DNA of 64,000 nt from Elusimicrobiota bacterium (GTDB taxonomy: Bacteria; Elusimicrobiota; UBA8919), in assembly GCA_016928195.1 (NCBI GenBank), contig JAFGLF010000083.1, forward strand, positions 1 to 64,000, in the 5' to 3' direction. The notes under the pieces were generated by a model. It was not told where the DNA came from, made no database searches, and worked only from the letters and a program-made list of their open reading frames with translations. Shown in pieces: positions 1 to 64,000 of this stretch. Numbering within the stretch: the stretch's first letter is position 1; each line of letters begins with the position of its first letter. The translations under genes were made by a program, and so were the position numbers.

Positions 1-303
1 GTCAGTTCATTTGTTCGTTTGTTCATTAGTTCTTAAGTCCTTTCAGAACATTTGAACCATTGAACTTTTGAACCGCCGTTCTGGGTTTGCTATTATCGTT
101 CCTACTATATTTATATCAAAAGCGATGTAAGTATGCAGCTCGGCAATCTCATCGCCTCGCTACTATACTTATAAAGAATTTTCGAGGTTTTGTCAAGTAC
201 TTTTTTTAAATCACGAATAGAAAATCACGAATTCCATCACTAATTATCACGAATTAAGTCTTTTTATATTCGTGTCCATTCGTCCGCTGCGACGGATTTG
301 TCT
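1..303. other. Gene-free left end with phrase repeats
   Basis: No convincing gene is seen here. The first 80 bases contain reiterations of TTGAAC/TTGTTC-like words. Bases 210-330 contain repeated CACGAAT words on the plus strand and their complements, and this tract runs into the 3' end of the neighbouring gene. A leftward promoter-like sequence lies at 168-196. Confidence 0.6.
168..196 (-). promoter_or_regulatory. Sigma70-type promoter pointing out of the window
   Basis: Read on the minus strand this is TTGACA, a 17-base spacer, then TATAAG. It would drive a transcript starting near base 160 and leaving the left edge of the window. The transcript is not identifiable from the bases available. 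Confidence 0.5.
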
Positions 304-2712
304 TTATTCGTGCGTATCTATTCGTGATTTAATGGCGGAGATTTCTATACGCAAAACCTCTGCCTCCGGCGAACCGGGGTTCAATTCAAGGTATTTCTCC
401 CAGTTTTTAACTGCACTTTTATAATCCCCTTTTTCTTTATATATCCAGCCCAGATGATAATATGCTCCTGCAAATTTCGGATTTAACTGTATTACTTTTT
501 TATATTTTTTTATAGCTTCATTAAGCATACCGCTTGACATGTAAACATTGCCAAGATTAAAATGTGCCTGAACATACCCGGAACTGAACTGTATTGCCTT
601 CTTGTAATGTTCGATTGCTTGTATATACATACCAATATCTTCATAGGCATATCCCAGCTTAAAATGTGTTCTTGCCGAAAAAGGGTCTATTGCCAAAGCC
701 CTTTCGTAAAATTCTACTGCCTTATTAATCAGTCCTTTTTTCTTATATACATTCCCCAACCCTGAATATGACAGAGCAAAACCCGGATTAAACCTTATGG
801 ATTCTTCATAGCTCTTTTGTGCTTCAGCAAAATTCCCGGAATTGTAATAAACATTTCCTAAATAATAAAGTGCCTCAGCCAGATGAAAGCGGGCAGGCGG
901 ATAACGCGAATTTATTGCAAGTGCTTTTCTGAAATTTTCAATGGCTTTCGGCCAATTAGAAATACGTCTCTCAAGTATCCCTAATGCAAAATAAATCTCA
1001 TAATATTCGGGAAATGCCTTCAGTGTTTCTCTGTATATATACTCTGCTTCCTGTATCCTGCCGATCAGATGAAAAAATCTGGCTTTATTCAATATACCCA
1101 GTGAAAAATTCTCTTTTTTAAATGATTCCTGAGACAATGAGAAATCCAATACCTCCGATTTTATAATATTATGATTTTCAGGCAGGTTGCGGATAAATAC
1201 AGATGTAATTTCATCAAAATAAACCAATTCCCAGTTTTTATGCCTTGCCAATTCGGGTAAAATCTGCTCGGCCTCAAAAGAATTGTGATTTATAAGAACA
1301 AAATTGACACCGTACCTGTCTGCCAGTTGCTCCCACCTGCGAAAATCCTGTAAACACTCATTCCAATGCATGGCGAAGCCAAGCCCATATATCTCCACAC
1401 GCATATCAAATAAAACCTTTCTTTCAGGATAGAATCTCCAGATGAGGTAGCCCCCTATATCAGCACTGTTATAGAAATTGCCGCTTATTTTCTTTTTATT
1501 TACAAAATCAACGGCTTTCTCCGGATAAACCAACTGCGAAACCCCCCAGCCGAATCTTGTATAATCACGCTCTCTTATATAATAACGGTTTGTAACTATG
1601 GAGTATATAAGTCCGGAAATAATTAAAGCAAGAACACCGGCAGATATGTTTTTTATAATATTAACCTTAACATTTGTTCCGGCAAAATTCCGGTTAGAAT
1701 TGGCAAAAAATTGATTTGCATTAATAACTGTTATAGGTACTGCGACTATCGCAAATATAGCAGTATTTCTTATTGTTAATACGGAAAAGTATAAAAAAAT
1801 TACATAAACCAAAAAATGTGAAAAATCTATCCGCCTTATATTCAAAACAATGAATACTGCAGAAACAGAAATCAATATGATATAGCATATTAAAGGCATG
1901 CTCTGCAGCAGGATCTCGGGATGGGAAAAAGGCGGTATAAATTCAGATATCCCCGGCATAAATTTCCTTGCCCATCCGCCGATTTCGACAAAGAGGGTAT
2001 AAGGATAAATTACACCTTTATATGTAAAGGGGTTAATAAAACAAATAATTACGGAAACGGAAAAAATACCGGCTAATCTCCGGTATTTTTTCCCTTTTAG
2101 CCGGTACCGGTCAGGAAGGAGAAATTTTGGCCTCATAGCAGACAAAAGTTCGCCTATAAGATAAGAAAACATAAGCACAAGACCAAGAACAAACAATGAA
2201 TGCGAGTTTACCCATATAAGTTGAATAACCGGCAGAAACCAGAGATAATCCCTGTTATTGTATTTGTATTCATAAAGAATACTGAAACAAAAAAATAAAA
2301 GTATATAACTTACCATTTCGGGACGTATTATAAAGCGTGTACTGATAGCCACCAGGAGCAAAAATATTAAAAAGATTCTTAAGAGGAAATTGTCATCCTG
2401 TCCGTAAAAACGGAAAAGGAGAATAAGCAATGTAAGTATGCATAACATTTGAAGAAGGATGGGACCGCTTATACCAAACACGGCATAAAAAATATAAAGA
2501 ATTACCTGGAAAAACCAGTGAAGGTCCATCCACTGGTTCCCGTATGCCGGAATGGAAAAAATATCGGTCCTGGGTATGGCAAGGTTTTTTACGATGTATT
2601 CGCCTGTTTTCAGATGCCACCAGACATCATAACCTGTTATTGTCCTTATAAGAAAAACAACGGCCAGTATAAAGAGAAGTACGGTTAATATGTATTTTAA
2701 TTTTCTATTCAT
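304..2712 (-). CDS. Multi-spanning GT-C-like membrane protein with C-terminal TPR array
   Basis: An 802-residue protein. Residues about 1-375 are strongly hydrophobic, with many membrane segments. The first periplasmic loop contains DVWWHLKTGEYI, a D-x-WWHL-type motif seen in membrane proteins related to GT-C glycosyltransferases. A soluble section follows, then about seven TPR units from roughly residue 540 to 785, with the usual A-N-P spacing. The likely role is transfer of sugar from a polyprenyl-phosphate donor, or assembly of a surface glycan, with the TPRs as an interaction platform. Donor and acceptor cannot be told. The last residues (KSRIDTHE) are encoded by CACGAATA-type spacer repeat, so the original C-terminus may have been shorter. 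It is the last gene of the leftward series. Confidence 0.8.
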   Translation of the reverse strand: MNRKLKYILTVLLFILAVVFLIRTITGYDVWWHLKTGEYIVKNLAIPRTDIFSIPAYGNQWMDLHWFFQVILYIFYAVFGISGPILLQMLCILTLLILLFRFYGQDDNFLLRIFLIFLLLVAISTRFIIRPEMVSYILLFFCFSILYEYKYNNRDYLWFLPVIQLIWVNSHSLFVLGLVLMFSYLIGELLSAMRPKFLLPDRYRLKGKKYRRLAGIFSVSVIICFINPFTYKGVIYPYTLFVEIGGWARKFMPGISEFIPPFSHPEILLQSMPLICYIILISVSAVFIVLNIRRIDFSHFLVYVIFLYFSVLTIRNTAIFAIVAVPITVINANQFFANSNRNFAGTNVKVNIIKNISAGVLALIISGLIYSIVTNRYYIRERDYTRFGWGVSQLVYPEKAVDFVNKKKISGNFYNSADIGGYLIWRFYPERKVLFDMRVEIYGLGFAMHWNECLQDFRRWEQLADRYGVNFVLINHNSFEAEQILPELARHKNWELVYFDEITSVFIRNLPENHNIIKSEVLDFSLSQESFKKENFSLGILNKARFFHLIGRIQEAEYIYRETLKAFPEYYEIYFALGILERRISNWPKAIENFRKALAINSRYPPARFHLAEALYYLGNVYYNSGNFAEAQKSYEESIRFNPGFALSYSGLGNVYKKKGLINKAVEFYERALAIDPFSARTHFKLGYAYEDIGMYIQAIEHYKKAIQFSSGYVQAHFNLGNVYMSSGMLNEAIKKYKKVIQLNPKFAGAYYHLGWIYKEKGDYKSAVKNWEKYLELNPGSPEAEVLRIEISAIKSRIDTHE

Positions 2713-2785
2713 TGTTAATCAATGCTAAAAACGCAAAAACTTCGTAAAGACCGCTGAATTATATCATCTTTTTGTGTACTTTGCG

Positions 2786-2801
2786 TCCGCCGTCTGGCGG
2801 A
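2786..2801. repeat. Dispersed GC-rich palindrome
   Basis: TCCGCC / GGCGGA arms around a 4-base centre, in the spacer between two genes and embedded in TCTGCGTAATCTGCG-type phrase repeats (about 2780-2841). One member of the family described under findings. Confidence 0.7.
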
Positions 2802-2849
2802 TTCTGCGTAATCTGCGAGAATTCCGTGTAATCTGCGTATTACTTTTTT

Positions 2850-4304
2850 CTATTTATTAAAGCACTCATTCAATATAACACTTGCAATATTTTCAGCCAA
2901 TAGTCCGTTGCCTATTGGCGTACAATGACCGAAACTGCCGCCAAACATGTCTTTAAAATACTTATTATAACCTGCCTGTTCCACGGCTTTTTTAAAAACC
3001 ATTTCATTATCTACAAAAAAAACAATGCCTTTATACGGTTCTAACATTTTCTTTAACTGCTCTACGCTACGCATAGGATACTGTACACATACCGGCTCTA
3101 TTTCCCTTTGGGTTAAGATTTCCACAAGCCTTTGATAGTTATGGTGTGTTATAGGATTATAATATTCTAATCTTAATTCGTTTGCCTTTCTAAAACATTC
3201 CATAGCGAGGTCGTCTTTCCCCTGTTTTTTATAGCAACGGGCTAATCCACCATAAAGTCTATCATTTTTGGGATCCATCTTTATTGCTTTTATAAATATT
3301 TCTTCCGCTTTATTATATTCTCTTCGGTATATATAACCCCACCCTAATTTTACATACACCAGATAATTCCTTGGATTTATTTCTATAGCTTTATTGAACA
3401 TTTTTTCGGCTTTATCATTCTCCCCCTTGTCTCTATAGTAAGTTCCTAGTCCAATATATGCCAGATAGTTTCTTGGATTTATTTTTATAGCCTTATTAAA
3501 TATTTCTTTCGCTATATAGTATTTCTTGTAACACCATCCCAACCCAATATATGCCTCATCATTATTCGGATTTATCTCCACGGCTTTTCCAAACATTTCT
3601 TCGGCCTTACCATAATCCCTTTCCTTTTTATAACACCATCCCAACTTAACATAAGCTTTGTCGTTCTCCGGATTTACTTCTATAGCATCCTTATACATTC
3701 TTTTTCTTTCTCTGAAACCAGTTAGTTGTATCGGGATATCCGTTTCTAAATCAATATCTTCTTCTATTTCTTCCTGTTTATATACTCCCATTTCTTCGGC
3801 TTTGTTTATAATATGCAGGTACAGAAGTTTTACCAGCTTGTATGTTCTGAACGATTTAAAAAACTGCATAACCTTTGAAGTGGCAGTATCTTTATATGGC
3901 ACAATATATTTTCTTTCATCATTTATACCCATCATTGTAACTACCATATCGGGCTTGTATTTGCTTAAATTATATTCTAATCTTGAAACTATTACCGATG
4001 TGTCGGTTCCGATTATACCTTTGTTTATTACGCTGAATTTTAGCCCTGCGTCATTCTGATTTAGAATCCTTTGGAGCTGGCTGGGATAAGAATATTTACC
4101 TCCGGAAGCAGTAGTAGATTCGCCCAGACACATTATACGATATGTTCCCTTTTGTTTTAAGGAAACTATATTCCTATATTCCTGTAAAGATAAATATATA
4201 AATCCTGCTATCCGCAGTCCTGCCTCAAGTAAAATTACGGTTAAACACAACCCGAATATCACCAGTAGTATTTTCTGTTTAACAGTTGTCATTTCTTTTT
4301 GCAT
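2850..4304 (-). CDS. Membrane-anchored SGNH hydrolase-like protein with internal TPR array
   Basis: One membrane segment lies near the N-terminus. The SGNH block I motif follows (MCLGEST, catalytic Ser candidate in GES), then block III (MMGINDE). A C-terminal GHCTPIGN segment is where the catalytic His usually lies. Between blocks III and V sit about five TPR units (NP-x-N-D-x-AY repeats). SGNH enzymes near glycan genes often add or remove O-acetyl groups, like AlgX/AlgJ, but the target here is unknown. The usual Asp of the Asp-x-x-His dyad is not obvious: the sequence reads CTPIGN rather than D-x-x-HP. ATG codons at 4364, 4304 and 4292 are all possible starts. None has a strong Shine-Dalgarno, and 4304 was chosen as closest to the membrane anchor. 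Confidence 0.7.
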   Translation of the reverse strand: MQKEMTTVKQKILLVIFGLCLTVILLEAGLRIAGFIYLSLQEYRNIVSLKQKGTYRIMCLGESTTASGGKYSYPSQLQRILNQNDAGLKFSVINKGIIGTDTSVIVSRLEYNLSKYKPDMVVTMMGINDERKYIVPYKDTATSKVMQFFKSFRTYKLVKLLYLHIINKAEEMGVYKQEEIEEDIDLETDIPIQLTGFRERKRMYKDAIEVNPENDKAYVKLGWCYKKERDYGKAEEMFGKAVEINPNNDEAYIGLGWCYKKYYIAKEIFNKAIKINPRNYLAYIGLGTYYRDKGENDKAEKMFNKAIEINPRNYLVYVKLGWGYIYRREYNKAEEIFIKAIKMDPKNDRLYGGLARCYKKQGKDDLAMECFRKANELRLEYYNPITHHNYQRLVEILTQREIEPVCVQYPMRSVEQLKKMLEPYKGIVFFVDNEMVFKKAVEQAGYNKYFKDMFGGSFGHCTPIGNGLLAENIASVILNECFNK

Positions 4305-4388
4305 TATTTTTAACGACTTTGCGCACTTAGTGTTATTTATCCTGTGCCTTCCGCCCTGTACCATGTCAGGTACGGGGCTTCGCGTTTT

Positions 4389-5990
4389 CTACTTTGCGGA
4401 CTTTCTCTTAACCGGGTGTGTGCCGTATTTCACAGCTTCCTGTATTTCCTTCTCTGCCATATCCAGCCATCCCTTTTTGCCGTATGCAACAGCAAGGTTA
4501 TAGTGGATATCCGGATTGTCCGGTTCAAGATTAATAGCCTGTTTATATTTCTCTATTGCCTTGTCAACCATTCCTTTTTTCAGATAAATATTACCAATAT
4601 TAGTATGAGCTTTTGAATAATACGGATAAATCCTTAATGCTGTTTCAAATTCCTGCAGTGCTCTATCATCCTGATTCCTGTCAAGATATTCAACCCCTAA
4701 ATTCGTATGGACTGAATAATTATTAGGCACCTGTATGGCAGTTTTTGACCAGAGTGTTATCCCGTTTTTCCAGTCCCTGTTTCTGTTTATTGTCTGTAAA
4801 GAATAAAAACCTGATAACAAAATAAAAATAAGTACCGCTGCCCTTTTTCTTACCCCCCCTTGTCTCATAAACCATTCAAAAATCAAAGCAATAATAATAC
4901 AAAAACCAACCGACGGTATGTAAAGACGCTGTTCGGCAAAAGGCCTGCCGGCAGGGATATGTTTTATGTTTGCCACAGGTAAAAGTGTAATAAGCACCCA
5001 TAGTATAGTAAAAGAAACCGTTTTATTAATCTTTATATACCTAATGGCAATTATTAGCAGTACTGCTACTAGCAGGACTGAAAGCAAAACATCCAATTCC
5101 AAGATTGAACTTGCAACTTCCAATTCGCGCCACGCACACAGATCAACAGGAAATGTAACTACCTTTATATAATGTCCTATTGTCTTAAATAACGTGAAAA
5201 CCACCGAAAATAAACCGAAATGAAGTTCCCTCTCCGGATAAGGGACTGTTTTAACAACCCCAAACAAAAAAGCAATATATCCGATTTCAATTATCCAGAA
5301 CGGAATGGTCTTTATAAAATTCTTTGTTCTCTTTTCAGGTTCAGAAAACAAATAAACAATCATAGTTAAAACTATTGGCAATGAAACAGCCATTTCTTTG
5401 GACAATAAAGCAAGAATAAAACAGAGAATAGAGAATAAGAGAGTGAGAGCGCGCGAAAGTGAGAAAGGGCTATTCCGGGCCAGTTCTGTGTATTTCATAT
5501 AAAACATCAGGCATAACATATAGAAAATGAGGCATAGGAGGTCTGTCCGGTTCTTCATCCATGTTACTGATTCTACATGGACAGGATGTACGGCAAAAAG
5601 AAGAGATGTAAGAAAAGCAAGCATTTTGTTTTTAAAGAAAAAAGAAATAAAGAAATATAAAATAATTACATTTAGTATATGTAAAATAAGGCTGGTCAAA
5701 TGATAACCGAATGGATCCTTTTTCCATATGGAATAATCAAACATAAAGGTCAATGCTCTCAGGGGCCTGTATTGTCCCGGCATACCGGGGAAGTGATAAC
5801 GCCAATACTCAGGTTTTATTAAATCCGGGATGTGTTTAGTATTATGAACAAATCTATCGTCGGTAATTAAATGGTCGTCCCACAAAAACTCATTCTTAAA
5901 ATTATTTGAAAAAGTGACTACACAAACAATTATAAGAAATAATATCTGCACAAGTTTCTTTGACATTATTTTTTCCAAAACACACCTCAC
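4389..5990 (-). CDS. TMTC/PMT-like membrane glycosyltransferase with C-terminal TPRs
   Basis: A 533-residue protein. After the first membrane helix comes a loop with FLWDDHLITDD, a paired-acidic motif like that of GT-C O-mannosyltransferases and TMTC proteins. Further on are YRPLR and a run of about ten hydrophobic helices to residue 410. The C-terminal 120 residues form three TPR units. This architecture is frequent in uncultured bacteria and is thought to glycosylate proteins or lipids outside the membrane, using lipid-phosphate sugars. The substrate is not predictable. It lies between the SGNH/TPR gene and a flippase-like gene in the same leftward series. Confidence 0.75.
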   Translation of the reverse strand: MRCVLEKIMSKKLVQILFLIIVCVVTFSNNFKNEFLWDDHLITDDRFVHNTKHIPDLIKPEYWRYHFPGMPGQYRPLRALTFMFDYSIWKKDPFGYHLTSLILHILNVIILYFFISFFFKNKMLAFLTSLLFAVHPVHVESVTWMKNRTDLLCLIFYMLCLMFYMKYTELARNSPFSLSRALTLLFSILCFILALLSKEMAVSLPIVLTMIVYLFSEPEKRTKNFIKTIPFWIIEIGYIAFLFGVVKTVPYPERELHFGLFSVVFTLFKTIGHYIKVVTFPVDLCAWRELEVASSILELDVLLSVLLVAVLLIIAIRYIKINKTVSFTILWVLITLLPVANIKHIPAGRPFAEQRLYIPSVGFCIIIALIFEWFMRQGGVRKRAAVLIFILLSGFYSLQTINRNRDWKNGITLWSKTAIQVPNNYSVHTNLGVEYLDRNQDDRALQEFETALRIYPYYSKAHTNIGNIYLKKGMVDKAIEKYKQAINLEPDNPDIHYNLAVAYGKKGWLDMAEKEIQEAVKYGTHPVKRKSAK

Positions 5991-6017
5991 TCTATTCCGT
6001 TTTCTGCGTAATCTGCG

Positions 6018-6033
6018 TCCGCCAGCCGGCGGA
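6018..6033. repeat. Dispersed GC-rich palindrome
   Basis: TCCGCC-AGCC-GGCGGA in a spacer, flanked by the same TCTGCGTAATCTGCG phrase as the copy at 2786. A second hairpin follows at about 6050-6072 (GCACC ... GGTGC). Confidence 0.7.
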
Positions 6034-6085
6034 TTCTGCGCCTGCCCTGCACCGAACTCTGTTCTGGTGCCGGGGTAATCCGCGT

Positions 6086-6946
6086 TTATTTCTTCAAGTA
6101 TATTAACCTCTTTAGGAAAGTTGAAATAAAAACAAATCCGATTATTGCCGGAATAATCATATCAAGCAGGGAAATCAATAATCCCATGGCTAACAGAGTT
6201 TCCTTTGAAGCATAGTAACCGAAAAGGACCAGTATGGATGTCTCTCTTGTGCCCAATCCGGAAATAGTAAACGGCAGGGCAGACGCTGCTATAACCAGCG
6301 GAACAAAAAACAGTGTTTTTCCAACCGGAATGGATATATTAAAAGCAATAAAAAAAATGAATATATTAATTATTTTTAAACCCTCGAATATTACTGAATA
6401 AAACAGAGCAGGACCATAATCTTTTATATTATTTTTCTTTTTAAATACTAAAAATACTGCTGTACAAATAAGTATCGGCAAAATCACTACAATCCATTTT
6501 ATCAACTCTGGTTTATCAATAACCCAGCCTATAATAAAAAATACAATTAAAGCCGCAGCACTAAAAAGATAGGTTAAAAATACCGAGCCCGCCCCTTTTA
6601 TATATTTGAGGCCGTGCTGACCTTTAAGATAAGCAATTCTCAGCAATTCGCCTGATTTAAAAGGCAAAAGCAATTTTATAGGAATACTACCGAGTCTTAT
6701 AATCATTGCCTCCAAAAGGGTTATATTACATCCCATCAGCTTGATAACTTCCCTATATCTCTGGTTGGCAACAATCAGATGCATAAATATAGAAATCACA
6801 CATATTAAAACAAACAACCCGATATTGATTTTACCTGCTTGCTTTACGACATCGCTAAAATTAATTTTTGTAAAAAGGATAATAAATATGGCTATGGTTA
6901 TAGACCATGTTATAATAAGTGTTATGGTGTTTCTCTTTGTAAACTT
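6086..6946 (-). CDS. Flippase-like membrane protein (LPG_synthase_TM / UPF0104 family)
   Basis: About seven to eight membrane helices and the family signature region SGLGTRETSILVLFGYYA near residue 245, typical of the AglD/MprF transmembrane domain. Stand-alone members are commonly next to glycosyltransferases and are thought to move lipid-linked intermediates across the membrane. The open frame extends 16 codons upstream to 6994, but that extension (SPPAGGP) is encoded by a dispersed palindrome, so ATG 6946 (MKFTKRN) is preferred. No clear Shine-Dalgarno decides it. Confidence 0.8.
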   Translation of the reverse strand, partial: KFTKRNTITLIITWSITIAIFIILFTKINFSDVVKQAGKINIGLFVLICVISIFMHLIVANQRYREVIKLMGCNITLLEAMIIRLGSIPIKLLLPFKSGELLRIAYLKGQHGLKYIKGAGSVFLTYLFSAAALIVFFIIGWVIDKPELIKWIVVILPILICTAVFLVFKKKNNIKDYGPALFYSVIFEGLKIINIFIFFIAFNISIPVGKTLFFVPLVIAASALPFTISGLGTRETSILVLFGYYASKETLLAMGLLISLLDMIIPAIIGFVFISTFLKRLIYLKK

Positions 6947-6969
6947 CATATTCTTTATCGCTGTAATCG

Positions 6970-6987
6970 GTCCGCCAGCCGGCGGAC
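6970..6987. repeat. Dispersed GC-rich palindrome at gene start
   Basis: GTCCGCC-AGCC-GGCGGAC immediately upstream of the flippase gene. It is open in frame with the gene and would add SPPAGGP if an upstream start were used. Confidence 0.7.
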
Positions 6988-7022
6988 TAATCACTGTAAT
7001 CGTATACTTTTAAAAATTTCAT

Positions 7023-8000
7023 TTAAATGTTTTTTATCTGGTTTAATATTACTTTTAAATTAAACGAAAATAATAAATTCAGGTCAACCCTTGGACCGCA
7101 CCAGCATTGACTGCATGAAACTACATCAAGATTTTCAAACGCTTTTTTAAAACCATCTCTAATACAGTTTAACGGTTTTAACTTAACATCCTCTCTACTG
7201 CAATAAATTACATCGCCGTTTGACTGAATCCTGCAGGAAATAAAACCGCACGCACACTTAATCTTTTTCGGCCCGGGCCAGTGGTAAAGATGTTTAAGTC
7301 CGCTGATTGAGTTGGCTATATTTTCCCCCTTCTTTTTTCTGAATATCAGCATTTCTATTGCTTTTTTATACTTTTCTTTTGAAGGCGTAACAGGATTAGG
7401 GGCCGTCCCGCCGAGAATATTTTCCGTAGCAGGCTGAAAATATACATTTGTGTTAAATTCTTTGGCTTTTTTCAAAATAAAATCGATTGAATCAATATTA
7501 ACCTTTGTCAGAACAGTATAAAAAGACAATTTTATTCCGTTTTTAACCGCTGCTTCCGCTGCTTCAATTACTTGTTCGTAAGACCCTCTGCCTCTCAAAC
7601 TATTATGTATTTCGGGAGGGCCTTCAAAGCTTAAATTCAAACGGTTAAGATTTTTAATATCATTGATTTTATCTTTTACCAAACTGCCGTTGGAGTTTAT
7701 TTTTGTCTGCAGTCCTTTACCTGAGGCATAATCAATGATTTTCCCTATATCTTCTCTTAATAAAGGTTCTCCGCCCGTAAAAGACACCGCAACAGTACCA
7801 AGCCGGGCAAGTTCGTCAATCACCGAGAAAATCTGTTCTGTGGTCAGTTCCTCGGATGGGTTTTTCCCTATGGAACAATACAGGCACTTTTTATTACATC
7901 TTTCGGTTATAGACCATCCTACGATAAGCGGAAGCTTGTTTTTGAAAATCTTTGCATTGATTATACATTTACCCGTATATAATAATTTACCAAACCCCAT
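7023..8000 (-). CDS. Radical SAM protein with C-terminal SPASM-like cysteines
   Basis: A 325-residue protein with the radical SAM cluster motif C35-x3-C39-x2-C42 (TERCNKKCLYCS) and the SAM-binding GGEPLL segment about 40 residues later. The C-terminal third has a cysteine set (CACGF, CRI, YCSRE, CSQCWCG) resembling a SPASM/twitch auxiliary Fe-S domain. Such proteins modify peptides or small molecules; those near glycan genes are mostly uncharacterised. It follows two SGNH genes with short gaps, suggesting co-transcription. Substrate unknown. Confidence 0.8.
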   Translation of the reverse strand: MGFGKLLYTGKCIINAKIFKNKLPLIVGWSITERCNKKCLYCSIGKNPSEELTTEQIFSVIDELARLGTVAVSFTGGEPLLREDIGKIIDYASGKGLQTKINSNGSLVKDKINDIKNLNRLNLSFEGPPEIHNSLRGRGSYEQVIEAAEAAVKNGIKLSFYTVLTKVNIDSIDFILKKAKEFNTNVYFQPATENILGGTAPNPVTPSKEKYKKAIEMLIFRKKKGENIANSISGLKHLYHWPGPKKIKCACGFISCRIQSNGDVIYCSREDVKLKPLNCIRDGFKKAFENLDVVSCSQCWCGPRVDLNLLFSFNLKVILNQIKNI

Positions 8001-8028
8001 ATAACTCAGCTCCGTATCATAGAATCAG

Positions 8029-9108
8029 CTACTTAATCGGCATTCTCTTACTTTCTATAAGTTTATTGGATATAATGCAGTTAAATAATCTTTCCATAAT
8101 AAGGTAATGTCCTATAGTATTAGGATGCCCGGCATCCAAAAAATACTGGAATGTTGAATCCCTTGATCCCTCCATTAGCTCTCTTAATCTAATCATCGGA
8201 ATCCCGTATGTCTTTGAAATAGTTTCTAATTCTCTACGGTACAACCCAACCTCTTTAACTTTTTCCGATGGCCACCCGGCTTCCCTGCATAAAATAGGCG
8301 GTATCAAAATCAATACAGCTTTTTTCTTTTTACATAACCTGTTTAATTCCAGAATATTTTCTTTAAAATCCGCAAGGGATACACGCTGGACCAACGCATC
8401 TTTCTGCGGCTGCTGTTTCTTTAATATACTCAAAAACCACTCCCTTAGTACTTTATAAACAGCACTTCTTAATAAAAACCTGTTTTGTATAATTTTAAAT
8501 ATTACCGGCACTTCGAATTCCATAATTTCCCTGTCACTAAGCCGGAATCTTTTATTAGTATCATTTGTACCGATAAACATTGTTACAATATCGGGATTGT
8601 ATTTTATTCCTCTATATTTATAAAAAAACAACGCCTGTGCCGAAGTGTACCCGGGCACACCGGCATTAATAACTTCAAATCTTGTATTGGGATATTTTAA
8701 TTCCCTGTTCAATCTTCTTTCAAGCATGGCATTATACGTCTCGCTCTCTTTAACATCCCAACCGAAAGTATTAGAATCCCCCAGGCATAATACTCTAAAA
8801 ACATCCTTATCCTTTGTTTTTTTGTATTTCCTACCTCTTAATCCATTAAAATTTATTACCACATTTTCATCTTTATATTCAGGTTTCAGACCCCACATAA
8901 GCAAAGCATCTTCTCTAACGAACGGTATTTTCTCAAGGTCATTATCCACACTGCGAATATAAAACTTAAAATCTGCATCAAGTTTTTCGGTTAATCTAAA
9001 AGACCTGACGGTAAACTCAAGTGCACCCAAAACAGCCAGAACAAATAATAGTGTAATAAACAAAAATACTATATTCTTATACTTCCCGAGAAATTCATTT
9101 CCCTGCAT
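8029..9108 (-). CDS. SGNH/GDSL-type hydrolase with N-terminal membrane anchor
   Basis: One N-terminal hydrophobic helix. Block I is LGDSNTFGW (nucleophile Ser in GDS), block III is FIGTNDTNK, and the C-terminal block V is DAGHPNTIGH, giving a complete Ser/Asp/His set. Likely an extracytoplasmic esterase or acyltransferase acting on a glycan or lipid. The start at 9108 is fixed by a strong Shine-Dalgarno (GGAGGT, 9117-9122) eight bases upstream. The longer frame to 9129 has none. The next gene upstream ends 33 bases away. Confidence 0.8.
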   Translation of the reverse strand: MQGNEFLGKYKNIVFLFITLLFVLAVLGALEFTVRSFRLTEKLDADFKFYIRSVDNDLEKIPFVREDALLMWGLKPEYKDENVVINFNGLRGRKYKKTKDKDVFRVLCLGDSNTFGWDVKESETYNAMLERRLNRELKYPNTRFEVINAGVPGYTSAQALFFYKYRGIKYNPDIVTMFIGTNDTNKRFRLSDREIMEFEVPVIFKIIQNRFLLRSAVYKVLREWFLSILKKQQPQKDALVQRVSLADFKENILELNRLCKKKKAVLILIPPILCREAGWPSEKVKEVGLYRRELETISKTYGIPMIRLRELMEGSRDSTFQYFLDAGHPNTIGHYLIMERLFNCIISNKLIESKRMPIK

Positions 9109-9141
9109 TCTTGTATACCTCCGGCACATGTCCTGACTTTG

Positions 9142-10167
9142 TTATTTCTGTTTATTATTAGATATATTATTTAACAATTTATTATTCTGTAAAAACTTAT
9201 ATAATTCATTAGCTGCTACATTATGGGCTATCTCATTAGGGTGGTGGTCTGTAGGATTAGCCCATAATTCCTTGGCTTTATATTGGGAAAAAGAAGGCAA
9301 TAAATCCAGAACAGGAATATTTTCCTTATTGCAAAAATCAATTATTTTTGTATGAATTTCTTTAAACGGATAATCCTCAAAATCATAGAGTAACGGAAAT
9401 ATCATAAGCACCAACCTTCCCCCCGTAGTTTCTATAATTCCATTTAATTCTTTAAGTTTTCTAAAACCCCTCTCGCCGCATTCACCTTTAAAGGCATTCT
9501 TATATGCCTGTATGGTTATTTTATGGAGACGGTATTTTTCCAAAGAATAAAAAACAAAATTTACAATTGCCAGGTTTTTTCTTAACGGATTAAATCTATT
9601 CCCGGCATTATTGATATCAATAAAATCCAATCCGGTAATTTCCTCGGAACCCGGGAGACCAAAATCATTAAGAACAAAACCATAGACGACTAAAGGAAAA
9701 ATTTTCTTATGTACTTCGTATAGATATATACGTATCATATCACCGATATCCGCCGCAGGCATTCCGCAGTTTTTTATACCTATTCTTCCATAATTTTGAC
9801 TTAATAATTTCTCTAATTTAGTTAAATAAATATCCTTATATTTTACTCCTCTCCCATAAGTAAACGAATCGCCTAATCCCAATATCTTTAAATTTTTTTT
9901 AATTTTTGAATTTTTTAATACTTTATCGGGCAACCGGTATATTTCAGGTGATTCATTATACTTCAAGCCGTATACTGTATAACGCCCTGCTTTTCTTATA
10001 GGAATATGGTAACCGCGAGGGTTTGTGTAATACTCTTCATGGCTCCTATTATCAAAACGATAATACTTGGGACCGAATATCCTTAAAACAATCTCAATAA
10101 AAAGCAATGTAATAAAGGTTGATAAACCTATAGCTGTCATCCTAAAAATTAAACCTTTATATTTCAT
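9142..10167 (-). CDS. SGNH/GDSL-type hydrolase with N-terminal membrane anchor
   Basis: A 341-residue protein with an N-terminal membrane helix, block I LGLGDSFTYG, an ND motif (GFVLNDFG) where block III is expected, and the C-terminal DHHPNEIAH block V. It resembles its downstream neighbour in layout but differs in most of the sequence, so the two are distant paralogues. Probably de-acylates or acylates a surface product. It starts 15 bases after the aminotransferase gene, in one operon. Confidence 0.8.
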   Translation of the reverse strand: MKYKGLIFRMTAIGLSTFITLLFIEIVLRIFGPKYYRFDNRSHEEYYTNPRGYHIPIRKAGRYTVYGLKYNESPEIYRLPDKVLKNSKIKKNLKILGLGDSFTYGRGVKYKDIYLTKLEKLLSQNYGRIGIKNCGMPAADIGDMIRIYLYEVHKKIFPLVVYGFVLNDFGLPGSEEITGLDFIDINNAGNRFNPLRKNLAIVNFVFYSLEKYRLHKITIQAYKNAFKGECGERGFRKLKELNGIIETTGGRLVLMIFPLLYDFEDYPFKEIHTKIIDFCNKENIPVLDLLPSFSQYKAKELWANPTDHHPNEIAHNVAANELYKFLQNNKLLNNISNNKQK

Positions 10168-10182
10168 AATATTTACTGTTAA

Positions 10183-11577
10183 TCATAAAAATCCGATGAT
10201 TTTATTTTTGATCAGCCCGGCAAGTCCTTTGGAAAATATTCTATTCAACGAATCAGTAACATAATCCGCCTGCTCTCTGGTAATAATAAGGGGCGGTAAT
10301 ATTCTTATAACATTACGATTTTCGGAAGTAAGTGCAGCAAGTATTTTATATTTAGACAAAAGCTCGCTCACAACCAGACCTGCAAATGCCCCTTTTAATT
10401 TTTTATCAAATCCTTTTACTAAAGGCCTAAGTCCGGGGGTAATTATCCCGCTTATATCCTGAAACTCCACCCCGATCATTAAACCTCTGCCCCGGACATC
10501 TTTAATAATATCGGGATATTTATCCTTCAAATCTTTTAATCTAACAATAAAATACTCCCCGATATCAGCAGCCCTTTCTATTAAACCTTCATCATATATT
10601 ATATGGAGTGTCTCAACTGCAACCGCACATGTCCCGCCCATACCGCCGAATGTTGTTGAAAAGAGAGCGGTGTCATCAGAACCGCCGTATGCTTTCCTGA
10701 AAACCTTTTCCGAACAGATGTATGCGGCAACGGGAACCTTGCCCCCTCCTAAAGACTTTGCCACAGTTATAATATCCGGTATTATATTTTCATATTCAAA
10801 TGCAAACATCCTTCCTGTTCTGCCAAATCCTGACGCAACCTCATCCACAATCATCAGGGCATTATACTTTGTACATATTTCCCTGACGGATTTCAGGAAT
10901 CCGTCAGGAGCAACAACTATTCCGCCGTTGCCCTGAATAGGTTCAACTATGACCGCGCCAATATCCGCCTTTCTTGATTTAAAAAAGTTTTCTAATCTAT
11001 TCACATCTCCGTAAGGAATCTCAAAACATCCGTCAAGACATTTAAAATCCTTTTTTATAAATTTATGCGATGTTACCGAAAGCGCAGCGCGTGTTTTTCC
11101 GTGAAACGAGTTGTCAAAGTAAATAAACTTATTCCTTTCCTTACCCTGGTACTTTTCCGCTATTTTCAGCGCTCCCTCAACCGCCTCGGCTCCCGAATTA
11201 CATAATACCGAATAGTTCAAATCCCCCGGGGTTATTTCGGACAAATTTTTCGCCAATGCAGCGGCATAATCCGAATAAAAAGCCATGTTGATTTCTACTC
11301 TTTTGTCCTTCTGGAACTCCTTTATAACTTCAAGTATTCTCGGATGATTATGTCCGACATTCAACGAACCGTATCCCCCCCAGCAGTCAAGAATTCTGTT
11401 CCTGTGTTCATCAATATAATACATACCTTCGGCTTTTACTATCCGCACCTTGTCAAATCCAAGTATTCTGAAAATCTTTGTCAACCCCGGATTATAATGG
11501 TTCGAATAATAATTTTCTATTTCTCTTATTTTGAGTTTTTCTATTTCTTTTAAGGATATTAAGTTCGGTTTTTTCAT
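10183..11577 (-). CDS. Class III PLP-dependent aminotransferase
   Basis: A 464-residue protein of the ornithine/putrescine/acetylornithine aminotransferase fold. Visible landmarks are NSGAEAVEGALK (phosphate-binding), the Asp of VDEVASGFGRTG that contacts the PLP ring nitrogen, and the Schiff-base lysine in ITVAKSLGGGK. Length and motif order fit an intact enzyme. Its place between B12-radical SAM genes and SGNH hydrolases suggests it aminates an intermediate of the same pathway rather than serving general metabolism. The exact amino donor and acceptor are not assignable. Confidence 0.85.
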   Translation of the reverse strand: MKKPNLISLKEIEKLKIREIENYYSNHYNPGLTKIFRILGFDKVRIVKAEGMYYIDEHRNRILDCWGGYGSLNVGHNHPRILEVIKEFQKDKRVEINMAFYSDYAAALAKNLSEITPGDLNYSVLCNSGAEAVEGALKIAEKYQGKERNKFIYFDNSFHGKTRAALSVTSHKFIKKDFKCLDGCFEIPYGDVNRLENFFKSRKADIGAVIVEPIQGNGGIVVAPDGFLKSVREICTKYNALMIVDEVASGFGRTGRMFAFEYENIIPDIITVAKSLGGGKVPVAAYICSEKVFRKAYGGSDDTALFSTTFGGMGGTCAVAVETLHIIYDEGLIERAADIGEYFIVRLKDLKDKYPDIIKDVRGRGLMIGVEFQDISGIITPGLRPLVKGFDKKLKGAFAGLVVSELLSKYKILAALTSENRNVIRILPPLIITREQADYVTDSLNRIFSKGLAGLIKNKIIGFL

Positions 11578-11600
11578 CTTTTACCTTTATATTATTTTAT

Positions 11601-13055
11601 CTAGCTGGATGGTTTTCTCTGTATCAAATATTTTATAATATCAATGCCCGTACTTATATAATACTGCAACTCCCTGAAACTTCTTACACCGCAGAGTTTG
11701 CTGATAATGAATTTCGGGCTTAAATAGTACCATCTCAAAAATCCGGCCTGTATCTTCACCAGATCCTGCGATGTAAAATTGTCGGTTCTCCAAACAGGAA
11801 GTGTATTATAAAACTGAAAATTTTCCCATTTGTTCTTTTCTAAAAATCCTCTTTGTTTCAAAATACCATGAAGTTCCGTCCCGGGGAAAGGAACCGCCAA
11901 TGTATATGTTATTATATCCGGTTCTATTCTCTTTACAAGCTGTTTCGTTAAAACTATGTCTCTTTTATCCTCGGACGGATGACTCCCCAGCATAAGATAT
12001 GCCGTTCTTTTTATACCGGACTCTTTTGCCCATCTGAAAGAATTTTCTATCTGTTCAAGCGAAATATTCTTTTTCAAAAGCGATAATATACGAGGACTCC
12101 CGCTTTCCACCCCAAACTCAATTTTAAGACATCCCGAATCGGACATCATCTTAAAATCTTCCCTTTTTAAGATATCAACCCTTGCATTACAATTCCATGT
12201 TACGGAAAACTTTTTAAATATCCCGCAGACCCCTTTTAATAATTCTCTGTCAGCAGGAAACATCTCATCCTCTATTGAGAAATGATTGAATCCGTATTTT
12301 TCAACACATTCCTTTACTTCCCCGGATATATTGTTCAAACTTCTTATTCTTATTTTTGGTTTAAGTTCATCGGCACCAAACACCGATTTACATGAACAGA
12401 ATATACATTCCGAAAAACATCCTCTAGAGACAAATATCTGGGTGGCATTGATACCGGGTCTTATAATACCCGGAGACGCCGTTCCCTTATAACGGTCTAT
12501 ACTTTTGTACTTATCAAGAGGCAGGAGCCGTCTCGCGGGATAGCCGATACTATCTAAATCCCGGACAAGTTCATCCGGTTTTTTTACAACTATCCGCCCG
12601 TTTTCCCTGTAAGCGATGCCGGGAATGTCCTTATATTCTGACTCTGCCTCTATCCTTTTACACAATTCAGGCAGTGTTATATCGCCTTCCCCGATAACCG
12701 CTATATCAAAATTACGAAATTCTTTTAATGTTCCCTCAGGAAGAACCGAAGGATGAGGCCCTCCTGTAATAGTAACAATCTCCGGGTTAAATCTTTTTAT
12801 TAATCCTGCCATGTAATTTGAAAAACCGATATGCGGAGTAACACAGCTGAATCCAATGACCTTAGGATTAATTGTTTTAATTCTTCTTATAAAATCATCC
12901 GCACTAAATTCCTCTGCTTCACAATCCAGAATACTTACTTCGAATCCCTGCCTGATTAGCTGAGAAGCAAGAATAGCAATATTGATTGGATGCTGAAGAT
13001 TACTCTTTCTCAATCCGCCCAGTATACTGGGTGGCCTTATTAAGAGAATGTTCAT
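11601..13055 (-). CDS. B12-binding radical SAM protein
   Basis: A 484-residue protein. The N-terminal 150 residues form the Rossmann-like cobalamin-binding domain (NILLIRPPS start, ITGGPHPSVLP, IGEGD). The radical SAM core has C-x3-C-x2-C in SRGCFSECIFCS and continues with the IEFGVESGS region. This class contains methyltransferases and ring-forming enzymes such as BchE, HpnP and HpnR that act on unactivated carbons. The product here is unknown. It abuts the upstream B12-radical SAM gene by one base and belongs to a series of five. Confidence 0.85.
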   Translation of the reverse strand: MNILLIRPPSILGGLRKSNLQHPINIAILASQLIRQGFEVSILDCEAEEFSADDFIRRIKTINPKVIGFSCVTPHIGFSNYMAGLIKRFNPEIVTITGGPHPSVLPEGTLKEFRNFDIAVIGEGDITLPELCKRIEAESEYKDIPGIAYRENGRIVVKKPDELVRDLDSIGYPARRLLPLDKYKSIDRYKGTASPGIIRPGINATQIFVSRGCFSECIFCSCKSVFGADELKPKIRIRSLNNISGEVKECVEKYGFNHFSIEDEMFPADRELLKGVCGIFKKFSVTWNCNARVDILKREDFKMMSDSGCLKIEFGVESGSPRILSLLKKNISLEQIENSFRWAKESGIKRTAYLMLGSHPSEDKRDIVLTKQLVKRIEPDIITYTLAVPFPGTELHGILKQRGFLEKNKWENFQFYNTLPVWRTDNFTSQDLVKIQAGFLRWYYLSPKFIISKLCGVRSFRELQYYISTGIDIIKYLIQRKPSS

Positions 13056-13056
13056 A

Positions 13057-14541
13057 TTATTGTCTTAACAGACATCTTTTAATCCGCAAAGGATAATACT
13101 TCAGGTACACTATGTATCGATAATCCCTGCCTTTTATTGCTACAAGAATCTGGCCTAGTATTATAAAAACCGACGGTATAAAACGGAATATCCTGTATAG
13201 TCTGGTTCTAATAATAAAAGACACTGCCCAAGTTGGAAAAATGGGCAAAATTTTGTATAATTTCCGGAAATTGCTATTCATTCTACGCAGGTTCTTATTT
13301 TTAATGAAATCCGTATGAAAAAAGTCACTTATCTTTCCGGATTCGATTTCTTCTATATCTGCCGGTTCTAAACAATTTTTCCTACAGCCGATATCTGCTA
13401 TAGGCAGTTTAGGAAAATATGTAAGATTGTGCGGTTTCAACCTGTTTAAATATTTCAGTTTGCTGTAGAATCTTGCACCTTCTATATGGTCATACTCTGT
13501 TTCATCAGGCAAGCCGAACATATGGTCTACATCATACCGAAGTTTATATTTATCGCATATTTCAAACGCTTTTCTTGCTTTTTCGTTTGATTCATACCTG
13601 CCAAGAATATCCTTTTTTACAGATTCATTCAGTGTCTGCATGCCGAATTCTATACAATAACATCCTGACTTTTTCAGTACCCCCGCGATCTCCTCGCTAA
13701 AATAGTCCACCTTGCCGAAACACCTGAAAGGAACATTAATCTGATCTTTATATTTTTCCAAAAGCTTAATCATCCAGTATTTATCAATAGAAAAAAGTGC
13801 GTCATTGAACATTACCTCTTTAAAATTATATCTTTTTTTCATTATATTTAACTCTTCCATAACAGAATCAACAGTCCGCCGTCTATAGAATTTTCCTCCA
13901 TAGATTTTATTTATAAACCCTTCACAGCAATAGTTACAGCTGAAGACACATCCGCGATTCGTCATAATAACATAATCATCTTTATAATTTATGTCATTTT
14001 CAAAAAGTTCCTTATCGGGAAAGGGTAAAGAATTAATATTTGCCGGAGGCCTTAAATCATTTTTAACGACTTTTCCGTTCTTTTTGTACCACAGATTCGG
14101 GATATTGCAGCCGGATTTTCCGGAAGCCATACCTTCTGCCAGCTCAAGCATCGCCTGTTCTCCTTCGCCGATTACGATAAAATCAACAAAATCATTCAAC
14201 AAAACTTTTTCAGGGACCAGTGTGGTATGTATACCGCCAAAAACAATTTTAACTCCAAGTTCTTTCTTAACAATATCCGCAATTTCACAGCACCATTTGT
14301 ACGTACCTGTATATACGGAAAAAGCTACTATATCAGGATTCGAATTTTTAACCTTTTCAACAACCCTTTTTTTCTGCTCAAAAATCCTTTCGAGAAACGG
14401 TATATAAAATACATTATCATTAGGGCCGAAAAGCCCGGGGTCAAGAGCAAGAAATGTTTTATGCCCTGCTTTCTTTAGTACAGCAGAGATATATTCTATC
14501 CCGAGATTTTCCCTGCCTAAATGAACAAATGTTACTCTCAT
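13057..14541 (-). CDS. B12-binding radical SAM protein
   Basis: A 494-residue protein with an N-terminal cobalamin-type domain (VFGGIHTTLVPE, IGEGEQAM) and a radical SAM domain with TNRGCVFSCNYCCEG (C-x3-C-x2-C). The C-terminal 100 residues contain a hydrophobic helix and basic residues, suggesting membrane contact. It is related to, but clearly different from, its four homologues in this window. The start overlaps the stop of the upstream DUF2079 gene by four bases (ATGA), so translation is probably coupled. Confidence 0.85.
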   Translation of the reverse strand: MRVTFVHLGRENLGIEYISAVLKKAGHKTFLALDPGLFGPNDNVFYIPFLERIFEQKKRVVEKVKNSNPDIVAFSVYTGTYKWCCEIADIVKKELGVKIVFGGIHTTLVPEKVLLNDFVDFIVIGEGEQAMLELAEGMASGKSGCNIPNLWYKKNGKVVKNDLRPPANINSLPFPDKELFENDINYKDDYVIMTNRGCVFSCNYCCEGFINKIYGGKFYRRRTVDSVMEELNIMKKRYNFKEVMFNDALFSIDKYWMIKLLEKYKDQINVPFRCFGKVDYFSEEIAGVLKKSGCYCIEFGMQTLNESVKKDILGRYESNEKARKAFEICDKYKLRYDVDHMFGLPDETEYDHIEGARFYSKLKYLNRLKPHNLTYFPKLPIADIGCRKNCLEPADIEEIESGKISDFFHTDFIKNKNLRRMNSNFRKLYKILPIFPTWAVSFIIRTRLYRIFRFIPSVFIILGQILVAIKGRDYRYIVYLKYYPLRIKRCLLRQ

Positions 14542-16076
14542 TCTCTTCTCTTCAGTAATATAAAATCATCTACTTCTGAAGCAATAATCCACTTCCTGCT
14601 GTCTACAAGACTCTTGACATGCGTGAGTATCATTGCCTTATTTATTACCGGATTGCGGTGGAAAACACGATAGTGGCCTCCGCCATTATAATCTACAATC
14701 CTTGTATTAATCAGTATATAGTCCACATCCAGATAGTCATGCCCTTCAAAAGGATATTCCAATAATTTTTTTCTGCTGGACAACTGCGGCAACAAATCAC
14801 CGCTTGCTGCAACCGGCGCATCCTTTGGAATCACTTTTATTATCTCCCAGATTATTCTATCCGACTTCTCCATCTGATAAAATCTTTTATTGAAGATATT
14901 AGTTACAAAAACATCTCCTTTATCAGTCTCGAACCTGACGGCTCCGGGAAAATTAGTATGGCCGAAGAAACCGAAACCCAGCGTAGATACCGGAAGGAGA
15001 ATTAAAATAATATATCTTATTTTATGTTTCAAATTTATATCTATTTTCTCTAAAGAATAAACCCAGCTGATAATTCTTTTATAGGAATAAATCGTTGCAA
15101 CGAAAATAAAAGGAACTGCTCCGATAATCCAGTGTCCCTGGTTATTCAATAACGCTCCCTCTTTTAACAAAATTCTCAGGAAAACCGGCAATCCAAGCAA
15201 TAATATGTCAGGTGATAAGAATGAAATAAAATATACCGGGCTAAACAACCTTATAAAAAACTTAAAATGCTCAACAGAAAACATTACTTTTAATACAAAT
15301 ATCGGCTGAGTTAATAAAGTTTTAAAAAGCCCGATAAAAGTTCCTCCTCCTATAATCTGATCGAGCGGTCTCCAGTCGGGATAAATATACAAGTCCGGCA
15401 AAATAAAGTTGAAACAAACAACCATCCAGAGAATACCGCTCACCACAGGCACCATTATCCATCTTATCTTTCTTTTTCTAATAATCCCGTAAATCCCGAA
15501 CATAACTACTGAAGGAGCAAACTTTTCACTGGTAATTAAAATTAAACCAAGTATACACAAGAACTTAATGTATTTCTCTTTTTGAAAGTAACAAAATGCA
15601 AGTAATAGAAACAATATAACAAACCCGATTGGACCGAAACCGTTAAGATTTAGATAATGCAGAGGCGGAAATAAAAACCATGTAAATGCAAAAATAACCC
15701 CTGCTAACTTGCTTTTTAATTCCCTCAATGTTAAAAAATATATTACTAAGGCGCATAAAGCATTGGAAATAGTAAAGATGAAGAAACCGGTATAAATATG
15801 CGGATAAATCCTGTAGAATATAGCAGACAATAAATAAAGCGGTTCAACATGCTGGGTAAAATGGGCACCAAAAATACTGGTGTAGAAAAAATTGCCGTGT
15901 GCAGTGTTCCATGCCAGCTGATTTACCGTAGCGGCGTCCTCCCATTCATAACTAAAAAATGACTTGTATCTGAGAATACAAAGGCCGGTAAAAACTATGG
16001 TATAAATAATCATTCCTGTTATAACAGCTAGGATTGGTTTATCTATCTTTTGAAACCGTTTTAAAATATTGTTCAT
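14538..16076 (-). CDS. DUF2079-type polytopic membrane protein
   Basis: A 512-residue protein with about ten membrane helices. The N-terminal loop carries EWEDAATVNQLAWNTAHG and the later HVEPLYLL, both diagnostic for the DUF2079 family. DUF2079 proteins resemble GT-C glycosyltransferases, with an acidic pair (ED) in the first external loop, but their reaction is not established. It lies between two B12-radical SAM genes with a four-base overlap on one side and direct abutment on the other, which makes it part of the same pathway. Confidence 0.8.
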   Translation of the reverse strand: MNNILKRFQKIDKPILAVITGMIIYTIVFTGLCILRYKSFFSYEWEDAATVNQLAWNTAHGNFFYTSIFGAHFTQHVEPLYLLSAIFYRIYPHIYTGFFIFTISNALCALVIYFLTLRELKSKLAGVIFAFTWFLFPPLHYLNLNGFGPIGFVILFLLLAFCYFQKEKYIKFLCILGLILITSEKFAPSVVMFGIYGIIRKRKIRWIMVPVVSGILWMVVCFNFILPDLYIYPDWRPLDQIIGGGTFIGLFKTLLTQPIFVLKVMFSVEHFKFFIRLFSPVYFISFLSPDILLLGLPVFLRILLKEGALLNNQGHWIIGAVPFIFVATIYSYKRIISWVYSLEKIDINLKHKIRYIILILLPVSTLGFGFFGHTNFPGAVRFETDKGDVFVTNIFNKRFYQMEKSDRIIWEIIKVIPKDAPVAASGDLLPQLSSRKKLLEYPFEGHDYLDVDYILINTRIVDYNGGGHYRVFHRNPVINKAMILTHVKSLVDSRKWIIASEVDDFILLKRRE

Positions 16077-17495
16077 CTAATGAAATAAAAGATCTGGTAA
16101 TCTTTTAACCCCGTAACAAAAATGTTTAAACGCTGCTTTAGCTGACTTTGACTGTAACAATGTTTTGATTATATATTCCGGCCGCAGGTATATTTTAAGT
16201 AAGAAATGTTTCCTGAATTTATTTATTTCTTTATAGGACAGAGAAAAGGTATTCATTCCTGCTTTAAAATGATCATGCCTTATTATGTCAGAATCCATTA
16301 AAAGATTATTTTCCTTTGCTATTTCGTACAGCTCTGTTCCAGGAAAAGGTACCGCCGTGTGAACCTCATAATAATCCCCGTTTAGTTCTTTTGCAAAATT
16401 TATGGTTTGTTCAATAGTTTTATCGTCATCCCACGGAAAACCGATAATAAAAAAAAGAAATGTTTTTATCTTACTGCTTTTGCAGAGCCGGACCGCTTTT
16501 CTGCATTGTTCCAAAGTAATTCCTTTATTTATTTTATCAAGTATGTCCTGATTCCCGCTTTCTATGCCTAAGGAAACCAGCCAGCATCCGCTCCTCTTCA
16601 TATATAAAAGCAACTCTTCATCAAGCGTATCCGCCCTGCTGTTAGCAACCCATTCGATATTCAGTTTCCTTTTTAAAATTTCCTCACATATCCGAATAAC
16701 CCAGTTTTTATTCCATGTAAAGGTGTCTGCCCTGAAAAAAAAATTTCTTATTTTATATTTGTTCACGCACTCTTCGATTTCATCAACTATGTTTTTAGGG
16801 TCTCTGCTTCTTATTTTATTACCCGATACCGGCTGGGCAAGACAGAAGATACACCCGACGGGACATCCGGCTGACGTCTGAATCGTCGCCTGCATTTCGC
16901 CGGTGTCCGGCCTTATATATAATTCGTTTCTTAACAGGTCTCTGTCCGGAAAAGGGATAACGTTTAAATCCTGTGTGTAAGGTCTGTCGGGATTTGTTAT
17001 AATTTTATCATTATCGCGGTAAGTTATACCTAAAATATTCTTAAGATTCTTTTCAGCGGCAATCTCCGGTATTACACGTTCCGGTTCCCTTCTGACAACA
17101 ATATCCAGTTCACTAAATTCTTCCAAAATCTTTGCACTATTAACAATAAAGTGTGCGCCCTTTGCTGCTACAAGAATTTGAGGATTTATCCGTTTAGCTA
17201 TATCGCATGCTTTCATATCAACTTTTAAAGTCGGGGTCGTTACACTTATAACCAGCATATCGGGCCGAAATTTCTCAATATCTCTTCTAAACCTTTGCCA
17301 ATTTTCCCTTTCAGCAGGATAGTCCTTTATTTTACATTCAATACCTGCTTCCTTTAAACCGGACGCTATATATGCTAAATCCATCGGCGGCCTTACAACC
17401 GTAGGAGACAAACCTTTTACAGGAAGCTGGCATCTGTCCTCTCTGATATATAAACCGGAAGGAGGATTTATAAGTAATGCTTTCTTGATATTCAT
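16077..17495 (-). CDS. B12-binding radical SAM protein
   Basis: A 472-residue protein. The N-terminal B12-type domain has AKGAHFIVN in place of the usual GGP-H segment. The radical SAM motif is TSAGCPVGCIFCLAQ, followed by IRSRDPKNIVDEIEEC, a segment also found in two of the other homologues here. The TALIESGNQDIL-like region (seen as LGIESGNQDIL) and AVPFPGTELYE near the end are typical of this family. Substrate unknown. Confidence 0.85.
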   Translation of the reverse strand: MNIKKALLINPPSGLYIREDRCQLPVKGLSPTVVRPPMDLAYIASGLKEAGIECKIKDYPAERENWQRFRRDIEKFRPDMLVISVTTPTLKVDMKACDIAKRINPQILVAAKGAHFIVNSAKILEEFSELDIVVRREPERVIPEIAAEKNLKNILGITYRDNDKIITNPDRPYTQDLNVIPFPDRDLLRNELYIRPDTGEMQATIQTSAGCPVGCIFCLAQPVSGNKIRSRDPKNIVDEIEECVNKYKIRNFFFRADTFTWNKNWVIRICEEILKRKLNIEWVANSRADTLDEELLLYMKRSGCWLVSLGIESGNQDILDKINKGITLEQCRKAVRLCKSSKIKTFLFFIIGFPWDDDKTIEQTINFAKELNGDYYEVHTAVPFPGTELYEIAKENNLLMDSDIIRHDHFKAGMNTFSLSYKEINKFRKHFLLKIYLRPEYIIKTLLQSKSAKAAFKHFCYGVKRLPDLLFH

Positions 17496-17497
17496 AA

Positions 17498-18910
17498 TTA
17501 TACAGCCCGCATCTTTAATCCAAAAACAACAAATCTGATAACCCTTATGCCGTTTATAACCAAACTTTTAAACGGCGTTGTAAGAAAAATCCTTAAAAGC
17601 CGGGAAGGGTTAAGATAAAATTTTGTGTAAGCTATTCTCTTAAGTTTAAACAATCTTTCTTTTGATAAAGCACTCACATTTTGGCTTACCGTTTCATAGT
17701 TGATATCTGCTATAGATATTTTTTTACCATATTCCGGAAGCCCTTCGTATAAGGCGGTACCAGGAAATGCTGTCACTGTAAAAAAAGAAATTACGTGTAA
17801 TCTTGATTCACAGGCATAACGGATTGTGGTGTTTATATTATCCTCTGTCTCTTCCGGAAAACCAATCATGAATGATCCTCCTGCACTTATACCTTTTTCA
17901 GCTGTCATTTCTATTATCTTTTTGGTCTTCTCAAGATTGAGGTTTTTTCCTATCATCTTTTGAATTCGGGAATCGCCTGACTCTATTCCGTAAACTATAC
18001 GATACGTCCCCGCCCGTATCAGTTTATCCAATAGTTCTTCATCCATATTATCTACTATTAAACCGGTAACAAATCCAATCTTTATCCTGAAGTTTTGAGA
18101 AATTATCAAATCTGCTGTTTTTTTTGCTCTTTTTATGTCATGATGAAAAAAATCGTCAATAAATTCAATCTCCCTGATCCCGTATTTATTGACTAACATT
18201 TTAATCTCCTGAATGACATTTTCGGGACTTCGCGCCCTGAATCTTTTCCCGAAAATATTGTGACAGAAAATACAGTTAGCAGGACAACCCCTTGAAGAGA
18301 AAATCTGAACGGCTCTTTTATGAACCTGAAAGGTATTTGCCAGGGAGCGCCCTCCCCAGCCGAGATTGAAATAATTGTTCGGGTTTACGAGTTCCCATGC
18401 CGGAAAAGGTATCGAATCCAAATCTGAAATAAATTCAGGATAACCTGTAAATCTTATACTATTGTTTTCATTTCTGTATGCAATACCCTTCACATTAGTA
18501 ATATCCTTTTTATACTCCAGACGATTCATAAGTTCAAGCATTGTTTTTTCGCCTTCACCAATCACAGCAAAATCAACATTTGTGTCCTCAAGTACATTCC
18601 GGTAATCCGATGTAGCATACGGCCCGCCGATGATTACTTTGCAGTTTTTATCAAGAGTTTTGGATATTCGCGCAATAAAATGTGAATCCTTTGCCTCTGC
18701 GTAGAGTGCACCTATGCCGATAACATCCGGTTTATAATCTTTTATCCTTTGTTCTATATCTTTATATTTCAGCTTTTCCACTCTTGCGTCTAAAATCCTG
18801 ATTTCATAATCACTGTGTTTTTTTAAATATGCAGCTATATACATTAGCCCGATAGGAGGAGGTGTCGCAAAAAACATATCAGTATTTGGTCTTATTAGAA
18901 GAATCTTCAT
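17498..18910 (-). CDS. B12-binding radical SAM protein
   Basis: A 470-residue protein with an N-terminal cobalamin-type domain (IIGGPYATSDY, IGEGEKTM) and a radical SAM motif SSRGCPANCIFCH. The stretch RARSPENVIQEIK matches the equivalent stretch in the homologues at 16077 and 24166. It overlaps the upstream UbiA-family gene by four bases (ATGA). That direct coupling to a prenyl-lipid enzyme suggests, without proving it, that the radical chemistry acts on a polyprenyl-linked or hydrocarbon substrate. Confidence 0.85.
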   Translation of the reverse strand: MKILLIRPNTDMFFATPPPIGLMYIAAYLKKHSDYEIRILDARVEKLKYKDIEQRIKDYKPDVIGIGALYAEAKDSHFIARISKTLDKNCKVIIGGPYATSDYRNVLEDTNVDFAVIGEGEKTMLELMNRLEYKKDITNVKGIAYRNENNSIRFTGYPEFISDLDSIPFPAWELVNPNNYFNLGWGGRSLANTFQVHKRAVQIFSSRGCPANCIFCHNIFGKRFRARSPENVIQEIKMLVNKYGIREIEFIDDFFHHDIKRAKKTADLIISQNFRIKIGFVTGLIVDNMDEELLDKLIRAGTYRIVYGIESGDSRIQKMIGKNLNLEKTKKIIEMTAEKGISAGGSFMIGFPEETEDNINTTIRYACESRLHVISFFTVTAFPGTALYEGLPEYGKKISIADINYETVSQNVSALSKERLFKLKRIAYTKFYLNPSRLLRIFLTTPFKSLVINGIRVIRFVVFGLKMRAV

Positions 18911-19779
18911 TTTCCGGTATATATGATACTTATGCTTATAAGAATCCAGAGAATCGTATTTACAATTAGCCGAAAATCCTTCAGCAAAACAATCTCAACA
19001 GTTTCTTCAATATTTCTCTTGTTTATAAGGTAATTGTATCTAAAAACTCCATATATGACAAAAGGGACCGTAAAAATTAAATAATTAGTATGAAATTTAT
19101 TAATGGTTCCCGGAGAAATAGTATAAACTAAATAAACCGCTACGGTCAAAATAGACGTTGTCATGATTATCCTGTCAATTATACGCGCATAAATCCTGAA
19201 TACATTCCGGTGCTGCTCTGCTTTACCGTCTAACAAAACCATCTCCTGCTTTCTTTTGCCCAGAGTTAATAATAATGCTAACAAGACAGTACAAGCCATT
19301 ATCCACGGAGAACCTTCAATTTGAATGGGGACACCTCCTGCAAGAACCCTTGCTACGAAACCCAAAGAAATACATAATATATCCATAATAATTATATATT
19401 GAAGAAAAAAAGTATATAGTAAATTAAGAAAAAAGTAACCTGCTAATACCCAGCCGAGATAAAGGTTCAGGTAAAAACCCCCTATAAGTGAAATCAGAAT
19501 CATTAAAAAGGCAGCAGTAACGGCATAAGGAACCGTTATCTGGCCGGAACTGATAGGCCTTTTACTTTTATAAGGATGTATTTTGTCTTTTTCTATATCC
19601 GCAATATCGTTTATAATATAAACCCCGCCTGTCAAAAAACAAAACAGAATAAAAGTTAAAAAGGTTTTTAAAAGCAATCCGGTATTAAATAAATTTTTTG
19701 AAAATATCAAACCGCTGAAAACAATTATATTTTTGAGCCATTGATGCGGCCTTATGCTTATTAGTAATGCCTTAACCAT
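18907..19779 (-). CDS. UbiA-family prenyltransferase, DPPR-synthase-like
   Basis: A 290-residue protein with about eight membrane helices. The N-terminus IRPHQWLKNIIVFSGLIF is the hallmark of the decaprenyl-phosphate phosphoribosyltransferase branch of UbiA. The first Asp-rich motif is NDIADIEKD, followed by HPYKSKRPISSG. LGKRKQEM is also typical of this branch. Known members transfer a phosphoribosyl group to polyprenyl phosphate, giving donors for arabinose- or ribose-containing glycans. A related prenyl transfer is the best guess here. Confidence 0.8.
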   Translation of the reverse strand: MVKALLISIRPHQWLKNIIVFSGLIFSKNLFNTGLLLKTFLTFILFCFLTGGVYIINDIADIEKDKIHPYKSKRPISSGQITVPYAVTAAFLMILISLIGGFYLNLYLGWVLAGYFFLNLLYTFFLQYIIIMDILCISLGFVARVLAGGVPIQIEGSPWIMACTVLLALLLTLGKRKQEMVLLDGKAEQHRNVFRIYARIIDRIIMTTSILTVAVYLVYTISPGTINKFHTNYLIFTVPFVIYGVFRYNYLINKRNIEETVEIVLLKDFRLIVNTILWILISISIIYTGK

Positions 19780-19796
19780 AATCTTAAACCCTTGTA

Positions 19797-20387
19797 CTAT
19801 TCAACGTTATAATGATACAGGTTCATTTTTATGCCGTAAAGATAAAAAGTTCCGGCAAGTTCAAAATTAAATTTATGACTCATCCTGTTTACTGCAATAT
19901 CATCATGGACGGCGGAATTTCTCACTTTCTTTATACCCTTTGCTTTCATTTCCGCCTTCATCAAATCAAACATTTTAGCAGCGATCCCCTGTTTTCTATG
20001 TCCCGGCTCTACAACTATTGTCAGAAATTCCGCTCTTATCGGGTCTTTTTTTGTTTTTTGCAGATGAATAAAGAGTTGTATAATTTTTTTCAATATCGCA
20101 GGTTTTTTCAGAACAGCCGATAATACAGTTAAGAGAAGCAGATGAAATTTTTTTAAAACAAGCTCTCTGGCAGCCGCCGGAGCATCATAAGCAGCGCTGC
20201 AAAACCCCGCAATTTTCGAATCAATTTCGGAAACAACGATTACTCCATATCTGGATTTTATTAAACTTCTGTGAAGTATTTTTAAAAACGGTTTACCAAG
20301 TTCCGCAAAAAGAAGGAGAGGTTTTATATGTTTTGCATGCAATTCGGCTGTCTGATCTACATCTGTTTCCTTCGCCAATCTAATCAT
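19797..20387 (-). CDS. GNAT-family acetyltransferase
   Basis: A 196-residue protein. The acetyl-CoA loop is visible as VVEPGHRKQGIAAKMF (the R/Q-x-x-G-x-A pattern) around residue 128, preceded by the LTIVV strand. A C-terminal section reads NRMSHKFNFELAGTFY. It sits nine bases after the PaaK-like gene and 17 before the UbiA-like gene. It probably N- or O-acetylates an intermediate of the pathway, possibly the amine made by the class III aminotransferase. Confidence 0.75.
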   Translation of the reverse strand: MIRLAKETDVDQTAELHAKHIKPLLLFAELGKPFLKILHRSLIKSRYGVIVVSEIDSKIAGFCSAAYDAPAAARELVLKKFHLLLLTVLSAVLKKPAILKKIIQLFIHLQKTKKDPIRAEFLTIVVEPGHRKQGIAAKMFDLMKAEMKAKGIKKVRNSAVHDDIAVNRMSHKFNFELAGTFYLYGIKMNLYHYNVE

Positions 20388-20396
20388 ATATAGAAT

Positions 20397-21659
20397 TCAA
20401 ATATTACCCGGCACCTGCTTTCTAAGGTCAATAATTCTTTTCACTTTAAGTTTTTCGCTGGGGAAATAATCGTCCCCCTTCAGATTAATATTTACTCTTA
20501 TATTAAAAGCTTCCTTAATACTATGTTTTAATTTCTCTTTTATATCTTCTTTGTAATTCTTTTCTATACTAATATTAAATTCAAGTTCTTCCAATTCCTG
20601 CTTCTTATAGATTTTTATTTCGTATTCTTTTATTTCGTTGAACGAACGCAACAGATTTTCAATATCATAAAGCGGAATATTAACACCTCTTATGGTGATA
20701 ACATCATCCTTTCTTCTAAGAATCCCTCTAAGTGTCTTTTTGTATTTAATACCGCATTTGCATGGTTTCTTTTGTAATCTGACCATATCGCCTGTTCTAT
20801 ATCTTATTACCGGATTATCAATACTGTTTACATTTGTAATAACCACCTCGCCCTCTTCAGACGACGGCTTTCCTGTTTCAGGGTCTATAATTTCAATTAT
20901 AAACTGCCCTTCGTTAAAATGAAACCCGTCTCTCATCCTGCATTCATATCCTACCATACCACCGGATTCGGTAAGCCCGTAAATATCAAAACACTTCGCT
21001 CCCCATACTTCTTCAATCTTTTTTTTTGTTGATACGACTCCGGCACCCACCTCACCGGTTTGAATAATTATTCTTACATCCGAATTCCTGATATCTAAAT
21101 TATTATCCCTTGCAATATTTGCGAGTTTCAGGGCATACGACGGCGTTGAAGCCAGAACGGTTGCCTTTAATTTCAAAATATTCTTTATTCTTTGAAGTGA
21201 ATTCTGCAGAGTGCCGGGTATTACCAGACAACCTGTGTCTTCAGCAGCGGCATGGGCAGAGCGAAATCCTATAAAAGGACCGTATGAAGAAGCAACAAAC
21301 ATAATGTCACGTTTTGTTAACCCGGCCTCTTTAAAAAAGCTTTTCCAATCCCCAATTATACGGTTCCAGGCATTGTCTGTATTGAGCCATACCAAAGGTT
21401 TTTGCAGTGAACCGGAGGTTTGATGGTAGTGAACATAGTTATCCAGAGAAAAGGTTAAGTTTGTTCCGTACGGCGGATGTTTTTCCTGATCTGTGACAAA
21501 TTCTTCCTTATTTGTAAAAGGGAGCTTTTGTAATTTCTCCGGTGAGTTTATGGGAAGTATTTTAGCAAGGTTTAGCTTTTTATATTTTTCAATATAAAAT
21601 TTATTTTGTTTTAAAACTATTTTAATTAGTTTATTCAGACGTTTGAGCCGGTCTTTCAT
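20397..21659 (-). CDS. PaaK-like adenylate-forming (CoA ligase) protein
   Basis: A 420-residue protein of the phenylacetate-CoA ligase/coenzyme F390 synthetase-like group. The core has IYGLTESGGMVGYEC and VIRYRTGDMVRL (ATP-binding and hinge region), with a small C-terminal domain with RGVNIPLYDIE. The usual glycine-rich SGTTGKP loop is altered to TSGSLQKPL, a sign of changed or reduced nucleotide handling. It would activate a carboxylic acid as an acyl-adenylate or CoA ester. The substrate is unknown. First gene of a tight run reaching to about 2850. Confidence 0.8.
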   Translation of the reverse strand: MKDRLKRLNKLIKIVLKQNKFYIEKYKKLNLAKILPINSPEKLQKLPFTNKEEFVTDQEKHPPYGTNLTFSLDNYVHYHQTSGSLQKPLVWLNTDNAWNRIIGDWKSFFKEAGLTKRDIMFVASSYGPFIGFRSAHAAAEDTGCLVIPGTLQNSLQRIKNILKLKATVLASTPSYALKLANIARDNNLDIRNSDVRIIIQTGEVGAGVVSTKKKIEEVWGAKCFDIYGLTESGGMVGYECRMRDGFHFNEGQFIIEIIDPETGKPSSEEGEVVITNVNSIDNPVIRYRTGDMVRLQKKPCKCGIKYKKTLRGILRRKDDVITIRGVNIPLYDIENLLRSFNEIKEYEIKIYKKQELEELEFNISIEKNYKEDIKEKLKHSIKEAFNIRVNINLKGDDYFPSEKLKVKRIIDLRKQVPGNI

Positions 21660-21674
21660 ATCTGTGTAATCTGC

Positions 21675-21690
21675 TCCCGCCCTGGCGGGA
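21675..21690. repeat. Dispersed GC-rich palindrome
   Basis: TCCCGCC ... GGCGGGA palindrome flanked by GTGTAATCTG phrase repeats, in the 75-base spacer between the DUF2490-like and PaaK-like genes. Its flanks match the copy inside gatA at 30364. Confidence 0.7.
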
Positions 21691-21734
21691 TTAATCTGTG
21701 TAATCAGGCATCATGGTCTTTATTAGGATGCCTT

Positions 21735-22382
21735 TTAGAATGAATATAACATCATCGTGCCTAATATATTTATGCTTGACCAATCTACTCCGAGCTCAGC
21801 ATACTGCCAGCGGTAAAATAAACCTCCTTTGAAGTTACCGATTATATTAAAAATTGCACCGGTATCCAGCCAGTTCATATTTAACTTGTCGGCATTAAAA
21901 CTGTAAAACATTTCATCATGAACAAAAGGGGTTATTTTAAGCCGGGTAAACCGTACCGGAGGTATTATATCAACAATATTTCTATAACGAATATCGTTCT
22001 TTTTCGGAGATTCAAAATCTCTCAATTCAAACCTGCAGCAGTTGCTCAGCCTGAAACCGTACATACTCCATTTTAAGGTTGCATTTATGTGCGGCCTGTT
22101 TTCATATGACCATTCATCTACCGGCTTTACCCAGAACCCCCTGTAATTAAGCCCTAAACTGAGCCAGTTATACGTCTTATATTCAAACCCCAAGTCCATC
22201 CAGCTCATATCATGTTCACTCATATCGTCCCTGAAATTAATTGTTGTCTTAAATAATATATCAAGTTTTTCGTTAACCGGTATAGTCAAGCTGGTGTAAT
22301 TAGTATAATTCAAATCTGAAGTATTTGCCTCTACCGTTAATATACATACACCCGCTATCAAACCTATCAAAATTTTTTTCAC
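21735..22382 (-). CDS. DUF2490-like outer-membrane beta-barrel protein
   Basis: The GTG start at 22382 is fixed by an AAAGGAG ribosome site a few bases upstream. The longer open frame to 22445 would run back into the symporter gene. The product has a signal peptide (KKILIGLIAGVCILTVEA) and then alternating hydrophobic/aromatic strands ending in an aromatic residue (final YSF), as outer-membrane barrels do. It resembles DUF2490 proteins. The role is unknown, possibly a porin or structural barrel. It lies 22 bases after the symporter gene, so co-expression is likely. Confidence 0.7.
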   Translation of the reverse strand: MKKILIGLIAGVCILTVEANTSDLNYTNYTSLTIPVNEKLDILFKTTINFRDDMSEHDMSWMDLGFEYKTYNWLSLGLNYRGFWVKPVDEWSYENRPHINATLKWSMYGFRLSNCCRFELRDFESPKKNDIRYRNIVDIIPPVRFTRLKITPFVHDEMFYSFNADKLNMNWLDTGAIFNIIGNFKGGLFYRWQYAELGVDWSSINILGTMMLYSF

Positions 22383-22404
22383 TCTATTTTCTCCTTTTAA
22401 ACAA

Positions 22405-24051
22405 TTATATTTCCTGTGTCTCACGGTTCCAGAATGTTTTAACAAATACTATCATAGCTATAACCAGCAAGCCGTTAAGCCCGAAGAAATACCATATCCA
22501 CCAGGGCAGACCGGCAAATAGAGGTTTCGCCGACCCCCATCCCCAAAAATCACAACTCAAAATAAAGAGTATGGTAAAAACAGCAAACCATAAAATCTTT
22601 TTTGATGAGTTACTTCCGGCAAACAAATCTATGATTGTTGTCCCTTCATATGGAAATAAAAAGTTACCTACAACTACTATTAATGAAGAAACCACAAGTA
22701 TCGGGACTATAGGCAGGAAACCGAATGTAGGCAGCATCTTAAAATAGTAGAGAATTAAAAGCAATTCACCCGCCAATATTGATACGATACATGTCCATGG
22801 ATTTGTTTTTCTTAAATACATAGCTGCCAAAGTAACAGGAAAAAGTACTGCCAGTCCTGTAATTGTCTGGGATGCAATCTTTAGTATAGTTGCCGGTGGT
22901 TTATACGCTATTAAAAGACCCAAGCCTGCTAGTACAATAACAATAATCTTTCCCACCCATATATCCTTTTCCTGTTTTTTCTTCAAAACTACTTCGTAAA
23001 TATCGCGGGTAAACATTGAACTCAATGTCAGAAGCATTGAATCTGCAGTGGACATAAGCGCAGCAATTGCTCCGGCTATAACAACCGCACCAAGCCACCC
23101 AGGTAAAAACCTGTCCACCATCATAGGTACAATACTGTCCGCTGACTTGCCTATAAGGTCAGGAAAAACCGTATGTCCTAATACTCCGATTGAAACCGGT
23201 AAAAAGAAAAGAACTCCGGTAATTACGGGATATAGTATCATGGTCATCTGAAGGGCATCCCTATCCTTGGCAATAAAGAAACGTTGAAATAACTGCGGAA
23301 GCATTGCGTAAGCCGTAAACCATAATACTAAAAAAGAAAACCAAACCTTCATAGGGAAACCATTGTTCAGGCCCGGTCGTGAGAAAAGTTCCGGAGTAGA
23401 ATTAAATACTGCCAGATTTGCACCTTCAAATCCCCCTAAAGCCCTGCTGATCATAAAAAGAACAAGAATCATAAAAGTAAGCATCATCGTACCCTGTAAA
23501 ATATCCGACCATACAACCCCGCGCATACCTCCCAAGAAAACGTAAATTACAATAAACACCGTAATTAATGCAGCTCCCCAAAAATACGGAATACCTAAAA
23601 GTTTATTTAAGGCATACCCTCCGCCTATAGGCTGAATCGCCAGATAAGGAACAGTAAATATAACCATAACCGCTAAATATACTACTCTTAAAAAAGTGTT
23701 ATTAAACCTGACCTGAATAAATTCCGGCGGCGTGATAACACCGTATTTTTTACTTATCTGCCATGCCCGAAACCCTATTAAATAAATGGTCAGTGCCGCA
23801 ATGCCGTTACCAAAACTCATATTGGGATAATATGCGTAACCTATACTATAACCGGCACCTGAGAATCCGAATATGCAGAAAGCACTGAAATTGGTCGCAG
23901 CCATAGTAAAACATAAAGCAATCCATTTTACACTGCGGTTGGCAAGAAAATAGTCGGAAAGGGTATTTTTGGTAAATTTGTTGGCCAGAATTCCGATAAG
24001 CAAAGTAATCAGAAGGTAACTTAAAATTATAAAAAATTTTATACCAAACAT
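22405..24051 (-). CDS. Sodium/solute symporter (SSS family)
   Basis: A 548-residue protein with about 13-14 membrane helices. The N-terminal DYFLANRSVKWIALCFTMAATNFSAF is the conserved SSS start, with the Na-binding region in helix 1. GGMRGVVWSDILQG in the middle is the family's signature loop. It would import a small organic solute, such as a sugar, amino acid or carboxylate, with sodium. A Shine-Dalgarno (AGGGAG) and a consensus promoter precede it, so it starts its own transcript together with the barrel gene. Confidence 0.88.
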   Translation of the reverse strand: MFGIKFFIILSYLLITLLIGILANKFTKNTLSDYFLANRSVKWIALCFTMAATNFSAFCIFGFSGAGYSIGYAYYPNMSFGNGIAALTIYLIGFRAWQISKKYGVITPPEFIQVRFNNTFLRVVYLAVMVIFTVPYLAIQPIGGGYALNKLLGIPYFWGAALITVFIVIYVFLGGMRGVVWSDILQGTMMLTFMILVLFMISRALGGFEGANLAVFNSTPELFSRPGLNNGFPMKVWFSFLVLWFTAYAMLPQLFQRFFIAKDRDALQMTMILYPVITGVLFFLPVSIGVLGHTVFPDLIGKSADSIVPMMVDRFLPGWLGAVVIAGAIAALMSTADSMLLTLSSMFTRDIYEVVLKKKQEKDIWVGKIIVIVLAGLGLLIAYKPPATILKIASQTITGLAVLFPVTLAAMYLRKTNPWTCIVSILAGELLLILYYFKMLPTFGFLPIVPILVVSSLIVVVGNFLFPYEGTTIIDLFAGSNSSKKILWFAVFTILFILSCDFWGWGSAKPLFAGLPWWIWYFFGLNGLLVIAMIVFVKTFWNRETQEI

Positions 24052-24091
24052 GAATTCTCCCTAAATTAAGCAGATGTAACCTTAAATTTAT

Positions 24092-24120
24092 ATGATAACA
24101 TAAAATCGGATATCTGTCAA
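24092..24120 (-). promoter_or_regulatory. Sigma70-type promoter of the symporter gene
   Basis: Minus strand TTGACA, 17-base spacer, TATCAT, about 40 bases upstream of the symporter ATG and its AGGGAG ribosome site (24057-24062). Confidence 0.65.
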
Positions 24121-24165
24121 TTATTTTTTTAAAAGAGGTTTTTGACGGCAATCCGGTTTGTTTGA

Positions 24166-25662
24166 TTAGAAAGGACGGCTCCATTTGGATATCTTTTTAT
24201 ACCACCAGAGCTTACTTGCTTTATCGTGATAAGCTACGAAGTGTTCTGCTTCCTTTGAAACTTTTTCCTGACTGAAAAGCATCTCTATATAGCCAAAAAA
24301 CTTTCTGAAAAATTCTGCTATTGACCTGACCTTTAACGTAGCTTTTAAAAGAAATTTTAATCTTGAATGATAATTTACATATGCCCATTTTGCAAGTTTA
24401 TCCACTTCTTCGTTTGTAAGAGCCGTCCACGGCCTCGGGAGCGGCCTGTCATCTGCCTTTCCGAGAATCCAGTCCTTCCAGTAGTCTTTGCCTGTTTTTT
24501 CAACCATCTCCTTCCACAGAGGTGTCAACGGCTTTGCCAAACACTTCGAAAACTGGACATAATCTAAATCAAGCTCTTTTGCAAATTTTACCGTCCGTTT
24601 GAAAGTTTTTTTTGTTTCACCTGGCGCTCCGACAAGGAAAAACCCTAAAGGCCTTATTCCTGTATCCTTAACCGTTTTAATGGTTTTTCTTATCTGTTCC
24701 AGCTTTATGCCCTTGTTGACTCTGTCCAGAATCTCCTGAACACCGGATTCTATTCCGAAATATATCCTTCTGCATCCTGCTGACTTCATTTTTAACAAAA
24801 GGTCTTCATTAACAGAATCTATTCTTGAACGGCATGCCCAGATAATATCCAGTTTTCTTTCTTTTATTCCGTTACATATTTCTACAACACGGTTTCTGTC
24901 CGCAGGGAACTCATAATCAAATATATCTATCTCCCGTATATTATATTTTTTATAACACTCCTCAATCTCATCAACAACTATTTTAGGGCTTCTCGGCGAG
25001 TAGGATGTGCCTCCTGCCTCGCAGAACAGGCATTTTCTCGGACAGCCCAGACTTGTAACCATTACCGTAAAATTCTTTCTTTCTGTAGGGAATTCCGCAT
25101 ACAGGTCATTCGGCAGAAGATGCCTTGCCGGGAAAGGAAAATCATTAAAATTTATCTTCTGAGGATGCGGAGTTATTTTTATTTCCCCGTTTTCTTTATA
25201 TACAAGACCCGGAACTTCATTAAAATTTTCAGAACCTTCCAATTGTTTTAATAATTGGGGAACCGTATAATATGCGTGCTCAACAACTCCAAAATCGATC
25301 TCCGGATGCATAAGCGATTCCTTAGGATATACGCGGAGATTATATCCCCCGACAACAACAGGAATTTTAAGCTGTTTCTTCAGATAACGTATCCATTCCA
25401 GCGTCTCCGGGAACATATATGTTGTCATCATAAAACCCATAATATCGGGTTTAAATTCTCTGAGCCGGGAGAGAACGTCATCCTTTGTTAAACGCAGTGT
25501 CCTTGCATCAATAAGACTTACTTTATGTCCTGCTTTTTCTGCTATCGAGGCGACCCAGGCAAGGGAAAGCGGAGGGAACATTCCAAAATACTTCTGGACA
25601 ATACGGAGATTTTCCTCGTGGACTTTATATGAAAACGGATTAAAAACAAGAGCTACTCTCAT
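24166..25662 (-). CDS. B12-binding radical SAM protein
   Basis: A 498-residue protein: an N-terminal cobalamin-type domain (VVVGGYNLRVYPKE), then the radical SAM motif TSLGCPRKCLFCEAGG, then the shared segment SPRSPKIVVDEIEEC. The region YFGIESGVQEILDRV and a conserved C-terminal extension with many Lys/Trp residues follow. It is the fifth B12-radical SAM gene of the window and is separated from the other four by the symporter and PaaK-like blocks. A GATTACACAG/CCCCGAT phrase-and-palindrome spacer lies directly upstream of its ATG. Confidence 0.85.
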   Translation of the reverse strand: MRVALVFNPFSYKVHEENLRIVQKYFGMFPPLSLAWVASIAEKAGHKVSLIDARTLRLTKDDVLSRLREFKPDIMGFMMTTYMFPETLEWIRYLKKQLKIPVVVGGYNLRVYPKESLMHPEIDFGVVEHAYYTVPQLLKQLEGSENFNEVPGLVYKENGEIKITPHPQKINFNDFPFPARHLLPNDLYAEFPTERKNFTVMVTSLGCPRKCLFCEAGGTSYSPRSPKIVVDEIEECYKKYNIREIDIFDYEFPADRNRVVEICNGIKERKLDIIWACRSRIDSVNEDLLLKMKSAGCRRIYFGIESGVQEILDRVNKGIKLEQIRKTIKTVKDTGIRPLGFFLVGAPGETKKTFKRTVKFAKELDLDYVQFSKCLAKPLTPLWKEMVEKTGKDYWKDWILGKADDRPLPRPWTALTNEEVDKLAKWAYVNYHSRLKFLLKATLKVRSIAEFFRKFFGYIEMLFSQEKVSKEAEHFVAYHDKASKLWWYKKISKWSRPF

Positions 25663-25663
25663 A

Positions 25664-25712
25664 CTCGCAGATTACACAGAATCCCCGATTAAATCGGGGA
25701 CACAGATTACGC
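25664..25712. repeat. Phrase repeat with small palindrome
   Basis: Words of the type CGCAGATTACACAGA and CACAGATTACGCAGA flank the palindrome CCCCGATTTAATCGGGG (read with its complement). The unit fills the spacer between the B12-radical SAM gene and the broken GxxExxY gene. Confidence 0.7.
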
Positions 25713-25718
25713 AGAAAA

Positions 25719-26123
25719 TTACAGTTTATATACCATCCTTTTTACTTCCAAACTCTTCCTACCAAAATTTAAAATCAATCCAACTTTTTTATCAGTTGTT
25801 TTAAGATACGAAAGTATCTGATACGCAAATATATCAATTATTTTTGATATACTTTTTATTTCCACAATTATCTTTCCTTCAACAATAAAATCCACCCTTT
25901 GATTTCCAAGTTCTATATTTTCATATTTGACTTTTATTATAGATTGATTGACAAAACTCAAATTTTCTTTTTTAAATTCATGCATTAATGCTTTTTAATA
26001 GATTTTTTCTACAAATCCTGCACCAAGTGCCTTATGCACTTTTATTGCAAGTCCAATAATCCTTCCACTTAGTTCATTAATTTTTTCCATGGACAATCCT
26101 ATTACAGTCTGTGTTTGTTTCAT
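25719..26123 (-). pseudogene. GxxExxY protein gene interrupted by one in-frame stop
   Basis: Reading from ATG 26123, the frame encodes KVHKALGAGFVEKIY, then TAA at 25995-25997, then KALMHEFKKENLSF to a normal stop at 25719. In intact family members the sequence reads G-F/P-x-E-x-x-Y-E-x-A-L, so one GAA-to-TAA change explains the break. The rest of the frame is undamaged (RVDFIVEGKIIVEIKS, the PD-D/E-x-K-like core). The ATG overlaps the stop of the GT9 gene by four bases. The change is either a recent nonsense mutation or a sequencing error. Such proteins are nuclease-fold proteins of unknown function. Confidence 0.75.
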
Positions 26124-27244
26124 CTTTTCTCTGCGTAATCTGCGAGTATTCCGCGTAATCTGCGTATTACTTCTTCCGGCTTTATATTTTCAAGGCATTC
26201 AATGGTATTCCTAACACATCTTACTATTTTACCGTTATAGACATCTACGCACGGGCTGCAATCCAGATTTTTATAAAAATTTATGTGTTTATCCCCTATC
26301 GGCCCGAAAATATCCGGGGACTCCGGACCGAAAAAAGAAACCGTGGGAGTTCCGACTGCATAAGCAATATGTAAAGGGCCGGAATCGCTTGAAACAACCA
26401 GTCTGGAAATTTTAAACAATCCCGCAAGCTGTCTTAATGTCAATTTACCCGCAAGATTTTCTATATTCTTATTTCCCAGCTTTGAAACAAATGAATCGAC
26501 ATATTTCTTATCTTCTTTTGACCCGGTAAGAACCGTCTTATATTCCGTGCTTTGCAGAAATTTTACCAGTTCCAAAAAATATTTATAAGGCCAGCGCCTC
26601 TCCAATATCGCAGCATCGGAATTGATATTAATAGAAACAATTTTTCCGGAATAGTTCTTTAGAAATTCGGGGATATCATACTCAAGTTCAAAAGGAATCC
26701 TGTATTCAACGTCTGCACCCAATTCCCTGAAAACATCTTTGTAAATTTCCAAAATATGCTTCTTTTCGGGATACTCGATTTTGTCGGTATGGAAATTTCC
26801 GCGAAAGACCTTTTTTGAGTAAAAGCCCATGCTTTTTTTTGCAGATATCAGGAATGTCAGAATAGCGGTGAACCTGGTCAGAAATTCCAAATCGACTAAA
26901 ACATCAATATTCTCTTTTCTTATCTTTTTTATATTTCTTATCACATCAATTACAAACTTAAAAATATTCCTGTCATCAGCCGTAAAAATGCCGTCGGGGA
27001 CACCTGTCATCTCAACAATTTCTTTGTTTTTTGCAACTGTGAATAAATAGATTTTCGAGTCAGGATACTTCCGTCGTAACGCTTTTAAACAGGGCTGTAA
27101 TAATGCAATACACCCCATCTCATAAAATTTTAAGATTAGGATTTTCCGGAATGATACAGCTTCCCTTTGTTTCTTAAATAAATTAATACAAGCAAAAAAT
27201 AAACAAAGCAGTCCGCCTATGTATTTATCAATCCATCGGTACAT
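26120..27244 (-). CDS. GT9-family glycosyltransferase (heptosyltransferase-like)
   Basis: A 374-residue protein. After an N-terminal amphipathic/hydrophobic stretch (WIDKYIGGLLCLFF) comes ILILKFYEMGCIALLQP, matching the GT9 start. The C-terminal half holds the ADP-sugar site region (SDSGPLHIAYAVGTPTVSFFG). It would add heptose or another sugar from a nucleotide donor to a lipid or glycan core. The last 18 residues (RRLRGILADYAEKR and neighbours) are encoded by GATTACGCAGA-type phrase repeat, which also fills nearby spacers. Confidence 0.82.
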   Translation of the reverse strand: MYRWIDKYIGGLLCLFFACINLFKKQREAVSFRKILILKFYEMGCIALLQPCLKALRRKYPDSKIYLFTVAKNKEIVEMTGVPDGIFTADDRNIFKFVIDVIRNIKKIRKENIDVLVDLEFLTRFTAILTFLISAKKSMGFYSKKVFRGNFHTDKIEYPEKKHILEIYKDVFRELGADVEYRIPFELEYDIPEFLKNYSGKIVSININSDAAILERRWPYKYFLELVKFLQSTEYKTVLTGSKEDKKYVDSFVSKLGNKNIENLAGKLTLRQLAGLFKISRLVVSSDSGPLHIAYAVGTPTVSFFGPESPDIFGPIGDKHINFYKNLDCSPCVDVYNGKIVRCVRNTIECLENIKPEEVIRRLRGILADYAEKR

Positions 27245-27256
27245 ATATTTTATTAT

Positions 27257-27328
27257 AAGACCATTGTTAAAATCCTCCCGCCCCGATGTTACATCGGGGC
27301 GAGGCTCGCCAAAGGCGGCAATGGTCTT
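27257..27328. repeat. Composite hairpin element
   Basis: Outer arms AAGACCATTG (27257-27266) and CAATGGTCTT (27319-27328) enclose a CCCCGATGT/ACATCGGGG hairpin and a CTCGCC-AAA-GGCG hairpin. It lies just upstream of the GT9 gene. It could be a mobile palindromic unit or a structured leader. Confidence 0.6.
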
Positions 27329-27506
27329 GATTACACAGATTTTAGAAGACGATTACAGAGATTACTGCCTGCCTGCCAATCAGTCAGGCGGGGCTTTTTC
27401 AGTAATCTCATTATATAAAATTAAATACAAAAAATCAATTTAAGTACTTAACAAGGAATGCTGTAAACCGCAGGATTTTTTCTTTTCAGATTTAAAAAAG
27501 GGCGGG

Positions 27507-27731
27507 TCACTTCACTTCTTCTACGGATTTTACTTCAGGGACATCCTTTTTAATCGCTTTTTCAATGCCGTTTTTCAGTGTCATTGACGCCATAGGACAG
27601 CCCGCACATGCAAGTAAAAGTTTTACCTTCACAACACCATCTGCGGTAACATCAACAAGCTGAACATCCCCGCCGTCCCTCTGAAGAAACGGCCTGATTT
27701 TCTCAAGTGCTTTCTCTACTTTATCTTTCAT
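27507..27731 (-). CDS. nfu: NifU-like C-terminal domain protein (Fe-S scaffold)
   Basis: A 74-residue protein from ATG 27731, which has an AGGAGG ribosome site seven bases upstream. The frame to 27779 has none. Sequence features are FLQRDGGDVQLV and the cluster-binding C-x2-C in LLLACAGCPMAS. Nfu-type proteins bind a 4Fe-4S cluster at a dimer interface and hand it to client enzymes. The many radical SAM enzymes nearby are plausible clients. A consensus promoter lies at 27758-27786. Confidence 0.88.
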   Translation of the reverse strand: MKDKVEKALEKIRPFLQRDGGDVQLVDVTADGVVKVKLLLACAGCPMASMTLKNGIEKAIKKDVPEVKSVEEVK

Positions 27732-27757
27732 ACGTCCTCCTATTAGCAATATAAACC

Positions 27758-27786
27758 ATTTTATGCTATTTACGTACAATTGTCAA
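27758..27786 (-). promoter_or_regulatory. Sigma70-type promoter of nfu
   Basis: Minus strand TTGACA, exactly 17 bases, TAAAAT, ending 26 bases before the nfu ATG. A perfect 14-base palindrome (GTCTCT-TG-AGAGAC, 27789-27802) abuts the -35 and could be an operator. No regulator can be named. Confidence 0.7.
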
Positions 27787-27814
27787 GGGTCTCTTGAGAG
27801 ACTCAACGCTAATG

Positions 27815-27875
27815 GTCGCGAATTTCTTATTTGCGTATATTAGCGTTGTTTCTTCTATTCGCGTATATTCGCGTT
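27815..27875. repeat. CGCGAATA-type phrase repeat
   Basis: Repeated words such as AACGCTAATGGTCGCGAAT and TTCGCGTATATTCGCGTT fill the spacer between nfu and the following GT-C gene. Similar words occur at 32040-32090 and 32485-32540. Confidence 0.7.
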
Positions 27876-30089
27876 CTACTCATTTAACGGTAATATGAGT
27901 ACATCCTCAAGGATCATCCAGTCGGTGCCGTACCTTATCTGTGAAACCCTGGCTGTAGTCAGAAGATTATACTTATACATGTACTCATTGTACAATTCCT
28001 GATATTTATTCTGTTCTTTTTTATCCTTGTATACAGCAGCAAGATTCCCCAGGTAATCAACAAAATTCGGGCTAATCTCGTATGCTTTACGGAAATTAAA
28101 AACAGCCTTTTCCAAATCGCCGTTCATCCAGCAAACAAAACCCAGATTATTCCAGTATTTCGCATCTTCCGGATTTTTCTCTATTGCCTTTTTATAGAAG
28201 TCGGCGCTCGTTGAAACATCAACAACATAAGAACTTAAAATCTTTGCTATTTTGTGTTTGCGTCTGTATTTATCGGATAAATTAATATTGCCGATTATAC
28301 GGTACACATCAGTAAGATACTTATAAGCATACTGGTTCCACGGCTCCGATTTAAGTACTTCAAGAAACTCCGGAACTGCAGAAGAATACTTTTTTTCATT
28401 CATATAAATAAGCCCGAGTTTCAACCTCGCTTTAACAAATTGCGGGTTTAATTCAAGAGATTTTTTCAGATATCTTTTGTCGTTTGTAACAAAACCCGCA
28501 AGATAATTTGAATAGTAATCCTCAGTATTTTTTCTCAGCAGATTCTCATAATCCTGCAGACTTACATCATACAAAAGCCACGAATACCCGATATTGCCTA
28601 CGGGTTTAAATTGTTTGAGCCACCTGTGTTTTTCTTCTATACAAAATACATCCTGCAGATTATTCACATTTATCAGGAATCTCCCTATTTCCGGACCTCC
28701 GGAAGGATTGAGCTTAACATCCGGATTCTTTTCGCTGAACTTTATAACCAAAAACCTGTCCTGTCCCCAGTCAATATTCGAATCAGCAAGGTACTTATAA
28801 CCGTTTTCGGGTCCTCCTATAAACTGATTGAAATATGCTATATAATGCGGATGTATTGAAATGCTTTCAATACCAAACCATATCAAAAGGCAGATTACAG
28901 TGATCCCGCCAAGGCGGGAACGATTGCGGAGATATTTATCACTGGCATCTTTGTTTTTATCACTGCAATCAAATACTTTTGACAGGCTGCTTACATATAT
29001 AAACAGGAATGGGAATACAGGAAGAAGGTACCGCAGTCCGGGATTACTTTTTGTAAATAAAATAAAAGGAAGAGTAAGGACCAGAACCGGTATCAACAGG
29101 TCAATCTTATCCTGACGTTCGCTTGGATTAAAAAAAACAGTAAAAATCAACAGAATCAAAAACGGGATCGGGACCTTTATTAGAAATGCAACTATAAAAT
29201 AGTACCACCATCCCTTTGTACTGCGTCTGCCGTTTAAAAATGTAGGATGTCCGGCTTCCGTAATATGTTTCTGTATATCAAAACCGTATACAAACGGTGC
29301 CGGGACCGGCATCGGAATACCTGACAAAACCGGTATTTTTGAAATCTTTGAAAAAAATCTGCTTTCAAATGAAAAGCTGTTCAACGGCTTAAAGCTGTTA
29401 TTGAATTTATATCCGAAATTCAAAACAAATAGTCCCACAATACAAACAGTAAGGAACCGTTTTGTTAAATCACCCGGTTTAATCTTTCTTAAAAAGAGTT
29501 TTCTCAACCCGAGTACTATGTATATAGGAATAAGGAAAACCCCGGTATACTTGGACAAAAGCGCCAGACCAAAAACTACCCCTGCCAAAAAAGAACTTCT
29601 GAATCTCCGCTTATGGCTTTTTTCAAGTGCTTTTTCATAAGAATAAAATCCCAAAAATATAAACAATGCAACAAGCATATCAGGAACAATTAAACATGAA
29701 AATGCAATTATGTTCGGAGAAAAAGTAAAAAGAAAAAGTGCAAGCAACCCTGGTAAAAGACCGAATTTATATTTTGTATATCTATAAATAAAAAATCCCA
29801 GTATTACCGGAAAAAAAGCCATAATAAGACGTGCATCAAAAACTTTTTTATCAACCTGATGATGCTGGTAACTGTCTTTAAGTAAAAAACCATGTATATA
29901 ATACGAAAGCGGCGGGTGAAAAACCGAGGCCTCAACCTTCCAGCCGGCACCGGCGGTTAAATTTTCGCCTGCTTTAAGGCATTTTAGTTCATCATAAGTA
30001 TCGCTTTTTACTTTTACTGTTGAAACAATCCGTACATAAAAAATAAGAAGCAGTATAGGAACTAAAAAATAAGGGAGATGTTTACGCAT
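27876..30089 (-). CDS. GT39-like membrane glycosyltransferase with C-terminal TPRs
   Basis: A 737-residue protein. The first external loop contains SDTYDELKCLKAGENL and later HPPLSYYIHG, the acidic-plus-HPP pattern of PMT/ArnT-like enzymes. About ten membrane helices run to residue 430. A soluble part with four or five TPR units follows (residues about 545-700). It likely transfers a sugar from polyprenyl phosphate on the outer face of the membrane. A GC-rich palindrome plus phrase repeat is embedded in frame around 28885-28925, adding NRSRLGGITVIC just before a membrane helix. Its ATG overlaps the stop of gatA by eight bases. Confidence 0.8.
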   Translation of the reverse strand: MRKHLPYFLVPILLLIFYVRIVSTVKVKSDTYDELKCLKAGENLTAGAGWKVEASVFHPPLSYYIHGFLLKDSYQHHQVDKKVFDARLIMAFFPVILGFFIYRYTKYKFGLLPGLLALFLFTFSPNIIAFSCLIVPDMLVALFIFLGFYSYEKALEKSHKRRFRSSFLAGVVFGLALLSKYTGVFLIPIYIVLGLRKLFLRKIKPGDLTKRFLTVCIVGLFVLNFGYKFNNSFKPLNSFSFESRFFSKISKIPVLSGIPMPVPAPFVYGFDIQKHITEAGHPTFLNGRRSTKGWWYYFIVAFLIKVPIPFLILLIFTVFFNPSERQDKIDLLIPVLVLTLPFILFTKSNPGLRYLLPVFPFLFIYVSSLSKVFDCSDKNKDASDKYLRNRSRLGGITVICLLIWFGIESISIHPHYIAYFNQFIGGPENGYKYLADSNIDWGQDRFLVIKFSEKNPDVKLNPSGGPEIGRFLINVNNLQDVFCIEEKHRWLKQFKPVGNIGYSWLLYDVSLQDYENLLRKNTEDYYSNYLAGFVTNDKRYLKKSLELNPQFVKARLKLGLIYMNEKKYSSAVPEFLEVLKSEPWNQYAYKYLTDVYRIIGNINLSDKYRRKHKIAKILSSYVVDVSTSADFYKKAIEKNPEDAKYWNNLGFVCWMNGDLEKAVFNFRKAYEISPNFVDYLGNLAAVYKDKKEQNKYQELYNEYMYKYNLLTTARVSQIRYGTDWMILEDVLILPLNE
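28904..28919. repeat. Dispersed palindrome inside a coding region
   Basis: TCCCGCC-AA-GGCGGGA, preceded by the phrase CAGATTACAGTGA. Both lie in frame inside the GT-C/TPR gene and are translated as RSRLGGITVIC. Confidence 0.75.
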
Positions 30090-31557
30090 TTATATTAGGA
30101 ATTTTTAGATGATGGTCGGTTTGTTTCTGGAAATTACCGGCTGCTTTTAAAATCGTTTTTTCATCAAACGCTTTACCGATCAATTGCAGCCCTATCGGGA
30201 GACCTTCGGATGAAAAACCGCATGGAATACTTATTCCGCATATACCGGCAAGACTGCATGAAAGAGTAAATACATCCGAAAAATACATCTGAAGCGGATT
30301 TGCGGTTTTCTCGCCTATCCTGAATGCCGCAAAAGGCGAGGTCGGGGTAAGAATTATATCTGCTCCCGCCCCGGCGGGATTAAATGCCCTGTCAAAATCA
30401 TTTTTTATAAGCGTTCTAACCTTCTGTGCTTTAAGGTAATATGCATCATAGTAACCGGAAGAAAGCGCATATGTGCCGAGCATAATTCTTCTTTTTACCT
30501 CACTGCCGAAACCTGCTGACCTCGTATTTTCATACATCCCGACAAGTGTCCCGGAATCCGCGCGATAACCGTATTTTACGCCGTCATACCTTGCAAGATT
30601 GGCTGATGCTTCGGAAGGAGCAATTATATAATACACGCTCAGAGCATATTTGGTGTGCGGCAGAGATACCTCTTTTATTTTTGCACCGAGTTTTTCGAAT
30701 ATCTTCACCGAATCCCTTATTGCTTTTTCAACATCTTTGTCAACAGCATCCACAAAATATTCTTTCGGAAGTCCGATTGTCAATCCTTTAATATCCTTTT
30801 CAATTTCCGCCAAATAATCATCAACAGGCAGGTCGACTGACGTTGAATCTTTCCTGTCATAACCGGAGATAGCACTTAAAACAAGAGCAGTATCGGCAAC
30901 ATTTCTTGAAATAGGGCCTATCTGGTCAAGCGAGGATGCAAAAGCAATGAGCCCGTATCTCGATATCCTCCCGTATGTCGGTTTAAGCCCCACAACACCG
31001 CAAAGCGAGGCAGGCTGTCGTATAGAACCTCCGGTATCTGAACCCAATGAAACAGGCGATATCAATGCAGACACTGCAGCCGCACTTCCGCCCGAGGAAC
31101 CGCCCGGTATTCTTTTTAAATCCCATGGATTCTTAGTTACCATAAAAGCTGAGTTTTCTGTGGATGAACCCATTGCGAATTCGTCCATATTTGTCTTGCC
31201 TATTATTACAGCATCCTCTTGTTTCAGCCTTTCTATTATGGTGGCATCATACGGTGCAACATAATTTTCAAGAATTTTTGAGGAACATGTAGTTTTTTGT
31301 CCCCTGATGCACATATTGTCTTTTATGGCTACAGGAACTCCTGCAAGTTTTCCAGACTCTTTGCCGCTGTTTATCTTTTTATCAACCTCTTCCGCCTGTT
31401 TTACCGCATCTTCGTTATATACAGAAACAAAAGCATTAATCTTAGGATCTATGGATTTAATCCTTTCCAGAAAGCTTTTCGTGATTTCCCTGGCAGAAAC
31501 CTGTTTCTTTTTAATTTTATCAACAATATCAGTCGCTGTTAAATTATATAGTTCCAT
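30082..31557 (-). CDS. gatA: Glutamyl-tRNA(Gln) amidotransferase subunit A
   Basis: The start at 31557 (MELYNLTATDIVDKI) matches the family. The open frame runs upstream through a non-coding hairpin element and should not be used. The amidase signature is present: catalytic Lys in VAIKDN, and GSSGGSAAAVSA with the Ser-cisSer-Ser relay. With GatB and GatC it converts Glu-tRNA(Gln) (and often Asp-tRNA(Asn)) to the amide form. gatB is not in the window. A 27-base unit with a GC-rich palindrome is inserted in frame near residue 400 (NPAGAGAD), just before the conserved ILTPTSP. Confidence 0.93.
   Translation of the reverse strand: MELYNLTATDIVDKIKKKQVSAREITKSFLERIKSIDPKINAFVSVYNEDAVKQAEEVDKKINSGKESGKLAGVPVAIKDNMCIRGQKTTCSSKILENYVAPYDATIIERLKQEDAVIIGKTNMDEFAMGSSTENSAFMVTKNPWDLKRIPGGSSGGSAAAVSALISPVSLGSDTGGSIRQPASLCGVVGLKPTYGRISRYGLIAFASSLDQIGPISRNVADTALVLSAISGYDRKDSTSVDLPVDDYLAEIEKDIKGLTIGLPKEYFVDAVDKDVEKAIRDSVKIFEKLGAKIKEVSLPHTKYALSVYYIIAPSEASANLARYDGVKYGYRADSGTLVGMYENTRSAGFGSEVKRRIMLGTYALSSGYYDAYYLKAQKVRTLIKNDFDRAFNPAGAGADIILTPTSPFAAFRIGEKTANPLQMYFSDVFTLSCSLAGICGISIPCGFSSEGLPIGLQLIGKAFDEKTILKAAGNFQKQTDHHLKIPNINA
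30364..30379. repeat. Dispersed palindrome inside gatA
   Basis: TCCCGCC-CC-GGCGGGA. Palindrome plus flanks (about 27 bases) nearly match the intergenic copy at 21675, yet here they encode NPAGAGAD within GatA. Confidence 0.75.
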
Positions 31558-31593
31558 ATTTTTAATTCTATCACCGTTTCTAATCAACCGTGA

Positions 31594-31729
31594 GGAAGTG
31601 GAGCGAGGGGAAAATTTTCTCCAGACCTTTGAGGAGCGACTACGCCCCCGTAGAGCGACGACCGAGTAAGTGCAACAGGGCGGTTGCACGACCGTGTCTG
31701 GAAAAATTTATTCCCGAGTAACCACTTCC
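31594..31729. repeat. 136-bp multi-hairpin element between gatC and gatA
   Basis: Imperfect inverted arms of about 33 bases: GGAAGTGG ... CCAGAC at 31594-31626 pairs with GTCTGG ... CCACTTCC at 31696-31729. Inside are CTACG-CCC-CGTAG (about 31640-31653) and GTGCAAC-AGGGCG-GTTGCAC (about 31670-31688). It is GC-rich compared with its surroundings. It could be a non-autonomous mobile unit (MITE-like) or a structured RNA in the gatC-gatA transcript. Confidence 0.7.
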
Positions 31730-31735
31730 GAATAT

Positions 31736-32023
31736 CTACTCTATTACTTTCTTTACCTTGAAAAACCTCTCCTCCCTCTGCGGTGCATTAGCAATAACTT
31801 CATCAGCAGCATCGGATTTTTCCATCTTATCTTCACGCAAAACATTTTTTATTTCGATAGCATGTGATGTGGGCGGAACACCGGAGGTATCCAGCTTGTT
31901 AAGCTCATCCATATGCTCCAGAATAGCATTCAGCTGGCCGGCATACTGTTCCTTTTCTTTATCGGTTAAAGAAAGCCTTGCTAATTTAGCAACATATTCA
32001 ACATCTTTTGTTTTTATCTTCAC
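31736..32023 (-). CDS. gatC: Glutamyl-tRNA(Gln) amidotransferase subunit C
   Basis: A 95-residue protein of normal family length, with VEYVAKLARLSLTDKEKE at the N-terminus and LREDKMEKSD near the end (conserved LR-x-D). GatC is the small subunit that holds GatA and GatB together. Its stop lies seven bases from the edge of the hairpin element that separates it from gatA. Confidence 0.9.
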   Translation of the reverse strand: MKIKTKDVEYVAKLARLSLTDKEKEQYAGQLNAILEHMDELNKLDTSGVPPTSHAIEIKNVLREDKMEKSDAADEVIANAPQREERFFKVKKVIE

Positions 32024-32039
32024 TTTTACCTCGTTTCAC

Positions 32040-32090
32040 TCGGCAACGCTAATCATCGCGAATCTAACGCTAATAGTCGCGAATAAAGTC
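32040..32090. repeat. CGCGAAT-type phrase repeat
   Basis: AACGCTAATCATCGCGAAT followed by AACGCTAATAGTCGCGAAT: a direct repeat of about 19 bases with two differences, in the spacer upstream of gatC. Confidence 0.75.
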
Positions 32091-32100
32091 TAAATATAAA

Positions 32101-32490
32101 TTATAATGAATCAGTTCTAACTGTTTCGTAAATTCTTCGTTTAATCTGGATTTTCTCAGCGCCAAAATTCACAAGATACCCAAGTTTATACTTCGTACCA
32201 CGTAAATAATAATATAATTGTTTCTCAAATACTTTTGGCAACAGTAAAACAGATTTTATTTCAATAATTATTTTATCTTCAATAATAAAATCAGGCTGAT
32301 AAGTTCCAACTACTACTTTATTATATTGTATTGGTAGTTTCTTATTCTCAACAAATAAAATCTTATGTAATTTAAAATCAGCCGAAAGTGCTTTTTGATA
32401 TATTTGCTCTTTATGTGCAGGTCCTAATGTATTATATACTTTATAAAAACAACCTACTAATTTATATGACAAATCTTTATATAACACCAT
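32101..32490 (-). CDS. GxxExxY protein (PD-(D/E)xK nuclease-fold family)
   Basis: About 129 residues from MVLYKDLSYKLVG, which matches the usual start of the family. The frame continues 10 codons further up to 32520, but those codons (GNITRIDAN) are CGCGAATA phrase repeat. Core features are GPAHKEQIYQKAL (variant of G-x-x-E-x-x-Y), PDFIIEDKIIIEIKS (D ... E-x-K) and a C-terminal LVNFGAEKIQIKRR. It is intact, unlike the homologue at 25719. Function is unknown. Family members are scattered through uncultured genomes, often near repeats. Confidence 0.75.
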   Translation of the reverse strand: MVLYKDLSYKLVGCFYKVYNTLGPAHKEQIYQKALSADFKLHKILFVENKKLPIQYNKVVVGTYQPDFIIEDKIIIEIKSVLLLPKVFEKQLYYYLRGTKYKLGYLVNFGAEKIQIKRRIYETVRTDSL

Positions 32491-32542
32491 ATTCGCGTCT
32501 ATTCGCGTTATATTTCCCATTTGCGTGTATTCGCGTTTACTT

Positions 32543-34705
32543 CTACAGGCGTTCTAAGTTCGCATACTTTACCAGGAGTTTCTTCCAAAAACCCGCATCG
32601 AACTGAACGATAACCTTCAGGTCATCGCCCGAACCGCTCACCTCAAGAACCTTTCCTTCCCCGAAATCCCTGTGTTTCACGCGCAGACCCTTATAAAAAT
32701 GCGAAGCTGCTCCGGGCCCGGCAGGCACATCATGTTCCACACTAGCTTCAATCAGGGAATCTCCCTTGAATATTTCCCTATGAACCTCCGGTTCAGGTTT
32801 CAAGCCGATTTCCTTTACAAACCTTGACGGTATAGACCAGCGTATCTGACCGTATATTCTTCTCTGTGCAGCACCTGACATATAAAGATATTTTTTGGCA
32901 CGGGTAATACCCACATAGCAGAGCCGTCTTTCTTCTTCAAGCGAATCCATAGTATAAGCGGAACTTCCGACAGGGAAAAGCCCCTCTTCAAGACCGGTCA
33001 AAAAAACACACGGGAACTCCAGTCCTTTCGCAAGATGAAGCGTAATCAGGGTAACAAACTCTTTATTATCATCCCATACATCCACATCGGAAATAAGGGC
33101 GATGTTTTCCAGAAACGACGCAAGTTTTTTATCGTCTGCCGAGGCCTCAAAATCAACAATAGCCGACACAAGTTCCTGTATGTTTTCTATTCTTGAACGG
33201 GATTCTATATTATTTTGTTCTTCCAGAATACGGATATACCCCGTTTCTTCAATAATAATCCTTGAAATTTCCGAAGCATCCATATTGTTCTTTTCAGCAA
33301 TCATTGAATCAATCAGTTTTACAAATCTTTCCGCTTTCTTAAGAAGCCCTCCGGTATGCATATCCTTTGCAGATTCATACAGGGAAAGATTCTTTTCAAC
33401 GGCATTCTTCTCTATTGACAGAACAGTCGCCCTGCCTATTCCTCTTGCCGGCGTATTGATGACCCTTCTGAAACTTAAATCGTCCAGAGGGTTATTGATT
33501 AATTTCAGATAACCGAGAATATCCTTAACCTCGGCGCGCTCATAAAACCGCTGACTGCCGACAACTATAAACGGAATCCCGAAACGGGTAAATGTTTCCT
33601 CGAATATTCTCGACTGAGCATTGGTCCTGTAAAAAACCGCAAACTCGGAAAGCGAGCAGCCCTCATTCTCGATAAAAGCCCTTATCTTGTCAGCAACCGC
33701 TCTTGCTTCGTCAAACTCGTTGGGAAATTCCGTATAGACCACGCTATCGCCCTGCGGAAGATTTGTCCATAGTTTCTTCGGTTTTCTGTGGTGATTGTTA
33801 TGTATTAATTTCCCTGCAAGGTCAAGTATGCTCTTTGTGGAACGGTAATTCTGTTCAAGGTAAACTACGGTTGTCTTCGGGTAATCCCTTTCGAACTCCA
33901 TAATATTTCTTATATCGGCACCGCGCCACGAATAAATAGCCTGGTCGTCATCACCCACTACGCAGATATTCTTATATTTTCCCGCAAGAAGTTTCGTAAG
34001 TATATACTGGGCATAGTTTGTATCCTGATATTCATCAATCATTATATACTTGAATCTCTCCTGATATTTTTCCAGCACAGTATTGCTATTTTTAAAAAGG
34101 TCAACGGAATATCTTAAAAGGTCCCCGAAATCTACTGCATTCGATTCCTTGAGTTTCTTCTGGTATAGTTCATAGACATCTGCTGCAATCTTTTTTATGG
34201 ATTCAGGGGTAGTCATTGCGTGGACCCCGTACGACTCAGGGTCCAGCAGTTTGTCTTTTGCGGACGAAATCATTTCACATATAACCGACGGCTTGAATTT
34301 TTCAACATCAAAATTCAGTTCTTTAAGGCAGATTTCCGTAATCTTTTTTGAATCAGTATCGTCATAAATCGTAAAATCCTTACTCAACCCTATATGTTCT
34401 GCTTCTAATCTCAGAAGACGGGCGCAGAACGAATGGTATGTGGAAATCCATACGCTTAGCGAGGCAGGACCGGCGAGTTTGTTGACCCGTTCGCGCATCT
34501 GGGCAGCAGCCTTGTTTGTAAATGTCATTGCCAGAATACGCCACGGCGGACACGGGTTATCCTTGTTCTGCAGAAGATGTGCTATTCTATATGTAATAAC
34601 CCTTGTCTTGCCGCTTCCCGCACCGGCAAGTATAAGAAGCGGACCTTCGGTACATTTTACCGCAGCCGCCTGTTCAGGATTCAAATCATCAAAAATATTC
34701 CCCAT
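32543..34705 (-). CDS. pcrA: UvrD/PcrA-type superfamily 1 DNA helicase
   Basis: A 720-residue protein with the complete helicase motif set: Q motif LNPEQAAAV, Walker A AGAGSGKTR, motif II IMIDEYQDTN, motif III GDDDQAIYSWRGA, motif IV YLEQNYRST, motif V/VI TLHLAKGLEFP and YVGITRAKK. The C-terminus has a Tudor-like tail (VKHRDFGEGKVLEV) as in PcrA, which binds RNA polymerase. It functions in nucleotide-excision repair and in clearing DNA of bound proteins. The spacer upstream consists of TATCAACG repeats, and no good ribosome site is visible. Confidence 0.9.
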   Translation of the reverse strand: MGNIFDDLNPEQAAAVKCTEGPLLILAGAGSGKTRVITYRIAHLLQNKDNPCPPWRILAMTFTNKAAAQMRERVNKLAGPASLSVWISTYHSFCARLLRLEAEHIGLSKDFTIYDDTDSKKITEICLKELNFDVEKFKPSVICEMISSAKDKLLDPESYGVHAMTTPESIKKIAADVYELYQKKLKESNAVDFGDLLRYSVDLFKNSNTVLEKYQERFKYIMIDEYQDTNYAQYILTKLLAGKYKNICVVGDDDQAIYSWRGADIRNIMEFERDYPKTTVVYLEQNYRSTKSILDLAGKLIHNNHHRKPKKLWTNLPQGDSVVYTEFPNEFDEARAVADKIRAFIENEGCSLSEFAVFYRTNAQSRIFEETFTRFGIPFIVVGSQRFYERAEVKDILGYLKLINNPLDDLSFRRVINTPARGIGRATVLSIEKNAVEKNLSLYESAKDMHTGGLLKKAERFVKLIDSMIAEKNNMDASEISRIIIEETGYIRILEEQNNIESRSRIENIQELVSAIVDFEASADDKKLASFLENIALISDVDVWDDNKEFVTLITLHLAKGLEFPCVFLTGLEEGLFPVGSSAYTMDSLEEERRLCYVGITRAKKYLYMSGAAQRRIYGQIRWSIPSRFVKEIGLKPEPEVHREIFKGDSLIEASVEHDVPAGPGAASHFYKGLRVKHRDFGEGKVLEVSGSGDDLKVIVQFDAGFWKKLLVKYANLERL

Positions 34706-34791
34706 AAAGTCCGTTGATAAGTTTATACGTTGATACGTTGATAGGGTTAAAGCTTTTTCGTTTTACCTTATCAACCTATTATTTTATTACT
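34706..34791. repeat. TATCAACG phrase repeat
   Basis: Several copies of ACGTTGAT/TTGATA words between pcrA and the flippase gene. The spacer has no gene. Confidence 0.6.
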
Positions 34792-35763
34792 TTACTCTTT
34801 TTGCTCCTCTGTCAGCTCCTTATACGATATTCCTTCTTTTATATAATAATAAATGCCAAGTGACATTATAAAAATTATACCCATGCTGTGAACAAGTAAA
34901 GCACCCGCCAGACCTTTTACCCTGCTGACTCCGAAAAATCTTATACCTTCAACAAAAAAGAATTCAAACGTACCTACCGAGCCCGGAGCAGCGGGAATGG
35001 TAAGACCTATCACCGTTGCAAACAAAACAAAAATCATAACACTGAACGGCAGATGGACACCGATAATCCTCACTATAAAATACATATTCATACTTTCGCA
35101 TATCCATATACACACCGATATAAGTATTATCATAAAAAAACTGTTTACATCCTTGATTACCTCAAAGCCGGTTGTAAACTTTTTTGCTTTTTGAACAATT
35201 TTTTCTTTCAGTCCGTCTTTCAGGAACGGGATTTTTTTCAGTAAATCCATATAGCTTTTTTTCACAATCATAATACCTGCAATAATAAGTGCCACAATAA
35301 AAAAAACTATTCCCGAAACGAATAACCTCTTTGTCCACGGAGGAACCTTAGGCAGGAAAACCAGCGCCGCGCTGAGCAGAACAAGTATACCGACACCGTC
35401 CATAATCCTTTCCAGAACAATGGTTGCAAAGGATGCGCTCTTGGATATATTATGTTTTTTGCCGACGATATACGCCCTGACAAATTCGCCTATACGCATA
35501 GGAAAAACCAGATTGGCGGCAAAACCCATCATTAAACACGGGAAAAGCTCCAATGATTTGAATTTTTTAACCGGTAAAAAAAGCAATTTCCATCTGATGG
35601 AACGGAAGGTAAAAGCGACTACAACGGAACAAAGATAAGGCAGGAGCCATAAATACTGCCCTTCGGCGATTATATTAAACATACTTTTTATATCAACATT
35701 TTTCAGGATAAGAAAAATAAAAAATATGCTTATTAATATCCCTGCCAGTATTCGTTTTTTCAT
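34792..35763 (-). CDS. Flippase-like membrane protein (LPG_synthase_TM family)
   Basis: About 323 residues with seven or eight membrane helices. Diagnostic parts are FRSIRWKLLF, RIGEFVRAYIVGKKH and PAAPGSVGTFEFFFVEG. It is a second, divergent member of the family found at 6086. It probably translocates a lipid-linked intermediate. The ATG at 35763 (MKKRIL) is preferred, though 35778 is also open and has a G-rich stretch before it. Confidence 0.8.
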   Translation of the reverse strand: MKKRILAGILISIFFIFLILKNVDIKSMFNIIAEGQYLWLLPYLCSVVVAFTFRSIRWKLLFLPVKKFKSLELFPCLMMGFAANLVFPMRIGEFVRAYIVGKKHNISKSASFATIVLERIMDGVGILVLLSAALVFLPKVPPWTKRLFVSGIVFFIVALIIAGIMIVKKSYMDLLKKIPFLKDGLKEKIVQKAKKFTTGFEVIKDVNSFFMIILISVCIWICESMNMYFIVRIIGVHLPFSVMIFVLFATVIGLTIPAAPGSVGTFEFFFVEGIRFFGVSRVKGLAGALLVHSMGIIFIMSLGIYYYIKEGISYKELTEEQKE

Positions 35764-35780
35764 GAATGTAGAATACATTC

Positions 35781-35830
35781 ACCCCCACCGCTTTGTTCCG
35801 ATCCGCCAGCTGGCGGACGGAACAGTGGGG
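35781..35830. repeat. Nested inverted repeat containing the dispersed palindrome
   Basis: ACCCCCAC ... GTGGGGGT outer arms and TGTTCCG ... CGGAACA inner arms enclose TCCGCC-AGCT-GGCGGA (35802-35817). It lies between the 3' end of tRNA-Leu and the flippase gene. There is no T-run, so it is not a clear terminator. Confidence 0.6.
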
Positions 35831-35878
35831 GTAGACTTTACTTTTTATATTTTACTTTTAACTTTTTACTTGCCTTTC

Positions 35879-35964
35879 TGCCGGGAGCCGGACTCGAACC
35901 GGCATATTCTTTTAAGAACGAGGGATTTTAAGTCCCTTGCGTCTACCAATTCCGCCATCCCGGC
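35879..35964 (-). tRNA. tRNA-Leu (anticodon UAA)
   Basis: Read on the minus strand it starts GCCGGGAUGGCGGAAU and ends UCCCGGC plus discriminator A. The acceptor arm is GCCGGGA/UCCCGGC, the anticodon stem AGGGA/UCCCU with loop CUUAAAA (anticodon UAA), the variable arm is long as in class II tRNAs, and the T arm is CCGG-UUCGAGU-CCGG. CCA is not encoded. The 43 bases from the anticodon stem to the 5' end are duplicated at 49132-49174, so the gene is the integration site of the adjoining mobile element. Confidence 0.95.
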
Positions 35965-35965
35965 A
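35923..35965. other. Attachment site, left (within tRNA-Leu)
   Basis: 43 bases identical to 49132-49174. Identity covers most of the anticodon stem-loop, D arm and 5' acceptor strand of the tRNA plus one base upstream. Exchange probably occurred around the anticodon loop (35926-35932). Confidence 0.88.
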
Positions 35966-36018
35966 TTTTCGTCTTAAATTACTTTTGCCACCTGCTTTAA
36001 CGTCGGTAAAATGCTTTT

Positions 36019-36047
36019 TTTATATGTGGAACTTTGTGGAATTTAAA
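36019..36047 (-). promoter_or_regulatory. Candidate element-borne promoter for tRNA-Leu
   Basis: Minus strand TTTAAA, 17 bases, TATAAA, with the -10 about 55 bases before the tRNA 5' end. It is weaker than consensus, but is the best candidate between the element's left end and its first gene. Confidence 0.4.
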
Positions 36048-36075
36048 GGAACTCAAAAGAACTAAAATGAATAAA

Positions 36076-36097
36076 TGTAATACCAATTTAATACCAA
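36076..36097. repeat. Subterminal direct repeat, left copy
   Basis: TGTAATACCAATTTAATACC followed by AA. It matches 49081-49102 with two differences and in the same orientation. It may be an integrase arm site. Confidence 0.55.
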
Positions 36098-36273
36098 CAT
36101 TTTCAGGCCACTTTTTTAATTTTTTTATATCTCTTTGCTTGAAAAAGTAACAAAAATTTAATTATTTATTTGATTTTACTAAATTATTTCTAAATTGTCA
36201 ACTTTTTCTAATAATTGTTATTATGTCTTCGGAAGGAAAAAATCAAGGAATAAATAGCGGCAGTTTTCATGTT

Positions 36274-36489
36274 TTATTTATGACCTGTCAAAAGAAGAAT
36301 CTCTTCGAAGTTTAAAGTTTTTTCAAGAGCTGTAATTGCTTCAATAAATTTATTAGGAAATCTTTCTTTCATCATTTTTCTAATAATTATTTCCAATATA
36401 ACTGGATTAGTTTTGCCCCATGCATATACTTTGGGAAATGTGTCTTTGTCTATTTCTTTGCCGAGAAGTATCACTTGATCTTCGCTCAT
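36274..36489 (-). CDS. Small protein, paralogue of the 62-residue protein at 40656
   Basis: 71 residues with an AGGAGG ribosome site (36497-36502) and a consensus promoter upstream. The N-terminal half (VILLGKEIDKDTFPKVYAWG, then K-x-NP) matches the small protein at 40656 closely, while the C-terminus differs (FEEILLLTGHK). It is not recognised as a known family. The duplication inside one element and strong expression signals suggest a real, element-specific function. Confidence 0.7.
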   Translation of the reverse strand: MSEDQVILLGKEIDKDTFPKVYAWGKTNPVILEIIIRKMMKERFPNKFIEAITALEKTLNFEEILLLTGHK

Positions 36490-36568
36490 AAATTATCCTC
36501 CTTGTCTCTCGAAATCCTTTGATTTTTTCTTGGCTTTTTTCCTATCTATTATGCAATTAACTGCGTAT

Positions 36569-36597
36569 ATTATATAACCGCTTCTGTCGTTTGTCAA
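36569..36597 (-). promoter_or_regulatory. Full-consensus sigma70 promoter near the left end
   Basis: Minus strand TTGACA, exactly 17 bases, TATAAT. It drives the 71-residue protein gene and could read through to tRNA-Leu, which lies downstream in the same direction. Confidence 0.75.
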
Positions 36598-36599
36598 GA

Positions 36600-36982
36600 G
36601 ATAAAAAAAAGAAATCCTACATACTTTTAGACAGAAGATGCAATTCCGTCAAGCAGGGGAAAACGCAATCCCGAAGATGTTAAAAGTCTTTCCGAGCCGA
36701 ACTCCTGAAAATATTTTCCGAAAAAAAGTTCTGCCGAATGTTATATCCTGGAAAATCTTTCCGATGGATATCGGAATGTTTTTCCGATAATGAGGCAGTT
36801 CTTTTTTTTGTCTTTGGAAAATATCTATCGAGCTGAGGCATCCTGGAAAGGCTTTGAACATTTCCGTCCCTATGGCTCCGCTGCTGAAAGCCGCGGGGCG
36901 TCTGAGGGGCGGAAGGCAAGTCCAGCTATGGACGCAGCGCGTTTTTCTATGCTTGACGCACCGAATAAATGGAGCGGGGGAT
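36600..36982. other. GC-rich anomalous region with no convincing gene
   Basis: Open frames exist on both strands, but none has ribosome sites or a protein-like composition. The section 36860-36970 is distinctly more GC-rich than the rest of the element. The words TTTCCGA and ATCCTGGAAA recur. It may be recently acquired or encode a structured RNA; no family is recognised. Confidence 0.4.
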
Positions 36983-37174
36983 TTATTCTCTGTCATTTAT
37001 CAAAATCTGGTGTTGAATTTCATTCTCTGGTTTTACTGCTACTACGCCGTTTCTTTTTTGACTCTGAACGTAAAAAGGACATTTTCTATTGTATCCGGTA
37101 CATTTGACACAGATTTTGTTTGTATCAGGACCTGTAAAGGATGATTTATCATACTTCCAAAAACACTTTTTCAT
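36983..37174 (-). CDS. Small cysteine-rich protein, hypothetical
   Basis: 63 residues starting MKKCFWKYDKSSF with a C-x2-C-x6-C cluster (ICVKCTGYNRKCPFYV), the look of a small zinc-binding protein. It begins 12 bases after the HNH gene stop. No good ribosome site is seen, so the gene call rests on composition and position. Confidence 0.45.
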   Translation of the reverse strand: MKKCFWKYDKSSFTGPDTNKICVKCTGYNRKCPFYVQSQKRNGVVAVKPENEIQHQILINDRE

Positions 37175-37186
37175 ATGGTTACTGAT

Positions 37187-37951
37187 TTACTGTTCTACTA
37201 CAGTAGAACAGTTTGTTATTATGTCTTGAAAAATATTTGATATTTTAGTCACTTTTTTAATATCACACATGAACACAAGTAATTCATCCTCCACATATTT
37301 TCTATACTCAAATCCAGATATAATACCTTGCCAGTAAGAATACGTACCTTTTTTTTCACAATATTGTAAATTGTAAAGGTCATGTAAAATATCAATAATA
37401 TTCGTAATTGTTATATTAAACCGGTCAGCAATTTCATTAAGGAAAAGAGAATCTAAACAATAGATTCTTTCTTCAATAGATGGACCATAACAAATCTCAA
37501 AAGGAAGCCGATTCAAAAGAAAGTATAAATAACAAAATACTTTTAAATGAATTGCTGAAAAATGTTCTGTGTACTTATGACTAAAAAACAAACAACTATT
37601 TTCATCTTCATATAAAATACACTTGAAATTTATGTTTTTAGATAATTTAATATTTTCTTTCTCAAATTTTGCTTTTTGATACTGTCTTTTCTTTTTATCT
37701 AATATTTTTTCTATTTTGACTGCTTTTTCTTTTGCTATTTTTAAAAGCAAAGATAAACCAGGTTCAGGAAGAATTAACGCTCTTTTCTGATAGTTACATT
37801 TTTTACATGAAAGGGTATAATTTTGTAGTTCGTCTTTCCCCTCTTTTGATCTCGGGATGATATGTTCAATATGTAACTCTTCTTTTGAATATTTCAAGCC
37901 ACAATATTGACATCTATTGTTATAAACACTAATTAAAATTTCTTTTATCAT
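37187..37951 (-). CDS. HNH-domain protein with novel C-terminal region
   Basis: 254 residues. The first 60 form a classical HNH nuclease fold: CQYCG, LHIEHIIPRSKEGKDELQNY and LSCKKCNYQK, giving two zinc-binding C-x2-C pairs around the catalytic His. A Lys-rich helical stretch and about 150 residues follow that I do not recognise, possibly a DNA-recognition or helix-turn-helix region (LNEIADRFNITITNII). It is a candidate homing, defence or mobilisation nuclease. A perfect 24-base palindrome overlaps its last codons. Confidence 0.7.
   Translation of the reverse strand: MIKEILISVYNNRCQYCGLKYSKEELHIEHIIPRSKEGKDELQNYTLSCKKCNYQKRALILPEPGLSLLLKIAKEKAVKIEKILDKKKRQYQKAKFEKENIKLSKNINFKCILYEDENSCLFFSHKYTEHFSAIHLKVFCYLYFLLNRLPFEICYGPSIEERIYCLDSLFLNEIADRFNITITNIIDILHDLYNLQYCEKKGTYSYWQGIISGFEYRKYVEDELLVFMCDIKKVTKISNIFQDIITNCSTVVEQ
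37189..37212. promoter_or_regulatory. Perfect palindrome, candidate repressor operator
   Basis: ACTGTTCTACT-AC-AGTAGAACAGT, 11-base arms. Fifteen bases are shared with the -10 region of the repressor gene promoter (45762-45776), so it is a likely second binding site for the same repressor. It also encodes the last residues of the HNH protein. Confidence 0.55.
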
Positions 37952-37952
37952 T

Positions 37953-38279
37953 TTATTTCCTTTTTATCATTAAAACTCTTAAATTATTTTCTTCATCATA
38001 CCGCGGATAAGTGTTAGGATAAATAAGTATTTGCTCATATTTTCCCTGCTGTGCCTCTGTTTTAATACTTTCCCAGCAACTATCAAAAGAAGTTACTTCT
38101 ACAATTTTAACATCTTGAAACTCGTTTTTCTCTACATTATATGATTTAACTTCACCTTGAGGATAATAAGACAATAATCCCCGACTTGTAGGGATTCTTG
38201 CCTGTTGTTTAACAGAACATCCGGTAACTAAAACCAAAAACCATAAGCCGACAAAACTAACCAACATTTTGCTGTTCAT
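37953..38279 (-). CDS. Small putative lipoprotein
   Basis: 108 residues. A signal peptide with lipobox LVTGC is visible at residues 17-21, then a short unrecognised domain (GLLSYYPQGEVKSYN, CWESIKTEAQQGKYEQILIYPN). Membrane attachment is expected. It lies one base before the HNH gene and 13 after the membrane protein gene, suggesting one transcript. Confidence 0.65.
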   Translation of the reverse strand: MNSKMLVSFVGLWFLVLVTGCSVKQQARIPTSRGLLSYYPQGEVKSYNVEKNEFQDVKIVEVTSFDSCWESIKTEAQQGKYEQILIYPNTYPRYDEENNLRVLMIKRK

Positions 38280-38292
38280 AATCCACCCCCTT

Positions 38293-38727
38293 TTATATTT
38301 CTTCCGCCCATCTTAAATATTCTTCACAATATTTCATCTTCCCATATGAAGTGTCGCATTTAATTAAGATATTGTGTGGTTTATTCTTTAAAGGATTAAA
38401 TTTTATTTCATCGCGTTTAGTAAATTGTAAAGTTTTTAGTATATATGTCTGGCCCGCGGCCACGCGGTCAACTGTCAATTTATAGCCACCCTTAAAAATA
38501 CCTGGATTAATCTCTATTTCAACATTCGTCCAGTCAAAAGTATTCTCATTTGTAATAAAAAATTTTGTTTCTGTAAACATTATAGTCGCATTTAATTCAA
38601 TGCTCGAATCTTTTGATTTACCAAAAAGAACATATTCAAGAAGCGATGTTAAGAAAAACAAAACTGTTAAAATAATAAAAAGTTTAAAAATCTTTTTTTC
38701 AACTCTTTTTAACTTTTCTTTATCCAT
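38293..38727 (-). CDS. Single-pass membrane protein, hypothetical
   Basis: 144 residues from ATG 38727, fixed by an AGGAGG site (38737-38742). A basic N-terminus, one membrane helix (FKLFIILTVLFFLTSLLEY) and a beta-rich outer part (FFITNENTFDWTNVEIEINP) are visible. The fold looks Ig-like or FxLYD-like, but the family is not certain. Cargo of the mobile element. Confidence 0.6.
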   Translation of the reverse strand: MDKEKLKRVEKKIFKLFIILTVLFFLTSLLEYVLFGKSKDSSIELNATIMFTETKFFITNENTFDWTNVEIEINPGIFKGGYKLTVDRVAAGQTYILKTLQFTKRDEIKFNPLKNKPHNILIKCDTSYGKMKYCEEYLRWAEEI

Positions 38728-38757
38728 TTGCTGATACCTCCTAGAATTATTCACTGG

Positions 38758-39138
38758 TCAATAATTCATCTGTTTTTTTCTACGAAATATTGCTATAAAA
38801 TCATTCGGGTATTCAGATATATTTACAAATCTCCATCGAGATACATCAGATAATATTTCCACTACCCTATTCAACCTATCATTAAATTTCGGATCATTTC
38901 TATTGCATACTGATTCCAAAAGAATACTCATGATTTTAGTATTAACCGATATGAAAAATGTTCTTTTCCTACGATCCACATTCCACATACAGATTAATGG
39001 TAGGTCTCTGCAATTTCTGACATCATCCTCTGTTCTAATGTCAGCCCGATATTCCGGAATGCTCATTACATCACCACTCAATATGTTAGTCAGAAATTGA
39101 GCGACAACAGGATCATTATCATCTATGATTTTTAACAT
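38758..39138 (-). CDS. Hypothetical protein
   Basis: About 126 residues from ATG 39138; a TTG four codons upstream is also possible. No membrane helix or known motif is seen. Composition is normal for a soluble protein (DNDPVVAQFLTNILSGDV ... FIAIFRRKK). It is in line with neighbours that have short gaps. No function can be assigned. Confidence 0.5.
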   Translation of the reverse strand: MLKIIDDNDPVVAQFLTNILSGDVMSIPEYRADIRTEDDVRNCRDLPLICMWNVDRRKRTFFISVNTKIMSILLESVCNRNDPKFNDRLNRVVEILSDVSRWRFVNISEYPNDFIAIFRRKKQMNY

Positions 39139-39164
39139 ATTTAGGAACAATCTTGTCAGGTGTT

Positions 39165-39698
39165 TCAGTTTAACCTATGCTTTGTTATAAATGATTCATT
39201 AGTTATTTCATTTATATAATTGATCAATAAAATATATCTAACTCCACGGAGCTTGTGCATCGATTCTGGTTCTGGGTTTATTTCATCTAACGCCTTATCA
39301 TATAAACCTTTTATACTATAAACATTCCCACGGTTATAGTAAGCTTCTGCAAAATTTGGATCTATCTCTATTGCCTTATTGTAATCATTCAATGCCTTAT
39401 CATATAAGCCTTTATCAAAATAAACATTCCCACGATTGTTATAGGCTTCCACATATTTCGGATTTAATTCTATCGCTTTTGTAAAGTCTTTTATTGCTTC
39501 GTTACATGCATCTTTGTAAGAATAACTAATTCCACGGTTATAGTGGGCTTCTGCGTCATCAGGGTTTATTTTTATTGCAGTTGTGAAATCTGCAATCGCT
39601 TTATCGTGTAGACCTTTTTTAATATCCCTAAACCTGAAAAATCCAAAGATACTTAAACCAATCAAAAGTATCAGCACTAAAATAGCTTCCCTACTCAT
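39165..39698 (-). CDS. Membrane-anchored TPR protein
   Basis: 177 residues with an N-terminal membrane helix (AILVLILLIGLSIFGFFRF) and three to four TPR units (AIADFTTAIKINPDDAEAHYNRG pattern). A strong AGGAGG ribosome site precedes the start. The TPRs could scaffold the other cargo membrane proteins. The last 35 residues are not TPR-like. Confidence 0.7.
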   Translation of the reverse strand: MSREAILVLILLIGLSIFGFFRFRDIKKGLHDKAIADFTTAIKINPDDAEAHYNRGISYSYKDACNEAIKDFTKAIELNPKYVEAYNNRGNVYFDKGLYDKALNDYNKAIEIDPNFAEAYYNRGNVYSIKGLYDKALDEINPEPESMHKLRGVRYILLINYINEITNESFITKHRLN

Positions 39699-39712
39699 AG
39701 GCTCCTCCTTAT

Positions 39713-40075
39713 TTATGACAAAAGACCGATAGAACTTACCGTCCTCATAATAATAATACTTAACTGTGTAGCTATTTTACTCTTAAGAACGCTTGATAAC
39801 ATTACAACTCCCAGCTCACTAAAAACATAAGGTGGCTTATATGTGTCCTTCCAACTTGATGTCGCAAAACGTGACTTCAAGTCTTCAAACTCTTTTTTAT
39901 TAAGCTGAAACATAAAATCTTTAGGGAAGCGTTTTATCTTCTTTTTAACTGCTTGATTTAGGGATTTTGTTTCAACACCATATAATTTTGCTAGATCCTG
40001 GTCCAACATTACTTTTTGGTTTCTAATAAAAAGTATTTTTCCAGAGATAACGTCCTTTAAGTTTTTTTTCTTCAT
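39713..40075 (-). CDS. ORF6N-domain protein, shortened
   Basis: 120 residues. The ORF6N DNA-binding domain is clear: IRNQKVMLDQDLAKLYGVETKSLNQAVKKK, then RFPKDFMFQL and SELGVVMLSSVLKS. Family members usually continue with a helical region after AIQVNIQIMRAF. Here the frame ends soon after IIMRTVSSIGLLS, so it looks truncated. ORF6N proteins are phage and mobile-element antirepressors or regulators. Confidence 0.75.
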   Translation of the reverse strand: MKKKNLKDVISGKILFIRNQKVMLDQDLAKLYGVETKSLNQAVKKKIKRFPKDFMFQLNKKEFEDLKSRFATSSWKDTYKPPYVFSELGVVMLSSVLKSKIATQLSIIIMRTVSSIGLLS

Positions 40076-40100
40076 TTCGTTTACCTCCTTTATTTTAAGT

Positions 40101-40643
40101 TTATTTTTTTGTTTTTTTAATGCTGTGCTTAACTTTCAGCACAGCTAAATTCAGCTCTATGGTTGTCTTTTTTTCACTTGGTGATAGATTATCATTAAAA
40201 AGGTTACGGATGATTTCACCACTCTTTTGAAGTAGATTTTGTTTCTGTTGTTTATCCTGTACAACTGTCAACGCGTTGATATTTCGTGAGAGCTCCCTAA
40301 TTTTTGCAAAGGTCTCAATAATGGCTATCGTCGTATAGGTGGCCATAGGACTCTTTAAGATCGTGGCAATCATATATAAGCCCTTTTCCGTAAAAGACTT
40401 TGGTAAAACCCGGGTTTTACTAAATTTTGCGGTGGAAAATTTACACCGCAAATCTTCAAGTTCCGCTTTATTAAGTTCAAAAATATAGTCATCAGGAAAT
40501 TTATCAGGATTATTTTTGACCGCTTTATTAATATCTCTTGTTTTTACACCATAGAGGGTTGCTACATCACTATCAATAATTACCTTTTGGCCCCTTAACT
40601 CTATGATTTTGCTTTTAATCTTTTCAAGATTTAATTTTTTCAT
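40101..40643 (-). CDS. ORF6N-domain protein
   Basis: 180 residues with the full ORF6N domain (LRGQKVIIDSDVATLYGVKT, KFPDDYIFELNK, SFTEKGLYMIATILKS) and an intact helical C-terminal part. It is a diverged tandem copy of the next gene's product. It probably regulates element genes or counteracts a repressor. Located downstream of the coupling-protein gene and a small protein. Confidence 0.78.
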   Translation of the reverse strand: MKKLNLEKIKSKIIELRGQKVIIDSDVATLYGVKTRDINKAVKNNPDKFPDDYIFELNKAELEDLRCKFSTAKFSKTRVLPKSFTEKGLYMIATILKSPMATYTTIAIIETFAKIRELSRNINALTVVQDKQQKQNLLQKSGEIIRNLFNDNLSPSEKKTTIELNLAVLKVKHSIKKTKK

Positions 40644-40655
40644 GTCATCTCCTTT

Positions 40656-40844
40656 TTATTTTAAGTCGCTTTCTAGGATTATCATTGCACTGCCGGGGTC
40701 CGTCCAACCTTCTTTTTCCATTATTCCTTTTATATTTCTTTCCAGTGTTCCCGGGTTGGATCTTCCCCAGGCGTACAATTTCGGATATTTTTCTTTGTCT
40801 ATTATTTTGCCGAGGATTATCACGTCGTTTTTTGGGGTGGACAT
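40656..40844 (-). CDS. Small protein, paralogue of the 71-residue protein at 36274
   Basis: 62 residues with a strong AGGAGG ribosome site. DVIILGKIIDKEKYPKLYAWG followed by RSNPGTLE aligns well with the small protein at 36274. The C-terminal halves differ. No family recognised. Confidence 0.68.
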   Translation of the reverse strand: MSTPKNDVIILGKIIDKEKYPKLYAWGRSNPGTLERNIKGIMEKEGWTDPGSAMIILESDLK

Positions 40845-40858
40845 TGTTATTCACCTCC

Positions 40859-42700
40859 TTATACTTCAAAGATATTTCTTACTTGCTTTTTAGGAATATT
40901 TTCGATGCTTTTTTCTATCTGTCTTTTGTCTGTCTGTTTTTCAGAGTTAAAATCCGGTAAATTCATATCTTTTAAATCAAAAAATATCGGTTTCAGTACC
41001 ACCATTCCCCAGTCTGTTGATGTTTTATAATATGCTTGTCCTTGCCTTAACTCCTTAATTTGTTGCGGATGGACATAAAACTCGTCAACAATTTTTTCAG
41101 TTCCCATTGTTCCCACTTCCACATCCGGCTTTTGTTTGTCAAATATTATCTGTCGGGTCAATTGTGAGGTTTTGTATGTTCCTAATTCGCTTGAGAATTG
41201 TTCTGCTGTATCAGGATCATTTACCTTTAATATAATTCTTGTGTTGGTACATTCTTTAACTTGTACAGGATGCTCCTCACTAATTGCCTGTAAATCTCCG
41301 AGACTTTGATGCGATATTGTTATCATAAATCCGGCGCTTCTTCCCTGAGATAATGTATCAGTAAATTTCTTAGTCCCGAAGGCTTTATACTCGTCTATAA
41401 AAACTGCTAACTCATTTCCCTGCCGTGCATCCATATTCTGAATCATTCCACATACAGTATTTATATCCCCAGTAATAAGCCGACCGAATCGTCTACCTGT
41501 CTCTCCATAGGTTAAAGTGTTAATCACGAAATAAGCTATTTTCTTATTCAAACACACATCCAAAAGATTAATATCCTCACTATTAAATAATTGTCCAAAC
41601 GGTGTATTAACCATCAGGCTTATTTCATTTTGTATCCCAGTTATATTTTTATTATGCTTATCAAAGAAATCACAGAATAAAGGGAATTCATCTGTAGGAT
41701 CCAATAGTACTTGATTTAACTCAGGCAAAGTTACTTTAACCCGCTTTTTTAACCATTCTGTAAAAAGCATTTGTAAACCATTTTCACATTCTCTTTGATA
41801 GTGCGGTTCGGTGAAGTGTATAGAACCAATGATTTTATCTTTTAATTGCACAGGATTCCCTAAAAGCAAAGGATTATAAGTATTCGACTGCTCTGGGTTA
41901 GACATATTAAAAATCAAAAAATCTTTTTCACGGCCAGCATCCTTAACAAGTTTATATAAAGTTTTTATTGTATTCGAATCACCCTTTGCATCTATAAAAA
42001 CTATTCCCCTTCCTCGTTCTATGTCCTGCTTTATCATTGGCAGTAAAACATAATGTGTTTTACCGCTTCCAGTAGAGCCGATTACTTGAACATGTTTTAC
42101 TCTTTCCTCATCAGTTATAATCGCTGGGGTTTTATGAATTGCGTTATAACCTAAAAATGTAAAATTATACCCCCCCTTTTTTGCTTGTTCCTTAGCAGTC
42201 TCTTGTAACTTTGTAAAGTCTATTTTTGGGGGAATATTTACCCGGTATCTGTTTAAAAATTTAGAGAATGGATCTACAGGTTCGGAAACCAAGGAACCGA
42301 TATAAAAAAACACAAAAAAACATGTTCCCACAGGGCCACAAAGTAAAAACCAAAAATACTTCATTGAAAAAAATTTATTTGGTACGGTATATGCTATTTC
42401 ATCTGTAGCCCAAAACAATACCCGTTTAGATCCTGTATTAATTGTTAGTAGCTCACCAACTCGATTCTGTATTCTAAAAAAAAACTTTGAGCCGCTTGAC
42501 ATATATGGCTTTATACATTCTCCTACCATGATAAACGGTTTAAATATATGGACAGCATAGATAATATAAAAATTAGTGTAGAATAAAAATATTAAAATTA
42601 AAACTTTTCTATTACAAGAGTGCTTGCAGGTACTCACCAATAAAGGTATTATAATGAAAAAATATACAACCATCATTATTGACCACAGCAAAAGTTTCAT
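40859..42700 (-). CDS. VirD4/TraG-type coupling ATPase
   Basis: 613 residues. Several membrane helices occupy the first 130 residues. Walker A is GSTGSGKTHY, Walker B is LAVFIDEYKAFG, and SHQSLGDLQAI lies in the conserved motif region. Coupling proteins are membrane hexamers that deliver the relaxase-DNA complex to a type IV secretion channel. No channel genes are present here. It is five bases after the Replic_Relax-like gene, fitting a two-gene mobilisation operon. Confidence 0.85.
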   Translation of the reverse strand: MKLLLWSIMMVVYFFIIIPLLVSTCKHSCNRKVLILIFLFYTNFYIIYAVHIFKPFIMVGECIKPYMSSGSKFFFRIQNRVGELLTINTGSKRVLFWATDEIAYTVPNKFFSMKYFWFLLCGPVGTCFFVFFYIGSLVSEPVDPFSKFLNRYRVNIPPKIDFTKLQETAKEQAKKGGYNFTFLGYNAIHKTPAIITDEERVKHVQVIGSTGSGKTHYVLLPMIKQDIERGRGIVFIDAKGDSNTIKTLYKLVKDAGREKDFLIFNMSNPEQSNTYNPLLLGNPVQLKDKIIGSIHFTEPHYQRECENGLQMLFTEWLKKRVKVTLPELNQVLLDPTDEFPLFCDFFDKHNKNITGIQNEISLMVNTPFGQLFNSEDINLLDVCLNKKIAYFVINTLTYGETGRRFGRLITGDINTVCGMIQNMDARQGNELAVFIDEYKAFGTKKFTDTLSQGRSAGFMITISHQSLGDLQAISEEHPVQVKECTNTRIILKVNDPDTAEQFSSELGTYKTSQLTRQIIFDKQKPDVEVGTMGTEKIVDEFYVHPQQIKELRQGQAYYKTSTDWGMVVLKPIFFDLKDMNLPDFNSEKQTDKRQIEKSIENIPKKQVRNIFEV

Positions 42701-42705
42701 ACGTT

Positions 42706-43428
42706 TTACTCCTGAAATATTTTTATTCGATTATTATCTATGTCTTCCGCATCTACATCTGCTTTTAATTTAAAGAAATCTTCCAAGTAAATAAAAAAAA
42801 CAGGAACTTGATTTGTCCAGTATTTTTTCATCGTTTCTTTAAACCTATTTTTAATAATTTCTCTATTATAAAAAACCATCACCGCATTTAGTTTTTGTCC
42901 GGCGTAATGAGATAGATTTCTAATCCTTCTCCGCCGCGCATCAGCATTTTTTAGCGTAAGTTCCACCTCTATACCTACATGACGTTGAATCCCTTTAAGA
43001 TTTGAAAAAATAAACTCACCATCACAAATTTTACGCATATCTAACTGTTTTTTAAGTCTGAACTCACTTATAAAATCTATTAACCGGTTGCCTAAAATGT
43101 TCTGTATTATAAGACGTACCCTAATTGTATTTGCATGATGAAAAAATCCAGAAGGTCTATAACTTGATGGAAAGAAATTTTCTACATATTTAACCGCTCC
43201 GGTTGATTCAATTATCCGCCTCATGTCAACAGGCATATAATACGCCTTACTGGGATGTAAATATGTCGGAAAAGTCCCGAGTGTTCCTTTAACTGTCATA
43301 TACTGCAATACATTATATGCCTTTTTATAATCATTAACGACTAAACATGCCTCATCAACCGTTATATACCCATACTCTGCCACAATCTCAATAATTCTAT
43401 CATGAACATCACTTTGTAATACTTTCAT
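42706..43428 (-). CDS. Replication-relaxation (Replic_Relax-like) family protein
   Basis: 240 residues. An N-terminal winged-helix-like part (GYITVDEACLVVNDYKKAYNVL), the segment HANTIRVRLIIQNIL, and a nuclease-like strand pattern with GIEVELTLKNADARRRRI are typical of this family, which often sits beside coupling-protein genes. It probably binds or nicks the transfer origin, although family activity is poorly established. GAGAGGA precedes the start. The large hairpin at 43470-43618 lies immediately upstream. Confidence 0.65.
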   Translation of the reverse strand: MKVLQSDVHDRIIEIVAEYGYITVDEACLVVNDYKKAYNVLQYMTVKGTLGTFPTYLHPSKAYYMPVDMRRIIESTGAVKYVENFFPSSYRPSGFFHHANTIRVRLIIQNILGNRLIDFISEFRLKKQLDMRKICDGEFIFSNLKGIQRHVGIEVELTLKNADARRRRIRNLSHYAGQKLNAVMVFYNREIIKNRFKETMKKYWTNQVPVFFIYLEDFFKLKADVDAEDIDNNRIKIFQE

Positions 43429-43469
43429 TTTTCCTCTCGCCTTATAATCTTTACATACTCACAACACAC

Positions 43470-43618
43470 ACTCACAACACCCACCCTCTTACACACTCAC
43501 AACACCTACAACACCCACAACACACATAAACATACACACACAATAGATGATGTTGTGAAAGGGGGGTTTTCGGCGATAGGCGAAAACCCCCCTTTCACAT
43601 TTTGTGGGTGTTGTGAGT
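43470..43618. other. Large inverted repeat with CACAAC tandem words, candidate oriT or single-strand origin
   Basis: Outer arms ACTCACAACACCCAC (43470-43484) and GTGGGTGTTGTGAGT (43604-43618) are perfect complements. Inside is a second perfect hairpin with 18-base arms (43555-43572 and 43581-43598) and an 8-base loop, with six consecutive Gs in one arm. Between them are repeated CACAACAC words. It lies between replication and mobilisation genes. Confidence 0.6.
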
Positions 43619-43692
43619 CGGTACATTACATCATATTTATATAACAAAATTTTTAAGAAAGATTTTGAAAAAAACATAAAAAATTTTTATAC

Positions 43693-43884
43693 CTATCTTG
43701 GAATTTCTTCTACAGCTTTACTTTTACCAGAAATCACCGGTTCATTTGTCATTGGAAAAAGTTGTCTTGCAACTTTCTCAAGACGTTTCTTTTGATCATT
43801 TTTTTCGCGTAACTCTTGTTTCAGTTTATTAATTTTATTTTCCAACACTGCAATCTCTCTCTTAATTTTAATTTCAAGTTTCAT
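43693..43884 (-). CDS. Small coiled-coil protein
   Basis: 63 residues, mostly one heptad-type helix (EIKIKREIAVLENKINKLKQ). A GAGGGG ribosome site is present and it starts four bases after the Rep gene stop. It may be a partner of the replication initiator. No family named. Confidence 0.6.
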   Translation of the reverse strand: MKLEIKIKREIAVLENKINKLKQELREKNDQKKRLEKVARQLFPMTNEPVISGKSKAVEEIPR

Positions 43885-43888
43885 AACG

Positions 43889-44986
43889 TTACCCCTCTTG
43901 TTTGCTCATATTAAACCTTAAAGATTTTGTCTGTAAAATTTCCTGTTTTTTAAAAATATTTATCATTTCAATTAATGTGCCGAGATCGGTTATCATCTGT
44001 CCATTTGTCCGTTGGTTATTTATTGCCTCTTCCCTTAATTTCTCTTTTTCTTCTGTAGATAGAAGTCCTAATTTTATTTTCCACTCCTGGAACTCTTTTT
44101 TGTCCTGTTCCAATTCCACCTGATGCTTGCCGTTACATCCCCTGGTTTTTTTAACAATGAGTTTCCAACCCCTGTCATTATTTAATCGTATTACTTCACA
44201 ATTTCCAATAACCCCGCTGACTAGTTCTTTGCCCATCAGCTCACTAGTAGCATGTTTAACCTGATTCAAAAAATTATTATTTCTGATATGATCTAATCCC
44301 AGCTCTTTTGCTAAATTTCTAAGCTCTCGTTCTATTATATTGTGTTTAAAGAGCATTAAATCAAGCCAGCGGTATAATATAACTGCTATGTCGCTTTTAA
44401 GTTGACGAATAACATCTAACCGCACCGGCTTAACAAAATTATTATGTAGTGATTGTAATATATATGGATGGAACTGGAACTCGCTGAATGCAAAGTATGG
44501 TTCTCCGGCATTTCTTTTATACCTTTCAAAAATTTTTATATGGCTCAATACCGTCATCATCTCTGTTGTTTTCATTACTTCATCTTTTTTGCTTGTTTTG
44601 TAGCAGTTTTCAAAAGTAATCATAACACCGCGTAGATTCATTAAACAACGTTTTATGTGTTTTAAGGTCTTACCTGACCACTTTAACCCTAACTCATCAG
44701 CTAACTGTTTAAAATTAAAAAAAACGGGTTTATCAATCGTACAATCGGCATTCTGCCAGAGCTTGTCAAGTACATACATCAGTTTACACTCTGAAGCTGT
44801 TAAAGTATATTGCTTGCCGTTATTTACCAAAGGGCTAATATGTATAGTTTGGGTTAGTCCTGTGTCGTTTGTCCTTTTGAGTGTTCTTTCACTATTTTGC
44901 TTCCGTGTTGTAAAAATGCTCCACTTTTCAAAGTTTATATCTGTCTTTATTAAAAACGACTTTGCCTGGTCTTTTTTAGGTTTCAT
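43889..44986 (-). CDS. Plasmid-type replication initiator
   Basis: 365 residues. Two winged-helix-like sections are visible: LTASECKLMYVLDKLW with FNFKQLADELGL, and SDIAVILYRWLDLMLF with LRNLAKELGLDHIRN, the arrangement of iteron-binding Rep proteins. Six iterons lie directly upstream. The exact Rep family is not certain. It would start replication of the excised circle. The gene follows the small helix-turn-helix protein gene in the same direction. Confidence 0.72.
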   Translation of the reverse strand: MKPKKDQAKSFLIKTDINFEKWSIFTTRKQNSERTLKRTNDTGLTQTIHISPLVNNGKQYTLTASECKLMYVLDKLWQNADCTIDKPVFFNFKQLADELGLKWSGKTLKHIKRCLMNLRGVMITFENCYKTSKKDEVMKTTEMMTVLSHIKIFERYKRNAGEPYFAFSEFQFHPYILQSLHNNFVKPVRLDVIRQLKSDIAVILYRWLDLMLFKHNIIERELRNLAKELGLDHIRNNNFLNQVKHATSELMGKELVSGVIGNCEVIRLNNDRGWKLIVKKTRGCNGKHQVELEQDKKEFQEWKIKLGLLSTEEKEKLREEAINNQRTNGQMITDLGTLIEMINIFKKQEILQTKSLRFNMSKQEG

Positions 44987-45099
44987 TAGGTTTTCAAAAT
45001 TTTAAGAAGTTTTTAACTATTTAAAACATATCTATATATTTAAAAACATATTTAAAACATATTCAGCTAAAATCGTTCGACGGAAAAAACTGCATTTTT

Positions 45100-45226
45100 G
45101 ACTAATAGGGTTCGCATGTTGACTAATAAGGTTCGCATAGTTGACTAATAGGGTTCGCATGATTGACTAATAAGGTTCACATAGTTGACTAATAGGGTTC
45201 GCATGATTGACTAATAAGGTTCGCAT
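45100..45226. repeat. Six iterons of a replication origin
   Basis: Units begin with GACTAATA at 45100, 45121, 45143, 45165, 45187 and 45209 (21-22 base spacing, two helical turns). The unit is GACTAATARGGTTCGCAT with alternating AGGG and AAGG forms, and with alternating GATT/AGTT linkers. One unit has CAC for CGC. They lie between the Rep gene and the small DNA-binding protein gene, and form the likely vegetative origin. Confidence 0.88.
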
Positions 45227-45243
45227 TACCCCCTACTGAAATC

Positions 45244-45453
45244 TTATAAAATCTCCTTAGGGCGAAATACGTTTTCAAAGTCGCGTTTACGGTTCTGTTC
45301 CCATTCCCTTAAAGTATCAAGTGAAAAATAAAACTTACGGCCGATTCTTATAACCTCTAAATCCTTAAACCTACGGATCCATTTGCCGGCCGTTTTGGTA
45401 GAAACCTTGTACCGCTGCGCGAATTCTTTTAATGTAAGCAATTGTTCATTCAT
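45244..45453 (-). CDS. Excisionase/MerR-like helix-turn-helix protein
   Basis: 69 residues: LTLKEFAQRYKVSTKTAGKWIRRF is a winged helix-turn-helix, followed by IRIGRKFYFSLDTLREWEQ. This is the HTH_17/excisionase pattern. It could direct excision by the integrase or regulate its own operon, which continues to Rep. A consensus promoter with two direct repeats lies upstream. Confidence 0.75.
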   Translation of the reverse strand: MNEQLLTLKEFAQRYKVSTKTAGKWIRRFKDLEVIRIGRKFYFSLDTLREWEQNRKRDFENVFRPKEIL

Positions 45454-45493
45454 AAATCAGCACCAAAAATGCCCCGTTATATTATGCTATCTA

Positions 45494-45535
45494 TTTGCTT
45501 ACCATAAGTATAACATTTTGCTTACCTTTTGTCAA
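45494..45535 (-). promoter_or_regulatory. Leftward promoter with two direct-repeat operators
   Basis: Minus strand TTGACA (45530-45535), 17 bases, TATACT (45507-45512). The 10-base word GGTAAGCAAA occurs twice, at 45517-45526 in the spacer and 45494-45503 just after the -10, 23 bases apart. These are likely operators for the repressor or for the small protein itself. Confidence 0.7.
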
Positions 45536-45735
45536 GCACATTTTTTCCTTCTTGAAATTTTCTTTTTTGGAGGTACGGTATTTTAACCCAATCTTCCGCC
45601 TATAAATCTTCCCTTCTTCTATTTATATTATTTTTATCTAAAGGGCTTTACTTTTCTATAGACGTCTTACTATTTCTGCAAAAGTAACCTAAGTACCATA
45701 ATAAAATATAATGTTTTTTAGCTTCTATAAAACAA

Positions 45736-45775
45736 TTGACAAAATCATAAGTTTTTGTTAAACTACAGTAGAACA
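45736..45775 (+). promoter_or_regulatory. Rightward promoter with overlapping operator
   Basis: TTGACA (45736-45741), 17 bases, TAAACT (45759-45764). The palindrome TGTTAAACT-AC-AGTAGAACA (45756-45775, imperfect) covers the -10 and shares 15 bases with the palindrome at 37189-37212. Self-repression by the following gene is likely. Confidence 0.65.
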
Positions 45776-45796
45776 GCAGAATAAAAAGCGTGCGAT

Positions 45797-46423
45797 ATGA
45801 AGAAAACATTAATTAGTCAAAGGATTAGAGAATTACGTAAACAAAAAGGTCTTACACAAAAAAGACTTTCACAAAAATTTAATACAAATCCTAAATACAT
45901 AACACAACTTGAAGCTGGTTACCGTTCACCATCTTCAAAGTTACTAAAAAAATTTGCTGAATTTTTTAATGTGCCGCTTTCATACTTCTTAGATGAAAAT
46001 ATTTCTATTGACAAAGGAAATATAGTATCGCTTCCATTAATTAAAAAAGTAAAGTTGGGAGAACCAATAATATCAAAAGAAAATATTAAAGGTTATATAC
46101 CTTTGGGAAAAGAGATTTCCGAAGATGGCACATTTTTATGGAAGATTAATGATGATTCTGATGAATTTTTTAGAAAAGATGATGTCCTTATAGTACGTCA
46201 ACAACCATTCGTTAAAAGGGGTGATTTCGCTTTGGCAATAGAACCGGATGAAGATGAGCCCCATGTAATAGTACCAGAAAAATTCATACACAGCAAACAT
46301 AAGTTAAATATTTATACTGCTCTAACGGTTCGAGAAAAAAAAGTTTTATACAAAGGGAACTTAAAAAAATCTAAAAATACTATTATTTTAGGCAAGGTTA
46401 TTGGTTTCTACGGGAAACTATAA
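45797..46423 (+). CDS. XRE/CI-like repressor with S24-type C-terminal domain
   Basis: 208 residues. Residues 8-60 are an XRE helix-turn-helix (LRKQKGLTQKRLSQKFNTNP). Residues about 85-205 resemble the LexA/CI self-cleaving domain (LGEPIISKENIKGYIPL). The usual Ala-Gly cleavage pair reads Leu-Gly, the serine motif GDSM reads DDSD, and the expected catalytic Lys (A-x-VK) is not clear. It may therefore control the element without SOS-triggered cleavage. It is the first gene of the rightward operon with the integrase. Confidence 0.78.
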   Translation: MKKTLISQRIRELRKQKGLTQKRLSQKFNTNPKYITQLEAGYRSPSSKLLKKFAEFFNVPLSYFLDENISIDKGNIVSLPLIKKVKLGEPIISKENIKGYIPLGKEISEDGTFLWKINDDSDEFFRKDDVLIVRQQPFVKRGDFALAIEPDEDEPHVIVPEKFIHSKHKLNIYTALTVREKKVLYKGNLKKSKNTIILGKVIGFYGKL

Positions 46424-46444
46424 CTAACTATATCCACTCACAAT

Positions 46445-47533
46445 ATGTCCTTCCTCATTAAACGAAACAAAATATATCATTTATGTTGGTACCAGGGTAA
46501 AAAAACATGTCCTGTTTGTAATGGTAAGAAAATAATCAATCGTAAGAAGTGCACACGTTGCCGGGGAACTGGCAATGTTTATCAACTATGCAAAAAAACA
46601 ATTTCACCTGATAGACAAACGGCACTGGAATATAAGACAGAGTTTGACAGGAAATTTTTCAGAAAAGAACTCGGACTTCAGGACACCAAAAAAACCTGGG
46701 CGTCATTTGTTGAAGAATATTTAGCTTACAGCAAGGCAAATAAAAGACCAGCAACATATACTATTGACCTTAGGACTATCAAAGGATTCACCGCGATTAT
46801 TAATCCCTATAGATTTACTGATATTACTTCACAAAAAATAGAACAGTGGAAACAAAAACGTTTAGATACTGTAAGTCCGGCTCAAGCAAATAAAGAGTTT
46901 AGACATCTAAAAAGTGCTTTATCAAAAGCGGTCCAATGGAAATATATAGATACTAATCCTGCAAAATATATTAAACAAAGTAAAATTCCTAAGAACCCAC
47001 CGAGATTTTTAAGCAAAGAAGAACTCAAAAGATTGTTACTGCTATCCGATGATAAAATGAAGTTAATAATCCAGGCATTTATTTATACAGGAATACGTAT
47101 TTCAGAATTAATAAACCTTCGGTGGCAGGATATTGACTTTAAGAGGCGAGAAATTATTATTCAAGCACACGATAATTTTCAACCTAAAGATTATGAGGCC
47201 AGAAATATACCCACTCATGATAATCTATTTAAATTACTTCATCCTATCAAAAAAGAGAATGGACTTGTTTTTACCAATGAAAACAAAGAAAAATATACTA
47301 TTAGTAGTTTAGAAAAACAATTTGAACGGATAACAAAAAAAGCGGGGATCCAAAAATGCTCTCCCCACTCATTGCGTCATACTTTCGCCAGCCACCTTGT
47401 AATGTCCGGAATAGATTTAGTAACAGTAAAAGAACTTCTCGGCCATTCCACCATTACAACTACGATGATCTACGCCCACCTTTCAAAACCGCATATCAAA
47501 AAAGCCGTAAGCAGATTAAATTACGGCTTGTAA
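46445..47533 (+). CDS. int: Tyrosine recombinase/integrase with DnaJ-like zinc motif
   Basis: 362 residues. Catalytic residues fit the family: Arg in TGIRISELINLRW, H-x-x-R in HSLRHTFASH, His in LLGHSTITTT, and Tyr in MIYAHL. A core-binding domain spans about residues 65-165. The N-terminal arm-type region is unusual: C22-x2-C25 ... C36-x2-C39 with CNGKK and CRGTG matches the C-x-x-C-x-G-x-G repeats of DnaJ zinc fingers. It begins 21 bases after the repressor gene. It most likely catalyses integration at tRNA-Leu. Its final 19 coding bases recur near the right end. Confidence 0.92.
   Translation: MSFLIKRNKIYHLCWYQGKKTCPVCNGKKIINRKKCTRCRGTGNVYQLCKKTISPDRQTALEYKTEFDRKFFRKELGLQDTKKTWASFVEEYLAYSKANKRPATYTIDLRTIKGFTAIINPYRFTDITSQKIEQWKQKRLDTVSPAQANKEFRHLKSALSKAVQWKYIDTNPAKYIKQSKIPKNPPRFLSKEELKRLLLLSDDKMKLIIQAFIYTGIRISELINLRWQDIDFKRREIIIQAHDNFQPKDYEARNIPTHDNLFKLLHPIKKENGLVFTNENKEKYTISSLEKQFERITKKAGIQKCSPHSLRHTFASHLVMSGIDLVTVKELLGHSTITTTMIYAHLSKPHIKKAVSRLNYGL
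47515..47533. repeat. 19-base repeat, integrase 3' end copy
   Basis: ATTAAATTACGGCTTGTAA including the integrase stop codon, identical to 49067-49085. Confidence 0.8.
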
Positions 47534-47536
47534 ATC

Positions 47537-48607
47537 TTATTTTTCTGATTGCCAGCCGCTACTAAGTGGTATAAGAATAGCATCTATTGAGGCCTGAATT
47601 TGTAAGGAAAGAGGGGCGGTGGACGGAATGGGTGGCCTAATAATTTTAAACTCTGATATAAATTTATCTTTTTTCGCTTCACTTTCAATACAGGCTCCAA
47701 TAACCCTTACTGGATCTAACTTATCTACTCCTGCTTTATTTAGCATTTCTCTGGGATTAAATGGTATTTTCATTTCAAGATTATCTTCATAAAAGCAATA
47801 AAGTTCCCATATTAAATTTTCAACTTTTAATGGCGGTTCTTCTATTGCCAATTTTAAATCGGCAGCTTCTTTTCTATTTATAGGATGTCCATGAAAAAAC
47901 AACTTCGAAGTCAAAGTTTCTGTAATTTCATCAATTATATGTTCCTCCTTGGGATCTGTTTTATGTAATTTTAACAGTTTTTTAGCCATCATTCTTGATT
48001 GAGCATAAAATCTATAAACATTACCGACTGCTAATGGGTGTACATTATTAGTTAAAGTATTTAATGCCTGTATAAGTTCATCTTCATGTCTTATACCAAC
48101 AAAATCTTTAATAAAAGATACAAAGGAAGCAACATCTTCAACATTGATACCGATCTGTTGTCCTTGTGGAGTCGTAGGGTTAAATTCATTCGCAACTTTT
48201 GGATCAACTGGTCCTAATTCCCCCATAGGGTGCATTACAATCTTATTAGCGCCGAGCGCGATTAAAGTTGCTGCACTATAAGCTTTATATGATACGAGAA
48301 CTTCAAAATTATTTGTGAATTCACGAATCAAATTAACTAATTTCCATGGAACGACACCGACACCTCCAAAACTATGTAAAAATAAATCAATTTTAGTGTT
48401 TTTCTTAATCTTTAAATTAGATAAGTGATCATAAATAATTCTAACAGCATCATCAGCTATCTGAAAATTTACTCCTTGTCGCGTACTAACAACATAAGCT
48501 ATGACTTTAGAATTCCTTTCGGTCTGAAGCTCTTTTATAATTTCATTACTATCTCTTTTAATGATCTTATCTCCTTGTAATAAATTTTCTTTTAATATAT
48601 CTTTCAT
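47537..48607 (-). CDS. SppA/SDH-type ClpP-fold serine protease
   Basis: 356 residues matching the serine dehydrogenase proteinase (SDH_sah) family. IDLFLHSFGGVGVVPWK provides the oxyanion region. SYKAYSAATLIALGAN gives the nucleophile Ser and HPMGELGPVDPKV follows it, with the Lys/His partner expected further on. No signal peptide is seen, so it is cytoplasmic or membrane-peripheral. Stand-alone SppA-like proteases occur as mobile-element cargo, sometimes near defence genes. It is paired with a 66-residue protein upstream. Confidence 0.78.
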   Translation of the reverse strand: MKDILKENLLQGDKIIKRDSNEIIKELQTERNSKVIAYVVSTRQGVNFQIADDAVRIIYDHLSNLKIKKNTKIDLFLHSFGGVGVVPWKLVNLIREFTNNFEVLVSYKAYSAATLIALGANKIVMHPMGELGPVDPKVANEFNPTTPQGQQIGINVEDVASFVSFIKDFVGIRHEDELIQALNTLTNNVHPLAVGNVYRFYAQSRMMAKKLLKLHKTDPKEEHIIDEITETLTSKLFFHGHPINRKEAADLKLAIEEPPLKVENLIWELYCFYEDNLEMKIPFNPREMLNKAGVDKLDPVRVIGACIESEAKKDKFISEFKIIRPPIPSTAPLSLQIQASIDAILIPLSSGWQSEK

Positions 48608-48641
48608 AATTTATGTATAAACTAATAATTCAACAACAAAT

Positions 48642-48842
48642 TTATATTTTGTTCTTAATATCAATTGGTTGTTGTTCAACTTTTTCAATATTTTCTTTAG
48701 GTAGGCAAAAAATTGACATGCCGATATTAACATCGGTGTTTTCGTCAGGTAAAAAAGAAAAGGCAACTCTTTTAAGAGTGCTTGTAATATCCTGAGAACT
48801 AGATATTGGGTAAAAGGTAGTTTGTATATAATTATTACTCAT
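48642..48842 (-). CDS. Small hypothetical protein upstream of the protease gene
   Basis: 66 residues, ribosome site GAGGTGG nine bases before the ATG. The sequence (LKRVAFSFLPDENTDVNIGM, PKENIEKVEQQP) is not recognised. It is 34 bases before the protease gene and in the same direction, so likely its partner or regulator. Confidence 0.55.
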   Translation of the reverse strand: MSNNYIQTTFYPISSSQDITSTLKRVAFSFLPDENTDVNIGMSIFCLPKENIEKVEQQPIDIKNKI

Positions 48843-49066
48843 AATCCACCTCTTATATAATTATAACTAAATTTTTAATATTTGTCAAGTGGTTTTTTGA
48901 TTCAATTATTTCTTTTTCAGTGTTGCTTATAAATCCCTATAAATCCCTTAAATATGTTAATATTATCTATTTTATCCTGAGAGACCAGTTTATAAAACCA
49001 TTTTTTACTCGATGTATTGGATAACCTCTTACACTAGTGTAATCTTTCCTTTGCTTTTCTAAAACA

Positions 49067-49085
49067 ATTAAATTACGGCTTGTAA
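49067..49085. repeat. 19-base repeat, orphan copy of the integrase 3' end
   Basis: Identical to 47515-47533, located 46 bases from the right attachment site. It suggests that the integrase end once lay here. Confidence 0.8.
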
Positions 49086-49102
49086 TACCAAATTAATACC
49101 GA
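49081..49102. repeat. Subterminal direct repeat, right copy
   Basis: TGTAATACCAAATTAATACC followed by GA. Same orientation as 36076-36097. Candidate integrase arm site, ending 29 bases from the attachment core. Confidence 0.55.
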
Positions 49103-49131
49103 ATACCATATTTTACTGTCTATATCCTATA

Positions 49132-49174
49132 GGATTTTAAGTCCCTTGCGTCTACCAATTCCGCCATCCCGGCA
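49132..49174. other. Attachment site, right (orphan 5' half of tRNA-Leu)
   Basis: 43 bases identical to 35923-35965. The 3' half of the tRNA is missing here. Confidence 0.88.
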
Positions 49175-49189
49175 GTGTTGTATTGTTTA

Positions 49190-49218
49190 ATTGTACAAAA
49201 CTATTGATTATTTTTCAA
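49190..49218 (-). promoter_or_regulatory. Native tRNA-Leu promoter, displaced
   Basis: Minus strand TTGAAA, 17 bases, TACAAT, with the -10 ending 16 bases before the orphan tRNA 5' half. This is ideal placing for the tRNA's own promoter. After integration it transcribes into the element, towards the 66-residue protein and protease genes, which share its direction. Confidence 0.7.
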
Positions 49219-49247
49219 GGAGTTTGACTAAGGCAGGGCTATAACTG

Positions 49248-49616
49248 TTACGTGTACTGCTCTCCGAGGATTTTCTTTATTCTTGCTTTCAGGTCGTCCA
49301 ATTCAACAGGTTTGACCATATAGTCGGATACTCCTGCTGCCCAGACCTCATAATCTTTTTTGTAATTATCAAAAGCCGTGCTTATTACTATAGGCAGGTT
49401 TGCGGATTTACGCCTTACATCGTCAAGCAGCTGCAGTCCGCTTACATCAGGAAGCTTAATATCCATTATGACAAGGTCCGGAGTCACTTCAGCCAGATGT
49501 TCCCGGCATTCCCGGCCTGTATATGCCGTAAGAACTTCATAACCTTCTTCTCTCAGCTCGTCGCTGATAATAGTAGATAAGGATTCTTCATCTTCAACCA
49601 ATAGTATTGTCTTCAT
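49248..49616 (-). CDS. Stand-alone receiver-domain response regulator
   Basis: 122 residues, one receiver domain only: acidic pocket EDE near residue 8, phospho-acceptor Asp52 in VIMDIKLPD, conserved Lys in MVKPVEL. The ATG at 49616 has an AAGGAG site; the longer frame overlaps the cyclase gene and is not used. No output domain, so it must act through a partner. Its closest relative here is the receiver at 50874. Confidence 0.88.
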   Translation of the reverse strand: MKTILLVEDEESLSTIISDELREEGYEVLTAYTGRECREHLAEVTPDLVIMDIKLPDVSGLQLLDDVRRKSANLPIVISTAFDNYKKDYEVWAAGVSDYMVKPVELDDLKARIKKILGEQYT

Positions 49617-49635
49617 AAATACCTTTCTCCTTTTT

Positions 49636-50874
49636 TTAATGTACCCCGGAATTCCCTGACGAATTCTTGAAAGGACTGTGCTTTTTATCGACTTCTCCCT
49701 CCGGCGGTTCATAAAGAACAACTCTGTTCCTGCCGAGCTCTTTTGCCTTATATAAGGACTGGTCCGCAAGACTTATAAGTTCCCTGAAATCTCCGGCATC
49801 TTTAGGGAAAGTGGCGATACCGGCACTTATTGTAAGATTCCCGCCGGGCTGTTTATGTTTAAACTCAAACGGATATCTTTCAATATCATACCTTATTTTT
49901 TCCAATATTCTTGTTGCACCGTATCTGTCGGTAGCAGGAAGTATTAAGGCAAACTCTTCGCCGCCGTATCTTGCCACAATATCTGTTTTTCTTAAACTAC
50001 GCGATATCATATTCGTAACCTGTTTAAGGCAGACATCCCCTGCCAGATGTCCGTTTTTATCATTATAGTTTTTAAAATAGTCTATATCGATTATGGCTAA
50101 GGCAAGAATACTCTTGTATCTTTTTGCTAATTCTATTTCATCTCTTATTCTATTCTGGAAAAACCTGCGGTTATATACCTGCGTTAACTCATCTATAATC
50201 GATAATTCCTGTATCCTTGTATTTGTTTGTGCGTTCTGCAAAGCAATTGCCGCCTGGTTCGATATCATCTTTGATATGGTAAGGTCTCTTTGCGTAAACT
50301 CAACCATTTCCCCGCTGTTTCCTATAATAATCAATCCTATAACTTTATCCTGGACTACAAGGGGCAAAAGAATAAACTGTTTTAACTGAAGTTTCTCTTT
50401 TATTTCCCTGTCGCTCAGGGGTTCCTTTTCCACATCCAGAATCATTCTCGGTAGTCTCGATTTAATCGCCCGTCCTATTATTCTGTCATAGTCCTGCAAT
50501 GTAAATGTAAATCTTTTTATTCCGTTCAAAGCAACCGCCCCTTTGGTTGCTATACATGCAAGGGTATTATTTTCTCTTATAAGATATATAAATGCAGAAT
50601 CAAAATTCTTATTCTTTATAAGATTGTCCATTATCAGGGAAAGAAGTTTATTCAGGTTCGTTGTCGTAAGCAACGCCCGGATAACCTCATTTGTTTTTTC
50701 CAATTCTTCCCGCACCCTCAGCTCACCCCTGCTGAATTGACCGACTCTCCGGTATAAATAGAATACAAATACAAAAATAACCGCTGCAGCAAAAAAATGA
50801 TATAAAGGACTTATCCATCCGAACAATTCGCCGATAGCTATCGAAAGAAGAAATAAAAATAAAAGTATTAACAT
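49636..50874 (-). CDS. GAF-GGDEF diguanylate cyclase
   Basis: 412 residues: two membrane helices at the N-terminus, a GAF-like sensor domain (about 75-225), then a GGDEF domain with intact active site GGEEF, and RKTD five residues ahead as product-inhibition I-site. It makes cyclic di-GMP. Its start overlaps the stop of the receiver gene at 50874 by one base, so the two are co-translated. The receiver may control the cyclase. Confidence 0.9.
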   Translation of the reverse strand: MLILLFLFLLSIAIGELFGWISPLYHFFAAAVIFVFVFYLYRRVGQFSRGELRVREELEKTNEVIRALLTTTNLNKLLSLIMDNLIKNKNFDSAFIYLIRENNTLACIATKGAVALNGIKRFTFTLQDYDRIIGRAIKSRLPRMILDVEKEPLSDREIKEKLQLKQFILLPLVVQDKVIGLIIIGNSGEMVEFTQRDLTISKMISNQAAIALQNAQTNTRIQELSIIDELTQVYNRRFFQNRIRDEIELAKRYKSILALAIIDIDYFKNYNDKNGHLAGDVCLKQVTNMISRSLRKTDIVARYGGEEFALILPATDRYGATRILEKIRYDIERYPFEFKHKQPGGNLTISAGIATFPKDAGDFRELISLADQSLYKAKELGRNRVVLYEPPEGEVDKKHSPFKNSSGNSGVH

Positions 50875-51233
50875 TATTCTCCCAGTATCTTTCTTATCTT
50901 CGATTTCAGGTCATCCAGATCCACCGGTTTTACTATATAATCCGATATTTTGGATGCCCAAACTTCGTAATCATTTTTAAAAGAATCAAATGCGGTACAT
51001 ATTACTATAGGCAGGTTTGTAGATTTTTCTCTCACATGTGCAAGAAGCTTCAGCCCGCTTGTATCGGGAAGCTTAATATCCAGTATGACCAAATCCGGAG
51101 TTGACGCTTTCATATGTTCATAATATTCTTTACCGGTGTATGCTACAAGAACTTTATATCCTGCTTCCTTCAGCTCGTCGGCAATAATGGCCGATAATGT
51201 TTTTTCGTCTTCCACCAGTAAAATTGTTTTCAT
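50874..51233 (-). CDS. Stand-alone receiver-domain response regulator
   Basis: 119 residues, receiver only, Asp52 in VILDIKLPD and Lys in IVKPVDL. About as close to the receiver at 49248 as a recent duplicate would be (YEVWA-x-x-SDY-x-VKPV-x-LDDLK shared). It flanks the cyclase gene on the upstream side. Confidence 0.88.
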   Translation of the reverse strand: MKTILLVEDEKTLSAIIADELKEAGYKVLVAYTGKEYYEHMKASTPDLVILDIKLPDTSGLKLLAHVREKSTNLPIVICTAFDSFKNDYEVWASKISDYIVKPVDLDDLKSKIRKILGE

Positions 51234-51294
51234 ACTTACCCCCGATATCGCAAAGAATTCCGTATCACGAGGTTTTCCATGTAAAATATTTATA

Positions 51295-51669
51295 TCACGC
51301 GGTTTTGCCGCCTAAAATATTATTTATTTTTACTTTTATTCTTTCAAGGTCAATAGGTTTAATAACATATCCCGCAATTCCGAGTTTAAAACCTTTTTCA
51401 ACATCACCCACCATGTCTTTACCGGTACACATTAAAATAGGAATGGATTCGGTTTTATTATCCAGCTTGAGCTTTCCGCAGATATCAAAACCGTCCATAT
51501 CGGGAAGCGATATATCCAGAATAATCAAATCAGGTTTTTTCTTGCCCGCAATACGCAAAGCTTCCGCACCGCTATGAGCAGTAAAAATTTTATGTCCCAT
51601 TTCTTCGAGTTCGTCCTTCAATATCATAACCAGACTTACTTCGTCATCAGCGACAAGTATCTTAGCCAT
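51295..51669 (-). CDS. Stand-alone receiver-domain response regulator
   Basis: 124 residues with Asp52 in IILDISLPD, Thr in CTGKD and Lys in VIKPIDL. It diverges from the other three receivers, so it has probably kept a separate partner. Spacer to the next gene is 61 bases. Confidence 0.87.
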   Translation of the reverse strand: MAKILVADDEVSLVMILKDELEEMGHKIFTAHSGAEALRIAGKKKPDLIILDISLPDMDGFDICGKLKLDNKTESIPILMCTGKDMVGDVEKGFKLGIAGYVIKPIDLERIKVKINNILGGKTA

Positions 51670-51691
51670 TTCCGTATCATCTCCTATAGGG

Positions 51692-52063
51692 TTAAGAATC
51701 CCCTACTCCCCTTTTAACTTCGGATATAAGTTTTTCAAGTGTTACCGGTTTTGTAAGATAGCTGTAAAACTCCGAATTACCATCTACAAACCGCTGATAG
51801 TATTCTTCGAAACGCTCATATGCTGTACACATTATTACCGGCAACTTAGGGTATTCCTGCTTTATATGCTGTAACAGTTTTACTCCGTTAATATCAGGAA
51901 GGTTGATGTCCAGTATAACCAAATCAAGCTTTGTATTCTTCATAAAATCAACCGCTGCTGACCCTGTGTTCATTATATTAACATCATACCCGGAATCTTC
52001 AAGTTCTTCCTTGAATATCTGGCTTAGATGTCTTTCATCTTCAACAATAAGAATCTTTTTCAT
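51692..52063 (-). CDS. Stand-alone receiver-domain response regulator
   Basis: 123 residues with Asp52 in VILDINLPD, Thr in CTAYE and Lys in LTKPVTL. It has an unusual insertion before the Lys (YYQRFVDGNSEFYSYL). No output domain. Lies 22 bases upstream of the previous receiver gene. Confidence 0.87.
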   Translation of the reverse strand: MKKILIVEDERHLSQIFKEELEDSGYDVNIMNTGSAAVDFMKNTKLDLVILDINLPDINGVKLLQHIKQEYPKLPVIMCTAYERFEEYYQRFVDGNSEFYSYLTKPVTLEKLISEVKRGVGDS

Positions 52064-52156
52064 TTAAACTATCCTTCACCAACACTCAGGTTTCCGCAAA
52101 AAACTCAGAGTTTTTATTTCTGCGTAATCTGTGAACTTTCCGCGTAATCTGCGGTT

Positions 52157-53218
52157 CTACACAGGTAGTAATATTTTGAATGTTGTCCCGTAATCCGGTT
52201 CACTCTCTACCTGTAAATCCCCGTTATGTGACTTAATTATCTTTTGTGATGTTGCCAGTCCCAGACCGGTACCGCTCGGTTTTGTACTGAAAAACGGTTC
52301 GAAAATTTTTACCATATTTTCCTTCGGTATGCCAGAACCGGTATCCGATATCTCAACGACAACATTGCTGCCTCTTTTCATAGTTGCTACTTTTAATTCT
52401 TTTTTATCCCTGTATGACATAAAAAACAGGGCATTCTGAAAAATATTAAGAAGTACCTGTCTTATCAGCGACTGGTCAAATGATACCATAGGCAAGGACT
52501 GTTCGAGCTTTTTAGTAATTTTTACTTTTGCTAATTTTATCTCAGCACTTAAAAAATACAACACATCATTTATAAGCTTATTAATATCATTCGGGATAAG
52601 ATGCGGTTCGGGTGATTTTGAAAACGTAAGTATATTTTTAACCACACTTCCCAGCCTGTCCGTTTCTTCTATAATATACCTTATATACTTATTATTGCCG
52701 AGGTCACTGGCTGAAAACTGTTTGCTTATCCTCTGTGCACTCGCCCTTATCGATGCTATAGGATTCCTTATTTCGTGCGCTACTACCGCCGCCATTTTGC
52801 CTAATGCCGCAAGGCGCTCGGATTTCAACAGCTGCGCCTGTAATATTCTCAGTTTTTTAACAGCCTTTTTTGTAATATTAACCAGGTGATTAAGATCTAT
52901 CGGCTTTAAAAGATAATCCTGCGCACCGCCTCTCAGGGAATCAATCGTAGTTTCAATATTTGTATTCCCTGTCATCATAATACATACAATATTAGGATTT
53001 ATTTCTTTCAATTTTACCAGTACTTCGGTACCTTTTATATCGGGTAGTTTTATATCAAGAAGTGCGACATCGAAAATTCCGGTTTTTACTCTTTCTATTG
53101 CTTCTTTGCCGGTATGCACGACATCGGCGCCATACCCGTTATCCCTTAACTCATCACCAATAAACTCTGCAAGAACCTCGTTATCCTCTACTACCAGAAT
53201 ATTAGCTCTTTCCGTCAT
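52157..53218 (-). CDS. Receiver-histidine kinase hybrid
   Basis: 353 residues: an N-terminal receiver (Asp55 in LLDIKLPD), then HisKA with His148 in VAHEIRNP, then HATPase_c with N box LLNIFQNAL, DTGSGIP and GTGLGLA. No sensor or membrane segment is present, so it is a soluble kinase controlled through its own receiver. It likely phosphorylates one or more of the stand-alone receivers downstream. Confidence 0.9.
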   Translation of the reverse strand: MTERANILVVEDNEVLAEFIGDELRDNGYGADVVHTGKEAIERVKTGIFDVALLDIKLPDIKGTEVLVKLKEINPNIVCIMMTGNTNIETTIDSLRGGAQDYLLKPIDLNHLVNITKKAVKKLRILQAQLLKSERLAALGKMAAVVAHEIRNPIASIRASAQRISKQFSASDLGNNKYIRYIIEETDRLGSVVKNILTFSKSPEPHLIPNDINKLINDVLYFLSAEIKLAKVKITKKLEQSLPMVSFDQSLIRQVLLNIFQNALFFMSYRDKKELKVATMKRGSNVVVEISDTGSGIPKENMVKIFEPFFSTKPSGTGLGLATSQKIIKSHNGDLQVESEPDYGTTFKILLPV

Positions 53219-53222
53219 TACT

Positions 53223-53345
53223 TCACCCCGGCAAACAAGTCATCAACAATGAATATCCACAATTACACACCCGTGCTACAGCGGATACCGCACTGCCATC
53301 AGGATGATTTTCTATATTTATTCCTCCATTATGTGACTCCGGTAT
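53223..53345 (-). pseudogene. Remnant of a histidine kinase gene C-terminus
   Basis: The minus-strand frame reads IPESHNGGINIENHPDGSAV, matching IVESHKGKIEAENHPDGGAV at the end of the kinase encoded upstream at 53352. It then loses similarity and stops at 53223. Only the last 20-25 residues of the kinase domain remain, so a third kinase gene was largely deleted or a duplication collapsed here. Confidence 0.7.
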
Positions 53346-53351
53346 ATAGCA

Positions 53352-54899
53352 TCAGGTTTTTTTATCATTTTTTACATCCGGATTAACGGACAGAGTAATA
53401 ACAAATACCGCACCGCCGTCCGGATGGTTTTCTGCTTCTATCTTGCCTTTATGGGATTCAACTATTCTCTGGGATATTACAAGCCCCAGACCGGTACCGC
53501 TCGGTTTTGTACTGAAAAACGGTTCAAAAATCTTTCCTACATTTTCCTTTGGTATGCCCGGACCGGTATCGGATATTTTTATAATAACCTTATTACCGTT
53601 CCTTACCGTTTCCGCTCTTAATTCCTTTCTTTCACTGCTGGATGTAAAATGCAGGGCGTTCTGAAGAATATTAAGAAGTACCTGCCTCATCAGTGCAGGA
53701 TCAAAAGGAAATTCCGGCAAGGTTTCTTCAAGAGACTTTTTAACTTTTACTCCTGCAAGTTTCATCTCTTCATCCAGGAAATACAATACATCGTTTATTA
53801 GTTTATTTATATCATTCGGTGCCAGCTGGGGATCCGGTTCTCTTGAAAATATAAGTATATTCTTAACTACACGCTCCAATCTGTCTGTTTCTTCTACAAT
53901 ATATTTTGTATATTTCTTATTCGAGTCATTATCCGCAAGTTTTTTGTTTATCCTCTGTGCCCCTGCCCTTATCGACGCCATGGGATTTCTTACCTCGTGT
54001 GCTACCACTGCCGCCATCTCGCCTAGTGCTGACAATCGTTCGGATTTTATCAACTGCGCCTGTGCCTTTTTCAGCTTTTCAACAGCGATGTTAACCTGAC
54101 GCTGCAACTCCTCGGCAAAACGTTTCTGCATATTGTAAAGGTTGGCATTTTCTATTGCCAGACCCGCCTGATTGGTATAGTGAATAAGATCGCGGAGGTC
54201 CTTTTCGACAAGAGGACGTTTATTATGTATGTTATCTACAATAAGAACACCTATCATTTTCCCTTTTGCCTCAAGAGGAACCGCGGCAACGATATCTTTA
54301 TGTCCTTTTGCCTCATTAAAAAGCGATTCATATGCAGGGGAAAGTTTGTTTTTGACATCAGGTACTATAAAAGGTCTCTTTTTCTTAACACATTCTGCAA
54401 TAAAACAGTCAGGTTCGTTAATATTCAGCCTATCCATAACGGATATGTCTACATCAACACCTATGGACTGGACAGGTCTCATCGTACCTTCATTCTCATC
54501 TATAAGCAATATAATTATTCTGTCGTATGCAAGATACTTCTTTATCGCTCCGAGAATTACCTGAAGTATCTTATTGAGATCTATCGTCTGCATCATTGAT
54601 TCTATTACTTTATGAATCATGGAAAGTTCATCTATTTTACTCTGCAATGCTTTTATTTTTAAGTCAAGTTTTTCCTTTATCCTGACAGCACCTGAAGCCT
54701 CATCGTGAAGTTCCTGTTTTTCATAGTCGGATCTTTTCATTTGTAATTCTATGGAATTAAAAACAAACAGGATAACAATAATACCGACAATACTGCACGC
54801 AATTATAGTCAGTATCCAGGTACCGGCCAGTTTCAGACAAACAAGCAGTGCTATCAAAGTAAGAATCAATACCAACTTCATTTTATGTAAGCTTTCCAT
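53352..54899 (-). CDS. GAF-domain sensor histidine kinase
   Basis: 515 residues: two N-terminal membrane helices, a coiled coil, a GAF domain (about 95-255), HisKA with His301 in VAHEVRNP, and HATPase_c with LLNILQNAL, DTGPGIP and GTGLGL. The kinase core is strongly similar to the hybrid kinase at 52157, which points to duplication. The signal sensed by GAF is unknown. Confidence 0.9.
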   Translation of the reverse strand: MESLHKMKLVLILTLIALLVCLKLAGTWILTIIACSIVGIIVILFVFNSIELQMKRSDYEKQELHDEASGAVRIKEKLDLKIKALQSKIDELSMIHKVIESMMQTIDLNKILQVILGAIKKYLAYDRIIILLIDENEGTMRPVQSIGVDVDISVMDRLNINEPDCFIAECVKKKRPFIVPDVKNKLSPAYESLFNEAKGHKDIVAAVPLEAKGKMIGVLIVDNIHNKRPLVEKDLRDLIHYTNQAGLAIENANLYNMQKRFAEELQRQVNIAVEKLKKAQAQLIKSERLSALGEMAAVVAHEVRNPMASIRAGAQRINKKLADNDSNKKYTKYIVEETDRLERVVKNILIFSREPDPQLAPNDINKLINDVLYFLDEEMKLAGVKVKKSLEETLPEFPFDPALMRQVLLNILQNALHFTSSSERKELRAETVRNGNKVIIKISDTGPGIPKENVGKIFEPFFSTKPSGTGLGLVISQRIVESHKGKIEAENHPDGGAVFVITLSVNPDVKNDKKT

Positions 54900-54977
54900 G
54901 TACTCTCCATTACCAGTGCAGATATATCCTCACTGATTCGTCCCGATTCAGCGGAACGGCAGGATAACTTTAATATA

Positions 54978-56084
54978 TTAAGGAGTGATAACTTTTCCTG
55001 TTGAGGAATCAAAAAGATGAATTTTGTCCATATCAAAAACAAGCTGTATGTCCTGATGCATCTGTGCACGATTATATGACTCTACGCGTATAATTATTTT
55101 ATGTCCCCACAATGTAAGATAGAGAAATGTATACATTCCCATTGGTTCTACATGTTCAACCGTAGCCCATACCGTATTGTCTGTTGTCGAAAACTCTGCA
55201 TATAATCTGTCATATATATCTTCGGACCTTATACCGAAATCAACTTCTTTACCTATCATGGTTTTCAGTGTATTAACGAACCGCGGCGGTACTTTAAGTT
55301 CAAATTCCCCGAAATCAAAAAGTATGTCGGAATTCTTCGCTATAATCTTACATCTCATAATATTCATCGAAGGTGCACCGACGAACCCGGCAACAAAAAT
55401 ATTGTTCGGTTTATTATAAATTTCGGAAGGATTACCTATCTGCTGTATACTCCCGTCTTTCATAACAACAACCCTGTCTCCCATTGTCATAGCTTCAACC
55501 TGGTCATGGGTAACATATATTACGGTTGCCTGAAGTTTGCTGTGAAGTATTTTCAGTTCAGCCCTCATATGTACGCGCAGTTTGGCATCCAGATTTGACA
55601 ACGGTTCATCCAGAAGAAAAACCTTCGGCTTTCTTACTATTGCTTTCCCCACTGCTACTCTCTGCTGCTGGCCGCCGGACAGCAACCTGGGTTTTCTGTC
55701 AAGAAGATGTTCTATCTTAAGCAGTGCGGCTGCTTCGTGAATTCTTTGTTTTATTTCAGAAGAGGGATATTTTCTCCGTTTCAGGCTGAAACCAAGATTC
55801 TCATACACAGTCATATGCGGATACAAAGCATAGTTCTGGAAAACCATTGCTATGTCCCTGTCCTTGGACGGAATATCATTAACAACTTGTCCGTCTATCA
55901 AGACCTCTCCGCCTGTAGGTCTTTCGAGTCCTGCTATCATACGTAAAAGTGTCGATTTGCCGCATCCCGAAGGACCGACAAGTATAAAGAACTCCTTATC
56001 TTTTACTTCAATGCTGAGTTCATTTATTACATTTACGTTACCGGAAAAAACTTTCGATACATTGTTTAATTTTACTTCCGCCAT
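54978..56084 (-). CDS. ABC transporter ATP-binding protein, UgpC/MsmK type
   Basis: 368 residues: Walker A GPSGCGKST, Q-loop FQNYALYPH, signature LSGGQQQR, Walker B VFLLDEPLSNLD, switch His in THDQVEAM. A C-terminal MOP/TOBE domain of about 130 residues follows, as in sugar-import ATPases (MalK/UgpC/MsmX). It energises uptake of oligosaccharides together with permeases not found in this window; such ATPases often serve several importers. A very good ribosome site (AAGGAGATATACT) precedes the ATG. Confidence 0.9.
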   Translation of the reverse strand: MAEVKLNNVSKVFSGNVNVINELSIEVKDKEFFILVGPSGCGKSTLLRMIAGLERPTGGEVLIDGQVVNDIPSKDRDIAMVFQNYALYPHMTVYENLGFSLKRRKYPSSEIKQRIHEAAALLKIEHLLDRKPRLLSGGQQQRVAVGKAIVRKPKVFLLDEPLSNLDAKLRVHMRAELKILHSKLQATVIYVTHDQVEAMTMGDRVVVMKDGSIQQIGNPSEIYNKPNNIFVAGFVGAPSMNIMRCKIIAKNSDILFDFGEFELKVPPRFVNTLKTMIGKEVDFGIRSEDIYDRLYAEFSTTDNTVWATVEHVEPMGMYTFLYLTLWGHKIIIRVESYNRAQMHQDIQLVFDMDKIHLFDSSTGKVITP

Positions 56085-56248
56085 AGTATATCTCCTTCGT
56101 ACAACTTATGATTACAGTGATAAACTACCGATAGCAGAGATAAAAACTACTGATGGCAACGATACTTCAGAGAAGTTTTATTGTTGTGGTTTTTTTATCT
56201 CCGGAATCGTCTTTTTAATCACCGTAATCAAAAGCGTTGAGAACTTCT
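56085..56248. other. Spacer with degenerate GATTACAGTGATAA-type words
   Basis: No gene. It contains imperfect repeats of GATAAA-CTAC-GAT words and a poly-T stretch. It may carry the promoter of the ABC gene, but none is clear. Confidence 0.4.
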
Positions 56249-58621
56249 TCAACGCTCTCCTAATATAACTTCCACTTTATGTTTTTTCTTCCCGGAAGAA
56301 ATTTTTAACAGATTCGATTTTACTATCTCGCCATCGACCTTTATCTGTTTGATCCCTTTGTTTACACCGTTGGGATTTCTGACATGAATATCAAAAAGCA
56401 CTCCCCGGAACTGTCTTGAAATCTTATATTCTTTCCATGAAGCAGGTATACAGGGATCTATCAGGAGTCCGTCATATTCAGGTCTCGCCCCGAGCATCCA
56501 GTTCACGGCATCTATGAACAGCCAGTCAGCAGCACCAGTAAGCCATGTGAAAGCACCTTCTCCGTAATTAGGGTTGCCGGGGCCTATCAGGTATTCCGCG
56601 AGTACATATGGTTCTGTTTTATAAATTTCCACATCCTTACTTTCGGAATTCGGCAGAAGTTCATTGAAAGTTTTATATGCCTTGTCACCTCTGCCAAGCT
56701 GTAAGTCCGCCATTACCTTAAATGCACCGCCGTGAGAGAATATTGCCGCATTCTCTTTTGTCCCGACCGCAAATGCCGTTATTCTTCCTATCTTCTCGTC
56801 ATATTTTGTATATGGAGGAGCAAACAATACAGGACCATACGGAGTTGCAAGCTGTTTATCAATTACCTGCAGTATCTTATTAAGACGTTCACCGTCGGGA
56901 AGACCTGCGAGAATAGCCCATGTCTGTGCATTCAGCTGGATCTTTCCTTCGGTATTTTTAGAGGAACCGAGAGGCTCGCCGAAATCATTGAATGCATAAT
57001 AGTACCATGACCCGTCCCAGGCAATATCATTTATTATCTTTTTTGTTTGTTCGTATTTCTCGGAGCAATAATCCGCAGTTTCCTTATCGCCTACACGGGA
57101 TGCTATTTCGTTCATATTTTTAAGAGCTACACACAGCCCCATCCCGAGCCAGACACTCTCGCCTTTTCCGCGAATACCTGTTCTGTCAAGAGCGTCATTC
57201 CAGTCCTGCGTACCCATAAGCGGAAGCTCATGTGAACCCTTGTTAATATTCTTGAGAAACATAACTGCCTTTTTTATATGCTCGTAAACAGAATCTTCTT
57301 TACCGTCGTAATATTTAACTTTTTCATTAAGAATATCAAAATCACCGGTTTCTTTAATATAAGCATTTACAAGAAACGGAAACCACATCGGGAAATCCGA
57401 CGGAGGACGATGCGTACTGGGGCCTGCCTGAAGAGACCACCCGGGCAGAGGCTGTCCCGATGACCTCTGATGTTCGGTAAGCATAATAATTCTTTCCTTA
57501 GCATATTCATGGTTTATGGGTATTATCCCCCATGCATCCTGTGCAGTATTTCTGTATCCGAACTCGCCGGTACCCTCGTGATAGAATGTTGCGCTTCTAC
57601 CCCAGTGATTATTCATATATATCTGATATTTGAGCCATACATTAACCATAACATCCAGCTCGGGTGCGGGTGTTTTTACGTTAATATTGCCGCTTATCTT
57701 TTTATACCAGTGCATCTTGTTTTTATCGAATTCTTTGCGGGCAGATGCAGGACTCCTGAATTTTTTTATTATTCCGACCGCTTCTTTTTTAGAACCGGCA
57801 ATACCCAGTACTCCTGTGAATTCTTCCGATTTTCCGGGAGCGAGTTTTAAACAGCCCTGTAACACACCTACCTGGTTTGTACCATGAGCAACGGAATTGG
57901 AGCATTTTCCCGATTCCAAGGCAACGGGATTGGAATAATCCCTGTATCTGCCGATAAAAGATTCGTAATCAGTATCGTAACTCCGGACATCAAGGCTTGT
58001 TCCCATAAATCCGCAGTAATTCCAGGGTTTGTTTCCCCACGGCATTTTACTGACAACTATTAACTGCTCCTTTGTATCGTATTCTCCCCTGTTCATCAAT
58101 ATAGTCAGATTTCTGGTAGAAAGTTCGGCCATCCAGTCTCCCAACAGCCATTCGTTGAAAAGAAATACCTGAAGGTTTCTTTTTTTCCTGCTTTCGTTTG
58201 AGATCCTGACAAGGCATATTTCCGCCGAGGATTCCTGTGGAACAAACAACGATACCGAAGCTTTTATTCCCTTATATTCCGATTCTATAACTGTATATCC
58301 CAGTCCATGCCTGCATAAAAACTTTTCCGATTTTTTAACCGGCTGGTACGTTGCAGACCAGAATTCACCGGTATCCGTGTCTCTTATATAAACATATCTG
58401 CCGGGACGGTCATATATATAATTCTCAGGCAGCCATCTTGTCAGCCGGTTTACACCTGGGTCAAGATAAAAACTAAACCCCCCTGCTGTCTGTGATACAA
58501 GAGCGCAGTATTTACCGTTGGATAAATAATTTATCCATGGGCGCGGAGTATCCGGTCTTTTAATAACAAATTCTGTACCATCCTTAGAAAAATTACCGTA
58601 TTTCCTGTATGTTTTGTCCAT
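56249..58621 (-). CDS. GH94-family glycoside phosphorylase
   Basis: 790 residues, the size of cellobiose phosphorylase and smaller than cellodextrin or beta-1,2-oligoglucan phosphorylases. Landmarks: FLDP-type N-terminal beta-sandwich (GGFSFYLDPGVNRLTRW), YHEGTGEFGYRNTAQDAWG, and the catalytic acid region GTQDWNDALDRTG (Asp near residue 476). No signal peptide, so it is cytoplasmic. It splits a beta-glucoside with phosphate to give a sugar 1-phosphate. Family-conserved H-S-D-D before WL reads PPSDFPMW, so the exact disaccharide cannot be stated. Works with the ABC importer in sugar use. Confidence 0.87.
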   Translation of the reverse strand: MDKTYRKYGNFSKDGTEFVIKRPDTPRPWINYLSNGKYCALVSQTAGGFSFYLDPGVNRLTRWLPENYIYDRPGRYVYIRDTDTGEFWSATYQPVKKSEKFLCRHGLGYTVIESEYKGIKASVSLFVPQESSAEICLVRISNESRKKRNLQVFLFNEWLLGDWMAELSTRNLTILMNRGEYDTKEQLIVVSKMPWGNKPWNYCGFMGTSLDVRSYDTDYESFIGRYRDYSNPVALESGKCSNSVAHGTNQVGVLQGCLKLAPGKSEEFTGVLGIAGSKKEAVGIIKKFRSPASARKEFDKNKMHWYKKISGNINVKTPAPELDVMVNVWLKYQIYMNNHWGRSATFYHEGTGEFGYRNTAQDAWGIIPINHEYAKERIIMLTEHQRSSGQPLPGWSLQAGPSTHRPPSDFPMWFPFLVNAYIKETGDFDILNEKVKYYDGKEDSVYEHIKKAVMFLKNINKGSHELPLMGTQDWNDALDRTGIRGKGESVWLGMGLCVALKNMNEIASRVGDKETADYCSEKYEQTKKIINDIAWDGSWYYYAFNDFGEPLGSSKNTEGKIQLNAQTWAILAGLPDGERLNKILQVIDKQLATPYGPVLFAPPYTKYDEKIGRITAFAVGTKENAAIFSHGGAFKVMADLQLGRGDKAYKTFNELLPNSESKDVEIYKTEPYVLAEYLIGPGNPNYGEGAFTWLTGAADWLFIDAVNWMLGARPEYDGLLIDPCIPASWKEYKISRQFRGVLFDIHVRNPNGVNKGIKQIKVDGEIVKSNLLKISSGKKKHKVEVILGER

Positions 58622-58639
58622 AAGTTACAACCAACTCCT

Positions 58640-58799
58640 AAACTTCAAACTCGAAATACGAATTTCTAAATCCGAAACAAATTACAAATCCCAAGTTCCA
58701 ATGTTCCAAACAAAAACAGTCTGGAATTCAGTCCGCCAGCTGGCGGATTAGAATTTAGAATTTGTTTAGAATTTCGGATTTAGTGTTTCGAGTTTGCTT
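58640..58799. repeat. Phrase repeat and palindrome in spacer
   Basis: Words such as CGAAATACGAATTTCTAAATC and GAATTTAGAATTTG recur. The GC-rich palindrome TCCGCC-AGCT-GGCGGA lies at 58732-58747. No gene. Confidence 0.65.
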
Positions 58800-59888
58800 T
58801 TATTTTACTGTTTCGATTTTTCCTATAATAACCTTGCCTTTACCGCCCTTGTCACCATCTTTTTTCGAAACGGCAAGTATTATGCTCTTGGTTTTTCCCC
58901 AGTCCATCTTATCGTCGCCGCCCCACCAGTATTCAAGTCCTTCTTTAGAAACCGTCACTGTAGTCCATTTTTTTGAACCGGTAGCAGCAGGCCATTTTTT
59001 ACCAAAATTGGAGCCGTCTTCATCCTCAAGTTTTATTTCCAAAGTGTTGGCAGGACCTTCGCCCTTATAAGAAAACCTTATTCCGATAATTGCTGACAGG
59101 TCCATTTTTATCTCCTTAACCATCTGTACCCAGTTGCCTCCTGTGAAGTCATAAGAAACTTCAACTGCCTTTCCTCCATTGGCTTCTACCGTTGTTAAGT
59201 CAACCTTTGCATTTTCTTCAGCATTGGCATTCCATCCTTCCGTAGAATCCATGGGGTCCAGAACAGTGCCTGCACCCTTAATGGGTTTCTCCTCAGAAAC
59301 TTTTTTTGGCGGTTCCTTTTCTTTTTTAGGTTCTGCTTTCGGTGAATCCTTAATGACTCCAGTATATTCTATCTGGTCTAATATAAATTCTCCTGAACCG
59401 CCTTCGCCGGTTTCGCGCTTTGACACGGCAAACGAGATGTTTGTGACTCTCTTCCAATCCATCATATTATCGCCGCCCCATAAATACTCCATCTCACTTA
59501 GAGGTATTATTACAACCGTCCACTTTTTACCGATACTCGTTCCGTCAAAGACCTTTCCGAAAATCGAACCGTCTGCATCCTGAATTTTAAATTCAACAGG
59601 ATTTATATTTCCTCTTCTCTTACAGGTAAACATGAACCTTGTTACCTGTGACATATCCTTATTCATATCACTCTTGTCAATTGCAACCCATGCGCCGGGG
59701 TCAAGTATATAATCCATCTTAACAGCTTTACCTTTTTTTCCCTTAACGGATTCCAATGTTAATTTCGATTCTTCATGGGTATACACTCCCCATCCCTCTG
59801 TATCTTCCATAGGGTCAAGAACCTTACCAAAAACCATGCTGCTGAAAAATATCGAAACAATACAGCCAAAAACAATACTCCTTAACAT
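58800..59888 (-). CDS. Secreted protein with two carbohydrate-binding-like modules
   Basis: 362 residues. Signal peptide MLRSIVFGCIVSIFFSSMVFG. Two tandem modules of about 150 residues begin LDPMEDTEGW and LDPMDSTEGW, separated by a Lys/Glu/Pro linker. Each contains DADGS-x-FG or DEDGSNFG, W-WGGD-x-MDW and AVSK ... G-G ... I-x-IE. The modules resemble CBM11/CIA30-like beta-sandwiches. The protein has no catalytic part, so it may capture glycans at the cell surface for the neighbouring enzymes. A strong GAGGAGG site precedes the ATG. Confidence 0.75.
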   Translation of the reverse strand: MLRSIVFGCIVSIFFSSMVFGKVLDPMEDTEGWGVYTHEESKLTLESVKGKKGKAVKMDYILDPGAWVAIDKSDMNKDMSQVTRFMFTCKRRGNINPVEFKIQDADGSIFGKVFDGTSIGKKWTVVIIPLSEMEYLWGGDNMMDWKRVTNISFAVSKRETGEGGSGEFILDQIEYTGVIKDSPKAEPKKEKEPPKKVSEEKPIKGAGTVLDPMDSTEGWNANAEENAKVDLTTVEANGGKAVEVSYDFTGGNWVQMVKEIKMDLSAIIGIRFSYKGEGPANTLEIKLEDEDGSNFGKKWPAATGSKKWTTVTVSKEGLEYWWGGDDKMDWGKTKSIILAVSKKDGDKGGKGKVIIGKIETVK

Positions 59889-59973
59889 AACCTACCTCCT
59901 CGAAGCCCCGATATATTCGACAAGCTCAGTACAAGTTTATCGGGGCGAAGATCCCGATCCATCGGGATAATCC
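59889..59973. repeat. Spacer with two hairpins
   Basis: GCCCCGATA ... TATCGGGGC flanks a TTCGACAAGCTCAGTAC core, next to ATCCCGAT-CC-ATCGGGAT. No T-run follows on either strand, so a terminator is not supported. Confidence 0.6.
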
Positions 59974-62373
59974 TTATTTATTCTTAAACTCGAGCTCATC
60001 GACATATATCCTGCCTTTACCTCCGGAACCTGCACTTACGGCAAAATATATCTTCTTAACCTTACCGAGTTTCTCATCCCCTCCCCACAAATATTTAAGA
60101 TCACCGGGGCCGATAGCCAGTTTCTGCCATTTTTTACCTGACTTTATTTTTTCAAACTTTTTACCGAATACAGAACCGTCAGCATCTACAAGCTTAAACT
60201 CAAGATTGTTCTTAGAACCCTCTCTTTTAAAATAGAAACTGAAATTATAATCATTGTTAAGCGATATATCAAAATCCTTATCAACCTGTACCCATTGTTC
60301 GGTATCCGCAAGATTGTAATCAAGCATCAGCGCTTTGCCCTTCTTTCCTTCTACAGTAGACAGTTTGTATGTCGTTCCTTTCCAGCCGTCAATACTCCAT
60401 CTATCCGCAGATTCGCAATCATCCAAAATGCCTTCGGCACCGGCCTTCTTTTTCAGTTTTCCGATTTCCTCCGGCTGTATCCTTTCAAAAACCATATCAT
60501 CTATATATATAATACCTTCTTTATCGCCTGCTTTTGAATCTTCAAAACAAAAGAGAAATTTTTCCATATCAGTCCAGTCTGTTATCATTCCGCCGAAAAA
60601 CATAAGGGGGATTGTTTTCTTCTGCCACTCGGAACTGATACCGCTTAAATAGTAAACACCTGTACCGCCCTTGCCCCAGATTTCACATTTAAGCAGTTTA
60701 GGGAAACCGGCTGTCTCATCGCCTTTTACATAGAAAGAAATGGCATTATATACACTGATATCGTTTGACTTAAGTTTTGTCTGGCACCCGTTCCATGCAG
60801 GGTTAGAGGTATCAACGTCATACTGGATCTTGAGCGAATAACCTTTCTCTCCGTTTTTAACTTTAGTATCGTAAGTGAGTTGGCATCCTGTTGACCGGTC
60901 TTTGTTGTTGTATGTCCATGTCTCCCATTTTCCGCCAAGCATGTTCACAAATGTTTCATCGTTAAAACTGTCAACAACCATAGGTTTAACATTAGTATTC
61001 GGAGCAATTTCGGAAGTACCGGGTATTTTTATTTCCGAAGAATCTCTTTCTGCATACAGTTTTTTATACTGCCGCTTTTTTTCGTCATTATAAAATTTTA
61101 TAAGTTTTCCTGCTTTTTTTACATCAGGGTCCTTTTCCATAAGTTGCCAGATAATCCCGTCTTTAAGATGGTTTGCCAGTGTAAGAAAAACCATTGCCTG
61201 ATCAAGCAGAAGATATACCTCGGTAACCTTTCCTGTATCAAGGTCCACAGCATCACGGAAACCGAACTTATACGGCTTGCCGTCAATCATATATTCTTTT
61301 CTTGCACCCATACTTTCCAGACGCTTCAGGTTTTCTATAACTTTTCCGGGATAATAAATAACAGGAAGCACTCCGGCATGAGGTGTTACAACATTGGTTT
61401 TCAATGTACCCCAGCCAAGATAGCCGTCATCAGGCGACTCGGATGCGGACCAGCCCCAGACACCGGTGTTTATATCTTTTGCATACATCATCTGTGCATA
61501 TGCAAAATCCGCAGCCGACTTCCCGAGCACAGTCCAGCGTTCATCAATCCATATTCCCGGTATAAACTGCATGAACAATCCGCCGCCCATCCAGCCGGGC
61601 CTGTAGTAATCCAACCCGTAATGCCGTTCTGTTTCTTTATTGACAGAATCCCACGTTTCAACAGGAATATCTCCGGAACCTACGGCAAAAAAATATGACT
61701 GTCTCGCATCGGTACCGATTGAATTAAGATGCCATTTATCATTTATTTTTTTTGTTACCATATTATAGCCGCCATAAAGTATTTTTTCGCGTTTACCGTA
61801 TATTTTAGACCAGTCAACTTCATCCAAAAGACGGGTGCATCTTTCGGAAAGTCCAGGGAATCTCTGTCTTACCAGCATAAGCCCTGCTATGAGATTAGCG
61901 GAATCCAGAACAGATACCCATGGGTCATCTTTTGACGGAGTAAGATCGTTAACGCTGTGCCAGCACTGAGTAAAACCGTTCCATCTGTCAAGCTTCTCTA
62001 CAGAATCGATTATTTTAGATACCTTTTCATATGCGGATTTTTCGGTCTCAAATCCCATATCGGCAGCAGCTGCTATACATGCCATATACAGGCCTATGTT
62101 GGTTGCAGAAGTATTTTCTAATCTATTGGTATTGTCATAAGGCAGGCGGGTGGGAGTATTGCCCATATAATCTATACATCTGTATGTGTCCTCTGCAAGA
62201 GTATGCAGATATTTGCGGTCGGATTCAGCATAGAGACAAATGACAAATGACACATGACAGATGACAAATGACACATGACAGATGACAAATGACACATGAC
62301 AAATGACTCGCCTCGCTTCACGGGCGAAGCGGGCAGATGACAAATGACGAATTATAGATGTTTTTCTTTTCAC
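59974..62373 (-). CDS. GH144-like (glycoamylase-domain) secreted protein with two carbohydrate-binding-like modules
   Basis: 799 residues from a GTG start with a GAGG ribosome site. Residues about 60-420 form an alpha/alpha-toroid resembling the PF10091/GH144 group: WGWSASESPDDGYLGWG, VIYYPGKVIENLKRLESMG, KFGFRDAVDL and LLLDQAMVFL. GH144 enzymes cut beta-1,2-glucans, but this match is by motif only. Two carbohydrate-binding-like modules follow (starting VDSFNDETF and LDDCESADRW; the latter has DADGSVFGKKF and YLWGGDE). The signal peptide hydrophobic core is made of the repeat FVICHVS. Confidence 0.72.
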   Translation of the reverse strand: MKRKTSIIRHLSSARFAREARRVICHVSFVICHVSFVICHVSFVICLYAESDRKYLHTLAEDTYRCIDYMGNTPTRLPYDNTNRLENTSATNIGLYMACIAAAADMGFETEKSAYEKVSKIIDSVEKLDRWNGFTQCWHSVNDLTPSKDDPWVSVLDSANLIAGLMLVRQRFPGLSERCTRLLDEVDWSKIYGKREKILYGGYNMVTKKINDKWHLNSIGTDARQSYFFAVGSGDIPVETWDSVNKETERHYGLDYYRPGWMGGGLFMQFIPGIWIDERWTVLGKSAADFAYAQMMYAKDINTGVWGWSASESPDDGYLGWGTLKTNVVTPHAGVLPVIYYPGKVIENLKRLESMGARKEYMIDGKPYKFGFRDAVDLDTGKVTEVYLLLDQAMVFLTLANHLKDGIIWQLMEKDPDVKKAGKLIKFYNDEKKRQYKKLYAERDSSEIKIPGTSEIAPNTNVKPMVVDSFNDETFVNMLGGKWETWTYNNKDRSTGCQLTYDTKVKNGEKGYSLKIQYDVDTSNPAWNGCQTKLKSNDISVYNAISFYVKGDETAGFPKLLKCEIWGKGGTGVYYLSGISSEWQKKTIPLMFFGGMITDWTDMEKFLFCFEDSKAGDKEGIIYIDDMVFERIQPEEIGKLKKKAGAEGILDDCESADRWSIDGWKGTTYKLSTVEGKKGKALMLDYNLADTEQWVQVDKDFDISLNNDYNFSFYFKREGSKNNLEFKLVDADGSVFGKKFEKIKSGKKWQKLAIGPGDLKYLWGGDEKLGKVKKIYFAVSAGSGGKGRIYVDELEFKNK
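62235..62308. repeat. Heptamer tandem repeat encoding a signal peptide core
   Basis: Ten units of GACAAAT, GACACAT and GACAGAT in a 21-base higher order. Further degenerate units lie at 62336-62358, after a GC-rich palindrome (CGCTTC ... GAAGCG). On the minus strand it is translated as repeated FVICHVS in the N-terminus of the GH144-like protein. Confidence 0.88.
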
Positions 62374-62392
62374 ACGGGATACCTCATTTTAT

Positions 62393-62421
62393 ATTTTATT
62401 ACATTTACACACATTAGTCAA
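62393..62421 (-). promoter_or_regulatory. Sigma70-type promoter of the GH144-like gene
   Basis: Minus strand TTGACT, 17 bases, TAAAAT, ending 19 bases before the GTG start. Confidence 0.65.
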
Positions 62422-62456
62422 GTAGTAACTCCTATGAAATATATATAATAGAAATA

Positions 62457-62470
62457 CCCGCCGTAGCGGG
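62457..62470 (-). terminator. Possible weak terminator
   Basis: Stem CCCGC-TACG-GCGGG (minus strand) followed by TATTTCTATTAT, downstream of the partial gene that ends at 62522. The stem is short and the T-run broken. Confidence 0.35.
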
Positions 62471-62521
62471 AAAAACAACTGTATTAACTGTATTCTTTTG
62501 GAACCTGGCAACCTTATTTTT

Positions 62522-64000
62522 TTATTTTCCAGGGAATGGCTCTGTACCGATATTGGCAAAATAAAGCCAGGCGGTAGGACATACGCCGTACATAGTAGTA
62601 TGCCAGGCACCTCCACCAAGATATTCTTCGTGTGAATGCTGAAGTGCTCCGTCCTCACGCTGCTGTTTGTTGATTTCTTTTAAATATAATTTACTGTCTT
62701 TACCGCCGGCTACCACATATTGAAGTGTACCTTCATTCCAGACAGTATAAGGACCTGTCGTGTCAAAACCGCGGGTACGGCGGTCAAAAGTCTGACATTC
62801 AAGATATTCACGGACAAAAGCCAGTGCCCTGAGTCCATATTCAGGCACACCTGCTCTTACAGAGAATGAAGCCCCCCATGTTTGAGGGTCAAGATAAACC
62901 TTAGGATTACCAAGTCCTACCAAAAACCTGCCTTCTTCCTTATCCCATACTTTGGTTAAAAGATATTTTTTAAGAAGATCCGCTTCCTTATTGAATCCTC
63001 CTGCTTTAAGCGCCCACCAGGAATCAATATTTCCCTCGGTAGAATCATGCAGACTTCCATCAGCTTTCTGCTGGGTTTTTAACCACTTTGCCCCTTTTTT
63101 CATCATGTCTACATATCTTTTATCACCGGTTATCTCAGTATAACGTTCTATTGCATGTACTATCCAGGAAACAGCACCAACCCACCGGTTATCGAATTCA
63201 TACTTAACTCCCGGAACATCCGACAAAAACCATTTCTTTTTATCATCATCGGATAATTCAATTTTTACGCCGGTATCAAGCATCATACCGTCGTTCCAGT
63301 ACCCTTCCGGTTTTTGGAGTTTTCTGAGAGCATCAAGCAGTTTAACCGCAGCATCCGGATACTCATGTGCAAGCACAATCAGACACAGTGCCTGGTCATA
63401 TGTCCAGCCGAACGGTTTACTGTCTCCCTCATAGGACAATACAAATCCGCTTTTCTGCTGCATTGACAAAATCCATTTTGCCGCTTTCTTTGCTATGGAT
63501 GAATCTCCGGTTATGTAATAGTACTTTTCCTGAGTAACAGGTGCTTTTAAACTAGTTTTTTCAATCTTCACATCGTCAAGCAGAACGGTACCCTTTCCGC
63601 CCTCATTAACACTGATAGCAAAATAGAGCATTTTAATATTTGACCAATCCATATTGCTATCGCCGTTATCAGCACTCCAGAAATACTTAAATGATTTTAG
63701 AGGGACTTCGTATTCCTTCCATGAGCCATTGGAAGTAATTCCGCTGAATGTATATCCGAAGTTGGTACCGTCAGCATCTTCAATTTTTATCTGGAAATCA
63801 TTGGATTTACCAGTACCCTTCAGGCGAAACTTTAGTGTGTTAAGATTTGAAATACCCAGTTTAAAATTTTTCTTAACCTGGACCCATTTCCCGTCTCCAA
63901 AGTCATAATCTATATTCATTGCCTTTTTTTCAGACGATATTTTTATGGATGTCCCGTTTTCCCCTTCGGTTATCCATCCTTTAGTTTCCGACATATCGTC
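62522..64000 (-). CDS. Large secreted-type alpha/alpha-barrel protein with carbohydrate-binding-like module (5' end outside window)
   Basis: The frame is open to the right edge. The in-window ATG at 63994 is internal, because the preceding codons (DD) complete the module start DDMSETKGW found in its neighbours. The visible part is one carbohydrate-binding-like module (DADGTNFG, YFWSAD ... MDWS) and then about 340 residues of repeated helical hairpins (WILSMQQKSGFVLSY, WLKTQQKADGSLHDS, YLKEINKQQREDGALQ). That pattern fits an alpha/alpha toroid as in glycan lyases, unsaturated glucuronyl hydrolases or related enzymes. No catalytic assignment is possible. Confidence 0.7.
   Translation of the reverse strand, partial: DDMSETKGWITEGENGTSIKISSEKKAMNIDYDFGDGKWVQVKKNFKLGISNLNTLKFRLKGTGKSNDFQIKIEDADGTNFGYTFSGITSNGSWKEYEVPLKSFKYFWSADNGDSNMDWSNIKMLYFAISVNEGGKGTVLLDDVKIEKTSLKAPVTQEKYYYITGDSSIAKKAAKWILSMQQKSGFVLSYEGDSKPFGWTYDQALCLIVLAHEYPDAAVKLLDALRKLQKPEGYWNDGMMLDTGVKIELSDDDKKKWFLSDVPGVKYEFDNRWVGAVSWIVHAIERYTEITGDKRYVDMMKKGAKWLKTQQKADGSLHDSTEGNIDSWWALKAGGFNKEADLLKKYLLTKVWDKEEGRFLVGLGNPKVYLDPQTWGASFSVRAGVPEYGLRALAFVREYLECQTFDRRTRGFDTTGPYTVWNEGTLQYVVAGGKDSKLYLKEINKQQREDGALQHSHEEYLGGGAWHTTMYGVCPTAWLYFANIGTEPFPGK

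Follow-up and report, generated by a model that had tools for sequence, protein, structure and literature searches.

Within the stretch of DNA analysed here (the window, 64,000 nucleotides), a gene for a glycoamylase-like enzyme carries a tandem array of heptamers. The array probably supplies a functional Sec-type signal peptide with its hydrophobic core, as one member of a class of such arrays that extends across at least three genera of the bacterial family and is made by a DNA process of the lineage. Judged from sequence, dozens of exported-type proteins in this bacterium and its relatives draw their signals from many different repeats of 7 or 8 bases. The anatomy of the arrays, their recurrence, the differences in unit between orthologues and their in-frame state are apparent in the genomes themselves. 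Those genomes are drafts, in which signal peptides were called by hydropathy, position and inspection, and genes by simple ORF calling.

The window locus

The gene is a minus-strand ORF of 799 amino acids (59974..62373), identified from the ORF list, from homologues and from a match to PF10091 (E=3e-16, profile search). Its N-terminus, MKRKTSIIRHLSSARFAREARRVICHVSFVICHVSFVICHVSFVICLYAESDRKYL, runs through MKRKTSII, RHLSSARFAREARR, VICHVSFVICHVSFVICHVSFVIC and LYA to ESDRKYLHTLAEDTY, and the stretches of DNA that encode it, all on the minus strand, follow in the same order. First come the GTG start and a native-looking n-region, MKRKTSII (62350..62373, read from the sequence). Next, also by reading, are two to three degenerate heptamers encoding RHLSS (62332..62349), which lie 5' of a genome-dispersed palindrome, CGCTTCGCCCGTGAAGCGAGGCG (62309..62331), 23 bp long with an 8-pair stem and encoding an Arg-rich stretch; the degenerate heptamers and the palindrome together encode RHLSSARFAREARR. 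The tandem array proper (62235..62307) is made of TGTCATT, TGTCATC and TGTCATG and encodes the hydrophobic core VICHVSFVICHVSFVICHVSFVIC. Its end is overlapped by the TGT of the c-region C-L-Y-A (TGTCTCTATGCT, 62227..62238), a motif common to many other signal peptides of the bacterial family, with a putative cleavage site after the A. The mature enzyme (59977..62226) follows, beginning ESDRKYLHTLAEDTY.

An earlier note on this DNA had placed a heptamer repeat within the minus-strand ORF, and the repeat is real. TRF reports 62235-62307 as 7 bp x 10.4 copies (87% match) or as 21 bp x 3.5 copies (96%), and a three-unit heptamer pattern, allowing up to three mismatches, has 11 matches in the window, all of them within 62235-62359, where shuffles lead one to expect 0.07. 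The FVICHVS-type repeats that were said to precede the mature enzyme are likewise there: the array encodes repeats of VICHVSF, in frame and at the position of a signal peptide. The 21-base period and the open frame remarked upon in the note are also seen, but they need no special explanation, since a 7-nt unit shifts the frame with each copy, all frames give the same cyclic peptide, and the peptide of any such unit repeats every 21 nt. The same holds for units of 8 nt: because neither 7 nor 8 is a multiple of 3, an array encodes the same peptide in all frames. In the case of TGTCATT, all three frames of the sense strand are open, each giving cyclic CHLSFVI, and the opposite strand of the heptamer has a stop every 21 nt.

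The Arg/Lys-rich start that the note described is present, but its Arg part comes mostly from the palindrome CGCTTCGCCCGTGAAGCGAGGCG within the heptamers and not from the heptamers themselves; inserted inside the array, the palindrome extends the n-region with arginines. The n-region of the window protein is long, about 22 residues, and VICHVSF, which includes a His, is only moderately hydrophobic. Start, ribosome-binding site and promoter had been thought to be placed so as to include the repeat, and their positions agree with this. GAGG (62382..62385, read from the sequence) lies 8 nt 5' of the GTG, and upstream of it is a promoter-like TTGACT-17-TAAAAT (62393..62421), a consensus match only, at 10/12 positions, of a kind found 3 times against 1.6 expected. 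On the same strand, at window positions 62457-62470, a terminator-like hairpin, CCCGCTACGGCGGG, follows the gene upstream, and the enzyme gene is therefore probably transcribed from a promoter of its own.

Conservation begins at DRKYL in homologues from the same genome and from two further families of the phylum, and those aligned with the window protein carry ordinary short signal peptides where it has the repeat. The array therefore occupies the position of a signal peptide. Also, since homology to these relatives begins directly after the repeat, translation must start upstream of the array, which contradicts a start downstream of it. By inspection and hydropathy, the N-terminus has a basic n-region, a hydrophobic h-region and a small residue before the putative cleavage site, and the mature domain is conserved directly after that site. 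The reading of the window array as a signal peptide is well supported, and proteins led by such arrays would presumably be exported and cleaved.

The same heptamer in the source genome and elsewhere

The earlier note pictured one intergenic repeat captured as a signal peptide. This is too narrow, since the heptamer occurs in about 14 further signal peptides and related genera use other 7- and 8-mers, making the window locus one member of a class. An intergenic origin survives in part: the block of heptamers, palindrome and heptamers has near-identical intergenic copies (C20:2110, C20:5096 and C62:164278), which means that the ORF does hold a dispersed element.

The window heptamer forms arrays of three or more units at 13 places in the window's own genome (G000). 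In 11 of the 13, the array is the hydrophobic core of an N-terminus, e.g., MKKLYLTILLSVICHLSSAICLNA or MKIKKYIIVYLLTFVICHLSSVICLYGA; of the remaining two, one encodes a transmembrane stretch and the other is a spacer preceding a gene read as nusB. The 11 signal peptides span at least eight protein families, among them four related PorV/PorP-like outer-membrane proteins, a polysaccharide deacetylase, a CBM30 protein and a porin-like protein, and several of the proteins belong to no family. When one mismatch is allowed, the genome has about 37 clusters of the heptamer (96 matches, against 2 for the reversed pattern). By reading, about 15 of these clusters lie in signal peptides, lipoproteins included, and the others lie in transmembrane stretches, between genes, or as in-frame inserts in enzymes.

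The enzymes with in-frame heptamers are HisH, ArgS, CobT, ThrB, MTHFS, PyrK and a family-2 glycosyltransferase. Alignment to solved structures places a 15-residue insert at the repeat of PyrK, a long unaligned stretch at that of MTHFS and a probable insert at that of ThrB, and little or no added length at the repeats of HisH, CobT and ArgS. In-frame insertion of repeats into unrelated genes is thus seen within this one genome, as in PyrK and MTHFS. The right half of the palindrome (AGCGAGGCGAGTCA) has 16 matches in the genome, e.g., at C51:19661, C78:76654 and C85:17168. The palindrome family is often embedded in heptamers and in frame in genes, and one MTHFS gene seemingly has two or three copies. 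Other heptamer arrays lie in frame inside proteins of the same genome (L258:13813-13843, L262:5148-5183, L263:7445-7474 and L263:17866-17890); by reading, the four proteins look like D-Ala-D-Ala ligase, apolipoprotein N-acyltransferase, LpxB and YggS.

Among 341 genomes of the phylum, three units of the window heptamer were found in G000 and in no other, so the comparison of orthologues relied on other units. The cassette pattern (two heptamers plus tail) had no match in GTDB genomes outside the bacterium's own. Four-unit arrays of the heptamer in GTDB are, among the matches listed, common in Nostocales and scattered elsewhere, and 65/82 of those listed touch no ORF of at least 100 aa. Signal-peptide positions account for 11/13 of the arrays in the bacterium's own genome, as against 1/82 of the arrays listed from elsewhere (Fisher 1e-11). 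The single clear signal peptide among those 82 is in an Omnitrophota genome (L206:2340-2369, SVICHLSSVICYAED). Outside the family there is also, by reading, a heptamer-built signal peptide in genome G027 (L107:1501), on a TRAP DctP-like protein, AAYCLLFTVYCLLFTVCDLQA. The G027 and Omnitrophota cases suggest independent origins.

Other units, unit turnover and inverted arms

In G000 and in other genomes of the same family (24:4 in G004, 10:2 in G006 and 7:1 in G007), DNA encoding C-L-Y-A shows enrichment relative to the reversed pattern; the ratio in G003 is 6:4, and G001, G002 and G005 have no such enrichment. Nearly every C-L-Y-A signal peptide inspected has a tandem array in its core, but of varying unit: TTTACAC, CCTATAC, ATTTTTC, ACTACTT, TCAACTG, GGACATT, and 8-mers such as CACTTACT. 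An array is present in 56/73 collected C-L-Y-type signal peptides (38 of period 7 and 18 of period 8; 0.15 in shuffles), a fraction that does not apply to signal peptides at large, because most of the 73 were found through the motif or the heptamer. Where an array immediately precedes a C-L-Y motif at the DNA level, it shares its frame with an upstream start in 55/58 cases, and this upkeep of the frame supports a function. A mobile cassette of heptamers plus C-L-Y-A tail was rejected as the main account: C-L-Y-A is enriched in G004, G006 and G007, which lack this heptamer, and it follows many different units.

Stretches sampled blind to the motif agree with this picture. In G004, 320 kb contain 56 arrays of period 7 and 28 of period 8, and in the stretches of G000 sampled for this census, 400 kb contain 11 of each, with all other periods at 0-7 in both genomes. 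A genome of another family has one array of period 7 and none of period 8 in 200 kb. In G004, 38/84 arrays fall in the first 150 nt of ORFs, which make up 10% of the DNA (p=2e-16), and 19 are intergenic; an array is present in 24/70 of the signal-peptide-like ORFs of that genome, as against 1/137 of the others (p=4e-12). The G000 sample, from which known loci were kept out, has 7/22 arrays in the first 150 nt of ORFs (p=0.018), and the association between array and signal peptide per ORF is not significant in that sample (p=0.12).

Orthologues whose mature parts are 58-87% identical mostly differ in their units. One example is an LptA/LptD-N-like protein (PF03968) with 59-87% identity among G000, G003, G004, G006 and G007, whose core is built of four units: TCTTACTC in G000, GGACATT in G003, ACTTACC in G006 and the TTCACTTA type in G004 and G007. 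G003 and G007 belong to the same genus, and their versions of the protein are 87% identical, yet one has a 7-mer and the other an 8-mer. Five further proteins were compared as pairs or trios 58-74% identical, and 4/5 have clearly different units; the fifth set has related ones, TTTTACA, TTTTAAC and TTTTACC. The unit thus turns over, but the repeat design and C-L-Y-A persist.

In G004, a purine-rich array often lies 5' of the pyrimidine-rich one and encodes the charged n-region (e.g., KNSKFKIQN or RWKDGKMERW). Read along the plus strand of the stretch, the purine arm precedes its partner in 14/14 same-period opposite-strand pairs of this genome, and the arms of one locus are nearer to being reverse complements than are arms taken across loci (mean distance 1.79 vs 2.93, p=5e-5). 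By eye, the intergenic arrays of G002 and G005 have a similar layout of inverted arms. These two genomes of a sister genus have another heptamer, TGTNTAC (loci L109-L136; 14 and 41 matches, control 0), whose arrays are mostly intergenic, often with inverted arms around a spacer of about 35 nt. In genome G152, the reversed control pattern of the phylum search matches 46 times, so that genus has an abundant heptamer of its own, of the GTYTACT type.

Explanations and known systems

The explanation we prefer is that a DNA process of the lineage would keep making tandem arrays whose units are 7 or 8 nt long and of nearly any sequence, probably through slippage or expansion together with local recombination. 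Wherever hydrophobic residues are called for, after a short basic n-region and ahead of the conserved C-L-Y-A cleavage region, selection would then keep the pyrimidine-rich strand. All three frames of a 7- or 8-nt unit encode one and the same cyclic heptapeptide or octapeptide, so any phase of the array would give an h-region, and the only requirement would be a total length that leaves the mature enzyme in frame. One 7- or 8-nt unit more or less would break that frame. Perhaps the arrays that the process of this family repeatedly writes, many of them as inverted pairs, even serve as a frame-blind source of entire, replaceable signal peptides, a bolder version that we find plausible but short of probable. 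The purine arm would then be the charged n-region and the pyrimidine arm the hydrophobic core, and orthologues would exchange repeat units, the mature protein and the C-L-Y-A cleavage region staying the same.

Tandem repeats with a pyrimidine-rich, non-triplet unit would be a simple route to new signal peptides: such a repeat encodes a hydrophobic peptide whichever frame is read, so that its expansion alone can supply a targeting signal. With many parallel cases in orthologues, both the turnover of signal peptides and the origin of bacterial repeats of 7-8 nt become directly testable. There is also a practical side. N-termini like VICHLSF or KLQMTNDK look like junk, and gene callers may trim or mis-start them, hiding secreted proteins.

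Perhaps, instead, short elements of the inverted-arm or heptamer-palindrome kind insert into genes, and the copies that serve as signal peptides survive. The closer complementarity of arms within a locus (1.79 vs 2.93, p=5e-5), the dispersal of the palindrome (16 matches), the in-frame inserts in housekeeping enzymes such as PyrK and MTHFS, and the intergenic inverted-arm-like elements of G002 and G005 all fit such co-option. However, different genes have different units, and so do orthologues, which sets the arrays apart from copies of a single mobile sequence, and there is no inverted (purine) arm at the window locus; on balance this origin is unlikely. A known parallel is provided by the Rickettsia palindromic elements, in-frame repeat DNA found in unrelated coding genes, housekeeping genes included (PMC10969869). 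The arrays resemble them in their in-frame insertion into unrelated genes, some of them housekeeping genes, but the Rickettsia elements form families of about 150 bp with a conserved peptide, whereas here the unit varies with the gene and the signal peptide is preferred.

It is doubtful, too, that the arrays are a mutational side effect and nothing else, with slippage producing 7-8 nt arrays everywhere and signal peptides simply tolerating them. Arrays do also occur inside enzymes and between genes, periods 7 and 8 outnumber all others in G000 and G004, and the in-frame arrays of cytoplasmic HisH, ArgS, CobT, ThrB, MTHFS and PyrK mean that part of the pattern may reflect tolerance and not benefit. 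But intergenic DNA ought to be the more tolerant place, and in G004 the first 150 nt of ORFs hold 38 arrays as against 19 between genes. Also, 55/58 arrays keep the frame and most of the hydrophobic core is array-encoded, so that the arrays are at the least required in their present places. Tandem repeats of Borgs arise rapidly inside ORFs and are enriched in extracellular proteins, but their unit lengths in ORFs are all divisible by three and what they encode is mostly disordered regions (PMC9879509). The present arrays share with them a place within ORFs and a leaning to extracellular proteins, and differ in that units of 7 or 8 nt, not divisible by three, form hydrophobic cores.

The window array could also be a contingency locus, in which one heptamer more or fewer puts the enzyme into another frame and so acts as an on/off switch. 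In Neisseria opa, a (CTCTT)n coding repeat in the leader peptide is known to switch (PMC3899988, PMC5354566), and this repeat is the nearest precedent: there as here, a tandem unit that is not a whole number of codons long lies between the start and the mature part and encodes part of the signal peptide. The units within the window array are, moreover, nearly identical (96% at period 21). Free-running switches, however, would leave many arrays out of frame, and with 55/58 in frame, no clear out-of-frame alleles like those of opa were seen and frequent switching of the opa type is not evident. One array gene encodes the LptA/LptD-like LPS transport protein, a poor candidate for switching off. 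We regard such a switch as distinctly improbable, although changes in unit may or may not ever switch genes. In other respects as well the systems differ, opa having one 5-nt unit in one adhesin family, as against many 7- and 8-nt units in dozens of genes, many families and three genera, and the window gene being a PF10091 glycoamylase and not a member of the Opa outer-membrane family. An assembly artefact or misplaced start codon is hardly credible. Tandem repeats do tend to be misassembled, and this genome is a draft of 87 contigs with an estimated contamination of 6%; but the design is found again in at least five genomes from three genera, and homology begins immediately after the array.

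Signal peptides built from arrays, the reading preferred here, would also set this lineage apart from other bacteria known for such repeats. Heptameric repeats in cyanobacteria, Xanthomonas and Beggiatoaceae are mainly non-coding (PMC4692102, PMC4679880). Those of the present genome resemble the cyanobacterial type in being dispersed and tandem (about 37 clusters), in having a palindrome of about 23-27 nt embedded in them, and in the TGTCATT unit itself, which is present in Nostocales; but here they make signal peptides and in-frame inserts, with 11/13 at signal-peptide positions. Elhai et al. reportedly described, in 2008, small dispersed repeats of Nostoc embedded in heptamers. A literature search covering few subscription journals found no published description of heptamer-built signal peptides.

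Other repeats are present in the window. At 45098-45226 there are about six copies of a 22-bp tandem repeat, TTGACTAATAAGGTTCGCATAG, alternating as a 44-bp unit. Short repeats around ATTCGCGT / AACGCTAATAATCGCGAATC lie at 27828-27874, 32045-32084 and 32490-32508; they occur also near the palindromes at L282 and L283 and possibly represent a second dispersed element.
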